Below are positions 1-64,000 of a DNA stretch of 64,000 nt, in pieces. The notes beneath the pieces were generated by a model. The model was not told where the DNA came from, made no database searches, and saw nothing but the letters and a program-made list of their open reading frames with translations. Position 1 is the first letter of the stretch, and each line of letters begins with the position of its first letter. This DNA comes from Giesbergeria sp. (GTDB lineage: Bacteria > Pseudomonadota > Gammaproteobacteria > Burkholderiales > Burkholderiaceae_C): the NCBI GenBank assembly GCA_023150295.1, contig JAKLLE010000011.1, positions 1-64,000 of the forward strand, in the 5' to 3' direction. Both the position numbers and the translations under genes were made by a program.

Positions 1-101
1 CTATGCGTCAGCAGTCGCGGCCACAGCAACCCTCGTGGCGTCAAGCGCAAAATGAGTAACTTCAACGTACGCCATCGTGGGGAAAACCTTCATCGAAAGC
101 A

Positions 102-869
102 CCACCCAACACCGGTGCTTCGTATCTGAACAGTATTGAGGCTAGCCTGCCGCAGTACAAGGACCTGCCGGTGCTGTCGGTCAGCGCGCCGTTCAAGAGC
201 GGCTTTCAGGGCGCGGCTGACTACACCGACGTGGCCGTGGGTCCGCTGGCCATCAACAACGCGGCCGACCTGTACCTGTATCCCAACACTGTGTACGCGG
301 TGAAGGTCAACGGTGCAGACATCCAGAAGTGGCTGGAGGCCGCGGCCAAGCGCTTCAACCAGATTGACCCGGCCAAGACCACCGAGCAGGCGCTCATCAG
401 CACCTTCCCCGGCTACAACTTCGACATGTTCACCACGCCCGACGTGCAGTACGAGATCGACGTGACCCAGCCCGTGGGCAGCCGCATCAAGAACCTAGCC
501 TACCTGGGCAAAGCCATCAACCCGGCGCAGGAGTTCGTGATTGCCACCAACAACTACCGCGCCACCAGCGGCAAGAGTTTCATCGACAAGCTCGACGGCT
601 CGGGCACCATCTGGGCTTCGCCCGACGCCAACCGTGACGTGGTGATCGACTACATCCGCAAGAACCCGGCGGTGACCCGCACGGCCAACGGCAGCGCCAA
701 GAGCTGGCGTTTTGCCAAGGTGAAGACGGCGGGGGCCGTGGTGTTCAGCTCGGGCGCGGGCGCGCTGTCTGTGGCGCAGGCCGCAGGCCTGAAGAACGTG
801 AGCCTGCTGGCAGCGGACGACGGCTCTGGCAAGGGCACGTCCAAGTACGCCATCGACCTTTCGCAATAA
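102..869 (+). pseudogene. cpdB: C-terminal remnant of a CpdB-like 2',3'-cyclic-nucleotide 2'-phosphodiesterase/3'-nucleotidase
   Basis: Motifs LPVLSVSAPFK, NAADLYLYPNT, FNQIDP, YQIDVTQP-like YEIDVTQP and VATNNYRA are typical of the CpdB C-terminus. The reading frame hits an in-frame TAA at 57-59, so a full-length protein cannot be encoded here. Confidence 0.7.
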
Positions 870-935
870 GGCCAGGGGCCAAGATCCACGACGTCCTCCA
901 AGAGCAAGCGTCCACGGTTTGCTCTTGATTTGATA

Positions 936-976
936 GCTGCTAACGTCCTTTGCACGGGCGCTAGCAGCTTTTTTTA
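936..976 (+). terminator. Hairpin (AGCTGCTA...TAGCAGCT) followed by a T-run, downstream of the cpdB remnant
   Basis: 8-bp complementary arms then TTTTTTTAT. Confidence 0.6.
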
Positions 977-1879
977 TAGTTGATTTGTGCGCTGTGGCGA
1001 AGAGCGCACCCCCACCGGTTGCAACAGCACCAGCAGGGCGCCCGCGCCGCCATCCACCGGCCGTGCCTGCACGAAGGCCAGCACCTCGTGCTTTTGCACC
1101 AGCCAGCGCTGCACGCGGCTCTTGAGTACAGGGCTTTTGCCGGGCGAGCCCAGGCCCTTGCCGTGCACCACGCGCACGCAGCGCACGCCGTTCTTGTGCG
1201 CGGTGCGGATGAAGGTGCTCAGCGCCGTGCGGGCTTCATCCACGCGCAGGCCATGCAGGTCGAGCTGGCGCTGAATGCTCCAGTGCCCGGCGCGCAGGCG
1301 GCGCGTCACTTCCACGCCAATGCCGGGGCGGCGAAAGCTGAGCTGGTCGTCGGTGTCCAGCAGGGTGCTCACGTCGAAGTCGTCGCTGATCGACTCCTGC
1401 AGCACGCGTTGTTCGTCCAACTGGTGCTGCACGGGCAGGGGTGGCGGCTGGGGGCGGTGCGGCAGGGCCAGGTTGCGGTCATGCAGCCGGGTGATGGGGC
1501 CTACTGCGCGGCTGAACAGGTGGCGCTCGGCTTCGCGCCGAGCGGCGGCTTCGCGCTGGGCTTTTTCTTCGGCCTCCCTGCGGGCCTGTTCTTCGTGCAG
1601 GTGGCGGGCCACGGCGGCCAGGTCCTGCAGGTCGGTGATGCGCACGCTGGCGCGGCGGGGTGTGGGCGCGCTGCTGCGGCGGGCTTTGCGCGGCACCGGG
1701 GCGGCATCTGTGCTGGGGGCAGCCCGTGCTGGGCGTGGCGCGGCAGCGGGCCGGGGTGGTGCCACCGGCACGCTGGCGGGCGGTGCCACCGTCGGCGTGG
1801 TGGGAGCCGTCGCAGCGCCCTTGGGCGCGCGTGCGCGCTCCAGCGCCAGGCGCAGGGCGGTATGGCCGGGCAGGCTCAC
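974..1879 (-). CDS. Smr-domain (MutS2 C-terminal-like) DNA/RNA nuclease-family protein
   Basis: LDLHGLRVDEARTALSTFI...RVVHGKGLGSPG is the Smr signature (LDLHG, HGKG). Confidence 0.85.
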   Translation of the reverse strand: MSLPGHTALRLALERARAPKGAATAPTTPTVAPPASVPVAPPRPAAAPRPARAAPSTDAAPVPRKARRSSAPTPRRASVRITDLQDLAAVARHLHEEQARREAEEKAQREAAARREAERHLFSRAVGPITRLHDRNLALPHRPQPPPLPVQHQLDEQRVLQESISDDFDVSTLLDTDDQLSFRRPGIGVEVTRRLRAGHWSIQRQLDLHGLRVDEARTALSTFIRTAHKNGVRCVRVVHGKGLGSPGKSPVLKSRVQRWLVQKHEVLAFVQARPVDGGAGALLVLLQPVGVRSSPQRTNQL

Positions 1880-1880
1880 G

Positions 1881-2594
1881 CTACACCAGCCCTTTCTCGG
1901 CCATCGACAGGGCCTGGCCCGGCGCCACGATCACATGGTCCAGCACGCGCACGTCCACCAGGGCCAAGGCGGCTTTCAGGGTCTGGGTGAGCGCCTCGTC
2001 GGCGCGGCTGGGCTGCACGCTGCCGCTGGGGTGGTTGTGCGCCAGCACCACGGCAGCGGCCTGGTGGTGCAAGGCACGCAGCACCACTTCGCGCGGGTAC
2101 ACGCTGGTCTGCGTGAGCGTGCCGCGAAACAGCTCTTCCAGCGCCAGCAGGCGGTGCTGGCTGTCGAGGAACAGCACCGCAAACACCTCGTGCGCCTTGG
2201 CGGCCAGGTGCAGTTGAAGGTAGTGCTTGACGGCCTGGGGCGAGTCGAACACCTCGCGCTCGCGCAGTTGCTGGGCCAGCGCGCGGCGCGCCAGTTCCAG
2301 CACGGCCACCAGCTCGGCGCGCTTGGCTGGGCCCAGGCCTTTGATGCGTTCGAGGTCGGCTGCGCTGGTGTGCAGCAGCCCGGCGATGCCGCCAAAGCCG
2401 CCCGTGGGCTGGCCGGTGCTAGGGTCTTGCGCCGGGGGCTCCAGCAGCTCCTGTGCCAGTTGCAGCACGCCCTTGCCCACAATGCCGGTGCGCAGCAGGA
2501 TGGCCAGCAGCTCGGCATCGGCCAGCGCGGCGGGCCCGCGCGCCAGGAGCTTTTCGCGCGGCTGCGCGTCGGCAGGAAGGTCTTTGAGCGGCAT
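1881..2594 (-). CDS. radC: RadC/JAB-domain DNA repair protein
   Basis: [22 protein letters not shown] and AHNHPSG motifs. Confidence 0.93.
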
Positions 2595-2650
2595 GGAGAC
2601 GGGGGTGTAAACGCCGAAACGTAAAATGGCGCCAGTTTATCGAGGCATCC

Positions 2651-3103
2651 ATGGCAACTGTTCAACCGGGTTCTTTCCTGACCCTGCATTACCGACTGGC
2701 GGGCCCTGAGGGCGACGTCATCAACACTTTCGAAGACAAGCCCGCCACGCTCACGCTGGGCAACAGTGAGCTTTCGCCCGTGCTGGAGGAGCGCCTGCTG
2801 GGCCTGGAAGAGGGCACGCGCACCAGCTTCGAGCTGGCGCAGGGCGAGGCCTTTGGCGAGCGCAACCCGGCCATGCAGCAGTGGGTATCGCGCAAGCTGC
2901 TGGACACCCTGGGCGACCCCGACGAGCAGTACCACGTCGGCGAGGCGGTGGAATTTGCCACGCCCGACGGCTCGGGCTCCTACGCGGGCGTGGTGGTGCA
3001 GGTGGGCAACGCCGACAGCCAGGATGCGCTGCTCATCGACTTCAACCACCCGCTGGCGGGGCAGCCCGTCACCTTCGAAGTGCACGTCATAGGGGTGCTA
3101 TGA
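2651..3103 (+). CDS. fkpB: FKBP-type peptidyl-prolyl cis-trans isomerase (SlpA/FkpB type)
   Basis: [18 protein letters not shown]..., followed immediately by ispH with ATGA overlap. Confidence 0.85.
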
Positions 3104-4068
3104 ACCACCCGCAAGAGGTGTTGCTGGCCGAGCCGCGCGGTTTCTGCGCGGGGGTGGATCGGGCCATCGAGATCGTCGAGCGTGCGCTGGCCAAGTTTGG
3201 CGCGCCGATCTACGTGCGCCATGAAATCGTGCACAACACCTACGTGGTGAACGACCTCAAGGCCAAGGGCGCGATCTTCATCGAGGAGCTGTCCGACGTA
3301 CCGCCCGGCGCCACGCTGATCTTCAGCGCGCACGGTGTGAGCAAGGCCGTGCAGGAAGAAGCCCGCGCGCGCGGCTTTCATATTTTCGACGCCACCTGCC
3401 CGCTGGTGACCAAGGTGCACGTCGAGGTGGCCAAGCTCGCCCAGGAGGGCTACGAGTTCATCATGATCGGCCACAAGGGCCACCCCGAGGTGGAGGGCAC
3501 GCTGGGCCAGCTCGACGGCGGCATCCACCTGGTGGAAGACGTGGCGGACGTGGCACGCGTGCAGCCGGCCCAGACCGAGAAGCTCGCCGTGGTCACCCAG
3601 ACCACCCTGAGCGTGGACGACGCCGCCGAGATCACCGCCGCCGTGCGCGCGCGCTTCCCCAAGGTGCGCGAGCCCAAGCAGCAGGACATCTGCTACGCCA
3701 CGCAGAACCGGCAGGACGCGGTCAAGCTGCTGAGCCCGCAGGTGGACCTGGTCATCGTGGTGGGCAGCCCCACCAGCTCCAACAGCAACCGCCTGCGCGA
3801 ACTGGCGCAGCGCATGGGCACCACCAGCTACATGGTGGATTCTGCGGACGAGCTGCGTGCCGAGTGGTTCAGTGGCATCGCCCGCGTGGGTCTGACGGCG
3901 GGGGCATCTGCGCCGGAGGTGCTGGTGCAGCAGGTGATCGAGCGCATCAAGGCCCTGGGTGCCGTGTCGGTGCGCAAGCTCAGCGGTATCGAGGAAACGC
4001 TCAAGTTCCCGCTGCCCAAGGGGCTCAAGCTCGACGACACCGGGCCGGCGGCGGACGGTGGTGAATAA
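3100..4068 (+). CDS. ispH: 4-hydroxy-3-methylbut-2-enyl diphosphate reductase
   Basis: [56 protein letters not shown]. Confidence 0.96.
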
Positions 4069-4101
4069 TTCGCTATCAATTTGATAGCTATTTGCGCAAG
4101 T

Positions 4102-4131
4102 AAAACGGGCCTTAGAGCCCGTTTTTTATTG
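4102..4131 (+). terminator. Rho-independent terminator after ispH
   Basis: AAAACGGGCCTTAGAGCCCGTTTTTTA. Confidence 0.85.
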
Positions 4132-4178
4132 AATTTTGCAGGCGTTCCTGCTCGCAGCGATCCAGGGGGGGGCCCTCA

Positions 4179-4895
4179 TCAACTCCACAGATCGAGTGGT
4201 GGATCTGCCGCCACGGCGCGCAGGATGTCGGTGCGCGAGACAAAGCCCACCGGTATGCCCGCCTCGTCCGTCACGGGCAGGCCGGGCAGCCCGGTATCCA
4301 GCAGCACCGAGGCCAGACGGCGCACATCGGTGTCGGGCGCAACGGTGGGCACGGGGGTCACCATCACGGCAGACACGGGCCGCCGGGCCAGCGCGATGGT
4401 GGCCTGGATGTGGCCCGGTTCGGGCAGCAGGTCCAGCGGCGCCATGTCGGCACGCACCAGCAGACCGATCACACGGCCCAGGGCATCGACGACGGGCGCC
4501 TGCGCGACGCCATGCTCGGCCAGTTGCTGCCAGGCATGGTTGACGATGGCGTCGGGCTGCACCGTCAGGCTGCGCGGCGTCATCACGTCGCGTACGAGCG
4601 AGAGGGGCTGGCGCGTGGTCGGTGTGGGGTGGCCGGTCTGTGCATAGGCGCTCACTGCGTCGTGTGCGCGCAGGTTGGCGCTGCCGGTGGGCGCTGCGGC
4701 GCCCGTGGTTTCAGAGGTGCCGCTTGGCTGTGCGCCGCCAGGCAGCAGGGATTCCAATGAGAAGGGTGGCGCCTCGTCGGTGCCGCGCGTGCGCAGCGCC
4801 TGTGGGCGGTTGACCCGCCGTGCCGATGTGATGCGCGCAAGGTTCTCGGGGCCACCCCGGTACATCTGTCCCGATGGGCCAAACACAAAAAACAT
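4179..4895 (-). CDS. CBS-domain-pair protein
   Basis: Two CBS-like repeats (VRDVMTPRSLTVQPDAIVNHAWQQL..., VSAVMVTPVPTVAPDTDVRRLASVLLDTGLPGLPVTDEAG); start chosen at MFFVFGPSGQ. Confidence 0.85.
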   Translation of the reverse strand: MFFVFGPSGQMYRGGPENLARITSARRVNRPQALRTRGTDEAPPFSLESLLPGGAQPSGTSETTGAAAPTGSANLRAHDAVSAYAQTGHPTPTTRQPLSLVRDVMTPRSLTVQPDAIVNHAWQQLAEHGVAQAPVVDALGRVIGLLVRADMAPLDLLPEPGHIQATIALARRPVSAVMVTPVPTVAPDTDVRRLASVLLDTGLPGLPVTDEAGIPVGFVSRTDILRAVAADPPLDLWS

Positions 4896-4980
4896 GGCAG
4901 CCTCCTGCCACCCCTGGATGCGGGATGGGCCTGCACATGTTATCGGCAAGGCCCGCAGCTTCCGCAGTGGGGCCATCTAA

Positions 4981-6348
<1,368 letters not shown>

Positions 6349-6380
6349 AAATCCTGCTACAATCTAAAGCTTGCCCGCCA

Positions 6381-6468
6381 GGAGAGGTGGCAGAGTGGTC
6401 GAATGTACCTGACTCGAAATCAGGCGTAGTGGTAACACTACCGAGGGTTCGAATCCCTCCCTCCACTG
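6381..6468 (+). tRNA. tRNA-Ser (anticodon CGA) with an altered acceptor 3' strand
   Basis: GGAGAGG..., anticodon arm CCTGA-CTCGAAA-TCAGG, long variable arm, T-arm GAGGGTTCGAATCCCTC. The 3' strand CCTCCAC does not fully pair with GGAGAGG. Confidence 0.85.
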
Positions 6469-6484
6469 CAAGTATTCATATCAG

Positions 6485-6506
6485 ACGGGCCCGAGTGGCC
6501 CGTTTT
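6485..6506 (+). terminator. Terminator-like hairpin just inside the island, downstream of tRNA-Ser
   Basis: ACGGGCC-CGAGT-GGCCCGTTTT. Confidence 0.65.
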
Positions 6507-6704
6507 GCGTTTTTACCCTCTAGCGTACCCGCGATAGTGCGCGGCACATGGCGCTTGCTGGGGACATGACGTGCCATTCGCCATCCATATACCTAGATGC
6601 TGGCCGTATTCCGGCAGGTATCGAGCCTCAGCTATCTACGGATAGAGTTCACTTTGGATATTCATCAGGTGAGCGCTACCCGTGACATAGTGAGATTGTC
6701 GTGA

Positions 6705-7091
6705 TTACCGCTTCTTTAGCGTGATGCTGTTTGCAGTACGGGAGATCTCTTTGTATTTGCGCAGTGTCGTCAAGGCGCCGACTCCACCTGCAGCAATTGC
6801 GATGGCAATTGCCGAAGTGGTTGCGGGGATTCCGAGTATCCCCACTGCGGCAGCCGCAGTAACTCCAGCTGCGGGCGCGGTAACCGGGCCAGCTGTGCCA
6901 CCCGTACCTAGCGTTGCATATGCGGCAAACGCTGCGATACCAATAGCTCCAAATGCAATTGCCCACGCTACTTGACCTGTAGCACGGATCCTGATGGTCT
7001 TTTTTGCCAGGTCACCTTCAATTTCAATCTCATCCGCGCCTGACTTTAGAGCCTCGCCAAGCTCTTTCTCGGTTTTGACTTTTCGCGCCAT
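6705..7091 (-). CDS. Small Gly/Ala-rich membrane protein, unknown function
   Basis: Charged N-terminus (MARKVKTEKELGEALKSGADEIEIEGDL) then about 80 hydrophobic Gly/Ala-rich residues. Confidence 0.65.
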   Translation of the reverse strand: MARKVKTEKELGEALKSGADEIEIEGDLAKKTIRIRATGQVAWAIAFGAIGIAAFAAYATLGTGGTAGPVTAPAAGVTAAAAVGILGIPATTSAIAIAIAAGGVGALTTLRKYKEISRTANSITLKKR

Positions 7092-7119
7092 CAGTCTCTC
7101 CCTTGGTTCTTACAGGATG

Positions 7120-7407
7120 TTACTTCACGGCAAGGCACGTCTTTCGCGCATCGTGTTTTTTGATGGCGTAGCAACGATCCCGTGATCCTTTGATTTCCGC
7201 CAGACACTGGTTGCGGTTGTCACCATCCTTGATGCGGTAGCAACTTCCAGAGTCCCGCTTGACCTGCGCCAGACAATACGCCCGCTTGTCCGCATCCTTG
7301 ATCGCGTAGCACTCCGAGGTGCCCGCCATGGCCTCCCCCATCCAGGCCATTGCGATCATGCAGAGCGGCACGAGGAGGTAGCTTCTTGCTATGCTGTTTA
7401 TGGTCAT
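7120..7407 (-). CDS. Secreted Cys-rich protein with three tandem CYxIKxxDxRxxCLAxxK repeats
   Basis: Signal-peptide-like N-terminus (...MIAMAWMGEAMAG) followed by three repeats. Confidence 0.7.
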   Translation of the reverse strand: MTINSIARSYLLVPLCMIAMAWMGEAMAGTSECYAIKDADKRAYCLAQVKRDSGSCYRIKDGDNRNQCLAEIKGSRDRCYAIKKHDARKTCLAVK

Positions 7408-7414
7408 GGTGCCC

Positions 7415-8335
7415 TCATTCGCAGATGCTGTGGAACATGGCCTGCTCCTCGCCAGCGGTACATATGGTCAGTTGCTTTCCATCTCGCTGCCAGCGGAATC
7501 TACACATGGCCAGCCCTGACCCGCTGCAGGTCTGCATTTCCGGACGGCCCTCACATCGGGTGTCACCTTCCATGCATTGATCTGCCTCTTTAGAGATCAC
7601 AGGCTGCCAGCCATCGCGCATGAGAACCACCCGCACCTGTGCATAGGATTCGTTGCGAGCGAATGATGGGACAGGACGCCGTTTGATGCTAGTCTGGGCC
7701 TGGGTTTCGTCCACCACTGGCGGCGGCGAGCGATCATTCCCGTCTGGTGCCTTGCGAGAGACCATGATTGGCGCGCGATTCTCTGCCGCCACGGTTTTGC
7801 CGGTGAGCTTCTGCCATTGCCCAGCATATGTCCAGTATGTCTGTCCTTGGTAGGTGACCTGCATGCGCTTGGGTTTGAGGGGATCGGCATCCTTCGATGA
7901 TTGCCATTCCATCCAGTCCGCCCTCACTGGATCACCATGCGTCACCTCACGGCATTGCCCGCGTGCGATCTTGCGCATGGCCTCCGATCTCCATGCCGCT
8001 GCATCTCGCTGCATGTAGGTGTCGCTGGTGATGATGCGTCTCTGCATATCCGGTTGGTGGCGGAATTTCTCCAGCAGGGCTTGGTTCGTCACATCTTTGG
8101 CACCGATGATTTCATCGAATGATTGCTGCTGGCTGCACAGCAGGGCAGGCTCGGTCATGGCAGGGCGCAGTTCCAGTTCTACGTCCGGCATGAGCAGTGC
8201 GACCGGGACCATGACTGCGACAGCCAGCCCGTACCACGCCAGGATCACCTTCGCTTTGCCTATGCGGCCCTGTCCCCATGTGACTGATGACCACGCCCGG
8301 AGAGACTTCCACTTGGTGGCGAGATAGTTCTTCAT
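7415..8335 (-). CDS. Membrane-anchored protein of unknown function with a Cys-rich C-terminus
   Basis: Single N-terminal TM segment (VILAWYGLAVAVMVPVALLM); overlaps the integrase stop by 4 bp. Confidence 0.65.
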   Translation of the reverse strand: MKNYLATKWKSLRAWSSVTWGQGRIGKAKVILAWYGLAVAVMVPVALLMPDVELELRPAMTEPALLCSQQQSFDEIIGAKDVTNQALLEKFRHQPDMQRRIITSDTYMQRDAAAWRSEAMRKIARGQCREVTHGDPVRADWMEWQSSKDADPLKPKRMQVTYQGQTYWTYAGQWQKLTGKTVAAENRAPIMVSRKAPDGNDRSPPPVVDETQAQTSIKRRPVPSFARNESYAQVRVVLMRDGWQPVISKEADQCMEGDTRCEGRPEMQTCSGSGLAMCRFRWQRDGKQLTICTAGEEQAMFHSICE

Positions 8336-9669
8336 TGCATTGCTCCCTCTGTGTTGTTGTGCTGATTTGGTGTGTCGTCCCGTGTTGATGCGAGTGGGTC
8401 AGAGCTATGACCGTCGGTCATATTTCCTGCGCGGCGACCGATGGCGTAGTCCGCCCAGTCCTGCATGAGCTGCTGCCGTTTAGCGAGGAGGTCACCACGC
8501 CGATACGCTGCCTCCACCTTGTTGCCCACCGTATGAGCCAGTGCCATTTCTGCGACCTCGTTCGGGTAGTCGGTTTGCTCTGCGCACCAGTCGCGGAACG
8601 TAGAGCGGAACCCATGGGGCACCGCCTCCAGCTTCAGGCGACGGAGTACCGCCGTGAGCGTCATATCCGAGAGCGCACTACCCAGTTCAGGATCACGGCT
8701 GTTGGGGCTCGGGAATACATACGCCTTGCCCGTGGTGCGTCCCGCTGCGAGAGCGAGCGCTTTCATTTCTTGCAGGAGTGCGATAGCTGCATCCGACAGC
8801 GGCACCCGATGGGCCTTGCTGGCCTTCATGCGTTCAGCAGGGATGGTCCACACCCGCGCAGCCAGATCGATTTCTTCCCAGGTGGCACCGCGAACTTCTC
8901 CGGAGCGGGCTGCCGTCAGGATCAGGAATAGCAGGGCCTTGGCACCCATCCCCTCCTGACCCACCAGTTGCTCCATGAATACCGGCAACTGCGCATAGGG
9001 CAGCGCCTGAAAATGCGTCGTCTTGGTCACCTTGCCCGGAGCAGGCAACAGCTTGTCCAGCAGCCCCTTCCAGCGTGCAGGATTGGAGTCCGTGCGGTAG
9101 CCCCGTGCAATAGCCCAGTCGATGATGGATTCGATTCGACCGCGCAGACGGGTGGCCGTCTCTGTCTTGCTGGACCAGATTGGCTCCAGCACCTTGAGCA
9201 CCATCGCCAGCGATATGTCCCGCACAGGCATCTTGCCCAGCACGGGCGTGGCATACATGTCCAGCGACCGTTGCCACTGCTGCGCATGCTTGGCGTTCTT
9301 CCAGCCCTTCTCATGCGAGGCGATGTAGCGTTTGGCCGCTTCACCGAACGTCATGCTGGTGTGGATTTCCGCGACCAGACGGGCCCGCGCTCTGCGTGCG
9401 TCCTCGATAGGGTCGATGCCCTGCGCCAATTTGGCACGGGCAGCCCGAGCCGCCTCCCGTGCATCCGCCAGCGTCACGGACGGATAGGAGCCCAGGCCCA
9501 GGTCTCGTCGCTTGCCTGCCACCTGATAGCGCAGCACCCAACTGCGCGAGCCGTACATCGTGACGTTGAGGATCAGGCCACGCACGCCGCCGACATGGTT
9601 GGTGCCACGGCGCCAGAGAGCTGCCACCTGGGCCGCACCCAGTTCCTTGCGCGGTTCGCGGGGCATCAT
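8332..9669 (-). CDS. int: P4-type tyrosine-recombinase integrase (DUF4102 N-terminus)
   Basis: LGSYPSVTLADAREAARAARAKLAQGIDP and R..H-x-x-R...Y motifs (TAARSGEVRGATWEEID, PHGFRSTFRDW, ALAHTVGNKVEAAYRRGD). Confidence 0.95.
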   Translation of the reverse strand: MMPREPRKELGAAQVAALWRRGTNHVGGVRGLILNVTMYGSRSWVLRYQVAGKRRDLGLGSYPSVTLADAREAARAARAKLAQGIDPIEDARRARARLVAEIHTSMTFGEAAKRYIASHEKGWKNAKHAQQWQRSLDMYATPVLGKMPVRDISLAMVLKVLEPIWSSKTETATRLRGRIESIIDWAIARGYRTDSNPARWKGLLDKLLPAPGKVTKTTHFQALPYAQLPVFMEQLVGQEGMGAKALLFLILTAARSGEVRGATWEEIDLAARVWTIPAERMKASKAHRVPLSDAAIALLQEMKALALAAGRTTGKAYVFPSPNSRDPELGSALSDMTLTAVLRRLKLEAVPHGFRSTFRDWCAEQTDYPNEVAEMALAHTVGNKVEAAYRRGDLLAKRQQLMQDWADYAIGRRAGNMTDGHSSDPLASTRDDTPNQHNNTEGAMQ

Positions 9670-10094
9670 GGCTGCACCTCCGCTGGTGCAGGACGGGGAT
9701 AGCCGGGGGGCTCATAGATCAGTACCTGCCACTCGCACACCGAGGCACGGGAGAGGGCTGGAGCAGGGTCACCCCCATCCATGGCGATTAGCTCACTCTC
9801 GACGGCGCGAGTTCGGCCCTCGGTGAGCCAGTCAGTCCAGGCGCGGTAGCGGGCGATCATCCCGGGGTCGCGCTGGTGGAGATAGATGACCTGCAGGGGC
9901 GCAGGCGGGTTCGGTGCGGTCAATCGAGTTTCCTCCTTGACCGCCACTCTGGAGAATTTGGAGGGCTTGCAGGAAATTTTGATTTCATCGTCCCGGAACC
10001 CGCATGGATCAAGGCGATGCTCTCCTCTCCCCAACTTTATTGAGTTGGTTGCTATCAATTTCATATCAATGACTCCTATGTCATTGATTTTCAA
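9666..10094 (-). CDS. Hypothetical protein, translationally coupled to int
   Basis: ORF overlapping the int start by 4 bp; true start uncertain. Confidence 0.45.
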   Translation of the reverse strand: MKINDIGVIDMKLIATNSIKLGRGEHRLDPCGFRDDEIKISCKPSKFSRVAVKEETRLTAPNPPAPLQVIYLHQRDPGMIARYRAWTDWLTEGRTRAVESELIAMDGGDPAPALSRASVCEWQVLIYEPPGYPRPAPAEVQP

Positions 10095-10252
10095 TAGCTT
10101 TTTCCAGCGGCGGAGAGGGGGTGTCCGGAGCGGTCAGGCTGTCTTGATGGACGAGACAGGGGACGAGTTTTCTTGCGACGCGAGACACGGAGACTCCCTG
10201 GTGATGGGGAGCATGGAGGGGAGAGCAGCGGGTAGAGCTACCCGCCATTTGC

Positions 10253-10756
10253 TCAGGTAAATTCGTAGGGTTCGAGCGTCCAGCTGTAGTCCAGATACAG
10301 AGGATGCCGAGGGTGACCATTGACCGTCAGGTCTCCGAATCTGCGCCATTGGGGCTGATACTGCGCCAGCCGTTCATGCAGTGCATCACGCGCCCGGAGG
10401 AGATAGGGCCGGTTCACCACGGAGGTACCCCAGGCCGCCCAGATGGTTGGCTTGGGGTATTGCGCGACGGTCTTCTCGATGGCCTCTAGGTTGCGCTCGT
10501 AGGCGACAGGATCAGCCCTGGGCGGCAGGTCTTTGGGATCGGTGGCCCGCACCGGGTAGAGATTCAGCATGACAAATCCATCGAATCCGCATTGCCGGGC
10601 GACCTTCTCCACGCGGGTCACGGTGGGGTCGAGTTTCTCTTGGGTGGCAGTGCTTGGATTGAGGCCGATGACCAGCAGCGGTCGGGCTCCGGAGCGGCCC
10701 AGCGTGTAGCGCCATTGGTCGTTTTGGTCGGAGTGGTAGATGTCGTACATGGGCAC
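10253..10756 (-). CDS. DUF1643-domain protein
   Basis: RPLLVIGLNPSTATQEKLDPTVTRV...GFDGFVMLNLYPVRATDP. Confidence 0.85.
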   Translation of the reverse strand: MPMYDIYHSDQNDQWRYTLGRSGARPLLVIGLNPSTATQEKLDPTVTRVEKVARQCGFDGFVMLNLYPVRATDPKDLPPRADPVAYERNLEAIEKTVAQYPKPTIWAAWGTSVVNRPYLLRARDALHERLAQYQPQWRRFGDLTVNGHPRHPLYLDYSWTLEPYEFT

Positions 10757-10869
10757 TTTCAGGGGGGTATTCGTAGCGTCTGCCCAGTCCGCTCCGGCTC
10801 AGGCATCAGATTATTTTGTACCACATATGCGGGTGCATAGAGTCGTCAGGCAACGGACAGTCCCTGCCC

Positions 10870-11103
10870 ATGACCAGGGACGAGGCATTGATCGCTGCGT
10901 TCGCCGACGAGCTTCGCTCCCGGCGTGCTGCGCTGCGTCTGTCCCAGGAGGAGTTGGCCCACCGTGCGGGTGTCAATCGGACATACATCGCCAAGTTGGA
11001 GCTGGCACGCAACCAGCCTACATTGACTGTGTTGCTGCGCGTGGCTGAGGCGTTGGAGGTGCCGCTTCCAGAGTTGATTGCTGGGGCTCTTGGTCGGCGG
11101 TAG
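10870..11103 (+). CDS. XRE-family helix-turn-helix regulator
   Basis: LRSRRAALRLSQEELAHRAGVNRTYIAKLELARNQPTLTVLLRVAEAL. Confidence 0.88.
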   Translation: MTRDEALIAAFADELRSRRAALRLSQEELAHRAGVNRTYIAKLELARNQPTLTVLLRVAEALEVPLPELIAGALGRR

Positions 11104-11329
11104 TGGCGTGCTTCCGCCCAGGTGTGACCTGCCTGCTGGTTGATGCCAGCTACAGAGTGGAGAGAGCCGCATACGCCATCTCCGAGGTCGATCGAGTCTG
11201 TTCCCCTTACTGCCTTACCCGGCGCCCCGCCCGGCAGCCCCGAGTTTCGGGTGGGAGCGTTTCATGATCTGCCCTGCGTGATTTGAGGCCGTTGGTCACT
11301 GTTTCGCGAGCTTGTTCTCCCTATGCCCC

Positions 11330-11381
11330 AGCCCCCGCCCGCCCCGCCGTCCCCGTAGGGGACGGGCGGGCGGGGGCGGGT
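11330..11381. repeat. GC-rich inverted repeat 1 (CCCC-GTA-GGGG apex)
   Basis: GCCCCCGCCCGCCCCGCCGTCCCC GTA GGGGACGGGCGGGCGGGGGCGGGT. Confidence 0.7.
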
Positions 11382-11689
11382 ATGTGGTGGCGGGACATGG
11401 TTTCCGAGGGGGCGCGGCACGAGCCGTCACGCTGGTCTGATGCCACTGGATTCATTGAGGTCAGAGTGGTACTTACGCGCGTTTCGTGGGGGCTGTGACT
11501 ATGGGGGTAGCGGGCAGGTTCTTCGTGCAGCTCTTTGGTACCACTCTGTACGACTTCGGTGCCATCATGCGCTGGTGGCTCGCCGTTTGCTCAGGCTCCA
11601 GTTCTGCGTTTGGGTATCTGCTGCCGTCACTCGCCCGGGGATTCCTGTCCCGGGTTTATCCGTTTGCGCGTTACCCAGTAGCTTCCACC

Positions 11690-11750
11690 CCAGCCCGACT
11701 CCCCCCCGCCCCCCCTTTCAGGGGGGAGCGGGCGGGGGGGAGTTGGGGCG
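11690..11750. repeat. GC-rich inverted repeat 2
   Basis: CCCCAGCCCGACTCCCCCCCGCCCCCCCTTTCAGGGGGGAGCGGGCGGGGGGGAGTTGGGG. Confidence 0.65.
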
Positions 11751-11862
11751 GTGGAGATTTGGATGTGCCCTGATGCCCGTTCCGAGATTCGGCTAGAGGT
11801 AGTCGATGATGTTTGATGGCTGCAGTTTGGGTTAGCGACTTCCCCGGGATGTAATTGGATTT

Positions 11863-11915
11863 CGACTGCCCACCCCGCCCGGCCCCGTAGGGGCATGGGG
11901 GCGGGTGGGCAGTCG
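11863..11915. repeat. GC-rich inverted repeat 3 (CCCC-GTA-GGGG apex)
   Basis: CGACTGCCCACCCCGCCCGGCCCCGTAGGGGCATGGGGGCGGGTGGGCAGTCG. Confidence 0.7.
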
Positions 11916-11964
11916 CTGATCGGCCATCAACAACTCACTCCAGAGCTTTCAGAGACAGCAATGG

Positions 11965-13104
11965 TCAGCGCAGAAAGCCCAGTTGGAACACCATGGGTCT
12001 CAGTTTGTCTGTCAGCGCCTGGTAGGCCTGCTCAAAGGGAGCGAAGTTCACCGGGGCAGTGTCGCCGCCTTCGCTGCGAGCCTTGAGCGCGTTGCGGATC
12101 TGGTACCAGCCCACGTCAGGGCGGTTGAGTTTGTATTCGTCGCGCACGGTGCGCACGTCGGTGTGGGCAAAGTATGCCTGCCATAGCGTCCGCCCGGCAT
12201 CGAGCACAGCCTGGGCTTCGGACGTCAGGGTTTTATCGGCCAGGTACTGCACCATGAAGTCGGACTCGAAGCGGTCGGGAGCGCCCACCTCGGTTTCGGT
12301 GAAGGGGATGAAGTGGTTGACCAGTGACCACTGCTTGCCGTTCCACTCGAGGCCATTGGCGCCTGCTGTGAGGTTGCTGCCGTTGAACAGCATCCACATT
12401 AGGCAGTCCGTCCGGAATTCAGCCGTCAGGTCGCCGATCGGTTGGAGAAATTGGTCACGGTCGTTTATCCAGGTGGGTTTGACGACGCGCCGCATCGTGA
12501 AAATTACTGCCGCCTGCCACAAGTTTTCCGCCGTGATGTAAGCGCCACCGCCGTTGCCACCTGTGTAAATGGAGGATGTGATGAGAGTTTCTTGTCCTGC
12601 ATGCTGGAGGTCGTTGTTGCTCGCGTACAGGTAGCCCACCATTGCGTCGCACGATCGCTTTAGTCGCGGGTTGCCAGATACTTTGACAGCGTTCGCAAGT
12701 GGCAAAGCGAGCTCCATATTTGGTTCTGGTTTTTCCATCCACACATTAAGGTATGTGCTGGTGGGCAAGTTGTAGAACCTCTTCGCACCGATCTGCTGTG
12801 CCTTCTTATCCAGCACCTCGACGGCAATTTCTGTGATCGGTATTTTTCTTTCTGAACCTTGGTTGGTTTTCCATATCAGAAAGCCAATCGGGAAGTCGCC
12901 TTTGAGCCCGTCAAATGCCTTGCTATGAACGATGAAGCCACCCAGGTAGGCCGCATGCCAGTCTGTGCGAAACTTTGCAAAATTGGGGGCATTCACGTAC
13001 TTAAGCTTGCTGAACATCGCTAACGTTGCTGTGGGCAACTCCGTGGAAATGCGCGCTAAAAACTGGACGAACAGCTCTTTGCTGGCATAGCCCATGTTGG
13101 CCAT
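11965..13104 (-). pseudogene. Probable C-terminal part of an N6-adenine DNA methyltransferase-like protein
   Basis: GYASKELFVQFLARISTELPTATLAMFSKLKYVNAPNFAKF...FPIGFLIWKT resembles the post-motif-IV half of such proteins. No NPPY motif upstream in frame. Confidence 0.5.
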
Positions 13105-13111
13105 GCACGTG

Positions 13112-13726
13112 TTAACACGGGTCTGCTCTACGCTTTTTTTGTTCTGATTGCCTTTGCCATACCTCAGCGCCTACGCGGTGCAGTCCCGTGATGATGATGT
13201 CGGTCGACGCCACCCATACCGGCGCGTCACTGCTGCGTTCGCACAGATAGGTACTCCATCCAGACTCATTGCCCACTAGGTCGGGCCTGCCAATTCGGTA
13301 GTCGTCGCAAACCCAGCGGATAACGCTTGTCCAGTACTCATACGCCTTCGCTGCCATTGCTCGGTGGCGAACGGCCACAGCCTCAAGTTGATCCTGTTGG
13401 GCTTGCGGGATCAAGTCGCAGGCGTTGGGATTGCGAGTTAACAATTCGGGGGGGAGTTGTACGTGCTCGTCAACAAACACTCGCACATCAACCTGGTAGA
13501 TGTTGTACTCCAGCGGGTTGCCACCAACCTGCCATGAGGATAGGCGTCCAACGGGGTCGTCGACAGTGCGGTCTCTCTCGATCTTCTCTGCACTGGGCAA
13601 CCGTAGTTCGATTGCTGCACCGTCCATTTGCCATGTGTGCGTAGCACCGAGTAAGGAGGGCGCAACGGCGAAAGCCCGCAAAACAAAGCGGTTCCATGAT
13701 TGCAAATGCATTGGCTGAGTGCTCAT
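13112..13726 (-). CDS. Hypothetical protein upstream of and nearly fused to the methyltransferase fragment
   Basis: 204-aa ORF with plausible composition; ends 8 bp upstream of the next ORF's first ATG, within a poly-A region. Confidence 0.5.
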   Translation of the reverse strand: MSTQPMHLQSWNRFVLRAFAVAPSLLGATHTWQMDGAAIELRLPSAEKIERDRTVDDPVGRLSSWQVGGNPLEYNIYQVDVRVFVDEHVQLPPELLTRNPNACDLIPQAQQDQLEAVAVRHRAMAAKAYEYWTSVIRWVCDDYRIGRPDLVGNESGWSTYLCERSSDAPVWVASTDIIITGLHRVGAEVWQRQSEQKKRRADPC

Positions 13727-13740
13727 GTCGAGAATTGTGA

Positions 13741-13943
<203 letters not shown>

Positions 13944-13999
13944 TCCGCCAGCACAGATTTGCAGAAACTCTGAAAATTCGTGCTAGAATGCGAGGCTTA

Positions 14000-14076
14000 G
14001 CGGCTGTAGCTCAGCTGGATAGAGTACTTGGCTACGAACCAAGGGGTCGTGGGTTCGATTCCTGCCAGCCGCACCA
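14000..14076 (+). tRNA. tRNA-Arg (ACG)
   Basis: GCGGCTG...CAGCCGC acceptor, anticodon arm CTTGG-CTACGAA-CCAAG, encoded CCA. Confidence 0.97.
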
Positions 14077-14079
14077 TAT

Positions 14080-14111
14080 AAACCCCGTAACTTCAACGAG
14101 TTACGGGGTTT
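14080..14111 (-). terminator. Hairpin terminator at the prophage left end
   Basis: AAACCCCGTAA-CTTCAACGAG-TTACGGGGTTT. Confidence 0.7.
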
Positions 14112-14731
14112 ACCTTTTCCACCAGTGGAATGCCTGGGTAGATTTTGGGTAGGTCAGCTCCTGACTCTCCCCGTACTTCCTTCTCAAGACCCTTGAGGAA
14201 GATCGCTTTCCCGATTCGCGCAATCACCGCCTCACCCCATTCGCGCATGGCCAAGTTGACGGCCAGCGCTACCACACGGCAGTTTGCCGCGTCGTAGCCC
14301 TTGCTGGAATCGATCCGGTCTATGCTTGGCTGAAATGGCGCGGCTCGCTTGCTTGGGTCTGGGCGGTCAAAGCTCAGGGCTATTCCCGTAACTTCGCAGT
14401 AGCCGTTGCAGCGCAGCAGAATTTCTGCAACTTGCGAAGGCGTCATGCTTGCGCCACGTCCAGTTCGGCGCCCGCGATAGGCCATGCCCTGCGCGGTGCG
14501 ATGAAGCCACGACTTTCGGTCGCGCAGCATTCCTTCTACCGTGGTTTCCCAGGCGGTTTGCAGATGACGGCGTGAATACCCTCTGACATAGCGCCCGAGT
14601 ATTTCCTTGGCTTCGGCGAGGTTGCTGGTTTGCGTGCAAAGCCGGATGCGCTCCCCGCGTATCACTTTGTCGATCTTCCAGAACCCATGAGGTTCCAGAT
14701 AGAGCCCAAGAGGTTTCTTCATGTCATCCAT
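14093..14731 (-). CDS. HNH-like protein with an integrase-like N-terminal DNA-binding segment
   Basis: CNGYCEVTGIAL...PSIDRIDSSKGYDAANCRVVALAVNLAMREWG (HNH-like); N-terminus LYLEPHGFWKIDKVIRGERIRLCTQTSNLAEAKE. Confidence 0.65.
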   Translation of the reverse strand: MDDMKKPLGLYLEPHGFWKIDKVIRGERIRLCTQTSNLAEAKEILGRYVRGYSRRHLQTAWETTVEGMLRDRKSWLHRTAQGMAYRGRRTGRGASMTPSQVAEILLRCNGYCEVTGIALSFDRPDPSKRAAPFQPSIDRIDSSKGYDAANCRVVALAVNLAMREWGEAVIARIGKAIFLKGLEKEVRGESGADLPKIYPGIPLVEKVNPVTR

Positions 14732-15881
14732 TCACCACCTCCAATAAGCGGCGCTCTTCTTGCTCCTGGCGCAGTGTGGCCAGCGTCTTGTTCCACTTGC
14801 CCGAGTCGGCTTTGATCTTCTCCAGCGCTGCGTGCAGTTCCACGATTTGGGCCATGCTGTAGTGCTGGGTCATGGTCTTGGTGCTGTGCCACAGCACTTC
14901 GGCCACGGTGCTTTCGGCCACCCCGGCTTCGCGCAGGCGCATGCCTACGGTGTGCCGCAGGTCATGCACATGCAGATCGCCCAAGCCCGCTGCCTTGCGC
15001 GCGTTCTGCCAGGCCGTGTTGTTCATGGTCTGGATTCGGCGGTAGGGCATGGCCGGGGCCTGGTCGGTGTGCTTGACGCGCTCGCGCCGGTACACGAACA
15101 CCCACTCGGGGTGCTGGCCGCGCACCGTCTCGATGATCGACTGCGCCACGCTGTTGCACACGATGATGCGCGAGCGGCGCCCGCCCTTCACATGCTGGCG
15201 GGGCACGTCGAACACTGAGCAGCCCAGCTCGGGCACCCTGATTTCCCATTCCCAGCGCAGGCTGCACACCACGTCGTCACGCACGCCGGTATTGAGCGTG
15301 AACAGCGACATGCGCGCCAGGTGGTCTGGCAGCAGGGGCATCAGCGTGCGCTGTTGGCCCCAACTGATGGGGCGCGGCTCGCGCTGGTGGCCCACCAGGG
15401 GCAGCATGGTGATCTTGGGCGCCTGCTCCAGCCATGTCTTGCCGTCTTCGTCGCGCCAGCTCGTGGCGGCCAGATTGATGATCCGGCGCACCACGCCCAG
15501 GGCGAGGTTGATGGTCTTGTTCTTGCGGCCCTCTGCCTTGCGCGCAGCAACGTAGGGCGCCAGGGCGCCATCGTGGACTTGCGGTAGGGTGAGCTGGCCG
15601 ATGAAGGGCATGATGCTGTCGAGCAGGATGATCTCGGTAGGGAGGCTTTTCTTGTCCTGGTGCGTCGTCACGTAGTGCGCGGCGGCTTGGTCGAAGGTGC
15701 GCTCGGGGCGCATGCCGTGCAGGTGCACGGCGCGCAGCTCGCCCAGGCGCGCTATCAGCCAGCTTTCTGCCTCGCCCGCAGTTGGGAAACCGCGTTGGCG
15801 AAGGCGGGTGCCGAGATACCACTTGTCAACTTGCCAGGTTCCGTCTTTTTCGGGGTAGATGCCCCGGATTTTTTGGCCCAT
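14724..15881 (-). CDS. int: Phage tyrosine-recombinase integrase
   Basis: TLNTGVRDDVVCSLRWEWEI, HVHDLRHTVGMRLREAGV, LWHSTKTMTQHYS. Confidence 0.93.
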   Translation of the reverse strand: MGQKIRGIYPEKDGTWQVDKWYLGTRLRQRGFPTAGEAESWLIARLGELRAVHLHGMRPERTFDQAAAHYVTTHQDKKSLPTEIILLDSIMPFIGQLTLPQVHDGALAPYVAARKAEGRKNKTINLALGVVRRIINLAATSWRDEDGKTWLEQAPKITMLPLVGHQREPRPISWGQQRTLMPLLPDHLARMSLFTLNTGVRDDVVCSLRWEWEIRVPELGCSVFDVPRQHVKGGRRSRIIVCNSVAQSIIETVRGQHPEWVFVYRRERVKHTDQAPAMPYRRIQTMNNTAWQNARKAAGLGDLHVHDLRHTVGMRLREAGVAESTVAEVLWHSTKTMTQHYSMAQIVELHAALEKIKADSGKWNKTLATLRQEQEERRLLEVVNG

Positions 15882-16144
15882 GCGTTCCTTCCTTTCTCTG
15901 TGGGCCATCCGTTCCTGGCCGCATTCTGCGCCTGCCCGTGCTCGCTGTCATTGGCTGCGCTTTGCGGCAGCCCCCCGGCATCGCGTTTGAAGTCGTCGAA
16001 AACCCGGTCGAGGTCGTTCTTGTCGAAGATGAGGCACACGCCCTGCTGGATACCCACCAGGCGGGGGAGCCACAGGGCCTCCCAGGTGCGGCGCTTGACG
16101 CCGACGTAGGCCATGGCTTCTTGTTGCGTGAGGCCGCGTTTCAT
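15755..16144 (-). CDS. Excisionase/AlpA-like DNA-binding protein
   Basis: MKRGLTQQEAMAYVGVKRRTWEALWLPRLVGIQQGVCLIFDKNDLDRVFDDFK; positioned immediately upstream of int. Confidence 0.65.
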   Translation of the reverse strand: MKRGLTQQEAMAYVGVKRRTWEALWLPRLVGIQQGVCLIFDKNDLDRVFDDFKRDAGGLPQSAANDSEHGQAQNAARNGWPTEKGRNAWAKKSGASTPKKTEPGKLTSGISAPAFANAVSQLRARQKAG

Positions 16145-16347
16145 GCCGTGGCCTCCTGCTTGTGCTGCAGCCACAGGAAATGCGGCGGGGTGCCTGCTGC
16201 CTGGTAGTCGGCCCACAGGCCCGCGCCCACGGCGCAGCGCGATGGCCCGCCGGGGTTGAGCCCTGCTGCCCGGCATTGCGGGCACGCGCCGTGGTGGGCC
16301 TGGTAGGCTGTGTCGGCGGTGCGCCAGGGGGTGGGGCGGGTCAGCAT
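16141..16347 (-). CDS. Small phage protein with CPxC motif
   Basis: MLTRPTPWRTADTAYQAHHGACPQCRAAGLNPGG..., 4-bp overlap with xis-like gene. Confidence 0.6.
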   Translation of the reverse strand: MLTRPTPWRTADTAYQAHHGACPQCRAAGLNPGGPSRCAVGAGLWADYQAAGTPPHFLWLQHKQEATA

Positions 16348-16949
16348 TGGGAGTGCTCCACGTCGATACGCCGGAACTCCAGCACCCACACCCACGGGTT
16401 GGCGTCCCAGCTTCCGGGGCCGTTGATCTGCTCCCAGAGCACTGCATACTCGGCTATTGGCCCGCCCTGTTCGTTCCCTGCGCTGTCGAGAATCAGGGAG
16501 CCCGTGTCTGATACCCCTTCGGCTTGTGCGGCAGATATGTCGATGTCCTGCAGGCGCTCCACGCGCACGCTGGTGATTTCGAGCGTGATGCGGCTGGCCC
16601 AGCGGGGCATGTGGATAGCAGGCCGCCAGCGCGCCTCTGCGCATTCGTCGCGCCTCAGCTCGTTCATCGCCTTCAGCCCTGCGGGGTCGGCTTTGTAAAG
16701 GGTCTCGCCATCGTCCGTGAACCGCTGGAACGTCTCCCTCACCCAAAGCCGGTCTCCTCGCTTGCCGTAGGGGCAGCGCATCATCGCGGTGCCTGGCTCG
16801 GCGTGCGCCCATTGCGGCGCATCTCCGAACGGCACGCCGCCGTCCACGCGGCGCGGCTGGGGTTTCACCACCCTTCGCGTCTGCGTCTTCGTGCCTGCCA
16901 GCAGCGCGCACACCATCGGCGCGCTGAAAAGGATTGGTCGTTCTTTCAT
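16341..16949 (-). CDS. ASCH/PUA-like phage protein
   Basis: MKERPILFSAPMVCALLAGTKTQTRRVVKPQP is typical of ASCH-like phage proteins. Confidence 0.75.
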   Translation of the reverse strand: MKERPILFSAPMVCALLAGTKTQTRRVVKPQPRRVDGGVPFGDAPQWAHAEPGTAMMRCPYGKRGDRLWVRETFQRFTDDGETLYKADPAGLKAMNELRRDECAEARWRPAIHMPRWASRITLEITSVRVERLQDIDISAAQAEGVSDTGSLILDSAGNEQGGPIAEYAVLWEQINGPGSWDANPWVWVLEFRRIDVEHSQC

Positions 16950-16956
16950 GGCTCCC

Positions 16957-17472
16957 TCACGCGGCCTGAAGGCCGATGCTGTGTGGCGCCACCCGCATGA
17001 CGGTGCCGCCGCTGGTTTGCGTTTGCGCGATCAGCTTGCGGGCGATGTCGTGAATTTCGCCCGCGCTCAGTTGCTGGATCTGGAATTCGTGCAGATCCAG
17101 CGCGGTGGTGATTGCTTCCAGCTCGTAGTAGTGCAGCGGGGTCTGGCGCCAGGTGCCGGTGGCCAGGGCGCGGGTGCGGACGGCTGCAAGGGCCTGCTGT
17201 GCCGATGTGATGTGCTCGTGCAGGCCGCGCACGATGCCGCGCTGCTCAATGGCCTGCGCGATGTGCATGGCGGTGGCCAGCACGGTGTGCTGGTCTTCGG
17301 TGGCCACGCCTTCGCGCAGGCGGGCAAAGCAGGCGCGGTAGGGGGCCATGGTTTCGGCCACCTCGGCACGGCTGAGGGCGCTGGCGCGTTTGAGGGCCTT
17401 GAATAGTGTGTTCACGCCGCCGGGCTTGAGGTGCTGGCGGGAGCGTGGGGGGGTGTAGCGTGGGAGGGGCAT
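16957..17472 (-). CDS. Hypothetical phage protein
   Basis: 171-aa ORF in leftward operon. Confidence 0.6.
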   Translation of the reverse strand: MPLPRYTPPRSRQHLKPGGVNTLFKALKRASALSRAEVAETMAPYRACFARLREGVATEDQHTVLATAMHIAQAIEQRGIVRGLHEHITSAQQALAAVRTRALATGTWRQTPLHYYELEAITTALDLHEFQIQQLSAGEIHDIARKLIAQTQTSGGTVMRVAPHSIGLQAA

Positions 17473-18062
17473 TACTCGCCCTCCTGCGCTGCGCGGGCGG
17501 CGTCATGCCGAAGGAATGCCGCCAGCACTGAGCTTTTCAGGTCTCGGCGCAGGATGCGGATGCACTCAGGGTCATCTTCGTCTGCTGGCTCTGTTTCGCA
17601 GGCTTCCCGCACAACCAGCCACGCGAATTCTTCTCTCGGCAGCGCATCCCCCTGCGATGCGGGCGAGGGCTGGGGTGCTGTGTAGAGTTTGCTTCCGGCG
17701 GGGATCATGCGCAAAAGCTCGACGTTGTGATGCCCGTGCTCGCCGCAGTCGATGGTGCAGCCGCCGTGGTAAATCATCACCGGCTCCTGCGCCTCCTGCT
17801 GAGGCGCTGAAGTTGGATCACCGGACATCCTGCACTGCAGCATGGCGTCGGCAGCGAGGTAGCACCCGTCTGCCAGTATTCCCAGATCCACTTCGTTATA
17901 GAAATCAAAATTTCTGTCGCTTGACCTAAAACGTTGTTGGAGATTGGCAGCTACTGCAGGAATGGCCGCAGCAGCGAAGTAGTCGCGCAAGGTCATGCCC
18001 CAGCAGCCATGCACGCTCGGAGCGGTTGCTGATGGGAATGCTGGGGGGTTATTCGGCTTCAT
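17472..18062 (-). CDS. Hypothetical phage protein
   Basis: MKPNNPPAFPSATAPSVHGCWGMTLRDYFAAAAIPAV... (common phage N-terminus). Confidence 0.65.
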   Translation of the reverse strand: MKPNNPPAFPSATAPSVHGCWGMTLRDYFAAAAIPAVAANLQQRFRSSDRNFDFYNEVDLGILADGCYLAADAMLQCRMSGDPTSAPQQEAQEPVMIYHGGCTIDCGEHGHHNVELLRMIPAGSKLYTAPQPSPASQGDALPREEFAWLVVREACETEPADEDDPECIRILRRDLKSSVLAAFLRHDAARAAQEGE

Positions 18063-20160
18063 CGATAGCCTCCAGTTCGGTGTAGTCAGCAATCAGGCCC
18101 TTGCCGGTGGGCATGTCTTCGATGTCGAGCATCCAGGCGCGGTCGCCGGTTTTGCTGGTGATGACGGCCTGGGTGCCCTTGGTGGGCAGCAGGTGGCCGC
18201 TGGCGTTCTTGAGGTCGATGCGCACGCGCACTGTCTGGCCGGGTGCGAAGGCGTTGATGCCATCGGCGGCGGCCATGGCCTGCGCGATGGCGGCCTGGGC
18301 CTCGGCGGCGGTGGTCTTGCTCTCGGCCCCGGCCTTGCCTTTGCCCTTGGGCTTGATGGCGGGCTTGGCGGTGTCGGGCTGGGCTGTGGTGCCTGCGCGC
18401 TCGGCGGCTTCGGCCTTCATTTCTTGCTGAGCCTGGGCTTTGATGGCTGCCAGATCGACGCCTGCGATGGGGGCGATGGCTTCGAGTTGCAGGGCTTCGT
18501 TGATGGGCCGGTTGAAATGGGGTTCTGCGTCCGCCGTGGCGGCGACCATGAGCATGGCGAGCATCTGTGTTTTGTGGCCCATTTCTGCGATGCGGCGCGT
18601 TGCCTCGGCAAGGGCGTCGTCGTCAAACATGGGGGGGAGGCTGAAGATGGAGCGCAGGAATTCGTCGCTGGCTTCGCGGGCTTCCGAAAGGATGAAGCGC
18701 TGGGCAACGGCGGGGGGTAGCGTGTCAATGTCCTGCGGGTCGTTCTGCAGGTTGTCTATCACGGCGTTGATGGCTGCGCCGCGCCAGCGCCGTTGGTATT
18801 CGGTCTCCAGCTCCTCGCGCGTGGGCTCGCCGGTCTTGGGTGCTGCCTGGGGCTTGGCGGCTTTGCCGCGCGCTTCCAGCACGGCCCCGGCGGCGCGGGT
18901 GGGCACGGCTTCTACCATGGCGCCGCTGGGGGCTTCGATCAGCACGATCTTGCCCTCGGGCACTTCGTCGCCCAGCAGGGTGCGCAGGGGCTCGGTGTCG
19001 CCCTTGCGTGGCTTGTCGAGCAGGATGTAGCCGGTGGGGGCCACGCCTTCGGTGGGCATGATTTCGCGGGCCTCAGCGCCGGTGATGACTTTGCGCCCGC
19101 GTGCTTTGGCTTGCAGGGTGATGTGGGCGTAGTGCGCGTCTTTCTTGTCGGCAAAGCAGGCGGTGTCGGTGCACACGTCCGCACCCTGTTTGTCCCACAG
19201 CTCGGGGGCGGCTCCGGTGCGTTTGGGGCACTGGGTGCACGCGCCAGCCTTTGGCAGCAGGGCCGCATCGTCCAAGGCAAAGGGGGCCTGGGCGAGGTCG
19301 GTCATGTAGTTGCGGCGGGCGAGGTCTAGCGCGGCGCGGTAGCTCATGGGGCCGTTGTCTGGCCCGCCGGTCAGCACCTTGCGGGTGAATTCCTGCTGCA
19401 GGGCTGGCGTTGGGCGCTGGGCCACCAGCAGGGCCACGCTGCGCTTGAGGATGCCTTGGCGCATGGCCACCAGGGCATCGGCGCACAGGCCGGGCAGGCG
19501 CAGGGCTTCGTACACGTGGGTGCGGCTTTTGCGGATTTCGTCGGCGGCCTGTTCGCGGGTGTAGCCGTGCTCCTCGATGAGGCGCAGGATGCCCATGGCT
19601 TCGTCGAGTGGTGAGAGGTCGGCGCGGTGCAGGTTCTCGACCAGTTGCATGGTGAGCGCGCGGGGTGCGTCGGCGTCTTTGATGAGCACGGGGATGGTGC
19701 GCAGCCCGGCGATGCGCGCTGCGCGCCAGCGGCGCTCGCCCGCAATGATTTCGTGCGTGGCGTGGCGGGTGTCGGCGCTTTCAAAGGTGTCTTGCAGGCG
19801 CTCGGGCGGGAGCTTGCGCACCAGGATGGGCTGCAGGACGCCGTGCAGCTTGATGGTGGCTGCAAGCTCTTGCAGGGCTTCGTCGTTGGCCACGGGGCGG
19901 TTGGTGCGGCTGGGGGCCAGGGCGTCGAGCGGCAGGGTGTTGCCCTCGGTGGGCTCGGTGGTGGTGCCGTGCACTTCGAAGGCGTCCATGGGCAGGTTGA
20001 CGATGTCGTCGCCCACGAGCACCTGATACTGTTTGCCGCCTGGCGTGCGGCCTTGCACGGTGCCTTGCTGCCCGGCCTTGGGGTGCGGCTGGCCTTTGAG
20101 GGTGGTGGCGTCTGGCAGCACGCGCACGGTGCGGCCGATGAGGGGGTCTTTGGTGGCCAT
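18049..20160 (-). CDS. Large ParB/Spo0J-like protein with Cys motif
   Basis: APSRTNRPVANDEALQELAATIKLHGVLQPILVRK, EIIAGERRWRAARIAGLRTIPVLI, HTH region, CTQCPKRTGAAPELWDKQGADVCTDTACFADK. Confidence 0.9.
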   Translation of the reverse strand: MATKDPLIGRTVRVLPDATTLKGQPHPKAGQQGTVQGRTPGGKQYQVLVGDDIVNLPMDAFEVHGTTTEPTEGNTLPLDALAPSRTNRPVANDEALQELAATIKLHGVLQPILVRKLPPERLQDTFESADTRHATHEIIAGERRWRAARIAGLRTIPVLIKDADAPRALTMQLVENLHRADLSPLDEAMGILRLIEEHGYTREQAADEIRKSRTHVYEALRLPGLCADALVAMRQGILKRSVALLVAQRPTPALQQEFTRKVLTGGPDNGPMSYRAALDLARRNYMTDLAQAPFALDDAALLPKAGACTQCPKRTGAAPELWDKQGADVCTDTACFADKKDAHYAHITLQAKARGRKVITGAEAREIMPTEGVAPTGYILLDKPRKGDTEPLRTLLGDEVPEGKIVLIEAPSGAMVEAVPTRAAGAVLEARGKAAKPQAAPKTGEPTREELETEYQRRWRGAAINAVIDNLQNDPQDIDTLPPAVAQRFILSEAREASDEFLRSIFSLPPMFDDDALAEATRRIAEMGHKTQMLAMLMVAATADAEPHFNRPINEALQLEAIAPIAGVDLAAIKAQAQQEMKAEAAERAGTTAQPDTAKPAIKPKGKGKAGAESKTTAAEAQAAIAQAMAAADGINAFAPGQTVRVRIDLKNASGHLLPTKGTQAVITSKTGDRAWMLDIEDMPTGKGLIADYTELEAIDEAE

Positions 20161-20161
20161 G

Positions 20162-20779
20162 TCAGTGCTCCGTGTTTTTGCTGGCGACCAGCGCGCTGAG
20201 CTGGTGGTAGCGCACAAGCCACTGGTCTCGCCATTCAGTCCAGTGGGTCTGTTCGCGCTTGCGGGTGTCCAGGTCGATCCAGTCAGCGCACGGCACTACG
20301 CTGCCGGGGGTGTCGAGGATGGGCCAGGGCTTGTTGCGGCCTGGGGCGTAGTTGAGGAGGTCGCGCCGCTCGGTGGCCAGGACCATGAGGTCGATGTGGC
20401 GGATGGTGGCGCGGTGGGCTGCAAAGGTGCTGTACAGGCCCAGCCAGCGGCGCAGATGGTTGGCAATGGGGTGCTCGAATTCTTCCCACGCATGGCCCAG
20501 CGCCCACTTCACGGGGCTGGTGACGTCGCCGGTGTAGGCCTCGTGGGCGTCGTGTACCAGGCAGGCCAGGGCGACCAGGGGCGAGAGGTTGAGGTGCTCG
20601 GCAATGTCGGCGCACAGGAGCTGGTGCTCATTGATGCTCATGGGGCGCCGGGCGTGGCCGTTGTAGCGGTTGATCTGCGCGCCCGCGTGGGCTATGTCGT
20701 CGAGGTGGTATTCGGCCTGCAGCAGCATGCAGCGGCTCAGGCCGTGGTCGGTGCCGCTGGCGGTGGTCATCCAGGTCAT
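20162..20779 (-). CDS. HD-superfamily phosphohydrolase
   Basis: LSPLVALACLVHDAHEAYTGDVTSPVKWAL. Confidence 0.85.
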   Translation of the reverse strand: MTWMTTASGTDHGLSRCMLLQAEYHLDDIAHAGAQINRYNGHARRPMSINEHQLLCADIAEHLNLSPLVALACLVHDAHEAYTGDVTSPVKWALGHAWEEFEHPIANHLRRWLGLYSTFAAHRATIRHIDLMVLATERRDLLNYAPGRNKPWPILDTPGSVVPCADWIDLDTRKREQTHWTEWRDQWLVRYHQLSALVASKNTEH

Positions 20780-21081
20780 GCGGCGCTCCCGGAGGGGATG
20801 CCCAGCACGGCGCGGGCGCGGTTGCGCACCTCGGGGGCGGTGCTCCAGCCGTACATTTCGGGGCTTGTGAGGTCAAGCGCCAGGGCCAGGGCGGGCACAT
20901 GCTCGGCGCCGTGCAGCACTTCGTGGCGCTGGTGGCGGCAGTGGGTGATGAGGTCAAGCCCCAGGGCCTGGGCGGGCGAGAGCGGGGCGCCCATGGCGGG
21001 CTGGGGCAGGTCTGTGCACACGCGCACGTTGCCGTGGGCGTCTTGCATCAGGGTGATGGTGACGGTTTTGGCGGGGGTCAT
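20776..21081 (-). CDS. Hypothetical phage protein
   Basis: ORF with 4-bp overlaps to both neighbours. Confidence 0.6.
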   Translation of the reverse strand: MTPAKTVTITLMQDAHGNVRVCTDLPQPAMGAPLSPAQALGLDLITHCRHQRHEVLHGAEHVPALALALDLTSPEMYGWSTAPEVRNRARAVLGIPSGSAA

Positions 21082-21383
21082 TGCTGGTCGCTCCGGGTGA
21101 TGGATGGGATGTGGATGAGGGCCGCTTCGCAGTCGAGGCGGCGGGGCTTGAGGCGGGGGTTGGTCACCTCAAGCTCGGCGTGCTGGCCGCGCAGGTTGCG
21201 CGCCAGGGAGCTGGCGGCGTAGTGGCTGCTGGCGCTGGCGTCGGGGTAGGAGTGCAGGGCGCGCACTTCCTGGCCGCTGGCGTCTTTGAGGTGCAGCACC
21301 AACAGGGGCGCGCCTGCGGTGGTGGTGCGGCATTCGCACGCGGTGACTTGCCCGCGTATGCGTAGCTGGAGGGCGGCTGTCAT
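21078..21383 (-). CDS. Hypothetical phage protein
   Basis: MTAALQLRIRGQVTACECRTTTAGAPLLVLHLKDASGQEV...; coupled ORF. Confidence 0.6.
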   Translation of the reverse strand: MTAALQLRIRGQVTACECRTTTAGAPLLVLHLKDASGQEVRALHSYPDASASSHYAASSLARNLRGQHAELEVTNPRLKPRRLDCEAALIHIPSITRSDQQ

Positions 21384-21619
21384 GGTGCGCGGCGCTGTCG
21401 CAGGTGTTTGCACAGGTCGGCATGGGCCGCTGCCATGGCAAAGCGGTGGCTGCCGCCAAACTGCCACCAGTTGCGCAGGTAGTAGGCGGCGTAGCGCAGG
21501 GCCAGCAATGCCAGGGCGGCGAACAGCAGGGTGTACGTCAGGGCCTGCCCGGCCTTGCGTGCCAACGTGCGGGCGCGGCTGCGGCGGTAGGGGCCGTAGA
21601 GCTGGATGGGGGCGGTCAT
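21380..21619 (-). CDS. Small membrane protein
   Basis: MTAPIQLYGPYRRSRARTLARKAGQALTYTLLFAALALLALRYAAYYL. Confidence 0.55.
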   Translation of the reverse strand: MTAPIQLYGPYRRSRARTLARKAGQALTYTLLFAALALLALRYAAYYLRNWWQFGGSHRFAMAAAHADLCKHLRQRRAP

Positions 21620-21777
21620 GCTGCACCGCCCGTCTGCCACAGGGGCTTGGCTGTGATGGTCTGGGCGCCGTGCAGCAGCATGGCGTCGGCGATGGCCTGG
21701 CAGGGGCCGGTGGCCAGGGCGATGTATTCCAGCCCGGCCACGGTGATGCGGTAGGGGTGCAGGGTGGGGGTGGTCAT
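21616..21777 (-). CDS. Small hypothetical protein
   Basis: MTTPTLHPYRITVAGLEYIALATGPCQAIADAMLLHGAQTITAKPL...; 4-bp overlaps. Confidence 0.55.
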   Translation of the reverse strand: MTTPTLHPYRITVAGLEYIALATGPCQAIADAMLLHGAQTITAKPLWQTGGAA

Positions 21778-22229
21778 GCGGCAATTCCCATTTCTGCAAG
21801 GTGGCGCGCTGCGGCGCGGTCGATGGTTTGATGCACGGCGGCGCGGGCTTCGCGCTCAAGGCGGGGCAGAAAGTCGGCGCGGTGCTGCTCCAAGAGATCC
21901 AGCCCGGCCCGCACGTCTGGATGTATGGCCAGCACGTCCTGCGCAGGATCGAGAAACAGGTTCTTCTCGTAGCAGATGACACCGCACATGCCAAAGATGA
22001 CGCGGTTGGCAAAGCCCGGTGCGGTGTTCAGCAGGCGCGCAAGACTGTTGTATAGGGCCTGCAGGTGGCCTGCGTCGTCGCAGTCGAAATCGTCTTCGAG
22101 GTCATCGAGCGACTGCGGGCCGTAGCCGGTGAGCCATGGGCCACCGAATCGCCCGTCGATGGTGTTCAGGATGCCCAGCAGATCCATGCCGGCATCCAGA
22201 TCGCGGCGGGAGGGTTTGGCCATCTTCAT
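21774..22229 (-). CDS. Hypothetical phage protein
   Basis: 151-aa ORF in leftward operon. Confidence 0.6.
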   Translation of the reverse strand: MKMAKPSRRDLDAGMDLLGILNTIDGRFGGPWLTGYGPQSLDDLEDDFDCDDAGHLQALYNSLARLLNTAPGFANRVIFGMCGVICYEKNLFLDPAQDVLAIHPDVRAGLDLLEQHRADFLPRLEREARAAVHQTIDRAAARHLAEMGIAA

Positions 22230-22465
22230 GCTGCACCGCCTTGCACGGCGCGCCAGCCGTCAAACGTCATGCGGCCTTGCTGGGGGGTGATGGTGACCTG
22301 GGGCGCGGTGTCTGTGGTCTGGCCAGGCAGGGCTGCAAAGTCTTTGGCGCAGCGGTTGGCCTGGCGTTTGGTGGGCCAGCGGAAGGCGGCGCGCTTTCCG
22401 GTGGTTGGAAAAAGCACCTCGACCAGGTAGCTGGTCTTGGTGGCTGCTGGTGTGGTGGTCTGCAT
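22226..22465 (-). CDS. Hypothetical phage protein
   Basis: 79-aa ORF with RBS GGAGGAACG. Confidence 0.6.
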   Translation of the reverse strand: MQTTTPAATKTSYLVEVLFPTTGKRAAFRWPTKRQANRCAKDFAALPGQTTDTAPQVTITPQQGRMTFDGWRAVQGGAA

Positions 22466-22518
22466 CGTTCCTCCAGTGCGCCGGGGTGGCGTCAGAATGG
22501 CTTTGAAAGGAGTGGGCT

Positions 22519-22971
22519 ATGGAAAGAAAAAACGTCACGCTCGACGACCTGGAGCGGCGGCACACGGCAAACCACCTGGAGCCGTATTGGGGCTGGAACC
22601 GGCTGGTGCTGTCGCTGTCGACTGGTGCGCTGACGGTGCTGGTGAGCCTGCAAGGCCACTACGTGCCCAAGCAGCCGACGTGCCCGCAATTGCTGGTGGG
22701 GGCGTGGGCACTGCTGGTGGTGTCGATTGCGGCTGGCCTGTGGGCGCTGCGCTGGAGCTACGTTGGTCCGCTGATTGCTGCGCGCAACCTGCGGCGTCTT
22801 CGCAGGCGGGCGGGTGATGCGGGCGCGGTTGTGATTCTTGAGCGCGGTGGGGGTGGTGCAACCCCGCCAGCCAGCCACCGATGGTCTGTGCGGCTGATGT
22901 CAGCCAGCTTTTTGTGCGCGCTGCTACTGCTGTGCGCGTTTGCTGGGTTGAACGTTCTGGCTTTGCGGTAA
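22519..22971 (+). CDS. Multi-TM membrane protein oriented against the early operon (moron candidate)
   Basis: RBS AAAGGAG; at least two clear hydrophobic segments. Confidence 0.65.
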   Translation: MERKNVTLDDLERRHTANHLEPYWGWNRLVLSLSTGALTVLVSLQGHYVPKQPTCPQLLVGAWALLVVSIAAGLWALRWSYVGPLIAARNLRRLRRRAGDAGAVVILERGGGGATPPASHRWSVRLMSASFLCALLLLCAFAGLNVLALR

Positions 22972-23185
22972 AGCCCAAGCCATCGGGGCCGCACACGTCG
23001 CGGTTGCACCGCTGGCGCATGTGATGGCAGGAAAAGAAAAGCGTGCTGCCGGTGACCGGATCGGCCTCGTGAGGCGCGGCAAGACAGAGGTGCTCGCCAT
23101 AGATTTCTGCATGGTGAGCGCAATCCACGCAAAGCGGTGCGCGGGTTTGCGTGGACTCGCTGGCTGCTGGTGTGGTGGTCTGCAT
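22535..23185 (-). CDS. Cys-containing phage early protein; C-terminal half antisense to 22519-22971
   Basis: CVDCAHHAEIYGEHLCLAAPHEADPVTGSTLFFSCHHMRQRCNRDVCGPDGLGF; RBS GGAGGAACG; first gene after the PL-like promoter. Confidence 0.6.
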   Translation of the reverse strand: MQTTTPAASESTQTRAPLCVDCAHHAEIYGEHLCLAAPHEADPVTGSTLFFSCHHMRQRCNRDVCGPDGLGFTAKPERSTQQTRTAVAARTKSWLTSAAQTIGGWLAGLHHPHRAQESQPRPHHPPACEDAAGCAQQSADQRSSSAAPTGQPQSTPPAVPTPPPAIAGTSAAWARSGLAGSPAPSAHQSTATAPAGSSPNTAPGGLPCAAAPGRRA

Positions 23186-23220
23186 CGTTCCTCCAGGGCG
23201 CCGGGGTGGCGTGTGGAGGA

Positions 23221-23261
23221 ATAATCACACAAGTGATTGATGGTGTCAACACTAAAGTGAT
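23221..23261 (-). promoter_or_regulatory. PL-like leftward promoter with two repressor operators
   Basis: Minus strand: TTGACA-N17-GATTAT; operators ATCACACAAGTGAT (23224-23237) and AACACTAAAGTGAT (23248-23261). Confidence 0.8.
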
Positions 23262-23298
23262 AATTCGGAGTAAGTTTTTTTATGGCATCGAGAAGGCG

Positions 23299-23326
23299 CA
23301 AAAAAACCGCCTCGCGGGCGGTTTGG
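23299..23326 (-). terminator. Rho-independent terminator of the cI-distal genes
   Basis: Minus strand AAACCGCCCGCGAGGCGGTTTTTTT. Confidence 0.8.
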
Positions 23327-23343
23327 TATGGGGTTGTTTGTTG

Positions 23344-23760
23344 TCAGTCGTCAGACCCGTCGTCTGCCTGGCGTCTGTCACGGTATGCCTGGTAGCCCAT
23401 TCCGCCAGCAAAGGCGGCCACCACCTTGATGATGTCCATGACAAGCGCCGTTTGGCCGGCGTGAATGGCATAGCCAGCAAAACCCAGAAGCATCACGACG
23501 ATGATGCTGGAAAACCGCTGAGACCCCTTGAGGCGCCTGGACACTTCTTCGCGCGAATGCTTTCTGTCGCGCTCCTGCGCTTCTATGGACTTGTCGGCGA
23601 TCTTTTGGTTGTGATCCAGCTCACGCAGGGCAATGTCTGCCTGCTTCAATTCAAGCGCAAGCCGCTGCTCCTGAACGGTAAGGTAGCGGTTAAGGGTTTC
23701 TTCGGATGGCGGCTGGGCGGCTACAGCGCGGCCGTTGCTGCCGGGTGGCTTTGCGCTCAT
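23344..23760 (-). CDS. Coiled-coil/membrane protein downstream of the repressor
   Basis: Charged helix then IIVVMLLGFAGYAIHAGQTALVMDIIKVVAAFAGGMGY. Confidence 0.65.
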   Translation of the reverse strand: MSAKPPGSNGRAVAAQPPSEETLNRYLTVQEQRLALELKQADIALRELDHNQKIADKSIEAQERDRKHSREEVSRRLKGSQRFSSIIVVMLLGFAGYAIHAGQTALVMDIIKVVAAFAGGMGYQAYRDRRQADDGSDD

Positions 23761-23960
23761 GCAGGCACAGCGTTTCGCAAAATGGGGGTGGTGTATTCGA
23801 CCTCAAACCGCCCAAATCCGCGCTCGCCAAGGCGTGGCGCCTCGAAGCGAGAGCGCGCAATGGCGTGTGGCCGCTCGTTGACGATGCGGGCAAACTCGGC
23901 AGCAGACACCGTTTCACGCCTGACGGGTGTCATGTCGATGATGTGGGGCGTCTTCTTCAT
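23757..23960 (-). CDS. Small hypothetical protein
   Basis: MKKTPHIIDMTPVRRETVSAAEFARIVNERPHAIARSRFEAPRLGERGFGRFEVEYTTPIL. Confidence 0.55.
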   Translation of the reverse strand: MKKTPHIIDMTPVRRETVSAAEFARIVNERPHAIARSRFEAPRLGERGFGRFEVEYTTPILRNAVPA

Positions 23961-24038
23961 CAGAAAATAGTACCACGTCTGGGCAAGGCGGTGCAGGAGT
24001 GGGCGTTACCTACTCGCCAGCGCAAAGCATGGCGCGCT

Positions 24039-24641
24039 TTACGGCGCGGGGCATGCAGTGCGCGCAGAGCGATAGCGCTCCATGCTCTTGGCGCCCCTTT
24101 CAAAGTGGGCGGCGGCCAGTATCTCGCCCAGCTTGTCGCGGTTTTGCATGAACACCAGGTAGGCCTCCACGGTTTCTTTCATCGCGTCGGCCAGATCGTC
24201 GCGGCCCGTGGCAAGGCAAGGCGGCGCCGCCAGTTGCGCTGCCTCTCGGTGTAGCGCCTGCATGGTGGCCACGGGCTGGGCCAGTGCAATGCGCCCCGTG
24301 CCGCCCGCCACGCGGCTCGCGTCATTGAAGCGCACCACCACATCGTCAAACTGCTTGAGGGCCTGGGCCAGCAGGTCGCTTTTTGCCTGCTCGGCCTTTT
24401 TGGCTTGCTCTTGCAGCGCTTCGCGCTCGCGCTGCGCGGCGGCGGCCCGCTCGGCCTCTTGCCGCTGCACCAGTTCTATGCGCTGCTGCTCGGCCTTGGC
24501 CGCAGCGCGGCTGCGCTCTTTGTAGACCACCAGCCCTGCCACGATCACCGTCACCACGGCAATGATGGCGAGGATGGACGCGCCTCGCTGGCGTTGCATG
24601 GCGGGCATTGGGTAAGCAGGGCTGTGGTGCATGGCAAACAA
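24039..24641 (-). CDS. Single-TM, coiled-coil envelope protein downstream of the repressor
   Basis: ILAIIAVVTVIVAGLVVYKERSRAAAKAEQQRIELVQRQEAERAAAAQRE... Confidence 0.65.
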   Translation of the reverse strand: MFAMHHSPAYPMPAMQRQRGASILAIIAVVTVIVAGLVVYKERSRAAAKAEQQRIELVQRQEAERAAAAQREREALQEQAKKAEQAKSDLLAQALKQFDDVVVRFNDASRVAGGTGRIALAQPVATMQALHREAAQLAAPPCLATGRDDLADAMKETVEAYLVFMQNRDKLGEILAAAHFERGAKSMERYRSARTACPAP

Positions 24642-24692
24642 AAGGTGGTCACAGAATGGCGACAGTCTAGCCGCCGCACACGTTTTGCGGCA

Positions 24693-25361
24693 TCAAATCA
24701 GGCCGCCCAGTGATGCGTCCACCACCACGCCGCACCATTCATCTCCGGGTTGCAGGGGTAGATACTTCATGTCTTTGGGCCAGTCGGGGTTGATGGCTTC
24801 AAGGTATTTTTGCCCGTCGATCAGCACGTAGCGTTTGAAAGTCGCTTCAAGCGTTGAGTTGCGGCGCACCACCACATAGTTGCCCGGCACAGGGTCGAGG
24901 TGTGGGTTAACGTGTAGCACCATGCCTTCGGCAAAGCTCGGTTTGCCGGTCGGGTTTTCCATGGACTTGCCTTCGACCCGCAGCATGTAGCCGCATTTGC
25001 CCAAATTCTTGGTGGATGGCAGCCATTCATCGGCCTGCCCAGGCTGAAAGTGGTCGCACAACTCTGTCCATGCGCCAGCCTGCACTTTCGAGATAAGAGG
25101 GTAGGTGCCCTTGATGTCGGGGCCGGGTGATGTGTTGGTATGGGCGGCGACTGTTTCGTTGCAGCGCAAATAGTCTGGCGTGACGCCAAGCACGCGCGCT
25201 ATGTCCACAACGCTATCTCCATAGCCGCGCGTTTCGCGCTCGATGTTGCCAATTGTCCCCTGGCTTTTTAGGCCAGCAAGCGATGCAAGTGCCCCCTGGG
25301 AGAGTCCTTTGCTCTCCCGGATTCTCTTAAGGCGTTGGCCGATTGTTTCCATGCAAGGCAT
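24693..25361 (-). CDS. cI: LexA/CI-type phage repressor (HTH + S24 peptidase)
   Basis: IGQRLKRIRESKGLSQGALASLAG (HTH); VQAGAW cleavage-site-like; VEGKSMENP and EATFKRY catalytic Ser/Lys motifs. Confidence 0.93.
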   Translation of the reverse strand: MPCMETIGQRLKRIRESKGLSQGALASLAGLKSQGTIGNIERETRGYGDSVVDIARVLGVTPDYLRCNETVAAHTNTSPGPDIKGTYPLISKVQAGAWTELCDHFQPGQADEWLPSTKNLGKCGYMLRVEGKSMENPTGKPSFAEGMVLHVNPHLDPVPGNYVVVRRNSTLEATFKRYVLIDGQKYLEAINPDWPKDMKYLPLQPGDEWCGVVVDASLGGLI

Positions 25362-25364
25362 TTC

Positions 25365-25418
25365 ATCACCTCCGTGAATCACTTTGGTGTTGACTTGTGG
25401 AATCACTTGAGTGATGAT
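25365..25418 (+). promoter_or_regulatory. PR-like promoter with three repressor operators
   Basis: Operators ATCACCTCCGTGAA (25365), ATCACTTTGGTGTT (25378), ATCACTTGAGTGAT (25402); TTGACT (25390)-N17-GATGAT (25413). Confidence 0.8.
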
Positions 25419-25425
25419 CGGACGC

Positions 25426-25728
25426 ATGAATGCACTTCAAACAGCAATCGACATCCTTGGCGGGGTGGGAAAGCTGGCTGTCGCTATTGGCGTTGGTCAG
25501 CCGGTTGTGAGTAACTGGCGAGCGCGTGGCACTGTCCCTGACGCGGCCACATGCGTTGCCATTGAGCGAGCTACAAGCGGCGCCGTCACCCGCCGCGACC
25601 TGCGCCCCGACGACTGGCACCTGATCTGGCCCGAGCTTGCTGATTCCAATCCAAATCAACCCGCAGCGCCCGCCAATCAAGCGCTGGTAGCTATCAATTC
25701 CGAAGTATCTGGAGCCATCCATGCCTAA
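25426..25728 (+). CDS. YdaS/Cro-like regulator
   Basis: MNALQTAIDILGGVGKLAVAIGVGQPVVSNWRARGTVPDAATCVAIERATSGAVTRRDLRPD. Confidence 0.88.
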   Translation: MNALQTAIDILGGVGKLAVAIGVGQPVVSNWRARGTVPDAATCVAIERATSGAVTRRDLRPDDWHLIWPELADSNPNQPAAPANQALVAINSEVSGAIHA

Positions 25729-25960
25729 GCGCGTATCGCAGGCGGCTGTCTTTCGTGCGGGCCGTGGGCCGCTGTTTTCACAGTGTCCTGATGGCGCGCT
25801 GGAAATCGTCCGCGCAAGCGGGTATCGCCTGGTGCTCAGCGCGGCTGAGGTGGCAGCTATCCGTACATTGCCGCCGCCGCCCGATCTCCAATCCAAAACT
25901 GCGTGTGTACTTTCTTTGCATCCGCTTTCTTCCACTTGCGGGAGCGGTAGCAATGCATAG
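25721..25960 (+). CDS. Small phage protein, overlapping the YdaS-like gene end
   Basis: MPKRVSQAAVFRAGRGPLFSQCPDGALEIVRASGYRLVLSAAEVAAIRTL. Confidence 0.5.
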   Translation: MPKRVSQAAVFRAGRGPLFSQCPDGALEIVRASGYRLVLSAAEVAAIRTLPPPPDLQSKTACVLSLHPLSSTCGSGSNA

Positions 25961-26072
25961 CAATGCCAGCGGCCTGTTTGTCTGTCAGCGCGAAGTAGCT
26001 GGCCACCCTGATGTGAATTTCGCCGATCTTGAACGTGGTCGGGTGAATGATGTTTGGCAGGTTCATGGGCAT
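25857..26072 (-). CDS. Small phage protein on the minus strand
   Basis: MPMNLPNIIHPTTFKIGEIHIRVASYFALTDKQAAGIAMHCYRSRKW; RBS GAGAGGGA. Confidence 0.65.
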   Translation of the reverse strand: MPMNLPNIIHPTTFKIGEIHIRVASYFALTDKQAAGIAMHCYRSRKWKKADAKKVHTQFWIGDRAAAAMYG

Positions 26073-26204
26073 CCCTCTCGAAAGGTGGTTGATTGTGAGA
26101 AGTGAATTGTCTTTCGTTTGCGGATGCCCGCCAAATCAGCCCCCAGCGCCCGCCAATCAAGCGCAAGTGGCTATCAATACAGAAGCGGCGGGGGTTGCCT
26201 GATG

Positions 26205-26555
26205 TCAGCCACCCAGGTGCTTCGTCAGCAGGTTCGCCGCCACCTGGCTGAACACGCCAAACACCCATCCCGTGCCAAAACTCAGCAGGCCGAATGCCGC
26301 CTGTCCCAGCCGGTAGCGCAGGGTGCGTTTGCGCTGCTGCTCGGCCAGTTCGTCGGCGTACAGCCGCCCCTTCATGGTGGGCGCAAAGCCCACCAGGGCG
26401 GTGATCTGCCCATACGCCAGGTGCGACTTGCTGACCTGGTAGTGCCCGTGGGCGTATCCGTTGTCGATCAGTTCGCGCGCGGCCCAGTAGTCGGCCTGCG
26501 CGGGCGCGGCGCCATTCAACAACCGGAGGTATGTGCTCTTGAAACCCTTTGACAT
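26205..26555 (-). CDS. Hypothetical phage protein
   Basis: MSKGFKSTYLRLLNGAAPAQADYWAARELIDNGYAHGHYQVSKSHLAYGQ. Confidence 0.6.
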   Translation of the reverse strand: MSKGFKSTYLRLLNGAAPAQADYWAARELIDNGYAHGHYQVSKSHLAYGQITALVGFAPTMKGRLYADELAEQQRKRTLRYRLGQAAFGLLSFGTGWVFGVFSQVAANLLTKHLGG

Positions 26556-26696
26556 CGTGCTTCTCTTGCTGTTCGCGGTGGGGGCCGTGTGCGGCTCTGT
26601 GTGGGCTGCAACTTATCTCATCCCCACGTTTTTTCCAAGCCTTGTGGTGGTGCAGCAAGCGCAAGTCGCTACAAATTCCGAAGCGCAGGGGGCGGC

Positions 26697-27020
26697 CTAA
26701 TGCCCCGCTTCGCCTCTGCCTGCCAGGTACATCTGTACCGCGATGTAGCTGGCGTACTGCATGCGTGCCTGGCCGTCGATGTGCTGGCCCGGCCTGTGCG
26801 CCGCGCACCACGCGGGAAATCGAACTGTATCCAGCGTTACACGGACGGTTCTTGCTCCCTTCCGGCTCAGTTGCTCTTCCGTGCGCTGGGCTGCCCCAAG
26901 CCACTCGGCGTAGGTGCCAAACAGTCCGTCCTTGTCGTGCATGAGGGCGCAGACCCGCTCGTAGCTCTCGGGCTCGTACCACGGCAGGGGCGCAAGTTGA
27001 GCGGGGGTGTTTTGTTTCAT
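26697..27020 (-). CDS. Hypothetical phage protein
   Basis: MKQNTPAQLAPLPWYEPESYERVCALMHDKDGLFGTYAEWLGAAQRTEEQLSRKG; RBS GAGAGGGA. Confidence 0.65.
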   Translation of the reverse strand: MKQNTPAQLAPLPWYEPESYERVCALMHDKDGLFGTYAEWLGAAQRTEEQLSRKGARTVRVTLDTVRFPAWCAAHRPGQHIDGQARMQYASYIAVQMYLAGRGEAGH

Positions 27021-27215
27021 GGGCGTCCCTCTCGAAAGGTGGTTGATTGTGGAAAGTGAATTGTCTTTCGTTTGCGGATGCCCGCCAATTTGGCTCTTGG
27101 CCACCGCCCATCAAGCGCCAGCAGCTATCAAAACCGTAGCGCAGGAGGTGGCCCATGGGTGAGCACAAGCGGGTTTTCCTGGACGTGAGCGCCGTTGATC
27201 GCGCCTGCGCAGACG

Positions 27216-27524
27216 TCAGTTTGCAGGGGGTGTTTGCGTGCCCTGTGTTTGCCGCAGTTGTTGCTGGCGGGCTGTTATCACGTCTGACCATTCCTGCCAG
27301 AACTTTGGCTGCTGAAAGCGCGGGTGCAGCAGTGCCACCTGGTGGTCTACCTCTGCCTCGTAATCCTCCAGCACAGCGGGGAGGGCCTCCAGCGGAACCC
27401 GAGCCAGCAGGGCTCTCACCATCGCCCCGAGCGCCAGCTGGCGGCTCATCGTCTGGCGAAACGTGTTTTGGAGGTCGTTGATGGCTTTGATCGTTTCTTG
27501 CTGGAACTTTTCCGGGTCGTGCAT
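27216..27524 (-). CDS. Hypothetical phage protein
   Basis: MHDPEKFQQETIKAINDLQNTFRQTMSRQLALGAMVRALLARVPLEAL. Confidence 0.65.
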   Translation of the reverse strand: MHDPEKFQQETIKAINDLQNTFRQTMSRQLALGAMVRALLARVPLEALPAVLEDYEAEVDHQVALLHPRFQQPKFWQEWSDVITARQQQLRQTQGTQTPPAN

Positions 27525-27713
27525 GGGCGCCCCCTGTGTTGTGGATGGTGGTGTAGCAGCGCCATTTTGCCGCGCAGGCGGGCGCCCGCCCCGTCACTCG
27601 AGCACCTCCCCACGCAGCGGTTTTGGTGCCGGTATGCGGGCCTTTGGGGTGTGGGGGTTTTGTTCCATGGCTGCAGTGTCTTTTTTTTGCCGCCGTGGCA
27701 GATGGCACGAGAT

Positions 27714-27729
27714 GGCAACACGTGTTGCC
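27714..27729. promoter_or_regulatory. 16-bp perfect palindrome upstream of the CII-like gene
   Basis: GGCAACACGTGTTGCC. Confidence 0.6.
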
Positions 27730-27750
27730 GTCTGTTTTTGAGGGGGCTGT

Positions 27751-28119
27751 ATGAGTCAGTTGACCTTGAGTTTTGAGCCCGCGCTGCCAGAGCGCTTTGC
27801 CACGCTGCGCGACTTTGTGGCGCACCGTGCCCAGGTGGTGCCAAAGCACCTGAAGGCGCAGGCGGCCGATATGGACATTGCGCCCAGCACGCTGAGCCGC
27901 AAGCTGAACCCTGGCGAGGGGGATACCCAGCGTCTGAATGTGGATGACCTTGAGCAGTGGCTGGCCAGCACGGGCGATGCCCCGGCGGTGATTGAGTACC
28001 TGGCCGCCAAGTTTATGGACAGCGACGACGCCCGCCGCGCCCGCGCCCTCAGCAAGGTGGAGCGCCTGGCCGAGGAGCTGGCTGGGGCCATGGCGTTGCT
28101 GAAGGGGGTGCAGGCATGA
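27751..28119 (+). CDS. CII-like phage regulator
   Basis: KHLKAQAADMDIAPSTLSRKLNPGEGDTQRLNVDDLEQWLASTGD. Confidence 0.75.
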   Translation: MSQLTLSFEPALPERFATLRDFVAHRAQVVPKHLKAQAADMDIAPSTLSRKLNPGEGDTQRLNVDDLEQWLASTGDAPAVIEYLAAKFMDSDDARRARALSKVERLAEELAGAMALLKGVQA

Positions 28120-28462
28120 CCGCCGATATCCAAACAACAGAGCCGCAGCCAGCGCGCGTATCAGACACCAGCGCGCAGGCGTACCAGCAGCTGGGCTGGC
28201 TCACCGTGGGCACGCAAACCCGCACCATCTTTGATATCGTCGTCGCCGCGCAGCGCAATGGTGCCGCCGACATGACGCGCCGCGAAATCTGGCACGAGTA
28301 CGAGCGCATCACTGGCAAGCGCATAGACCCAGGCACCATCGCGGCCCGAGTCAAAAACCTGATCGACGCAGGCCGCTTGATCTCCAGCCAGGACAGGCGC
28401 ATTTGCAGCGTGAGCGGCATTACGGTGGCTCCCGTTTACGTGCCTGAAAAGCAAGCGAGGCT

Positions 28463-28472
<10 letters not shown>
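28116..28472 (+). CDS. Winged-helix-like phage protein
   Basis: TRTIFDIVVAAQRNGAADMTRREIWHEYERITGKRIDPGTIAARVKNLIDAGRLI. Confidence 0.65.
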
Positions 28473-29436
<964 letters not shown>

Positions 29437-29440
<4 letters not shown>

Positions 29441-29889
29441 GCCTTCCTGCACCCTGGGTTGAAAAGATTTTCGCCAAGCTGGCACTCGCCTACGGGCGCG
29501 ACTTCCTCGCGCGGTGGGAAGGGCTGGAGATTGCAGACGTCAAGGACGACTGGGCGCGCGAGCTGGCAGGCTTTGCGCAGCACCCCGACGCCATCGCCTA
29601 CGCCCTGGCCCACCTGCCAGCGCGGGCGCCAACGGTCATCGAGTTCCGGGCCATTGCCCGCCAGGCGCCGGCGGCCCCGGTGCCACGCCTGCCCGCGCCA
29701 GCAGCAGACCGCGCGCTGGTCGAAGCCGAGTTCGCCAAGCTCGCGCCCGTGCGCAGCGGCGTGAGCAGCAATGGCCCGGCAGACCACCGGGCCTGGGCGC
29801 GGCGCATCCTGGCGCGCGCCGATGCTGGCGAGCGCATCAACCGCATGCCGCTGCTCATGGCTCGCCAGGCCCTGGGGCTGCAGGCGTGA
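29437..29889 (+). CDS. Hypothetical replication-module protein
   Basis: MSLPAPWVEKIFAKLALAYGRDFLARWEGLEIADVKDDWARELAGF; 4-bp overlap with upstream gene. Confidence 0.7.
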
Positions 29890-30167
29890 CACAGGCAGAG
29901 CTATGCGAGCAGTGCACAGCAGCAGCAGCATCGTCGCCGACAGGTGGGCTGCCCAGCGGCGTTTTCAACCTGCGGTGCTTGGGCTGCTGCGCCCGCCTGG
30001 TGCGCTCCGCGCGGCCATTGCGGACAGCGCAAGAGGGCCTACTGGCAGCGGTGGCGCGTATCGAGGGGGCGCCTTCACGGGCCCTGGTGCTGAGTGCGCT
30101 GCAGGCGGATGCGCCCTCAGCGCCGCCGAGTGGAACGTGCTCGCCCGCGTCCAGGGCGAGCCCATGA
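29886..30167 (+). CDS. Small Cys-rich phage protein
   Basis: GTG start overlapping the previous gene by 4 bp; CEQC...CLGCC. Confidence 0.55.
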   Translation: MTQAELCEQCTAAAASSPTGGLPSGVFNLRCLGCCARLVRSARPLRTAQEGLLAAVARIEGAPSRALVLSALQADAPSAPPSGTCSPASRASP

Positions 30168-30313
30168 GCTGGGAGTCGGCAGGGTCGTGATGACTGCGCG
30201 CACACCCCCTGTAGGTACTCCCTGAGCCATGAGCATGAAGGGTAATTCGGCCCGCCCGGAAAGGTTTGTGGAAGAAATTTCATAGCAGGTTAAGCGGTAA
30301 ATCAGGTTAACAA

Positions 30314-30931
30314 ATGAGCGATTCAGTCAATCAGGACAAGCCCCGGCAGCTATTGAATCAGAAGCGCCTTGCGGAGGTGCTTGATGTCAGTGCGCCATAC
30401 CTTTCTCGCCTGACGAAAGAGGGCAGGATTACGTTTGCTGACCCCGAGCGCAAGCTGTACGACCTGGATGCCGTCCGGATGCAGTTGGAGCGCGGGCGCG
30501 ACGTGCGCCAGGTGGTGGCTGCCGAGACGCGGCGCCAGTCGCGCGGTGCGGGCGCCGCTGCAGCCCTGCCGTCGCCTGCTGTTGATGGTGGTGCAGGGTT
30601 GGACGACGAGGAGCCAGAGTACGGGCTTGATCATCACGAGAACTACAAGATCGCCGCCAGCTTCGAGAAGCGCGAGGCAGCGCGCACTGCGCGCATCGAG
30701 CGCATGGAGCTGGAGAAGTCCCTTGGCCGCGTGGCCGACATGGAGCGCGAGGCCTACACCGAGGCCCGCATCATCCGCGACACCCTGCTGGGGGCACTGC
30801 CCACCAAGCTGGCGCCCGCACTGGCAGCCATCAGCGACCCGTTCGCGCTGGAGCAGGCGCTGCGCGAGGGCCTGCGCGCCGCACTGCACGACATCGTGCG
30901 CCAGATCGAGGGTGTAGATGCCGCTGGCTGA
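30314..30931 (+). CDS. Terminase small subunit-like protein (DUF1441/Nu1-like)
   Basis: NQKRLAEVLDVSAPYLSRLTKEGRIT...; directly upstream of the large terminase. Confidence 0.8.
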   Translation: MSDSVNQDKPRQLLNQKRLAEVLDVSAPYLSRLTKEGRITFADPERKLYDLDAVRMQLERGRDVRQVVAAETRRQSRGAGAAAALPSPAVDGGAGLDDEEPEYGLDHHENYKIAASFEKREAARTARIERMELEKSLGRVADMEREAYTEARIIRDTLLGALPTKLAPALAAISDPFALEQALREGLRAALHDIVRQIEGVDAAG

Positions 30932-32984
30932 CGCCGCCGCCTGCTACCGGGGCAGCTTTACCGCTGGCCTGCGTCCAGACCCGCCCCTGTGGGTGGATGA
31001 GTGGGTGGATGAGCATGCCTACATCCCCGCCGAGGGCAACGCAGAGCCCGGCAAATACGACACCGCCCGCACGCCCTTTGCCCGCCAGGTGATGCGCGTG
31101 CTCAGCCCAGGCCACCCGGCCAACCGCGTGGTGGTGATGGGTGCCAGCCAGTTGCTCAAAACGCAGAGCGCCATGAACTGGATGATGGCCAGCGTGGACG
31201 GCGCAGCGGCCAACATCCTGGCGCTGATGCCCACGCTGGATCTGGCCCGGCGCCTGTCGGCCCGCATCAACAACACCATCAAGGCCACGCCAAAGGTGCG
31301 CGGGCTGTTTTCCGAGCCGCGCAGCCGCCACGGAAAGAACACCGACGACACCAAGACCTTCCGTGGCGGCACGGTGTACATCAGCACGGCGGGCAGCGCC
31401 GCCAACCTGGCCGAAATCCCGGCCCGCTACGGCTACGGCGACGAAATCGACGACTGGGAAGATGACCTTCAAGGGCAGGGTGACCCGATCGAGATTTTTG
31501 AGAACCGGGGAAGCACCTACGGCCGAAACCGCAAGTGGTACTACTCCAGCAGCCCGAAGCGCCCGAAGGAAATGAGCAAGATATGGCAGCTCTTCCTTCG
31601 TGGAAACCAGCAGCACTACCACTTGCCGTGTCCGCATTGCGATCACTTGCATGAACTGCTGTGGGAGAACGTGCGCGCTGACGAGGCTCTGTCGCGCGCC
31701 TGGATGGTTTGCCCCGAGTGCGGCGGCGAAATCGAAGAGAGCCACAAGGGCCAGATGCTGCGCGACGAAGCCATGGGCGGGCAAGCGCGGTGGGTGGCCT
31801 ATGCCGAAAGCGTGGACGGCACCGAGAGCTTTACCATCAGCCAGCTCTATGCCCCCACCGGCTGGACAAGCTGGCTCGAACTGGCCCGCCTGCACCGCCA
31901 GGCAGAAGACGCCTTGCGCGAAGGCGACCACACCAAGATGGCCGCGTTCTGGAACACGCGGTTGGCCCGGTGCTACGACATCGCCCAGTCCGTCACGTCG
32001 GCAGACAAGCTCAAGGCCCGCGCAGAACCCTACCCGCCGCGCGTGGTGCCAGACCCTGCGCTGGTGCTCACCATGGCGGTTGACACCCAGCCCGACCGGC
32101 TGGAGCTGCAGATTGAAGCCTGGGGCCCAGGCATGGAGCACTGGATTGTTGACCACCAGGTGCTGCCCGGCAGCCCGGCCATCCCGCCCAGCGACCCCGC
32201 CAGCGTGTGGGCCGCGCTGGATCGCATCGTCACGACCCCCTTGGTGCACGCCAGCGGCGCGCTCATCAAGATCAGCGCATACGGCATCGACTCGGGCGGC
32301 CACAACACTCAGGACGTGTACAACTACGCCACCCAGCGCCGCCACCTGCACTGCGTGATCTTGGCCGGTGCGCGCAAGCCGCACAGGCCCATCATGGCCA
32401 GCAAGCCAAGCAACCAGGACGTGGACTGGGGCGGCAAAGTGCGCCAGGGCATGGCCGAGCTCTGGTTTGTCGGCACCGACGTGGCCAAGGACTACCTGTT
32501 CAACCGCATCGACGTCACCAGCGGCCCCGGCGCAATGCACTGGCACAACCAGATGCCCGCAGAGTGGTACGACCAGATGTGCGCCGAACGCCTCGTGCCC
32601 GTCATGCGCAACGGCCAGATCATCAGGGTGTGGCGCAAGCTCAACGACCATGCGCGCAACGAAGCGCTCGACATCAGCGTGTACGGCCTGGCCATGGCCC
32701 ACAAGCTGCGCTTGCACACCTGGAGCCACGCCGACTGGGAGCGTCTGCGCGAAAAGCTCATCCCCCGATCCATGACCCCCGACCTGTTTGCAGTGCCCCA
32801 GCCACCGCAGCCCGCAGACTTTGCAGAAATCCAAGTGCCAAAAGTGCCGCAAGCGCTTGATACACAAGCGCGAGAAGCTATCAAAACAGAAGCAAAAGAG
32901 GCCCATGAAACACCCGTAGCCGCCTACATCCCCCCAGCGCCCCCGGCCACAGGCCGCCGAATCTACTCCAGAGGAATCGCATGA
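30918..32984 (+). CDS. Terminase large subunit, GpA family
   Basis: VVVMGASQLLKTQSAMNWM, YGDEIDDWEDDLQGQGDPIEI, CPHCDHLHELLWENVR. Confidence 0.95.
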   Translation: MPLADAAACYRGSFTAGLRPDPPLWVDEWVDEHAYIPAEGNAEPGKYDTARTPFARQVMRVLSPGHPANRVVVMGASQLLKTQSAMNWMMASVDGAAANILALMPTLDLARRLSARINNTIKATPKVRGLFSEPRSRHGKNTDDTKTFRGGTVYISTAGSAANLAEIPARYGYGDEIDDWEDDLQGQGDPIEIFENRGSTYGRNRKWYYSSSPKRPKEMSKIWQLFLRGNQQHYHLPCPHCDHLHELLWENVRADEALSRAWMVCPECGGEIEESHKGQMLRDEAMGGQARWVAYAESVDGTESFTISQLYAPTGWTSWLELARLHRQAEDALREGDHTKMAAFWNTRLARCYDIAQSVTSADKLKARAEPYPPRVVPDPALVLTMAVDTQPDRLELQIEAWGPGMEHWIVDHQVLPGSPAIPPSDPASVWAALDRIVTTPLVHASGALIKISAYGIDSGGHNTQDVYNYATQRRHLHCVILAGARKPHRPIMASKPSNQDVDWGGKVRQGMAELWFVGTDVAKDYLFNRIDVTSGPGAMHWHNQMPAEWYDQMCAERLVPVMRNGQIIRVWRKLNDHARNEALDISVYGLAMAHKLRLHTWSHADWERLREKLIPRSMTPDLFAVPQPPQPADFAEIQVPKVPQALDTQAREAIKTEAKEAHETPVAAYIPPAPPATGRRIYSRGIA

Positions 32985-33475
32985 CTACCGTATTTGCAGC
33001 CCCCGCCCGCCCCGCGCAAAACGAAGAAGACTCCCCCCGCCTGAGCGATCAAGACCGCGACCTGCACCTGGTGTGCGAGCGCTGGGTGAAATGGTGCATA
33101 ACACGGCGCCTGTACGGCCCAAAGCCCATCACCGGCACCATCCTCGGGCGCCTCAGTGGCTGCAGCATGCGGCCAGTGGAAGACGGCGGGCCCGACGCCA
33201 TCAGCAGCGCCGAGCTGTCGGCCTTCCACATCGCCTACACCTGCCAGCCCGACGCCCTGGACAAGCGCGTGTTCGACATGTACTACGTGCACCGCGTCAA
33301 ACCCGTGAAGGCTGCTGCTGCTGCGCTGGGCATTGGCCGGGCGCACTTCTACACCGTGCTGGGCGAATTCCGGCGCCGTGTGGCCCATGCTGCCGATGCC
33401 ATTGCCGACGACAACGCCCAGGCGCTGCAGGCCATGGAAGCGCGCAGGGCGGCCCGCGTGGCCTCGGGTGTCTGA
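32981..33475 (+). CDS. Antiterminator Q-like/sigma-region-4-like protein
   Basis: KRVFDMYYVHRVKPVKAAAAALGIGRAHFYTVLGEFRRRV. Confidence 0.6.
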   Translation: MTTVFAAPARPAQNEEDSPRLSDQDRDLHLVCERWVKWCITRRLYGPKPITGTILGRLSGCSMRPVEDGGPDAISSAELSAFHIAYTCQPDALDKRVFDMYYVHRVKPVKAAAAALGIGRAHFYTVLGEFRRRVAHAADAIADDNAQALQAMEARRAARVASGV

Positions 33476-33498
33476 ATCACATTAAAAAGGATTGAAAA

Positions 33499-33705
33499 AT
33501 GGAACAAATTGCCGCATACCGCGCAAACGATGGTGAAATTTTTGCCACTGCCGAAGAATGCCAAGAGCACGAAGCATCCCTTGTTTGGCGCGATCGAATA
33601 TCAGAATTCACCGCGTCGGGTATGAACCCATACCCCACTGGAATGCATTTCAACATTTGCAAAAAAGTCATCATCGCCTGGGAGAGATTCAAGGCGTGCT
33701 CTTAG
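33499..33705 (+). CDS. AT-rich small ORF, unknown function
   Basis: MEQIAAYRANDGEIFATAEECQEHEASLVWRDRISEF. Confidence 0.5.
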   Translation: MEQIAAYRANDGEIFATAEECQEHEASLVWRDRISEFTASGMNPYPTGMHFNICKKVIIAWERFKACS

Positions 33706-33879
33706 CTGAAATCGCGTAAAAAGTCTAGGCTAAAAAATAACCAAAACGCGCCTAAATTGTCGCCCCCATAGCAGACACTTTAGGTGTGGACTTCACCAGA
33801 CACTTTGCCCCAAAATTGGCCCCAATTCAGGTAGGTCTCAAAAGTCCGTAACCTGATTCCCAGCGCGATAGCGCAACCC

Positions 33880-33918
33880 GCCCCCGGCAGCTTGAGAAGG
33901 CTCCGGGGGCTTTCTTTT
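33880..33918 (+). terminator. Terminator-like hairpin in the late region
   Basis: GCCCCCGG-N15-CCGGGGGC TTTCTTTT. Confidence 0.7.
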
Positions 33919-33933
33919 GGAGCCTGCCAACCC

Positions 33934-34701
33934 ATGATCAACGTCCGCCACAGCGGTGCCAGCATCGCTGACGTGGCCGCGTCCATGCGCGGCGTGCAGA
34001 GCTACATGGTGCCCTACGCCACGGCCACGGCCCTCACGCGCACGGCAAAGCACGCTGCAGACAAGGCCGTGCCAGACGCCATGCGCGCAGCCTTCAGCAG
34101 CCCGGTGTCCTACACCCTCAAGTCGCTGCGCACCGAGCCTGCCACCAAGGACAGCCTGAGCGCCCGCGTGATGGTCAAAAACACGGCAGACGGCGGCGTG
34201 CGGCCTGAAAACTTTTTGGCCCCGCAGGTCGAAGGCGGCGGGCGCAAGTTCAAGGGTCTGGAGGCAGGCCTGCGCTATGCGGGCGTTCTGCGCGCAGGCC
34301 AGTACGCCATGCCCGGCGAAGGCCTCAGCCTGGACGCCCATGGCAACGTCAAGGGCGCCGATGTGCGCACCATCCTGACGGCGCTCAAGAGCATTCGCGC
34401 CGCCAGCTCCACAGGCAAGAAGCTGCGCAAAGGCGGCAAGCTCAAGAACGACCTGTTCGTCGGCAAGCCACGCGGCGGTAACCGTCCGGACGGCATCTGG
34501 CGCCGAGAAGGCGGCAGCGGACAGGGCAAGAAGGAAGGATATGGGCGCATCCGCCCGCTCTTTGTCTTCGCCAGCCAGGCGCCGCAATATGGCCAACGCC
34601 TCGACTTCAGCGGCGTGGTGCAGCGCGTGGCGCAAGACCGCTTCAAGGTCGAGTTCGACAAGGCCCTGCAGGCCATGGTTGCCAAAGGGGCGCGCGCATG
34701 A
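33934..34701 (+). CDS. Phage structural/tail-completion-like protein
   Basis: MINVRHSGASIADVAASMRGVQSYMVPYATATALTRTAKHAADKAVPDAM. Confidence 0.6.
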   Translation: MINVRHSGASIADVAASMRGVQSYMVPYATATALTRTAKHAADKAVPDAMRAAFSSPVSYTLKSLRTEPATKDSLSARVMVKNTADGGVRPENFLAPQVEGGGRKFKGLEAGLRYAGVLRAGQYAMPGEGLSLDAHGNVKGADVRTILTALKSIRAASSTGKKLRKGGKLKNDLFVGKPRGGNRPDGIWRREGGSGQGKKEGYGRIRPLFVFASQAPQYGQRLDFSGVVQRVAQDRFKVEFDKALQAMVAKGARA

Positions 34702-34928
34702 GCACCGGCACACCGCTCGAACAGGCTCAGCAACGCCTGCAGCAATACCTGGATGCCGAGGCACGCATCCTGCAGTCGCAGGAATACACCGTGGGGCAGG
34801 GCGGCACCGCCCGCCGCAACCGCCGGGCCGACCTGGAGCAGGTGCGTGCAGGCATCAAGGAATGCCGCGACGAAATCGCCCGCCTGCAGCCCGCGCCGCG
34901 CCGCGTCTCCTACCTTCGCCCTTACTAA
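34698..34928 (+). CDS. gpW-like head-tail joining protein
   Basis: EQAQQRLQQYLDAEARILQSQEYTVGQGGTARRNRRADLEQVRAGI. Confidence 0.75.
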   Translation: MSTGTPLEQAQQRLQQYLDAEARILQSQEYTVGQGGTARRNRRADLEQVRAGIKECRDEIARLQPAPRRVSYLRPY

Positions 34929-34931
34929 ACC

Positions 34932-36578
34932 ATGCAGCCCAACATCCTCGACCGCGTCATTGCAGCGGTGGCGCCAGCCTGGGCGTCGCAGCGGCAACTG
35001 GCCCGAGCCCGCATGGACGCCATGAGCATGCTCGACCGGCTCATGCCACAGGCGCAGGCGTCGGCCGCCCTCGATGGCGCCCCCGCCGCGCCCAGTGGTG
35101 GCGCTGGCCGCTGGTGGCGCCCCATGGCGCGCGATGCCAAGGCCGACACCCTGCGCGCCCTCACCGGCCAGCGCGGCGCATCGCGCGAGCTGGTGCGCAC
35201 CAGCCCTATTGCGGCAGGCGCAATCAATATCAATGTGGACCGCGTGGTAGGTACTGGACTGGCGCTCAGCGCGCAGCCCGTGCGCGCGGTGCTTGGCTGG
35301 TCGCTTGAGCAAGCCCTGGAGTGGAAGGCCATTACCCAGCGCGAGTTCAGCCTGTTTGCCGACAGCACCGAGTGCGACATCGAGAACACCCTCAACTTCT
35401 ACCAGCAGCAGGGCCTTGTGTTGCGCTCCGGGCTGGAAAGCGGTGACTGTTTCACCTTGCTCCCCAATGGCGAGCGCACCAGCACCCAGCCCTACGCCCT
35501 GCGCCTGCAGGTGCTGGAGGCCGACCGCATTGGCAACCCTCGTGGTGCCATGGATACCCATCGCATCGCGGGCGGCATCAAGACCAACGACCAGGGCGCC
35601 CCTGAAGCCGCATTCATCTACGACCGCCACCCCGGCGGCTGGCTGCCCGGCAGCGGTGGTGACATGTATGCGGGCGGCTGGTACGACTTCCTGGGCCGCT
35701 CTGGCCGCCGCCGCCTGCTGCACCACTACCGCAAGCTGCGCCCCGGCATGCCGCGCGGCGTGCCCTACCTGGCGCCCATCGTTGACGCCATCAAGCAAAT
35801 ATCGCGCTACACCGATGCCGAAATCATGGCGGCGGTCATCACGTCGTACCTCACGGTGTTCATCGAGACCCCCACCGGGGCCAGTGCGCCAGTGTTCGAC
35901 GGCGGCACGCCGGGCGCTGGTGCGCCGGGGCAAGAAGTCGGCCTGGGCATGGGCGCAGTGGTGGGTCTGGCCCCCGGCGAAAAGCCCCACACGGTCAACC
36001 CCGCACGGCCAAACCCCAACTTCGAGCCCTTCCTGCTCGCCATCCTCACCCAGATCGGCATGGCCCTGGGCATCCCGCGCGAGCTGCTCATCAAGCAGTT
36101 CAACAGCAGCTACTCGGCCAGCAAGGCCGCGCTGCTGGATGCGTGGGTGTACTTTCGTGGCGTGCGCCAGTGGCTGGCGCTCAGCTTTTGCCAGCCCGTC
36201 TATGAGACGTGGATGGCCGAGGCCGTGGCCATTGGCCGCATCAAGGCGCCGGGCTTTTTCTCCGACCCGCTGCTGCGCTGGGCCTACACCCGCGCCGCGT
36301 GGCCGGGCGACAGCATGGGCTCCATCAACCCCAAGGACGAAGTGGCCGCCTACGTGGCCGCCATCGACGCCCGCCTGATGACGCGCGAGCGCGCCGAGTG
36401 GGAGCTGTGGGGCACCGACTTCAACGACACGTTCGACCAAAAGCAAGGCGAGCAAGACCGCCTGCGCAAAGCCGACCTGCTGCCCACGCCCAAGGCCGGT
36501 GCCGCCGCGCCACAACAGACGCAGCAGCCGCCCAAGCCCGACAACGAGCCCGACAACGAGCCCGCCGCACCAGCATGA
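34932..36578 (+). CDS. Portal protein (lambda gpB family)
   Basis: SPIAAGAININVDRVVGTGLAL, MAAVITSYLTVFIETP, LGIPRELLIKQFNSSYSASKAALLDAW. Confidence 0.93.
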   Translation: MQPNILDRVIAAVAPAWASQRQLARARMDAMSMLDRLMPQAQASAALDGAPAAPSGGAGRWWRPMARDAKADTLRALTGQRGASRELVRTSPIAAGAININVDRVVGTGLALSAQPVRAVLGWSLEQALEWKAITQREFSLFADSTECDIENTLNFYQQQGLVLRSGLESGDCFTLLPNGERTSTQPYALRLQVLEADRIGNPRGAMDTHRIAGGIKTNDQGAPEAAFIYDRHPGGWLPGSGGDMYAGGWYDFLGRSGRRRLLHHYRKLRPGMPRGVPYLAPIVDAIKQISRYTDAEIMAAVITSYLTVFIETPTGASAPVFDGGTPGAGAPGQEVGLGMGAVVGLAPGEKPHTVNPARPNPNFEPFLLAILTQIGMALGIPRELLIKQFNSSYSASKAALLDAWVYFRGVRQWLALSFCQPVYETWMAEAVAIGRIKAPGFFSDPLLRWAYTRAAWPGDSMGSINPKDEVAAYVAAIDARLMTRERAEWELWGTDFNDTFDQKQGEQDRLRKADLLPTPKAGAAAPQQTQQPPKPDNEPDNEPAAPA

Positions 36579-36907
36579 GCAGCAGCGACTTCACCCCCCT
36601 GGCAGACGGCACGCACCACCGCAAGCGCGTGGCGTTTGACCCCACCATCAACCTGGGCCACGTGCTCACGTTCGTGGGCTTCTTGGTCACGGGCTTCTCG
36701 GCCTACAGCGCGCTGGACAAGCGCGTGGCCGTCATCGAGCTGCAGGCGGCCACCGTGGTCGAACGCAGCCGAGAGCAAGACGCCCGCATCAAGGACACGC
36801 TGGTCGAGATCAAGGCCGATGTCAAAGACATGCAGCGTTCTTTGCAGGACGTGAACCGCAACCTCATCGCATCGCCGCCACAGACCCCCCGGAAGGTGCA
36901 GCCATGA
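36575..36907 (+). CDS. Single-TM coiled-coil protein between portal and protease
   Basis: ATG overlaps portal stop; LGHVLTFVGFLVTGFSAYSAL then charged helix. Confidence 0.7.
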   Translation: MSSSDFTPLADGTHHRKRVAFDPTINLGHVLTFVGFLVTGFSAYSALDKRVAVIELQAATVVERSREQDARIKDTLVEIKADVKDMQRSLQDVNRNLIASPPQTPRKVQP

Positions 36908-38265
36908 CACTGATCGACCTACTCACCGGCCCCTGGGCCATCGCCCCGGACAAGCTGCTGGAGCTGCAGGCCATCTACGCCACGCACTTTCGCGGCGACA
37001 AGATCGACCTGCCAGCGCTGGAGGCCCGCCTTGGCCGCCCCCTGGCCCACGAGCAGCAGGACTACCGCATCGAGCCCGGCGGCGTGGCCGTGCTCAGCCT
37101 ATCGGGCGTGATGGCGCCCAAGGCCAACCTGTTTTCGGCGGTGTCTGGCGGCATCAGCACCCAGAAGGCCACGGTGCAGCTTGAGAGCGCGGCGGCAGAC
37201 CCCCGCGTCAAGTCCATCGTGCTCCACCTCGATAGCCCCGGCGGCAACGTCTTGGGCACGCCGGAATTCGGCGCCGCCATCTACCAGCTCTCGCAGGAAA
37301 AACCCATCGTTGCCTACAGCGACGGCATGCTGTGCAGCGCGGCCTACTGGGCAGGCTCTGCCGCGTGCGCCGTGTACATCAGCGGGCCAGTGGTGCAGGT
37401 GGGCAGCATCGGCGTGGTGCACAGCCGCACCTACAACCCCACCACCCCGGTGGTGGAAGAAAACATCACCGCAGGCAAATACAAGCGCTTGTCCACGGGG
37501 CGCGAACCCTACAGCCCCGAGGCCCGCGCCGTGGTGCAGGCCGATGTGGACTACCTCTACAGCCTATTCGTGGACACGGTGGCGCAGTACCGCAGCACCA
37601 CCACGGAACAAGTGTTGGCGCACATGGCCGATGGCCGTGTGTTCCGTGGTCAGCAGGCCATCAACGCCGGGCTGGTGGACGGTGTCTCCACCCTCGACGA
37701 ACTGATTGCCTCGCTGGCCCAAAACCCCGCTGCCTTCGCAACCCGCCGCAAGGCGGTGTTTGCGCTGGGGGCGGATTCCCCGTCTCTCGCGGCCGGTGCG
37801 CCCGAAGACACATCAACCCGTGAACTGGAGAACCCTATGCCTGAAGACAACAAGGCTCCCATCACGCGTGCGTCTTTCGAGCAAGAGCACGCGCCCCTCT
37901 TCGCGCAACTGCGCGCGGAATTCACCCAGCTTGGCGCCAGCCAGGAACGCGAGCGCATCCAGGCCGTGCTGGCCGTGGGCGAAGGCCTGCCCGGCCACGA
38001 AAAGCTGCTCACCACCATGGCCTACGACGGCAAGAGCACCGCCGCCGATGCATCGCTCGCCGTGCTGGCCGCAGAAAAGGCCACCCGCGCAGCAGCCCTT
38101 GCAGCGCACAACGCTGATGCGCCGCCACCCGCCAAGCCCAGCGCGGCCCCGCAGGACGCCCCGGCCAAAACCAAGGAACAGCAGGTGGCCGATGCCCAGG
38201 CCTACGCCGCTGAGAACAACACCGATCTGGTGACCGCGCTCAAGAAGCTCGGCTACGCCTCCTGA
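36904..38265 (+). CDS. S49/ClpP-like capsid protease with scaffold-like C-terminus
   Basis: VLHLDSPGGNVLGTPEF, YSDGMLCSAAYWAGSAACAVY. Confidence 0.92.
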   Translation: MTLIDLLTGPWAIAPDKLLELQAIYATHFRGDKIDLPALEARLGRPLAHEQQDYRIEPGGVAVLSLSGVMAPKANLFSAVSGGISTQKATVQLESAAADPRVKSIVLHLDSPGGNVLGTPEFGAAIYQLSQEKPIVAYSDGMLCSAAYWAGSAACAVYISGPVVQVGSIGVVHSRTYNPTTPVVEENITAGKYKRLSTGREPYSPEARAVVQADVDYLYSLFVDTVAQYRSTTTEQVLAHMADGRVFRGQQAINAGLVDGVSTLDELIASLAQNPAAFATRRKAVFALGADSPSLAAGAPEDTSTRELENPMPEDNKAPITRASFEQEHAPLFAQLRAEFTQLGASQERERIQAVLAVGEGLPGHEKLLTTMAYDGKSTAADASLAVLAAEKATRAAALAAHNADAPPPAKPSAAPQDAPAKTKEQQVADAQAYAAENNTDLVTALKKLGYAS

Positions 38266-38297
38266 TCGGACGCCACCCCAACACAGGAGATTCATCC

Positions 38298-38666
38298 ATG
38301 TCCGGCAACATTTCCATCCTCACGCTGACCGTGACCGCCGCTGGCGCCCTGGCAGCGAACCGCTTTGTCACCCAGGCAGGCGCCTACCCATCTGCAGGGG
38401 CTGCTGCCTTTGGCGTCACCCGCACCAGCGCCGCTGCTGCTGGCGACCTGGTGCCCGTGGACGTGCAAGGCACAGCCATCGTCGAAGTGGGCACCGGCGG
38501 CGTCACCAAAGACGCTGCACTCATGGTTGACGCCACTGGCTGCGTTGTGGCCCTCAGCGGCCTGAGCAAAAGCCCTGTTGGCCGCGCCATGGGCGCAGCC
38601 AGCGCGGGCGGCCTTGTCGAGGTGCTGCTTGTGCCCAGCGCAGGCCTGCTGACCCCCGCCGCCTGA
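38298..38666 (+). CDS. Capsid decoration-like protein
   Basis: ILTLTVTAAGALAANRFVTQAGAYPSAGAAAFGVTRTSAAAAGDLVPVDVQGTAIVEVGTG. Confidence 0.7.
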   Translation: MSGNISILTLTVTAAGALAANRFVTQAGAYPSAGAAAFGVTRTSAAAAGDLVPVDVQGTAIVEVGTGGVTKDAALMVDATGCVVALSGLSKSPVGRAMGAASAGGLVEVLLVPSAGLLTPAA

Positions 38667-38699
38667 CCCTTCACAACCCCATAAAACAGGAGCATCTTC

Positions 38700-39638
38700 A
38701 TGTCCCAGCAAACCCCCGGTCAGGCCCGCGTCCTCGACCCCATCCTCTCTGCCATTGCACGAGGCTACCGTAGCCCCAAGGCCGCTGTGGCCAACGTGCT
38801 GTTCCCGATCATCCCGGTGGGCCTGCGCGGCGGTCGCATCATCAGCTTTGGTCCCGATGACTTCAAGCTGGTCAACAGCGCCCGGGCGCCTGGGGCCAAC
38901 ACCAAGCGCGTGCAGTTCGGCTATGCCAGCGACCCCTACTCTCTGGTGGATCACCGCCTCGAAGGTGTTGCACCCAATGAAATCGATGAAGAATCTCAAA
39001 AAGGCCCGGGCATTGACGCTTCCAGCAACGCGGTGCGACGGGTGCAGAACACCATGGCGCTGGAGCGCGAGCACATGGCGGCCACACTGGCGCGCGATGC
39101 CTCCAATTACGACGCGGCCAACAAGGAAACCCTTAGCGGAACCAGCCAGTGGAGCCATGCGTCGAGCGACCCGTTCACCGACATCATGGAGGGCAAGGAA
39201 ATCATCCGCTCCAAGACTGGCGAGCGCGCCAATGTGCTGACGCTTGGCCCGAAGGTTCTGACTGCGCTTCGCACGCACCCCAAGGTGCTTGATCGTCTTT
39301 CTACCGCCAGCGACCGCCCTCCAGCAACCATCCAACAACTGCTCGCCTTGTTCGAGTTGCAGCAAATTGTGGAAGGCGAGGCCGTGTACCACGATGGTTC
39401 GCAGTTTCAGGACGTGTGGGGCAAGGACGCCATCCTCGCCTTCACCACCCCTGCGAGCATGCAAGAGATGGGGTCTCCGAGCTACGGCTACACCTACCAG
39501 CTCGAAGGGCGTCCCATGGTGGAAGAAGGCTACGAAGACCGCAATGCCAACAGCATGATCTTCCCGGTGACCGATGCCTACCAGCCCGTGCTGGCTGGCG
39601 CCGCTGCGGGCTTCCTCTTCAAAGACGCGGCGGCCTGA
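38700..39638 (+). CDS. Major capsid protein
   Basis: Position and length; RGYRSPKAAVANVLFPIIPVGLRGGRII... Confidence 0.88.
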   Translation: MSQQTPGQARVLDPILSAIARGYRSPKAAVANVLFPIIPVGLRGGRIISFGPDDFKLVNSARAPGANTKRVQFGYASDPYSLVDHRLEGVAPNEIDEESQKGPGIDASSNAVRRVQNTMALEREHMAATLARDASNYDAANKETLSGTSQWSHASSDPFTDIMEGKEIIRSKTGERANVLTLGPKVLTALRTHPKVLDRLSTASDRPPATIQQLLALFELQQIVEGEAVYHDGSQFQDVWGKDAILAFTTPASMQEMGSPSYGYTYQLEGRPMVEEGYEDRNANSMIFPVTDAYQPVLAGAAAGFLFKDAAA

Positions 39639-39640
39639 TC

Positions 39641-39901
39641 ATGCCCAAGTACACCGTCAAGAGCCCCGTCAAGCACGACGGCAAGCGCTACGGCGTGGGC
39701 GAGAAGATCACGCTCAAGGTCGAGGATGCCGAGCGCCTGCTGGAGAATGGCGCGGTCGAGGATGATCGCGACTCTGCTGCTGATCGCAAAGCTGCCGAAA
39801 AGGCTGCAGCCGAGCGCAAAGCCGCCGAGGAGGCCGATGCAGCCGCCCAGGCCGAAGCAGCTCGCAAGGCGGCTGAAGAATCGGCACCCAAGCCAGACTG
39901 A
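39641..39901 (+). CDS. Small KOW/SH3-like phage structural protein with Ala/Lys/Glu-rich tail
   Basis: MPKYTVKSPVKHDGKRYGVGEKITLKVEDAERLLENGAVE. Confidence 0.7.
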   Translation: MPKYTVKSPVKHDGKRYGVGEKITLKVEDAERLLENGAVEDDRDSAADRKAAEKAAAERKAAEEADAAAQAEAARKAAEESAPKPD

Positions 39902-39909
39902 CCCCAGCC

Positions 39910-40245
39910 ATGCTTGACCTCGAAGAAGACCTCGCCACCACGTTCTACGGTGCCGACTTTGCCGCCATCTTCACCCGCCAGCGGCCCGCCGCTGCCGACG
40001 TGGCGGTGGCGCTGATCATCGGCACTGCAGACGAAGAGGCCCTGGAAGGCCGCGCCCTGGCCACCACGCGCACCGCCCTCATGCCCGCCACGGCGGACGT
40101 GCGGGCAGACGACGTGCTGGTGTCCACCCAGGCGCTGCCCGGCCTGGGCGTGGTGGTGGGCCAGCGCTTTCGGGTGCTGGACGTTCCGCGCCGCCTTGTT
40201 GACGGCATGGAAATGGAGGCGCTGCTCGGCAGCGCAGCGCCATGA
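39910..40245 (+). CDS. Head-tail connector-like protein
   Basis: MLDLEEDLATTFYGADFAAIFTRQRPA...; position. Confidence 0.65.
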   Translation: MLDLEEDLATTFYGADFAAIFTRQRPAAADVAVALIIGTADEEALEGRALATTRTALMPATADVRADDVLVSTQALPGLGVVVGQRFRVLDVPRRLVDGMEMEALLGSAAP

Positions 40246-40700
40246 CTATGCCCGCCGACAAATGCCCCCAGGGCGTGCCCTACGTCATGGGCGCGGCCAT
40301 CGTGCAGGCCCTGCGCGATGCGCCCGCCCTGACAGGCGCCGTGGTGCTGGACAACCCGCGCCGCGCCAGCGACCTGAGCGAAGGCGCGCGCATCGTCTTT
40401 TTTGAGGACGCAGGCGACACCCCGCGCAGCAACGAAGCCCAGGTGCAAGCCCGCACCTACCGCTTCACGCTGGGCGTCATCAGCCGCGCCGCAAACGCCA
40501 GGCAGGCCGCACACACCGACTACCGCGCCGCAAAGCGCGTGCTGCGGCTCGTGTGCATGCCCGCCCTGACGCTGGCCGGTGTGCAGCTTGACGGCGGCGG
40601 CCTGCGCGAAGGCGAGGTCACCTACAGGCTTGAAAACATCGACGTGGGCGGCGAGCTGGTGCTCGGCACGTTCACCGTTGACTACCGCGACCCGAGCTGA
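40242..40700 (+). CDS. Minor tail/terminator-like protein
   Basis: Position between connector and tail tube. Confidence 0.6.
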   Translation: MTMPADKCPQGVPYVMGAAIVQALRDAPALTGAVVLDNPRRASDLSEGARIVFFEDAGDTPRSNEAQVQARTYRFTLGVISRAANARQAAHTDYRAAKRVLRLVCMPALTLAGVQLDGGGLREGEVTYRLENIDVGGELVLGTFTVDYRDPS

Positions 40701-40769
40701 CGCCCAGGTCGAACCCCACCCACCCAGGCCCGCCACCGTGCGGGCCTTTTTGTTTGCAGGAACACCATC

Positions 40770-41531
40770 ATGACAACCACAGCACGCGCAATCCTGGCCG
40801 GTGGCCTGGTCGCATTCTCCATCTGGGACACAGTTGCCCAAAAGTTCTACGGCTTCGGCGAGGCGGTGGATGCCGACAAGTTCGAGATCAAACCCGACTT
40901 TGAAGAAAAGGTCAGCGAATCGCGCAGCCACCTGGACTACGGTCAGGCCCGCGCCACGGTTATCTTGCCAAAGCCCACAGAAGTCACGGTGGAACTCTCG
41001 GCCTCCAGCGTCAAGGCGCTGGCCATGCAGTTCCAGGGCCTGGTGGAAGAACTCACGCAATCGTCCGGCAGCCAGACCGCCACCAACCTCGAAGTGACCG
41101 AGGTGGGTGTCTGGCTCCCCATGGGCCACCGCAACATCAGCGAGGCGGGATTGATCATCACCGACAGCACGGCCACCACCACCTACGTGCTGGGCACGCA
41201 CTACAAGGTGAACTGGCTGCGCGGCGAAGTCATGTTCCTGGCTGTTGCGGGTGCGCCAGCCAAGGCCGACACCGTGAAGGTCACCGCATCCTGGCTGGCC
41301 GTGGACGGCAAAAAGATTCTGGGTGGCCGCGTGGCCCAGGTGCGCTGCCACCTGCGCCTGGACGGCCAGAACATGGTCAACGGCGAAGCGGTTGAGGTGG
41401 ACGTGAACGACGTTGCCCTGGGCAGCAACAACGGCTTTGACTTCCTGGGATCTGACTTCTCGGCCATCACGCTGAGCGGGAAGATTTCTGGCGGCTACGA
41501 AATCCGCTTCCCACAGCGCAGCGGGGATTGA
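40770..41531 (+). CDS. Major tail protein
   Basis: Position before tape measure; EKVSESRSHLDYGQARATVILPKPTEVTVELS. Confidence 0.8.
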   Translation: MTTTARAILAGGLVAFSIWDTVAQKFYGFGEAVDADKFEIKPDFEEKVSESRSHLDYGQARATVILPKPTEVTVELSASSVKALAMQFQGLVEELTQSSGSQTATNLEVTEVGVWLPMGHRNISEAGLIITDSTATTTYVLGTHYKVNWLRGEVMFLAVAGAPAKADTVKVTASWLAVDGKKILGGRVAQVRCHLRLDGQNMVNGEAVEVDVNDVALGSNNGFDFLGSDFSAITLSGKISGGYEIRFPQRSGD

Positions 41532-41535
41532 TGCC

Positions 41536-41715
41536 CTAGCGCCGTGCGGACGTCTGCACGGCGCCCATGAGCAGCAGCACGGGCCATCCCACCACCACGG
41601 TGGCGATGGCCCCGCCCCCCAGCGCCATCAGGCGCTCCGAATCCATGGCCAGGCCCGCCAAGGCCAGGCCAAACCCGCCTGCCGCAAGCGCAGCGCACCA
41701 CAGAACACCAATCAT
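41536..41715 (-). CDS. 59-aa two-TM membrane protein, antisense within the tail operon (below the ORF-track length cutoff)
   Basis: MIGVLWCAALAAGGFGLALAGLAMDSERLMALGGGAIATVVVGWPVLLLMGAVQTSARR*; RBS GAGGTG 7 nt upstream; stop 4 bp past the major tail gene stop. Confidence 0.65.
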   Translation of the reverse strand: MIGVLWCAALAAGGFGLALAGLAMDSERLMALGGGAIATVVVGWPVLLLMGAVQTSARR

Positions 41716-41729
41716 CGCAACACCTCATC

Positions 41730-44700
41730 ATGGCTGATCCGAAGATCAAATACGACATCGAGGCACAAGCCACCGGCGAGGCCGCGATTGAAAAGCTCAC
41801 CGGAGCTGTAAAGGAGCTTGGCGACAGTATCGATCAAGACCTCAAGCGCGAAGCGGATGCAGCTGCACAAGCGTTGCGCAAGGTCGGCGAACAAAGTGCA
41901 GCGGCAGAGGTTTTCAGGGCGGCAGGCCTTGAAGCGGAGCGCGCAGGTGCAGCGTTCAAGGAAGCGAAAGCGGGGCTTGATGACCTGGACAGAAAGTTTG
42001 CAACAGCGGCAACCGCTGCCCAGCAATTTGGCGTTGCAGAAAAGGCCGCGCTCGATGCTGTGCGCGCTGCGGCGCGAGAGTTGGATGCTGCCAAGATAGC
42101 CCTTGCGCAGATTGATGCCACCTACGACAAGGCCGGGCGCGGGACTGCTGAATACGAGGCAGCCACAGGCGCGCTTCGCCTCACCATAGCCAAGCTGAAT
42201 GCTGATCTGCGAGAAAAGAAGGTCTCGCTGCAGGATGCATCGCAGGCGGCCAAAGCTGCAGAGCGTGAAGAGACTGCGCTTGTGCAGCAGCACCAAAAGG
42301 CCTCTGTCGAGGTTGGGCGCTTGCGCAAGGCCTACGAGGATTCAAACCGCGCGCTTGCTGACGCGAAATCCAAACTCACTGCGGCAGGCGTTGATGCCGG
42401 GAATTTTGCCGCCGAGCAGCGCCGGTTGAGTGCGGAGACAGATAGGGCCAATGCCGCTGTGCGTGGGCTTGCGGGTTCCCTTGGGGGCATGTCTGAGGCA
42501 GCGAAGGCGGGCAAGGTTCTGTCGGAGGCGTTCGGCACCCTTGGTGTGCGCAGCGCTGCAGATTTGCGCGCGGAGATTGCGCAGGTTCGCGCGGCCATGC
42601 AAACCGTAGAACAAAGCGCAGGACTGACGGGCGCAGCCCTGCAGCAGGCTTTGGGCGCTGGCAATGGCCGCCTCAAAGAACTGCAGCGCGAATTGCGCTC
42701 AGTCCAGGGGGAGATGACTCTTGCCGACCGTGCGTCTGGGCTGTTGCGCACGGGCTTGGCGCAGATCGCAGGGGGCAATGTGATTGCCAATGCGATAGGA
42801 GGCATCGCCAACAAGGCGCAGGACATGGGGCGCGAGTTCCTGGCGGCCAATTTGCAAATGGAAGGGATGCGCCGCGCCCTGAACGCCGTATACAAGGATG
42901 CGAGCGTCACGGCTGGGCAAATTGACTTCCTTCGCAAAACTGCCACCGATGCAGGTGTGTCCGCTGGAAGTCTTGCTGATTCATTCCGTTCGTTCTCTGC
43001 CTCCACGGCGGCGGCGAACATACCTCTTGAAACTACCAATGCGCTGTTTGCCAGCGTGACGAAAGCGGGAGCCACCCTCGGCCTTTCCGGTGAGCGTGTA
43101 AGCCTTGTCTTGCAGGCGCTGGGGCAAATGGCGGCCAAGGGCACGGTATCCATGGAGGAACTGCGGCAGCAGCTTGGGGAGTCACTTCCTGGGGCACTGT
43201 CTCTTTCTGCAAAAGGGCTTGGACTGACAGAGGCGCAGTTGATCAAGTTGGTGGAGTCAGGCCAACTTGCGGCGCGCGATCTATTCCCGGCGCTCGCTAA
43301 ATCGTTGCGCGATATGCAGGGGGAGACGGACGGCGTAGCAACTTCATGGGAGCGCTTGAAAAATGCGCTGACCGTTGCCTCGCAAAACACCGGGGATGCT
43401 GGTGGTATGCAGGTTCTCACGCTTGCCGTGAAGACGCTTGGGGCTGTCGCTGCTGCGGTTGTCTTGCCGTTATCTGCATTCGCAGAGGTTGTGTTTGGGC
43501 TTGCAAAGGCTGCGGGGGTGTTGCTTGGTTCGTTGGTGACATTGACGAGCCCGATGCAGGCGTTGGGCGAAATTGCAGACGGCGCCAGTGCTCGGCAAGC
43601 TGCTCTTGTCGATTCGTTCAAAGCATTGGTTTTTGGTGCCGACAGCGCAGCGAATTCGCATGCTGCTGCGGGGGCTGCGATTTCGCAGGCCGGTCGCGAT
43701 GCTGGCGCTGCTGCTGTAGGGGTTGGGCAGGTAACGCAGGCCCATAGCGCCTCTGCTGGTGCGGCCCAGGCGAATGCTGCGGCCCATGGCGCTGTAGCCA
43801 TAGCATCCCAGGTTGCTGCAGATGCAAGCATGGACGCTAGCGCCAAATGGGTGCAGCTCGGAGTGCGTCTCGGTGAAGTTGCTGTCATTCAGGAGCAGCA
43901 AGCTAAAAATGCGGAAAAGCTTGCTGCGGCGACCCGCATCGAGGGCGAGAGCATTCAGGCGCTCGCCACGCTGCGCGGGAATGACCTTGAGATGCTGGAG
44001 GCCGCCTCTTCGGCCTCGCAAGCCCACGCGGCAGCGCTGGAAAAAGTCGCGTCTGCGCGGGAGGTGCAGCTCGGCACGCTGAGGGCCGAACTGGCCGCCA
44101 AGCAGCAACTGATTGCGAACAACGCCGAAGAACAAAAAGCGCGTGCCGCAGAAATACAGGCCATCCAAAAGAAGATTGATGCGCTGGATGCTGAGACAGC
44201 GGCGTCTCGGGCTGCTGCAGAGGCGGCGAAAACAGATGCTGCGACAAAAAGCGCAGCCGTAGGCGCGTATCACGACAACGCGGAGGCTGTGGGGGCGTTG
44301 CGCATGGCTCTTGAGCAGGCGATCATCGTTCAGGAGGCATTTGAGAGCGATCGCCGAAAAGGCATTGCTACAGATCAACAGGTCGATGAGGCAAAACGCC
44401 GCGTGGCGGAGGCGCAGAGGCTCTACAACGACTCGCTCAATGATGCCGTGGCGGCGGAGCAGCGCAAGGCTGCGGCTGCAGCATCTTCGCTTCAGTTGGA
44501 GCGCACCGGTCTGGAGCTTGCTGCGGCCAAGGCAAAGGCGGCAGAGGCAAGGGCGGTTGCAGAAGGCAATGAGTATGCAGCCACGGCGGCGCGCATCAAG
44601 CAAAAGGAAATCGAAATCGCCACGCTGAAGCTGACGGTGAAAGCCCTGCTCGCCGAAGCGGACGCGATGGACATGGTCACCAACAAGAAAATTGAGGCGG

Positions 44701-45566
44701 CCATTGCAGAGGGGAAGTGGAATCAGGAGCTTGCGGCGCAAATGCAGCTACTGCGCCAGAGTGCAGAGCAAAAGCGTCTGCAGGCCGCGTCAACCAGCGA
44801 GGGGCTTAAAGAGCTTGAGCGGCAGCTCAAGAATCTCAAGTCCGCAGGAAATGATGCGCGCGATGGGGCCAACGCTGCGGCAGGCGGATTTAAGGCGATG
44901 GGGCAAGCCGCAGACAACGCGGCAAACAGTGCAAAACGTCTTCGAGAAATCTACGACCGCCACCGGCTTGATCCCGGTGACCCGAACAAATCTGACATCG
45001 ATAACCTCTACGACCGCCACACCCCGAGTTCTTCAGCAGACTTTGACAAAGCCGTCAATAAGTCGCGCAGCGAAGTCTCCGGCAACGCCACGTTGACCAA
45101 GGAATATGTGGACGCACAGATTGCCAAGCAGTGGGGCGAGCAGTTCATCGGCGATGCGGACGCGATGGAGCTTTTCAATGCGCAAATCAAGCTGGATGCG
45201 TACCGCACAAACTACGGCAACGTTGTGCGCTCGCAGCAGAGTCTGAACGAGCAGCACGCACTTCTACAGGCCGTGCAGCGCCTTGAAGAAAAGCTGCGCG
45301 CGCGCCAGGCCGATGGGCTGAACAAGCGGCTCACTCAAGCCGACGACGATGACACCGCGCCTGAGCCAACCACCCGCCGCAGCCGCACAACCGGCGGTGG
45401 TGGCGTGCAAGGCGGCATGCAAACCGGTGCGGTGGCTGGTGGCACGGTGGTCAATCTCAACTACAACGGCGTGCAGCTGGGTGCCGTCAACACCGATGCC
45501 AGCGGGCGCCAGTCCCTGCAGAAGTTCATGGACGCGCTGACCCAGGCGCGGTCGGTTGCGAGGTAA
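41730..45566 (+). CDS. Tape measure protein
   Basis: 1278 aa, helical/Ala-rich; ATDAGVSAGSLADSFRSFSASTAAANIP...LGLSGERVSLVLQALGQMAAKGTVSMEELRQQLGESLPGAL. Confidence 0.95.
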   Translation: MADPKIKYDIEAQATGEAAIEKLTGAVKELGDSIDQDLKREADAAAQALRKVGEQSAAAEVFRAAGLEAERAGAAFKEAKAGLDDLDRKFATAATAAQQFGVAEKAALDAVRAAARELDAAKIALAQIDATYDKAGRGTAEYEAATGALRLTIAKLNADLREKKVSLQDASQAAKAAEREETALVQQHQKASVEVGRLRKAYEDSNRALADAKSKLTAAGVDAGNFAAEQRRLSAETDRANAAVRGLAGSLGGMSEAAKAGKVLSEAFGTLGVRSAADLRAEIAQVRAAMQTVEQSAGLTGAALQQALGAGNGRLKELQRELRSVQGEMTLADRASGLLRTGLAQIAGGNVIANAIGGIANKAQDMGREFLAANLQMEGMRRALNAVYKDASVTAGQIDFLRKTATDAGVSAGSLADSFRSFSASTAAANIPLETTNALFASVTKAGATLGLSGERVSLVLQALGQMAAKGTVSMEELRQQLGESLPGALSLSAKGLGLTEAQLIKLVESGQLAARDLFPALAKSLRDMQGETDGVATSWERLKNALTVASQNTGDAGGMQVLTLAVKTLGAVAAAVVLPLSAFAEVVFGLAKAAGVLLGSLVTLTSPMQALGEIADGASARQAALVDSFKALVFGADSAANSHAAAGAAISQAGRDAGAAAVGVGQVTQAHSASAGAAQANAAAHGAVAIASQVAADASMDASAKWVQLGVRLGEVAVIQEQQAKNAEKLAAATRIEGESIQALATLRGNDLEMLEAASSASQAHAAALEKVASAREVQLGTLRAELAAKQQLIANNAEEQKARAAEIQAIQKKIDALDAETAASRAAAEAAKTDAATKSAAVGAYHDNAEAVGALRMALEQAIIVQEAFESDRRKGIATDQQVDEAKRRVAEAQRLYNDSLNDAVAAEQRKAAAAASSLQLERTGLELAAAKAKAAEARAVAEGNEYAATAARIKQKEIEIATLKLTVKALLAEADAMDMVTNKKIEAAIAEGKWNQELAAQMQLLRQSAEQKRLQAASTSEGLKELERQLKNLKSAGNDARDGANAAAGGFKAMGQAADNAANSAKRLREIYDRHRLDPGDPNKSDIDNLYDRHTPSSSADFDKAVNKSRSEVSGNATLTKEYVDAQIAKQWGEQFIGDADAMELFNAQIKLDAYRTNYGNVVRSQQSLNEQHALLQAVQRLEEKLRARQADGLNKRLTQADDDDTAPEPTTRRSRTTGGGGVQGGMQTGAVAGGTVVNLNYNGVQLGAVNTDASGRQSLQKFMDALTQARSVAR

Positions 45567-45569
45567 GCC

Positions 45570-45983
45570 ATGGCCATCACTTTGCAAAATGGCGCAGACA
45601 CCATCGTGCTGCCCCCCGATCTGCTGTGGTCGGATGAGTTCGCCTGGTCGCCCGTGTCGCAGGGCACCGAGCGCAGCGTGACGGGCGCGTTGCTGATCGA
45701 TGTGTCCACGCGGCAAGACGGCATGCCAATCACCCTGACCGGCACGGAGCGCCACGCATGGATGCAGCGCCCCGAGGTGCAGGCCCTGCGCGCCTGGCTG
45801 GCGCTGCAGGGGCAGGTGTTCACGCTCACGATCAACGGGCAGGCCTTCACCGTGTTGTTCGACCACGGCACCGACGAGACCTCTCGCGCCTTCGTTGTCT
45901 CCCCGCTGATCGACTTCAGCGACCCGCAGCCGCAGGACTACTACTGCAGCGTCACGCTGCGCTTCATCACAACAACACCATGA
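45570..45983 (+). CDS. Tail assembly protein
   Basis: Position; coherent 137-aa ORF. Confidence 0.65.
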   Translation: MAITLQNGADTIVLPPDLLWSDEFAWSPVSQGTERSVTGALLIDVSTRQDGMPITLTGTERHAWMQRPEVQALRAWLALQGQVFTLTINGQAFTVLFDHGTDETSRAFVVSPLIDFSDPQPQDYYCSVTLRFITTTP

Positions 45984-48253
45984 CCATCCAATCCGGCGAC
46001 ATCAAAATTCTCGCGTCCAAAGTCATGGACGACGTTCCCGAGGGCGGCGGCGGGCCATCCGGCACCGTCATCCCCGACAACAACAGCAACGCCGTGTTCA
46101 CCGACGTGTCCGAGGTTGACCGCGCGGGCGGCGCCGCCAGCATTCGGCAGGTGCACACCCATGTGCAGACGGCGGACGTTGACCGCTTTCTTGGCGCGCA
46201 CATCATCGTCAGCCGCATCCCCAACGACGACAACGTGGCCATCACGCTGGCAGAGTGCAACCCGTTCGATCGGCGCACCGACATTGCAACGGCCATCGAA
46301 AACTACCTGATCCAGGGGCCTGAGTGGAATGGCTATCTGTTTGAAAACCACGTCCAGGGCCAGCGCAGCATCCAGTTGTTCCAGCGCCTAGGCACGCCAA
46401 CGCCGCCCATCGGGCGCACGCTGGTGCTCATCAAAAACGAGGGCCTCGGCACCGAGTACAAGCAGTACGTGCGCGTCACTGCGGTTGAGTCCGAAGACCG
46501 CACCTTCTCCTACTCGTCGAGTGGCGGGTATGCGGATTATGTTGGCACCGTGGTCACCTGCGACATATCGGATGAGCTGCGTGAGGCCTTCCCAGGCTCT
46601 ACCGCAGACCGCGCCTTTGTCCGCAATGCCAGCGAGACCATCGTGCGCGACACCACCGTGGCCGATGCCGCCACCTACTACGGCGCGGTGCCCCTGAGCG
46701 CGGCTGCTGACCTGGGCGACATCAGCGCCAAGGTCGTGGGCATCTACAGCCAGCTCGTGCCAAGCGCCCGCACCGAGACCACGGCCATCGACCAAAAGCC
46801 CGCCGCGCAGCGCCTGCTCACGCTGGCCAGCACGCCGCGCTTGATCGAGGTGCCCATCGTTCCCCACAGCCTGCGCATCCGCGTGGGGCAGGAAAACCGG
46901 GGCTTTTCATGGGTGCAAATGCTCAAGCCACTGCCCGCGCCGGGTACGGTGGTCATCAGCTTCATGGTGCTGGGCAACTGGTACACGGTGCAGGACGACG
47001 GCGCAGGCGGATTCACCGGCAGTGGTACGGGCGTCATCAACTACACCACCGGCAGCATCGCCGTCACCTTCCCGTCTATGCCGGATGCGGGCAGCAGCGT
47101 GCTGTTCCAGTGGGGCGAAAACACCGCCTTCACCAACCGCAGCGGGGCGGCTGGCTACCGCATGCCAGAGTTTTCTTGGGAAGTCGCCCAGGCGCCCATC
47201 AAGCCCGGCACCATCACCGTCACCTGGCAGTCGGGCGGCGCCACGCGCACCGCCACCGACGACGGCACGGGCGACCTGTCTGGCGACGGCACCGGCAGCG
47301 TGAACTACGCCACCGGCCAAATCAGCCTGCGGCCTGCCTACATGCTTGACGCCGGGGGCGAGTTCAGCACACAGTACACCTACACCCCACAGGTGACGGA
47401 GCGCTTTGCCAGCGTGTCGCCCGACGCCGGAGGCTTTGCCACCCTTACCCTGGGCGAGGTGCCAGCGCCGCGCAGCATCAGCGTGCAATGGACAACGGTG
47501 CGCAACTGCACCACCAGCGCAGGCAGCACCGAGGCGGTCACGCAAAGCACCACCACGTCGGGCGTGGGGCCTGATGGCAAGGTCATCTATCGCGGGGGCT
47601 CGCCGGGGTGCAGCCTCACGTTCTACAGCCCAACCAGTGCCAGCACCAGCGGCTTCCCGCCCAGCGCCACGGTCGAGGTGCATGTGCAGACCACCAGCGC
47701 AGGCACTTTCGACTGGAGAATTCAAGACGTGAATACCACCCCCTGGCCCACGGCTGCAATGCCTGCCGACCTGATAACCGGCGCCTCATCCGGAACCGTG
47801 GTCACCACCTACCCGCCGGGCATTGTGGCGGGCAAGGCCATAGGCACCTTCACGGTCGCGCTGGCTGCGGCCACGGCCATGCACGAGGGGCAGGTGGTGT
47901 TGACAGACTTCACCACCGCCACCATTGCCGTGGCCTCGCTGCGCGTGGAGCCCAGCAGCACCGTGCGCGCCACGGTCACGCCGCCCACCCCGGCTGACGC
48001 CGTGCGCCTGCCAGATGGCGTGGGCGCAGTTCCCAAAATCTTCCCTGGCGGGGTTTACAACTCGGACGACCTGACCGTAGTTGGCCGCAAGGTCGATGTG
48101 GGGGTGCAGCCCCTGTACGACGCCACCTATGGCTACAGCTATGACCCACCCATGGGCGCTGCCACCTGGAACGACGCCGAAATGGTCGCCGGACAAAAGG
48201 CCATGCTCAGTCAGCGTGGCGTGACTACAACTTACAAGCGCTGGGGGTTCTAA
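45980..48253 (+). CDS. Large tail/baseplate protein
   Basis: Repetitive beta-rich YTTGSIAVTFPSMPDAGSSVLFQWGENTAF-type segments; ATG overlaps previous stop. Confidence 0.75.
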   Translation: MTIQSGDIKILASKVMDDVPEGGGGPSGTVIPDNNSNAVFTDVSEVDRAGGAASIRQVHTHVQTADVDRFLGAHIIVSRIPNDDNVAITLAECNPFDRRTDIATAIENYLIQGPEWNGYLFENHVQGQRSIQLFQRLGTPTPPIGRTLVLIKNEGLGTEYKQYVRVTAVESEDRTFSYSSSGGYADYVGTVVTCDISDELREAFPGSTADRAFVRNASETIVRDTTVADAATYYGAVPLSAAADLGDISAKVVGIYSQLVPSARTETTAIDQKPAAQRLLTLASTPRLIEVPIVPHSLRIRVGQENRGFSWVQMLKPLPAPGTVVISFMVLGNWYTVQDDGAGGFTGSGTGVINYTTGSIAVTFPSMPDAGSSVLFQWGENTAFTNRSGAAGYRMPEFSWEVAQAPIKPGTITVTWQSGGATRTATDDGTGDLSGDGTGSVNYATGQISLRPAYMLDAGGEFSTQYTYTPQVTERFASVSPDAGGFATLTLGEVPAPRSISVQWTTVRNCTTSAGSTEAVTQSTTTSGVGPDGKVIYRGGSPGCSLTFYSPTSASTSGFPPSATVEVHVQTTSAGTFDWRIQDVNTTPWPTAAMPADLITGASSGTVVTTYPPGIVAGKAIGTFTVALAAATAMHEGQVVLTDFTTATIAVASLRVEPSSTVRATVTPPTPADAVRLPDGVGAVPKIFPGGVYNSDDLTVVGRKVDVGVQPLYDATYGYSYDPPMGAATWNDAEMVAGQKAMLSQRGVTTTYKRWGF

Positions 48254-48255
48254 AA

Positions 48256-50337
48256 ATGGCAGTAGAAGTAGGGGTCGATTTTCCGGGGAGCCACGGCATA
48301 GTTTTGGGGCCGGGCTCCGGGGTCAGCATAAGCCCAGGCCCAGGCACAGGCCCTAGTCCCACGGTCACCGCGCCTGTGATCACGCCCACGCCGCCTGTGG
48401 TCACCATGCCGCCAGCACCAGTGGCGCCACCAGAGCCGCCCGCTGTGCCGTCCCCTGGCACGGTCACCAGCGTCGTGCCCGTACAGTCCAAGCTTGTCAA
48501 CGGCTCCACAAAAACCGAAACCCGCTACCGCACCACAAAAACGCAAGAAACCGTGGCGCACACCCTGTCCGACAATGGCAGCGGGGAGCTGGGCGCATGG
48601 GGCACGGTCAGCTACGCGGGCAAGTCCGTTAACGTCAAATTCGTGAGCCTGGACAGCACCACCGACGGCTACAAGTCTGACCATGAGGACAGCACCACCT
48701 TCGACGGCGGCGAGGTCACCGCAGGCGGCACCACGGCCAGCAACAACAGCCAGAAAGGCGGCGAGTACGCAGACAACACCATGAGCGAGCAGTTGCTCGC
48801 ATCCAGCACCGTCATGGTGACCTACAGCACAGGCAGCGGCGCCGAGGTGGTCAACACCCACAGCTTTGCCCCGCCGGATGTGCAGATAGATTTGTGTCCG
48901 TATACCAGCGACTACGTGGTGCCCGGCAGCGTGCGCTTCTCATGGATGGGTCAGGTGTTCGAGGACTACGACGGCCTGCTCGTGCGGGGCCGCACGCCCA
49001 CAGAGCCCGGCTGGGTGGCGGGGCAAATGAACTACAGCACGGGCATCGCCACGGTCACAGACTACATCGTCAGCGGCTCGCCCACAGCCTTCAGCCTCGA
49101 CAGCCTTTGGACGGTGCGACAAAATTGGAACACCGCCAGCGTCTTTTTGCGCACCCAGGCCGCGCCGCTCAAGCCCAGCGGGTTTGTCATGAACCTGAGC
49201 GACGCCCAGGGCAACAGCATCACGGCCATGGCGGGCATTGACGGCAACATCACCGGCACCCACCTGCGCGGGCGCATCAAGTACCTGACGGGTGAGGTGG
49301 AGCTGCAATTTGGAGACTACGTGCTCGACAGCAGCCTCACCGCAGAGCAAAAAGCCGAATGGTGGTACGACGTGGCCGACGTGGGCGCGGTGGAGGCCGA
49401 CAAAATCTGGCGCCCCTGGCCCGTTGACCCCACCACACTGCGCTACAACAGCGTCAGCTACTTCTACCTGCCAATCGACGCCGACCTGCTGGGCCTAGAC
49501 CCCGTGCGCCTGCCACCAGATGGCCGCGTGCCCATCTTCCGCGCGGGCAGCTACGCGGTTGTGGGCCACACCGCCGAAACGCCCGAGGCCACCGTCAGCG
49601 ACGGGCAAACCATCAATTGCGGCCGCACCCGCCTGTCCCGCGCCCGCGTGCTGGGCAGCAATGGCGCGGTCATCCATACCGGCTACACGGCAGACCTGGA
49701 CGCAGGCACCGTCACCTTTACGGACGTGACCGGCTACAGCCAGCCCGTGCGCGTGGAGCACCGCATTGAAGACCTCGCGCGCGTGTCCGACGTGCAAATC
49801 GACGGCACGCTCACCTTCACGCGCCAGCTCAGCCACGACTTCCCCCTTGGCAGCCTGGTTAGCAGCGCGCTGATGGCGGGCAACCTCAAGGCCCGCGTGT
49901 CCCACCTGTTCGACCAGTATTCATGGCTGGGCGACTGGGCAGACAACACCGTGGGCGACGTGGCCCTTGGCACCTACAACGACACCGTGGCCCCCATCGT
50001 GGTCACCAACGCAGGCGCACTCACAGAGCGCTGGGCGCTGATCTTCACCAGCTCCACGCAGTTTCGCATCGTGGGCGAAAAAGTGGGGCAGATCGGCACG
50101 GGCGACATCAACACCGAGACCGCCCCCATCAACCCAATTACCGGCGTGCCGTACTTTGTGCTGCCTGCCCTGGGCTGGGGCGCGGGCTGGGTGGCGGGCA
50201 ACGTGCTGCGCCTCAACACCGTGGGGGCCATGTTCCCCGTGGCCGTCATCCGCACCGTGCAGGCCGGGCCTGCGGCGGGCATTGACTACAACTTTGAACT
50301 GCTGGTGCGCGGCGACGTTGACCGCCCGGCGCCCTGA
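48256..50337 (+). CDS. Tail protein with Pro-rich N-terminal linker
   Basis: SPGPGTGPSPTVTAPVITPTPPVVTMPPAPVAPPEPPAVPSPGT. Confidence 0.75.
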   Translation: MAVEVGVDFPGSHGIVLGPGSGVSISPGPGTGPSPTVTAPVITPTPPVVTMPPAPVAPPEPPAVPSPGTVTSVVPVQSKLVNGSTKTETRYRTTKTQETVAHTLSDNGSGELGAWGTVSYAGKSVNVKFVSLDSTTDGYKSDHEDSTTFDGGEVTAGGTTASNNSQKGGEYADNTMSEQLLASSTVMVTYSTGSGAEVVNTHSFAPPDVQIDLCPYTSDYVVPGSVRFSWMGQVFEDYDGLLVRGRTPTEPGWVAGQMNYSTGIATVTDYIVSGSPTAFSLDSLWTVRQNWNTASVFLRTQAAPLKPSGFVMNLSDAQGNSITAMAGIDGNITGTHLRGRIKYLTGEVELQFGDYVLDSSLTAEQKAEWWYDVADVGAVEADKIWRPWPVDPTTLRYNSVSYFYLPIDADLLGLDPVRLPPDGRVPIFRAGSYAVVGHTAETPEATVSDGQTINCGRTRLSRARVLGSNGAVIHTGYTADLDAGTVTFTDVTGYSQPVRVEHRIEDLARVSDVQIDGTLTFTRQLSHDFPLGSLVSSALMAGNLKARVSHLFDQYSWLGDWADNTVGDVALGTYNDTVAPIVVTNAGALTERWALIFTSSTQFRIVGEKVGQIGTGDINTETAPINPITGVPYFVLPALGWGAGWVAGNVLRLNTVGAMFPVAVIRTVQAGPAAGIDYNFELLVRGDVDRPAP

Positions 50338-50367
50338 CCCTGCAATCAATTGCACAAGGAGACTTGA

Positions 50368-51570
50368 ATGGCATCCCCTGTTGACACCTCAGTCAAATTC
50401 ATCACCGAGAACATGCCCGGTGCACCCGTGCTGAGTGGCACCGCTGGCGCTCTGATTTCGGTGCTCGACGCCCTGCTGGTGACCGGCTTTGGCCTGCGCA
50501 CAGCCACATCAGTGACTGTTGCGGGCGGTGTGGCCACGGTCACGCTGTCAAGCGACGCGCTCAACGGAAACCTGCTGCACAGCGTCATCCTTGTGGACGG
50601 TGTTGCCGCTCCCATGGCCGACCTCAACGGCGAGCAGCGCGTGACCGCCGCCACCAGCACCACGTTGCAGTTCGCCACCGCAGTCGCGGACGGTACCGCC
50701 ACCGGCACTATTACCATCAAGTCTGCCCCGGTGGGATGGGAAAAGAAATACAGCGACACCAACCTTGCTGTTTACAAAAGCACCGATGTGCAGGCCCACG
50801 GACGCCACTGGCGTGTAGACGACACCGGCACCACTGCGGCGCGTGTAGTCGAGTACGAGACCATGGCCGACGTCAACACAGGCAGCGGGCCGAGTCCCAC
50901 GGCGGCCTATATCTCGGGCGGCGGCTATGTGCACAAAAGCGCCGTGGCCAGCGCCGCTGCTGCACGCTACGCCATGGCTGCGGATTCGCGCACGGTGCTG
51001 CTGGCGCTTGGGCCTGGCACGGCCACTGCGGCCACCTATCGCGTCGCCAACATTCGTGGCTTCGGCGACGCCATTGCGTTAGCCCCTGCAGGGGACTCGT
51101 GGGCATCATTTGTGTCGCTTTGTGGGGCTAGCGCCACCAGCGGCTTTACCTACGGCTCCTTGAGTGGAGGGCCAGTGTCCTCGGTCACCGGCTTTTCGGC
51201 ACTGTCGCGGTCATATACCGGCTTGGGAGCGTCGGTCATAGCTGATGCTGTGCCAATGTCAGGAACGCTCACCACGATGTCTGGCGGCGATTCCTTCATG
51301 GGGCCAGCGCCGTCGGCGGTGGACGGGCAGATCAAGCTGTCCCGGGTGTTTTTCAGGGAGCAGGGCTCATCCAACCCACCCAGGGCCATCGTTCCCGGCG
51401 TGCTTTACGTGCCGCAGTCCGGCCTCGCCAGTTTGGTGGCAGGCGGTGATATTGCGGTGGGCGCTGGTGACTGGGCGGGGCGTCAGCTCATGGCAGTGGC
51501 ATGTGGTACTGCTTCCAACCAATTACCAACTGGCGCCGCCTTCATTGACATCACCGGCCCTTGGCGTTGA
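50368..51570 (+). CDS. Tail protein
   Basis: 400-aa ORF in tail operon. Confidence 0.65.
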   Translation: MASPVDTSVKFITENMPGAPVLSGTAGALISVLDALLVTGFGLRTATSVTVAGGVATVTLSSDALNGNLLHSVILVDGVAAPMADLNGEQRVTAATSTTLQFATAVADGTATGTITIKSAPVGWEKKYSDTNLAVYKSTDVQAHGRHWRVDDTGTTAARVVEYETMADVNTGSGPSPTAAYISGGGYVHKSAVASAAAARYAMAADSRTVLLALGPGTATAATYRVANIRGFGDAIALAPAGDSWASFVSLCGASATSGFTYGSLSGGPVSSVTGFSALSRSYTGLGASVIADAVPMSGTLTTMSGGDSFMGPAPSAVDGQIKLSRVFFREQGSSNPPRAIVPGVLYVPQSGLASLVAGGDIAVGAGDWAGRQLMAVACGTASNQLPTGAAFIDITGPWR

Positions 51571-51574
51571 ATCC

Positions 51575-51973
51575 ATGTCCACCATCGCTACTCCAACCGG
51601 GGCTTTGCCAGCGCCAGGCTGGATACAAGGCCGCGCAGCGCAGAAGTACACCGGCCATGCCGCCGTGCCAGCGCTGGGTCACATGCAGCAAGACTGGCGC
51701 CTGCGCCTGCCCACAACGGGGCAGATCACCGACCGCGTGATGTTCAAAGCCACGCCCTCATCCCCCGAGGCGCCATTTGCAAAAGGCCGCGTGTGGCTGC
51801 TGCGCGCAGCCGACGGCTACAAAGCCTGGGAGGGCTGGAGCGACGCGGGCGGCTACTACACGGCAACCGGCCTTGAGCTGGGCGTGGAGTACATCGCCGT
51901 GGGCATAGACCCGTACCGCAACCACAAAGCCACGGGCGCAGGGCCTGTGGTGGCCACGGAGGCCGCGCCATGA
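51575..51973 (+). CDS. Hypothetical tail-module protein
   Basis: MSTIATPTGALPAPGWIQGRAAQKYTGHAAVPALGHMQQDWRLRL. Confidence 0.6.
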   Translation: MSTIATPTGALPAPGWIQGRAAQKYTGHAAVPALGHMQQDWRLRLPTTGQITDRVMFKATPSSPEAPFAKGRVWLLRAADGYKAWEGWSDAGGYYTATGLELGVEYIAVGIDPYRNHKATGAGPVVATEAAP

Positions 51974-52350
51974 ACATCACCACAGCCCACCGCGCAGCCC
52001 GCAACGCTGCCACCCTTGCCACCGCCGACGCGGGCGCAGGCAATGCCAGCATCAAGCTCTACACGGCAGAGGGCGGCACGCTGCTGGGCACGCGCACGTT
52101 GGCAAAGCCCTGTGGTGTGATCAACGGCGCGGGCCGCATCGTCCTGCAATTGGGTGCAGCGCAGGAGATGGTGGCCGCAGACGGCACGGCCACCTGGGCA
52201 GAGTGGTGCAACGGCGACGGCGATCCAATAGCCACCGGCGCAGTGACTGACGAAACCGGCGCCGGGCCGTGGGTGCTGGAAGGCACCGCAGGCACCCAGG
52301 TGTACGCGGGCGGCGTCATTGGTCTTTCGGCCACAGCATTGATCGGCTGA
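51970..52350 (+). CDS. Hypothetical tail-module protein
   Basis: 126-aa ORF, 4-bp overlap. Confidence 0.65.
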   Translation: MNITTAHRAARNAATLATADAGAGNASIKLYTAEGGTLLGTRTLAKPCGVINGAGRIVLQLGAAQEMVAADGTATWAEWCNGDGDPIATGAVTDETGAGPWVLEGTAGTQVYAGGVIGLSATALIG

Positions 52351-52354
52351 CGCC

Positions 52355-54229
52355 ATGGCAGACGGAAAGCTCACGTTCCTGCGCCCACACGACGGCACAG
52401 GCCGCCTCGTGTTCGGGGACGTGGGGGATGTGGTGGTCACGCCGCCCGTCACTATCGCGGTCGATACTGATCTGCCGGGCTTGGGCGCCTGTGCATTGTC
52501 CGTAGGGCCCGCGCTACGGGTGGACGCAGACCTGCCCGGCCTGGGCACCTGCACGCTGCTGTGGGACAGCAACACCAGCCGCCCCACCGTGGGCCAGACC
52601 ACCCACCACTACCAGCAGGCCACACCCGCCCGCACCGGGGCGCAAGGCGCCTACCAGCAAGCCCAGGCCCTGCCCACCGGCCTGCACAGCCACTACCAGC
52701 AGGCCCAGCCCGTGCAGGCGCCCACCAGCGCCGCATGGGATGATGCTGCTCACGCTCGCGCCACCGCTGGCCTGCGCTACCAGCAGGCCCAGCCCCTGCA
52801 CGCCCTGGGCCTCCGTGGCGCATGGCAAACGGCCCTTGGTCACCGCGTGGGCAGCGCCCTGCGCTACCAAGAGGCATGGCCGTTGCAGGTGCTGGGCTCC
52901 GCCCGCTTCCAGCAAGCGCTGGGCCTGCGACTGGGCGGCTTGCACCGCTACCAAGAGGCGCTGCGCAGCGGGCGCAGCTTCAGCGCGCGTTTTCAGCGGG
53001 CTCTACCCTGGCGCGTTGACCACCGGGTGCGCTACCAAGAGGCATGGCCCCCGCGCCCAGGCCTGTCGGTGCTCATCCCCGTGGAGCCGCCCGGCCCGCC
53101 GCCGTGCTACACGCCCAACGGCCACCTCGTCTTTACCGCTGCCCACGACGGCACCGGCCATCTTGTTTTTGTGTGCGAGCGCGCCACCCCGCCTGAGCCC
53201 GGCGGAACGGTGGTGGTGCCCGTGCGGAGGGTTTACATGACCGTCAACAACGTCACCCTGCATCGCGCCAGCGACGGCGCGCCCATCCCCGCCTACAGCC
53301 TGGGCCTTGGCCTGGATGCGGACTCATGGACGTGGAGCTGGCAGGCCAGCCTGCACGCCAGCGCGCTGCCCCTCATCCAGCCCGGCGCGGGCGGCGACCC
53401 GGTGGGCGTGCTGGCAAGCATCAACGGCACCACGCTGCACCTGGTGGCCGAGAGCTACTCGCGCGAGCGCAGCTTTGCCAACACACGCATCAGCGTGCGC
53501 GGGCGGGGCAGGGCGGCCGTGCTCGATGCCCCCTACGCCCCCACCCTCAACCACGGCAACGCCAGCGCCCGCACGGCGCAGCAGCTCATGCAAGACGTGC
53601 TCACCCTCAACGGCGTGGGCATCGGCTGGGCCGTGGACTTTGCCCCGCAAGACTGGCTTGTGCCGGGCGGCGTGTGGGCACACCAGGGCACGTACATCAG
53701 CGCGCTGCTCGACATTGCCGACGCCGCAGGCGCCTACCTGCAGCCGCACGACACCGCCGCCACCCTGCGCGTGCTGCCCCGCTACCCCACCGCCCCGTGG
53801 GACTGGCCCAGCGCCACGCCCGACTTTGAGTTGCCCGCCGACGTAGTGGCCGTAGAGGGCATCGCCTGGCAGCAAAAAGCCAACTACAACCGCGTGCACG
53901 TCAGCGGCACCAGCGCCGGGGTGCTGGGCGAGGTCACCCGCCTGGGCACGCTGGGCGATGCAGTGGCCCCCATGGTCACCCACCCCCTCATCACCCACGC
54001 CGACGCGGCCCGCCAACGAGGCCGCGCCGTGCTGGGCGACACGGGCCTGCAAGCCATCATCAGCCTGCGCCTGCCAGTGCTGGCCGCCACCGGCATCATC
54101 AAGCCCGGCGCCCTGGTGCGCTACGTGGACGGCCCCACCCAGCACCTGGGCCTGGTGCGCGCCACCAGCGTGGAGTGGCAAGCCCCCACCCTGCGCCAGA
54201 CCCTGACCGTGGAGACCCACCCAACATGA
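52355..54229 (+). CDS. Tail/baseplate protein with an N-terminal array of about ten YQQA/YQEA repeats
   Basis: HYQQATPARTGAQG-AYQQAQALPTGLHS-HYQQAQPV...-RYQEAWPLQVLGSA-RFQQALGLRLGGLH-RYQEALRSGRSFSA... Confidence 0.75.
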   Translation: MADGKLTFLRPHDGTGRLVFGDVGDVVVTPPVTIAVDTDLPGLGACALSVGPALRVDADLPGLGTCTLLWDSNTSRPTVGQTTHHYQQATPARTGAQGAYQQAQALPTGLHSHYQQAQPVQAPTSAAWDDAAHARATAGLRYQQAQPLHALGLRGAWQTALGHRVGSALRYQEAWPLQVLGSARFQQALGLRLGGLHRYQEALRSGRSFSARFQRALPWRVDHRVRYQEAWPPRPGLSVLIPVEPPGPPPCYTPNGHLVFTAAHDGTGHLVFVCERATPPEPGGTVVVPVRRVYMTVNNVTLHRASDGAPIPAYSLGLGLDADSWTWSWQASLHASALPLIQPGAGGDPVGVLASINGTTLHLVAESYSRERSFANTRISVRGRGRAAVLDAPYAPTLNHGNASARTAQQLMQDVLTLNGVGIGWAVDFAPQDWLVPGGVWAHQGTYISALLDIADAAGAYLQPHDTAATLRVLPRYPTAPWDWPSATPDFELPADVVAVEGIAWQQKANYNRVHVSGTSAGVLGEVTRLGTLGDAVAPMVTHPLITHADAARQRGRAVLGDTGLQAIISLRLPVLAATGIIKPGALVRYVDGPTQHLGLVRATSVEWQAPTLRQTLTVETHPT

Positions 54230-54447
54230 GCAACCTGTACCACCAGTTCCTGGCCCTGCTGCCCCCGCGCCCGCTGCAAGTGGGCGCCGTCACCGCAACC
54301 AGTGGAGACACCTGCACCGTGCAATTGCCCGGCGGTGGCGTGCTGCAAGTGCGCGGTGCTGCCGCTGTGGGCGACCGAGTGTTTGTGCGCGACGGCTTGA
54401 TTGAGGGGCTGGCGCCGAGCCTGCCCATAGTGAGCATTGACGTATAG
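54226..54447 (+). CDS. Small tail-associated protein
   Basis: LQVGAVTATSGDTCTVQLPGGGVLQVRGAAAVGDRVFVRDGLI. Confidence 0.65.
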   Translation: MSNLYHQFLALLPPRPLQVGAVTATSGDTCTVQLPGGGVLQVRGAAAVGDRVFVRDGLIEGLAPSLPIVSIDV

Positions 54448-54528
54448 CGCCAGCGCAATCGTCAGAGCGCCCGCCCGTGGAGACACCGGCGGGCTTTTTG
54501 TTGTCTGCAACCCTGAAAGGAGACCCCC

Positions 54529-55485
54529 ATGAACCCCTTGAAACGCTGGCGCTGGTGGGCCGTGCTGGCCTTGCCTGTCGCTGTGATCGCAATCAACAGC
54601 TTCGGCCCCGATGGCTGGCGTGAGCCAGTGGTAAAGCTGCTGTGGCTGTCGTGGACGGCGCTGTGCGTTGCGCTGGCCCACAGCGCGCGCAAAGCCCTGT
54701 TCGACTATGCCCACGGGCGCGAGGCATGGCTCAAGGCCATGCAGCACCCCGTGGGCGCGGGCCTTGCGTTCCTGGGCCTGTGCCTTGTGTCTGCTGTGCT
54801 GGTGCTGGCCTTCACCGGCTTTGCGCGGGCGCAGCCCGTGCCGCAGCCCGCGCAGGCCATGGCGCCGCTGGTGGTGCACGAGATCGAGCAGCACTGGCCC
54901 GCCGCGCCGCGCCGCAGCTACCTTGGCGCGTTGATCGAAAAGGAAACCTGCATCACCCTGGCGCATCGCTCTTGCTGGAGCACCACGGCCCGCCTCAAAA
55001 CCAGCAGGGAAGAGGGCGCAGGCCTGGGGCAGCTTACCCGCGCTTGGCGGCCCGACGGCACACTGCGCTTTGACGCGCTGGAGGAAGCCCGCGCAATGGC
55101 GCCGCAGGCCCTGCGCGAACTGAACTGGGCCAACGTGTACACCCGCGCAGACCTGGGCGTGCGCGCCATCATCGTCAAGCTGCGCGACTGCCACAGCCGC
55201 TTTGAGCGCCTGGGGATTGACGACGAAATGGCCCGCCTGGCGTTTTGCGATGCGGCCTACAACGGCGGCCTGGGCGGCGTGCAGCAAGACCGCAAGCTCT
55301 GCGCCCTGACCGACGGTTGCGACCCCGCGCAGTGGTTCGGCCACGTGGAGCACCACAGCGCCAAGAGCCGCACGCCCTGGCAGGGCTACGGCGCGAGCGC
55401 GTTCGAGATCAACCGCGCCCACGTGCGCGCCACCGTGCCGCTGGAGCCCCGGCGGTGGCGGTATGCGCAATGGCTGGGGGTCTAG
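54529..55485 (+). CDS. Holin-like N-terminus fused to a lysozyme/transglycosylase-like domain
   Basis: Three hydrophobic segments in the first 100 aa, then LGALIEKETCITLAHRSCWSTTARLKTSREEGAGLGQLTRAW. Confidence 0.7.
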   Translation: MNPLKRWRWWAVLALPVAVIAINSFGPDGWREPVVKLLWLSWTALCVALAHSARKALFDYAHGREAWLKAMQHPVGAGLAFLGLCLVSAVLVLAFTGFARAQPVPQPAQAMAPLVVHEIEQHWPAAPRRSYLGALIEKETCITLAHRSCWSTTARLKTSREEGAGLGQLTRAWRPDGTLRFDALEEARAMAPQALRELNWANVYTRADLGVRAIIVKLRDCHSRFERLGIDDEMARLAFCDAAYNGGLGGVQQDRKLCALTDGCDPAQWFGHVEHHSAKSRTPWQGYGASAFEINRAHVRATVPLEPRRWRYAQWLGV

Positions 55486-55487
55486 CC

Positions 55488-56030
55488 ATGCTCGACAAGA
55501 TCAAGGCCTACGGCTTCCAGGCCCTTGCGCTGGCGTTGGGCGTGCTGCTGCTGGTGCAAACCGGGCGGCTGCACACCGAGCAAGTAGCGCACGAAAAGCT
55601 CAAGACCAGCACGGCCCAAGCGGCCACTGAGCGCGCCACGGCGGCGCTCACCATCGAGCGGCAAGCCGCGGCCAAGGAATCCACCCACGCGCAGCAAACC
55701 CAGGAGGTATCCGATGCGTTCACCGTTTCACAGCCCGTGCGCGATGCTCTGCACCGCGCTGATCTTGCTCGCGTTGAGCGGCTGCGCCTCGACCAGGCCC
55801 GCAGAGCCGCCACCTACCGCGCGATGTCCCAAGCCTGCGCCGCTGCCAGCGGCGGTGTCGCGGATCGACTTGCAGCCCTCGACGCCCAGCTTGTCGAAGG
55901 CGTTGCAGTGGTCGGAGACCTCAGAGCAGTTATTGCGCGGCGAGACGCCGAAGTAGTGCTGTTGCGCGGCGTGGTCGATGCAGACCGCGCTTTGACAACG
56001 CCGGATGCAGCCCCATCGGCTGCGCCCTGA
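55488..56030 (+). CDS. Rz-like spanin (i-spanin)
   Basis: N-terminal TM (ALALALGVLLLVQTGRL), coiled coil; follows endolysin. Confidence 0.75.
   Translation: MLDKIKAYGFQALALALGVLLLVQTGRLHTEQVAHEKLKTSTAQAATERATAALTIERQAAAKESTHAQQTQEVSDAFTVSQPVRDALHRADLARVERLRLDQARRAATYRAMSQACAAASGGVADRLAALDAQLVEGVAVVGDLRAVIARRDAEVVLLRGVVDADRALTTPDAAPSAAP
55714..55956 (+). CDS. Rz1-like o-spanin lipoprotein nested in Rz
   Basis: MRSPFHSPCAMLCTALILLALSGCASTRPAEPPPTARCPKPAPLP: lipobox plus Pro-rich segment in an alternative frame. Confidence 0.85.
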   Translation: MRSPFHSPCAMLCTALILLALSGCASTRPAEPPPTARCPKPAPLPAAVSRIDLQPSTPSLSKALQWSETSEQLLRGETPK

Positions 56031-56169
56031 AAAAAAAGAACGAGGCGACCGCCTGGGTGCTACGAACACCCGGACGGCCACCAAGACCACTGAACGTGCC
56101 AGTGAGCCCAGCCAAGGCCCCGCCCACCTGTACAGGCGGGGGCGAGTGTATCAACCCCTGGAGCCCATC

Positions 56170-56967
56170 ATGGCAAACCCCATCATCCCGTGGCTCGGCG
56201 GAAAGCGCCGCCTTGCCGACATCATCATCCCGCGCTTCCCTGCGCATACCTGCTATGTGGAGGTGTTCGCGGGCGGCGCGGCGCTCTACTTTTTGCGCCC
56301 GCGTGCCGATTGCGAGGTGCTCAACGACATCAACGGCGAACTGGTCAATCTCTATCGTGTGGTGCAGCGGCACATGGAGGAATTCGTGCGCCAGTTCAAG
56401 TGGGCCTTGAGCAGCCGAGAGGTCTTCAAATGGACGCAGGCCACGCCGCCCGAAACACTGACCGACATTCAGCGCGCGGCCCGCTTCTACTACCTGCAGC
56501 ACCAGGCGTTCGGCGGGCGCGTGGAGAGCCAGACCTGGGGCACCGCCACCACCGTGGCCGCGCCCACGGTGAACCTGCTGCGGCTGGAGGAAGACCTGAG
56601 CGCCGCGCACCTGCGCCTCACGGGCGCGTACATCGAGCGCCTGGACTGGCAGGAGTGCATCAAGCGCTACGACCGCCCGCACACCCTGTTCTACCTTGAC
56701 CCGCCGTACTGGCAGACCGAGGGCTATGGCGTGCCCTTCGAGTGGCCGCAGTACGAGGCCATGGCCCACTGCATGCGCAACCTGCAAGGCAAGGCCGTGC
56801 TCAGCATCAACGACCATCCGGACATCCGTACCTGCTTTGCGGGCCTGCAAATGGACGAGGTGCCCATCACCTACCAGGTGGGCGGTGGCGGCAAAAGCGT
56901 GGCCCGCACCGAGCTGATCATCTATAGCTGGGATCGCGCCGCAGAGCCCGCCGGGTTGTTCGAGTAG
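56170..56967 (+). CDS. Dam-type DNA adenine methylase
   Basis: PWLGGKRRLADIII, YVEVFAGGAALYF, EVLNDINGELVNLYRVV, LFYLDPPYW. Confidence 0.93.
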   Translation: MANPIIPWLGGKRRLADIIIPRFPAHTCYVEVFAGGAALYFLRPRADCEVLNDINGELVNLYRVVQRHMEEFVRQFKWALSSREVFKWTQATPPETLTDIQRAARFYYLQHQAFGGRVESQTWGTATTVAAPTVNLLRLEEDLSAAHLRLTGAYIERLDWQECIKRYDRPHTLFYLDPPYWQTEGYGVPFEWPQYEAMAHCMRNLQGKAVLSINDHPDIRTCFAGLQMDEVPITYQVGGGGKSVARTELIIYSWDRAAEPAGLFE

Positions 56968-57019
56968 GGCGTGTCAGACCACGGCGTGGGGACACTCGCG
57001 CCGGGGTTGACTGAGGCCC

Positions 57020-57042
57020 GGCACCAGAGCGTTACTGGTGCC
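57020..57042 (+). promoter_or_regulatory. 8-bp-stem hairpin just upstream of an RBS
   Basis: GGCACCAG-AGCGTTA-CTGGTGCC followed by CGCAAGGAG. Confidence 0.55.
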
Positions 57043-57058
57043 ACGCAAGGAGACCGAC

Positions 57059-57247
57059 ATGACCACAGCACCTACCGCAGCCCAAAAACAGCACGCAGAA
57101 ACCATGGCCGCCGCGCTCGCCCAGCTTGAGCACATCAAGGCCGTTATCCAGCGCAGCGCAGACCACATGCAGGCCCGCCCCGAGAACTGGGGCATCGCGG
57201 GCGACATGGCCGCCATCCTGGATCGCCTGAACAACGTGACGGCCTGA
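57059..57247 (+). CDS. Small phage protein
   Basis: MTTAPTAAQKQHAETMAAALAQLEHIKAVIQRSADHMQARPENWGIAGDMAAILDRLNNVTA. Confidence 0.65.
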   Translation: MTTAPTAAQKQHAETMAAALAQLEHIKAVIQRSADHMQARPENWGIAGDMAAILDRLNNVTA

Positions 57248-57249
57248 AC

Positions 57250-57450
57250 ATGACAACGACCAAGCTCCCAGCCAAGGCCGAAAAGGCCATCGCCCGCATC
57301 GCGCTTGAGCACTGCCGCATCGAGACATTGGAGGAGCGCCGCTCCGACAGGCTCGATTTCCACGACGTTGCCGTCTGGAACCTCAAAGCGGCGCTGGAGG
57401 CGGCCTATCTTGAGGGGATGAAGGAGGCGATGAAAAAAAAGCTTGCATAG
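57250..57450 (+). CDS. Small phage protein
   Basis: MTTTKLPAKAEKAIARIALEHCRIETLEERRSDRLDFHDVAVWNLKAALEAAYLEGMKEAMKKKLA. Confidence 0.65.
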   Translation: MTTTKLPAKAEKAIARIALEHCRIETLEERRSDRLDFHDVAVWNLKAALEAAYLEGMKEAMKKKLA

Positions 57451-57470
57451 TTTCAAAATGAGACTATGAT
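57443..57470 (+). promoter_or_regulatory. Promoter with an embedded inverted repeat
   Basis: TTGCAT-N16-TATGAT; ATAGTTTC-AAAAT-GAGACTAT (7/8 arm match). Confidence 0.65.
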
Positions 57471-57536
57471 AGAGCCCATGGACAAGCAATAACGCAAGTC
57501 CCCGGCGCCTCCCGGAATGAGGGGCAGGAGAGAAAA

Positions 57537-57803
57537 ATGGAATTCATCGCACGCATCCTGCACACGAATGGCCAAGTCACCACGAAGACCATTCTCACCC
57601 CTCCGGCATTGGTCGGCGCCCGTCTCACTAGCGATGGACTCATGCCCGCCTGCAGCGATCTGCGGAAGGCAGACCCCTCCGTAGCCGCGGTGAGAATTGC
57701 TGTGCCTGGGTTTCCCGATGATTACGAATGGAGTGGTAACTACACATCCGAGCACATGGCGGCAGTGGTGGCACGTGAGCGTGCGGGAACCAGCAATTGG
57801 TAA
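57537..57803 (+). CDS. Hypothetical protein in the attR-proximal cassette
   Basis: MEFIARILHTNGQVTTKTILTPPALVGARLTSDGLMPACSDLRKADPSV; RBS AGGAG. Confidence 0.65.
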   Translation: MEFIARILHTNGQVTTKTILTPPALVGARLTSDGLMPACSDLRKADPSVAAVRIAVPGFPDDYEWSGNYTSEHMAAVVARERAGTSNW

Positions 57804-57808
57804 GCCCC

Positions 57809-58027
57809 ATGGGCAACAGGGCTCGCCTCATCGTGACGCCAGGGGGGCCTTGGCGTCTGTACACCCACCCGCTGGCCGGGTGGGAAATGCTTGGCACCGT
57901 CCAGCGCGGCATGGATATTGGCGCGCTGGCCCGCTCGCCATCTGGCATCCTTGCGCAAGTCAACGCCGGTGCCACCCGGTCACTTGACCAGCGTAAAGCC
58001 AGCGCAGCCATGGCGCCAGCAGAATGA
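57809..58027 (+). CDS. 72-aa protein paired with the downstream HTH gene
   Basis: MGNRARLIVTPGGPWRLYTHPLAGWEMLGTVQRGMDIGALARSPSGILAQVNAGATRSLDQRKASAAM; ATGA overlap. Confidence 0.65.
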   Translation: MGNRARLIVTPGGPWRLYTHPLAGWEMLGTVQRGMDIGALARSPSGILAQVNAGATRSLDQRKASAAMAPAE

Positions 58028-58254
58028 CCCCCTCCGACCTGCGCGCCTGGCAGGCCCACATGGGCCTGACATACGACACCGCCGCCCAAGCCCTGGGCGT
58101 GAGCCGGGCAACATACGCCGAGTGGCTCGCGGGCAAAAGCCGCACCACGGGCAAGCCCGTCACGCCCAGCCGCACTGTCGCGCTGGCCTGCGCAGCTCTG
58201 GCTGCGGGGCTGGAGCCGTGGGGAGATTCGGGGGACTCGGCCGCGCTGGCCTGA
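58024..58254 (+). CDS. Helix-turn-helix protein
   Basis: LRAWQAHMGLTYDTAAQALGVSRATYAEWLAGKSRTTGKPVTPSRTVALACAALAAGL. Confidence 0.8.
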   Translation: MTPSDLRAWQAHMGLTYDTAAQALGVSRATYAEWLAGKSRTTGKPVTPSRTVALACAALAAGLEPWGDSGDSAALA

Positions 58255-58381
58255 GCATTACAGTGCAGTATGTGTCGGAACGGACGGCATCCAGTCAATT
58301 AAAATCAATCACTTACCAGCGGCTGCAAAACTACGAACCAAGGGGTCGTGGGTTCGATTCCTGCCAGCCGCACCAACAGGT

Positions 58382-58416
58382 AAGCCCTGAGTCTGAAAAG
58401 ACTCAGGGCTTTTTCC
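58382..58416 (+). terminator. Host terminator beyond attR
   Basis: AAGCCCTGAGTC-TGAAAA-GACTCAGGGCTTTTT. Confidence 0.85.
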
Positions 58417-58450
58417 TTTGGAATTTCCCAGAGCCACTATCGTCATCACC

Positions 58451-59005
58451 ATGAGCAAGGCTTTCACCAAGGAAACTGACCACGACGAGGACGACGGCCC
58501 GGCATTGCCGCCGATCCCCGCCGGGGGCAAGAACTACATCACGCCCCAGGGCTATGCGCGTCTGCGCGCCGAGCTGCTGCAATTGATGGACGAGGAGCGT
58601 CCCCGTGTGGTCGAGGTGGTGCATTGGGCTGCGAGCAATGGGGACCGGTCGGAGAACGGCGACTATCTGTACGGCAAGAAGCGCTTGCGCGAGATCGATC
58701 GCCGCATCCGTTTTTTGACCAAGCGGCTGGAGATTGCCGAGGTGGTCGATCCGTCGCTGCATGCTGGCAGCGACCAGGTCTTTTTTGGCGCCACGGTGCG
58801 CTATGTGGATGACCTGGGCGAGGAGCGCTGCATCACCATCATGGGCATTGACGAAGCCGACAGCAGCCAGGGGCAGGTGAGCTGGGTGGCGCCGGTGGCG
58901 CGCGCCCTGCTCAAGGCACGTGTGGGTGATGAGGTGGCCTTGCCCACGCCCTCGGGCGTGCGCCAGTTGGAGGTGGTGGAAGTGCGCTACCCGCAGCCTG
59001 GCTGA
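58451..59005 (+). CDS. greB: Transcription elongation factor GreB
   Basis: NYITPQGYARLRAELLQLMDEERPRVVEVVHWAASNGDRSENGDYLYGKKRLREIDRRIRFL. Confidence 0.95.
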   Translation: MSKAFTKETDHDEDDGPALPPIPAGGKNYITPQGYARLRAELLQLMDEERPRVVEVVHWAASNGDRSENGDYLYGKKRLREIDRRIRFLTKRLEIAEVVDPSLHAGSDQVFFGATVRYVDDLGEERCITIMGIDEADSSQGQVSWVAPVARALLKARVGDEVALPTPSGVRQLEVVEVRYPQPG

Positions 59006-59023
59006 GGCGCGGTCAGCGGCGCA

Positions 59024-61276
59024 TCATGGCTGGGGCATGGCGCGCACCGCACGCAGCACGTCTGCGGTGCGGCGCAGGTTGCGCAGTGCGGTTTCCAGGT
59101 GCTGGAGGTCGTGCACGGCAATGCTGAAGCGCAGGTCTATGGTGTCCATGGCCGTTTGTTCGTCCATGTCCACATGGGTGATGTCCGCCTCAGAGCGTGC
59201 CAGGTTGGCGGCAATGCGTGCCAGGGTGCCTTTGCCGTTGCGTGCCGTGACGACGATGCGTGCTTCAAAGGGCCGGGTGGGCTCTTCGGACCAGTCCACG
59301 GCGATGAAGCGCTCGCTGTCCTTGTGCTGCAGGCGCTGAGCGACGGCGCATTGGCTGGAGTGCACCACCAGCCCCTCGCCGCGCCCCAGGTAGCCCATGA
59401 TGGGTTCGCCAGGTACCGGGCGGCAGCAGGCAGCGTATTGCACCGATGCGCCTTCGCTACCGTCCAGCGTCACGCCACCTTGCGAGACGGTTTCGTGCGA
59501 GGTGTAGCGCTCCCGGGTCATCAGCAGCGCATCGGGTTTGTGGCCGTGTTCGGTCATCAGTACCACGAGCCGTTTGGCGACGATACTGGCAATGCGTTTG
59601 CCCAGGCCGATGTCGGTCAGCAACTCGCTGCGGGAGCGGTTGCCGGTAAAGCGCAGCAGCCTTTCCCAGATTTGCTGGTGGCCGTCGTCCTGCGCGGGCA
59701 GTTGCTGCATGCCTTCGGAGCGCAGGGCCTGGGACAGCAGTTTTTCGCCCAGGTTTTCGGATTCGGTCTGCGCCAGGGTTTTGAGGTGGTGCCGAATCTT
59801 GGATCGGGCACGGCCCGTGCGTACAAAGCCCAGCCAGGCGGGGTTGGGCGTGGCGGTGGGGTCGGTGATGATCTCCACCACGTCGCCGTTCTTGAGTTCG
59901 GTGCGCAGCGGCACTTGTTCGTTGTTGATGCGTGCGCCTGCCGTGTGGCTGCCCACGTTGCTGTGGATGGCAAAGGCAAAGTCCACCGCCGTGGCGCCCC
60001 GGGGCAGAGCCAGGATTTGGCTTTTGGGGGTGAAGACGTACACCGCATCAGGGAACAGGTCCACCTTGACGTGGTCCCAGAACTCGGCCGCGTCGCGGGT
60101 TTCGTTCTGGATGTCGAGCAAGGACTGCAGCCACTTGGTGCCCAGGCGCTCGGCGGCGGCGCCGTCGGCATCCTGGGCCTTGTACAGCCAGTGGGCGGCC
60201 ACGCCCGCTTCGGCCACAAGGTGCATTTCCTCGGTGCGCATCTGGAACTCAACGTTCACCCCCGAGGGGCCTACCAGCGTGGTGTGCAGCGACTGGTAGC
60301 CGTTGAGCTTGGGGATGGCGATGTGGTCCTTGAACTTGCCGGGCACCGGCTTGTACATCTGGTGCAGCACGCCCAGGGCGGTGTAGCAGTCGGTCACGCT
60401 GGGCACGATCACCCGAAAGCCGTAAATATCGGTCACCTGGGCAAAGCTCAGGTGCTTGAGCACCATCTTCTGGTAGATGGCGTAGAGGGTTTTCTCGCGG
60501 CCTGCCAGGCGCACCGGCATGCCCAGGCGCGAGAAAGCGGCGTCGACATCGGTCTGCACCTTTTTGACCAGGTCACGGCGGCGGTTGCGTGCCTTGCCCA
60601 CGGCCTTGGCCAGTGTGGCGTAGCGCCAGGGGTGCAGGTGGCGGAAGGACAGGTCCTGCAGCTCGCGGTAGGTTTGGTTCAGGCCCAGGCGGTGGGCAAT
60701 CGGCGCGTAGATTTCCAGCGTTTCCGAGGAGATGCGCTGCCATTTGCTGCGCGGCATGTCCGACAGCGTGCGCATGTTGTGCGAGCGATCGGCCAGCTTG
60801 ATCAGGATGACGCGCACATCGCGCGCCATGGCCAGCAGCATTTTTCGGAAGGATTCGGCCTGGTTCTCCTCGCGCGTGTCGAACTGCAGCTTGTCGAGCT
60901 TGGTGAGCCCATCGACCAGTTCGGCCACTGGCGCGCCAAAACGCTCGATCAGATCGACCTTGGTAACGCCGCAGTCCTCCATGGCGTCGTGCAGCAGGGC
61001 GGCCATCAGGGCCTGGGCGTCGAGCTTCCAGGTGGCACACTGTGCGGCCACGGCGATGGGGTGGGTGATGTAGGGCTCCCCGTTCTTGCGCAACTGGCCC
61101 AGATGGGCCTCGTCGGCATAGCGGTAGGCCTGGCGCACTTGCTCGATGCTGGCGCTGTCCAGGTAGTCCAGGTTGTCCGTGAGCGCAGCAAAGCTGGCCG
61201 CAGCGGCGTTGGCGGCCGCCCTGGGCGGGGCACCTGCGGGCTTGGCATGGGCGGAGGGAGTGGCCTGCATTTCCAT
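59024..61276 (-). CDS. spoT: Bifunctional (p)ppGpp synthetase/hydrolase
   Basis: HD domain (ALLHDAMEDCGVT), YQSLHTTLVGPSG, TGS and ACT regions; next to rpoZ. Confidence 0.95.
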   Translation of the reverse strand: MEMQATPSAHAKPAGAPPRAAANAAAASFAALTDNLDYLDSASIEQVRQAYRYADEAHLGQLRKNGEPYITHPIAVAAQCATWKLDAQALMAALLHDAMEDCGVTKVDLIERFGAPVAELVDGLTKLDKLQFDTREENQAESFRKMLLAMARDVRVILIKLADRSHNMRTLSDMPRSKWQRISSETLEIYAPIAHRLGLNQTYRELQDLSFRHLHPWRYATLAKAVGKARNRRRDLVKKVQTDVDAAFSRLGMPVRLAGREKTLYAIYQKMVLKHLSFAQVTDIYGFRVIVPSVTDCYTALGVLHQMYKPVPGKFKDHIAIPKLNGYQSLHTTLVGPSGVNVEFQMRTEEMHLVAEAGVAAHWLYKAQDADGAAAERLGTKWLQSLLDIQNETRDAAEFWDHVKVDLFPDAVYVFTPKSQILALPRGATAVDFAFAIHSNVGSHTAGARINNEQVPLRTELKNGDVVEIITDPTATPNPAWLGFVRTGRARSKIRHHLKTLAQTESENLGEKLLSQALRSEGMQQLPAQDDGHQQIWERLLRFTGNRSRSELLTDIGLGKRIASIVAKRLVVLMTEHGHKPDALLMTRERYTSHETVSQGGVTLDGSEGASVQYAACCRPVPGEPIMGYLGRGEGLVVHSSQCAVAQRLQHKDSERFIAVDWSEEPTRPFEARIVVTARNGKGTLARIAANLARSEADITHVDMDEQTAMDTIDLRFSIAVHDLQHLETALRNLRRTADVLRAVRAMPQP

Positions 61277-61383
61277 TGGTCAAATGTAGCGCGGATGCTT
61301 CCGGGGCGGAGCACAAAAGCCTCTATGGCCCTGATCCATAAAAAAAGCACCGCATAGCGGTGCTCGGCAGGGGCCGGTGCGAA

Positions 61384-61587
61384 TCAGCCCGGTACTTTCT
61401 TGAGCATTTCCAGGCCGACCTTGCCTGCAGCGATTTCGCGCAGGGCCGTGACGGCAGGCTTGTTGCGGCTCTCGATGCGGGGGGCATGGCCATGGCTCAG
61501 CATGCGGGCGCGATAGGTCGCGGCCAGAACGAGCTGAAAACGGTTGGGGATCTGCTCCAGGCAGTCTTCGACGGTGATGCGGGCCAT
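61384..61587 (-). CDS. rpoZ: RNA polymerase omega subunit
   Basis: [28 protein letters not shown]. Confidence 0.96.
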
Positions 61588-61603
61588 GGGGTACTCCGGA
61601 AAA

Positions 61604-62224
61604 TCAGGAAATGTTGAGCGACTGGAACGTCTGGGCACGGGCGCGGCGCTGGGCCGCGTACTTGAGGCGTTGTGCGTGGACGATGGCTTTCATGTCGAAA
61701 AGCGCACGCTCAAACAACTCGTTGATTATAACGAAGTCGAATTTATGCACCTGGGCCATTTCCTCGGCGGCGTTCTTGAGGCGCAGTTCGATGACTTCGG
61801 CGGAGTCCTCGCCCCTGCGCTCCAGGCGCGAGCGCAGTTCTTCCCAGCTGGGCGGCAGGATGAAGATCAGCACGGCATTGGCAAAGGCCTGCTTGACCTG
61901 GAGTGCGCCCTGGTAGTCGATCTCCAGGATCACGTCGTTGCCCTGGGCAATGCGCTCTTCGATGGCCTTTTTGGAGGTGCCGTAGCGTCGCCCGTGCACA
62001 TGGGCCCATTCGACGAAGGCGTTGGAGGCGACCATGGTGTCGAACTCGGCGTCGGAGGCAAAGTAATACTCGCGCCCGTGCTTTTCCTGCCCTCGGGGGG
62101 GGCGCGTGGTGTGCGAAACCGAGGCCCGCACCTGGGAATCGAGTTCCATCAAGGCCTTGACGAGGCTGGATTTTCCGGCGCCGCTGGGGGCTGCAACGAC
62201 AAACAGATTTCCTGGATATTCCAT
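61604..62224 (-). CDS. gmk: Guanylate kinase
   Basis: [21 protein letters not shown]...[20 protein letters not shown]. Confidence 0.96.
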
Positions 62225-62260
62225 ATCAGTATTGCGCAAGGCGCTATCAAAATAGAAGCA

Positions 62261-63181
62261 TCACTCGATATTCTGCACTTGCTCGCGCATTTGCTCGATC
62301 AGCACTTTCATGTCGACACTGATGCGGGTGAGTTCCAGCGCGGCCGACTTGGAGCCCATGGTGTTGGCTTCGCGGTGCAGCTCCTGGATGAGGAAATCCA
62401 GGCGCTTGCCGATGTCGCCGCCTTTTTTCAGCAGGCGCTCGATTTCGTCCAGGTGGGACTGCAAGCGGGTGATTTCCTCGGCCACATCGATGCGGATGGC
62501 GAAGGCCGTGGCCTCGCTGAGTGCGCGCTCCTGGGCCGCTACGGGGGATGGGCTGGCGCCCTCGGTCAGCCCCATGGCCTCCTGCCAGCGCTCCATGAAC
62601 CGTTGGCGCTGCTGATCCACCAGCCGGGGTACCAGGGGGCCGGCCTGCTGGGCCAGTGCGCGCAGTTGTTCCAGGTGGCCTTTGAGCATGGTGGCCAGGC
62701 GCGCGCCCTCTTGGGCCCGCGCTTTGAGCAGGGCGGCCAGTGCCTGTTCGGCCAGGCTCAGGGCGGTGGGCCCCCAGTCCTCAGAGGCTGGGCCCTGGGT
62801 GCCGCACAGGCGCAGTACGTCGGCGACGGACAGCGGGGTGGCCTGGGGCAGCCAGGACCGGATGGTGTCCTGCGCGGCATTGAGCCGCTGCAGCAGCTGG
62901 GGCGTGGGCGCAGGCACGGCAGCGGCCTCGGTGCTTTCCAGCGTGGCACGCACCTCGACCTTTCCGCGCCGAACGCTCTGGGTCAGCAGCGTGCGCAATG
63001 CGGGCTCCAGCGCGCGCAGTTCGTCTGGCAGGCGGAAGGCCAGATCCAGAAAACGGCTGTTGACCGATCGGATTTCCAGCCCCAGACGGCGCGTGGGGGC
63101 CGTCCGGCCCTCGGCGTCGGGGCTTTCGGCGGTGCCAGCCGCCTGAGCGCTGGCATATCCGGTCATGCTGTAAACTGGCAT
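62261..63181 (-). CDS. yicC: YicC family endoribonuclease-like protein
   Basis: MPVYSMTGYASAQ...EIRSVNSRFLDLAFRLPDEL...GKRLDFLIQELHREANTMGSKS. Confidence 0.93.
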   Translation of the reverse strand: MPVYSMTGYASAQAAGTAESPDAEGRTAPTRRLGLEIRSVNSRFLDLAFRLPDELRALEPALRTLLTQSVRRGKVEVRATLESTEAAAVPAPTPQLLQRLNAAQDTIRSWLPQATPLSVADVLRLCGTQGPASEDWGPTALSLAEQALAALLKARAQEGARLATMLKGHLEQLRALAQQAGPLVPRLVDQQRQRFMERWQEAMGLTEGASPSPVAAQERALSEATAFAIRIDVAEEITRLQSHLDEIERLLKKGGDIGKRLDFLIQELHREANTMGSKSAALELTRISVDMKVLIEQMREQVQNIE

Positions 63182-63256
63182 CGGACTATTGATGGTGGCT
63201 TGCGATCCCCGCGATTATCCGGGTTCTGCCGGGCCCTCCAATCTTCTTCGCAGAAT

Positions 63257-64000
63257 ATGTCAAAAATCAAACCGGCCCCGTTGCCGCCCGATACCGTCAT
63301 AGGTGGGTACCGCGTGATTCGCCGATTGTCTGCGGGTGGCTTTGGTGTGGTCTATCTGGCGCAGGACACCGAAGGCCAGCAAGTGGCCATCAAGGAGTAC
63401 CTCCCGTCCTCGCTGGCCACCCGTGCGCCGGGGGAGCTGCTGCCCAAGGTGCAGCCCGAAAAGCTCTCGCTCTACCGCCTGGGGCTCAAGAGCTTTTTCG
63501 AAGAAGGACGCGCGCTGGCGCAGATCTCGCACGCCTCGGTGGTGAGCGTGCTCAACTTCTTCCGCGAGAACGAAACCGTTTACATGGTGATGAATTACCT
63601 GGAGGGCGCCACACTGCAGGACTACATCATCACGGCGCGCGACCTCAAGGGCCAGAAGGTCTTTCGCGAGTCCACCATCCGCTCGCTGTTCGACGAAGTG
63701 CTGCGCGGCATGCGCATCGTGCACCAGCACAAGATGCTGCACCTGGACATCAAGCCGGCCAACATCTTCATCACCGACGACAACAAGGCCGTGATGATCG
63801 ACTTTGGCGCCGCGCGCGAGGTGCTGTCCAAAGAGGGCAACTTCATCCGCCCCATGTACACGCCCGGCTTTGCCGCGCCCGAGATGTACCGGCGCGACGC
63901 TTCCATGGGACCCTGGACCGATATTTACGCCCTGGGTGCCTGCATTTACGCCTGCATGCAGGGCTACCCGCCCAACGAGGCGTCGCAGCGCCAGGACAAG
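63257..64000 (+). CDS. Serine/threonine protein kinase, truncated by window end
   Basis: YRVIRRLSAGGFGVVYLAQD, VAIKEYLP, LHLDIKPANIFI, IDFGAAR. Confidence 0.92.
   Translation, partial: MSKIKPAPLPPDTVIGGYRVIRRLSAGGFGVVYLAQDTEGQQVAIKEYLPSSLATRAPGELLPKVQPEKLSLYRLGLKSFFEEGRALAQISHASVVSVLNFFRENETVYMVMNYLEGATLQDYIITARDLKGQKVFRESTIRSLFDEVLRGMRIVHQHKMLHLDIKPANIFITDDNKAVMIDFGAAREVLSKEGNFIRPMYTPGFAAPEMYRRDASMGPWTDIYALGACIYACMQGYPPNEASQRQDK

Follow-up and report, generated by a model that had tools for sequence, protein, structure and literature searches.

The locus analyzed here raises the question of whether an island that entered the gene for tRNA-Ser(CGA) has left its host without that tRNA. The initial annotation of this 64,000-nucleotide stretch (the window) proposed that integration damages the gene instead of restoring it and that the host may have lost tRNA-Ser(CGA). 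The serS-adjacent side of the locus carries the following features.

4990-6348, + strand: serS, the chromosomal host gene 5′ of the target tRNA (Pfam tRNA-synt_2b and Seryl_tRNA_N)
6358-6363, + strand: −10-like box TACAAT of the tRNA gene, within the duplicated segment (read in the sequence)
6381-6463, + strand: chromosomal tRNA-Ser(CGA) body, with the same sequence as in empty-site relatives
6443-6463, + strand: left copy of the att repeat, GAGGGTTCGAATCCCTCCCTC (exact repeat and motif search)
6464-6470, + strand: left end of the element, CACTGCA in place of TCCGCCA, a presumably dead acceptor 3′ strand without CCA
6483-6505, + strand: left-end terminator hairpin of the element, GACGGGCCC...GGCCCGTTT, conserved in related elements
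6511-6534, + strand: putative degenerate left arm-type repeat, the TTTTACCCTCTAGCGTACCCGCG region, from by-eye alignment with CTACCCATC..TACCTATCGCC of the relatives

The left tRNA-Ser(CGA) copy was placed at 6380-6469 by ARAGORN and at 6381-6465 by Rfam. Its 3′ strand reads CCTCCAC-T-GCA, as the initial annotation had it, and gives G-A at 2-71 and A-C at 3-70 against 5′ GGAGAGG; the changed discriminator and the unencoded CCA were likewise found as described. When the Rfam/Infernal check suggested for this copy was run, it scored 46.6 bits, well under the 60.4 bits of the intact gene in the empty-site sister genomes L012 and L013, and the cloverleaf was gone from its predicted fold. Empty sites were found in G024 and G003. 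These data support the view that the serS-adjacent copy has been damaged by the island's own end sequence. At the place equivalent to the −10-like box, TAGAAT or TACAAT precedes most serS-linked intact copies of the relatives; a strict sigma-70 scan found no promoter.

The island is a 7.5-kb element inserted in the T-stem/acceptor part of tRNA-Ser(CGA), and it bears an integrase gene.

8332-9669, − strand: tyrosine integrase with Arm-DNA-bind_3, Phage_int_M, and Phage_integrase domains (Pfam and PHROG)

The island has the makeup of an integrative element: the tyrosine integrase lies inside it, direct repeats flank it, and the site is empty in relatives. Relatives of the integrase are 95 to 98% identical, and most of them lie at the same site. 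The island open reading frames in 11965-13726 (379 and 204 amino acids) and in 7415-8335 (306 amino acids) gave no Pfam, PHROG, or PADLOC family match, and PADLOC returned no defense match in the island. Three strong GC-rich hairpins with 17- to 18-bp arms are spread across 600 bp (11326-11915) in a gene-poor part of the island and are possibly regulatory or replication sites.

At the other end of the island, the tRNA sequence is preceded by a copy of host DNA.

13743-13765, + strand: right-end arm-type repeat TTACCCATCAGGCTACCCATCC, adjoining the captured host module
13777-13922, + strand: right-end module, a copy of the serS 3′ end, the stop codon, and the tRNA promoter region (98.6% identical to 6220-6365)
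13922/13923, + strand: deletion junction, at which 77 nt equivalent to 6366-6442 (the spacer end and most of the tRNA body) are absent; the module is complete in relatives
13923-13943, + strand: right copy of the att repeat, an exact 21-bp match to 6443-6463
13944-13950, + strand: chromosomal tRNA-Ser 3′ end TCCGCCA, completing CCTCTCC-G-CCA and running on into the flank that borders the empty sites of L012 and L013

The 3′ strand CCTCTCC-G-CCA previously read at this junction was recovered in GAGGGTTCGAATCCCTCCCTCTCCGCCA at 13923-13950. For the 17-bp T-arm part of the att repeat, with at most 3 mismatches, 0.15 matches are expected by chance in the window. What the initial annotation had missed is the 146-bp module, joined directly to the tRNA 3′ end. 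Since a serS-tail copy precedes the right junction, the right end amounts to the whole upstream module minus the tRNA body. Neither the deletion junction nor the left end of the element had a match in the viral contigs searched.

Related elements were located by DNA and integrase searches of other genomes, including G036 (L041), G004 (L042), Vandammella (L081), Acidovorax defluvii (L082), Paracidovorax valerianellae (L084), Ramlibacter (L078), G343 (L103), and G262 (L105). In L041, L042, L081, L082, L084, and L103, the last bases of the left copy are CACTGCA or a variant of it, and a complete tRNA-Ser(CGA) ending with CTCTCC-G-CCA is present at the right end. The right copies scored 60.4 to 60.8 bits with Rfam and the left copies 46.6 to 47 bits, but 34.7 bits in G036, where a 3-nt D-arm deletion and an altered −10 box were observed. 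The left copy of G262 is heavily decayed; there, the right copy alone scored and no left copy was above threshold. In Ramlibacter, the right copy is intact and just the last part of the left copy was recognizable, and L091 is organized in the same way at tRNA-Ser(GGA), where the contig end truncates the left copy. Thus, a complete downstream tRNA formed from element-borne 5′ sequence was found in L041, L042, L078, L081, L082, L084, and L103, and the window has the right-end module with its tRNA body deleted. Wherever both ends were visible, the dead left end accompanied the right-end module. The proposal of damage was therefore supported for the serS-adjacent copy, but the view that this element damages the gene rather than restoring it was not, since relatives with the same kind of left end have a complete tRNA at the right end. 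For the tRNA to be lost in the window genome, a further event is required, namely, the 77-bp deletion in the spare copy.

We consider it likely that the element has a dead left end, that restoration proceeds from the 5′ side through the right-end module, and that the spare copy in this host has lost 77 bp, leaving no normal tRNA-Ser(CGA). In the proposed mechanism, site-specific recombination would place the element in the T-stem/acceptor part of the gene, where its left end would bring the decayed 3′ strand CACTGCA and turn the chromosomal tRNA body into a dead gene, which presumably yields no usable tRNA. The right end would bring the serS 3′ tail, the tRNA promoter, and the tRNA body and fuse them to chromosomal CTCC-G-CCA, a fusion that would normally give a working tRNA on the far side, and it is this spare that the relatives probably express. 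In the window genome, the spare copy would later have lost the 77 bp covering the tRNA body.

To follow the origin of the captured module, we compared it with the serS regions of its hosts. The duplicated host piece measures 245 to 1273 bp in relatives with one continuous measurable repeat. In most relatives it adjoins the repeated right-end motif CTACCCATC..CTACCCATCG, which we read as integrase arm sites; the two lie ~100 bp apart in Vandammella. Five hosts (the window genome, G036, G004, L082, and L103) share the same module start point in serS, and the modules of Vandammella and P. valerianellae derive from a different upstream region. The serS part of the G004 module shares 96% identity with the native serS of a different genus, G036, versus 79% with the serS of G004 itself. 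The G004 module is foreign, and thus, in that case, it arrived with the element. The right module of G036 is 92% identical to its own serS region and equally close (92%) to the G004 module. The two copies in the window genome are nearly identical, which calls for an origin within the species or for gene conversion; as the window module is so close to the local serS, carriage of the module by the element is shown in a relative only. G004 also has a third, partial serS 3′ tail directly after serS (L042 10189-10269), which suggests that an earlier insertion left a scar there.

Both designs of left end occur within one integrase clade. Integrases ~95% identical to that of the window were found in G029 and in L104/L090, where the left end is normal (TCCGCCAGTAAGCAAGC...), and the left end is likewise functional in L087 and L088, which are more distant. 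In G029 and L088, whose right ends are visible, this end holds a short 3′ fragment and nothing more of the tRNA. The terminator and arm motif that follow the left end can be aligned between the dead and live designs. In L104 (3187-3504) and L090 (6722-7039), a right-end module leads into a tRNA that carries the live left end of another element. These loci are apparent tandem elements, in which the module seems to belong to the neighboring element and the tRNA seems to be completed by the live left end of the next one. The integrase tree placed the ten closest rows, dead and live, in an unresolved group, and the number of left-end deaths is not resolved by this tree. Since very similar integrases carry either design, the switch between them is directly comparable. 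We lean toward the view that, in Comamonadaceae and relatives, one clade of integrative elements captured a host promoter and tRNA body and in this way exchanged 3′ restoration of tRNA-Ser for 5′ restoration, and that the 3′-restoring end then decayed. The captured piece would move between genera and be replaceable, and the window genome would represent a host left without the tRNA until excision.

Other explanations have to be weighed against this reading, and two of them concern the window itself. The true right junction might be a complete module with an intact tRNA-Ser(CGA), with the gap arising from mis-joined near-identical repeats. The assembly is a draft, and the module is complete in those relatives in which the left end is dead and the right end can be seen. 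Identity between the two serS-tail copies extends over 140 bp, so that local misassembly could remove the right tRNA body. However, the repeat formed by a full module, ~244 bp, more often breaks a short-read contig than gives a clean internal deletion, and no stray contig with an intact copy was found, so we regard an assembly artifact as unlikely. Alternatively, charging and CCA addition could tolerate the two mismatches of the left copy, in which case tRNA-Ser(CGA) would be altered and not lost. SerRS is generally held to recognize mainly the long variable arm, and the score of 46.6 bits still exceeds the Rfam gathering cutoff of 29. The left tRNA body is also unchanged from that of the sister species at 83 of 83 positions, a point that counts against our main reading and that either selection or recency may explain. 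A working left copy is nevertheless very unlikely in view of the two mismatches, the changed discriminator, the unencoded CCA, and a predicted fold that is not a cloverleaf, and the corresponding left copies of G036 and G262 show decay.

The remaining two concern the element. That the serS-tail copy is a local chromosomal duplication in each host, and no part of the element, would fit the 98 to 99% identity between the two copies in G000, L082, and L103 and the differing module boundaries in Vandammella and P. valerianellae. It is at odds with the foreign module of G004 and with a common serS start in five hosts beside the arm motif of the element, and we judge it quite unlikely. The island could also be an ordinary 3′-restoring one, whose altered 3′ end is a normal restoration with recent point mutations; normal left ends do exist in the same clade (G029 and L104/L090). 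Yet ends of the CACTGCA type recur across many host lineages, paired with a complete right-end tRNA, and as this comparative pattern already contradicts such a history, we hold it to be extremely improbable.

The consequence for the host was examined at the genome level. A search for an intact second tRNA-Ser(CGA), which the initial annotation had suggested, was run across the 3.69-Mb assembly (a 142-contig draft), and no other tRNA-Ser(CGA), intact or otherwise, was found; the remaining serine tRNAs are Ser-UGA, Ser-GCU, and Ser-GGA. With the lone copy damaged, the suspected loss of tRNA-Ser(CGA) appears to be real. Sixteen genomes of the genus pass cutoffs of ≥90% completeness and ≤5% contamination; the window genome alone lacks an intact tRNA-Ser(CGA), which the other 15 retain. 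The family-wide count of intact genes (171/301) reflects a strict sequence pattern, and therefore the genus count alone was used. UCG accounts for 38 of the 129 serine codons in five host open reading frames of the window. Because the codon is common, some tRNA must read it, and tRNA-Ser(UGA) is a plausible candidate. No cmoA was found in the genome and its sole cmoB match is far below the family cutoff, so that such reading would probably not rest on cmo5U34. We predict that excision would give this genome back an intact tRNA-Ser(CGA), which would place the integrity of the gene under the control of the element. The locus also carries a warning: a tRNA called next to an island can be a dead copy although it is nearly complete, and the working copy may lie several kilobases off.

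Classical tRNA islands bring the 3′ part of the tRNA gene with them on attP. The present element resembles these 3′-end islands in its tyrosine integrase, tRNA 3′ target, direct repeat, and displaced 3′ end at attR, and differs from them in that the promoter-side left junction is not restored (CACTGCA, not TCCGCCA). Islands with a 5′ tDNA fragment account for 159 of 3919 in Islander (PMC4383910) and for 9 of 88 tRNA-integrated regions in S. meliloti (PMC11476347). As in those islands, a gene fragment lies upstream and, in the relatives, an intact tRNA downstream is formed from element-borne 5′ sequence; unlike in them, the supplied part comprises 83 of the 90 nt of the tRNA, together with the promoter and the tail of a neighboring protein gene, and the integrase clade also has 3′-restoring members. 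In tRNA-dependent lysogeny, phages carry a whole replacement tRNA (Guerrero-Bustamante and Hatfull 2024, PMC10865867). There, too, the host tRNA copy is nonfunctional after integration and the element carries the means of replacement, but the phage tRNA gene is separate and complete and neither att junction is functional, whereas here the replacement would be built at attR by fusion to the chromosomal 3′ end. The two tRNA genes in the window both lie outside the island, and no separate element-encoded tRNA gene was found. Elements of this kind are candidate intermediates between rebuilding a target tRNA and supplying one's own, a question left open in PMC10865867. Pyrococcus yayanosii island PYG1 has partial tRNA copies listed as genes (PMC9897764), and the present locus is similar in having a low-scoring, presumably nonworking tRNA copy beside an island that software calls a gene; here, however, the false copy is upstream and promoter proximal, and all but its last 7 nt match the intact gene. 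Tycheposons were considered and rejected, having just a tRNA and a tyrosine recombinase in common with the element. The literature searched gave no account of such use of a protein-gene tail captured together with promoter and tRNA body, and its incomplete coverage makes this weak evidence of novelty.

A prophage of ~44 kb occupies the next gene, tRNA-Arg(ACG), with its junction regions at 14000-14076 and 58331-58375 and a 45-bp att repeat at 14032-14076 and 58331-58375. Its genes include an integrase (14724-15908), a ParB-like protein, terminase gpA, a lambda-type portal, and a tape measure protein. The tRNA-Arg(ACG) is normally restored, and the prophage looks like a classical tRNA 3′-end island.
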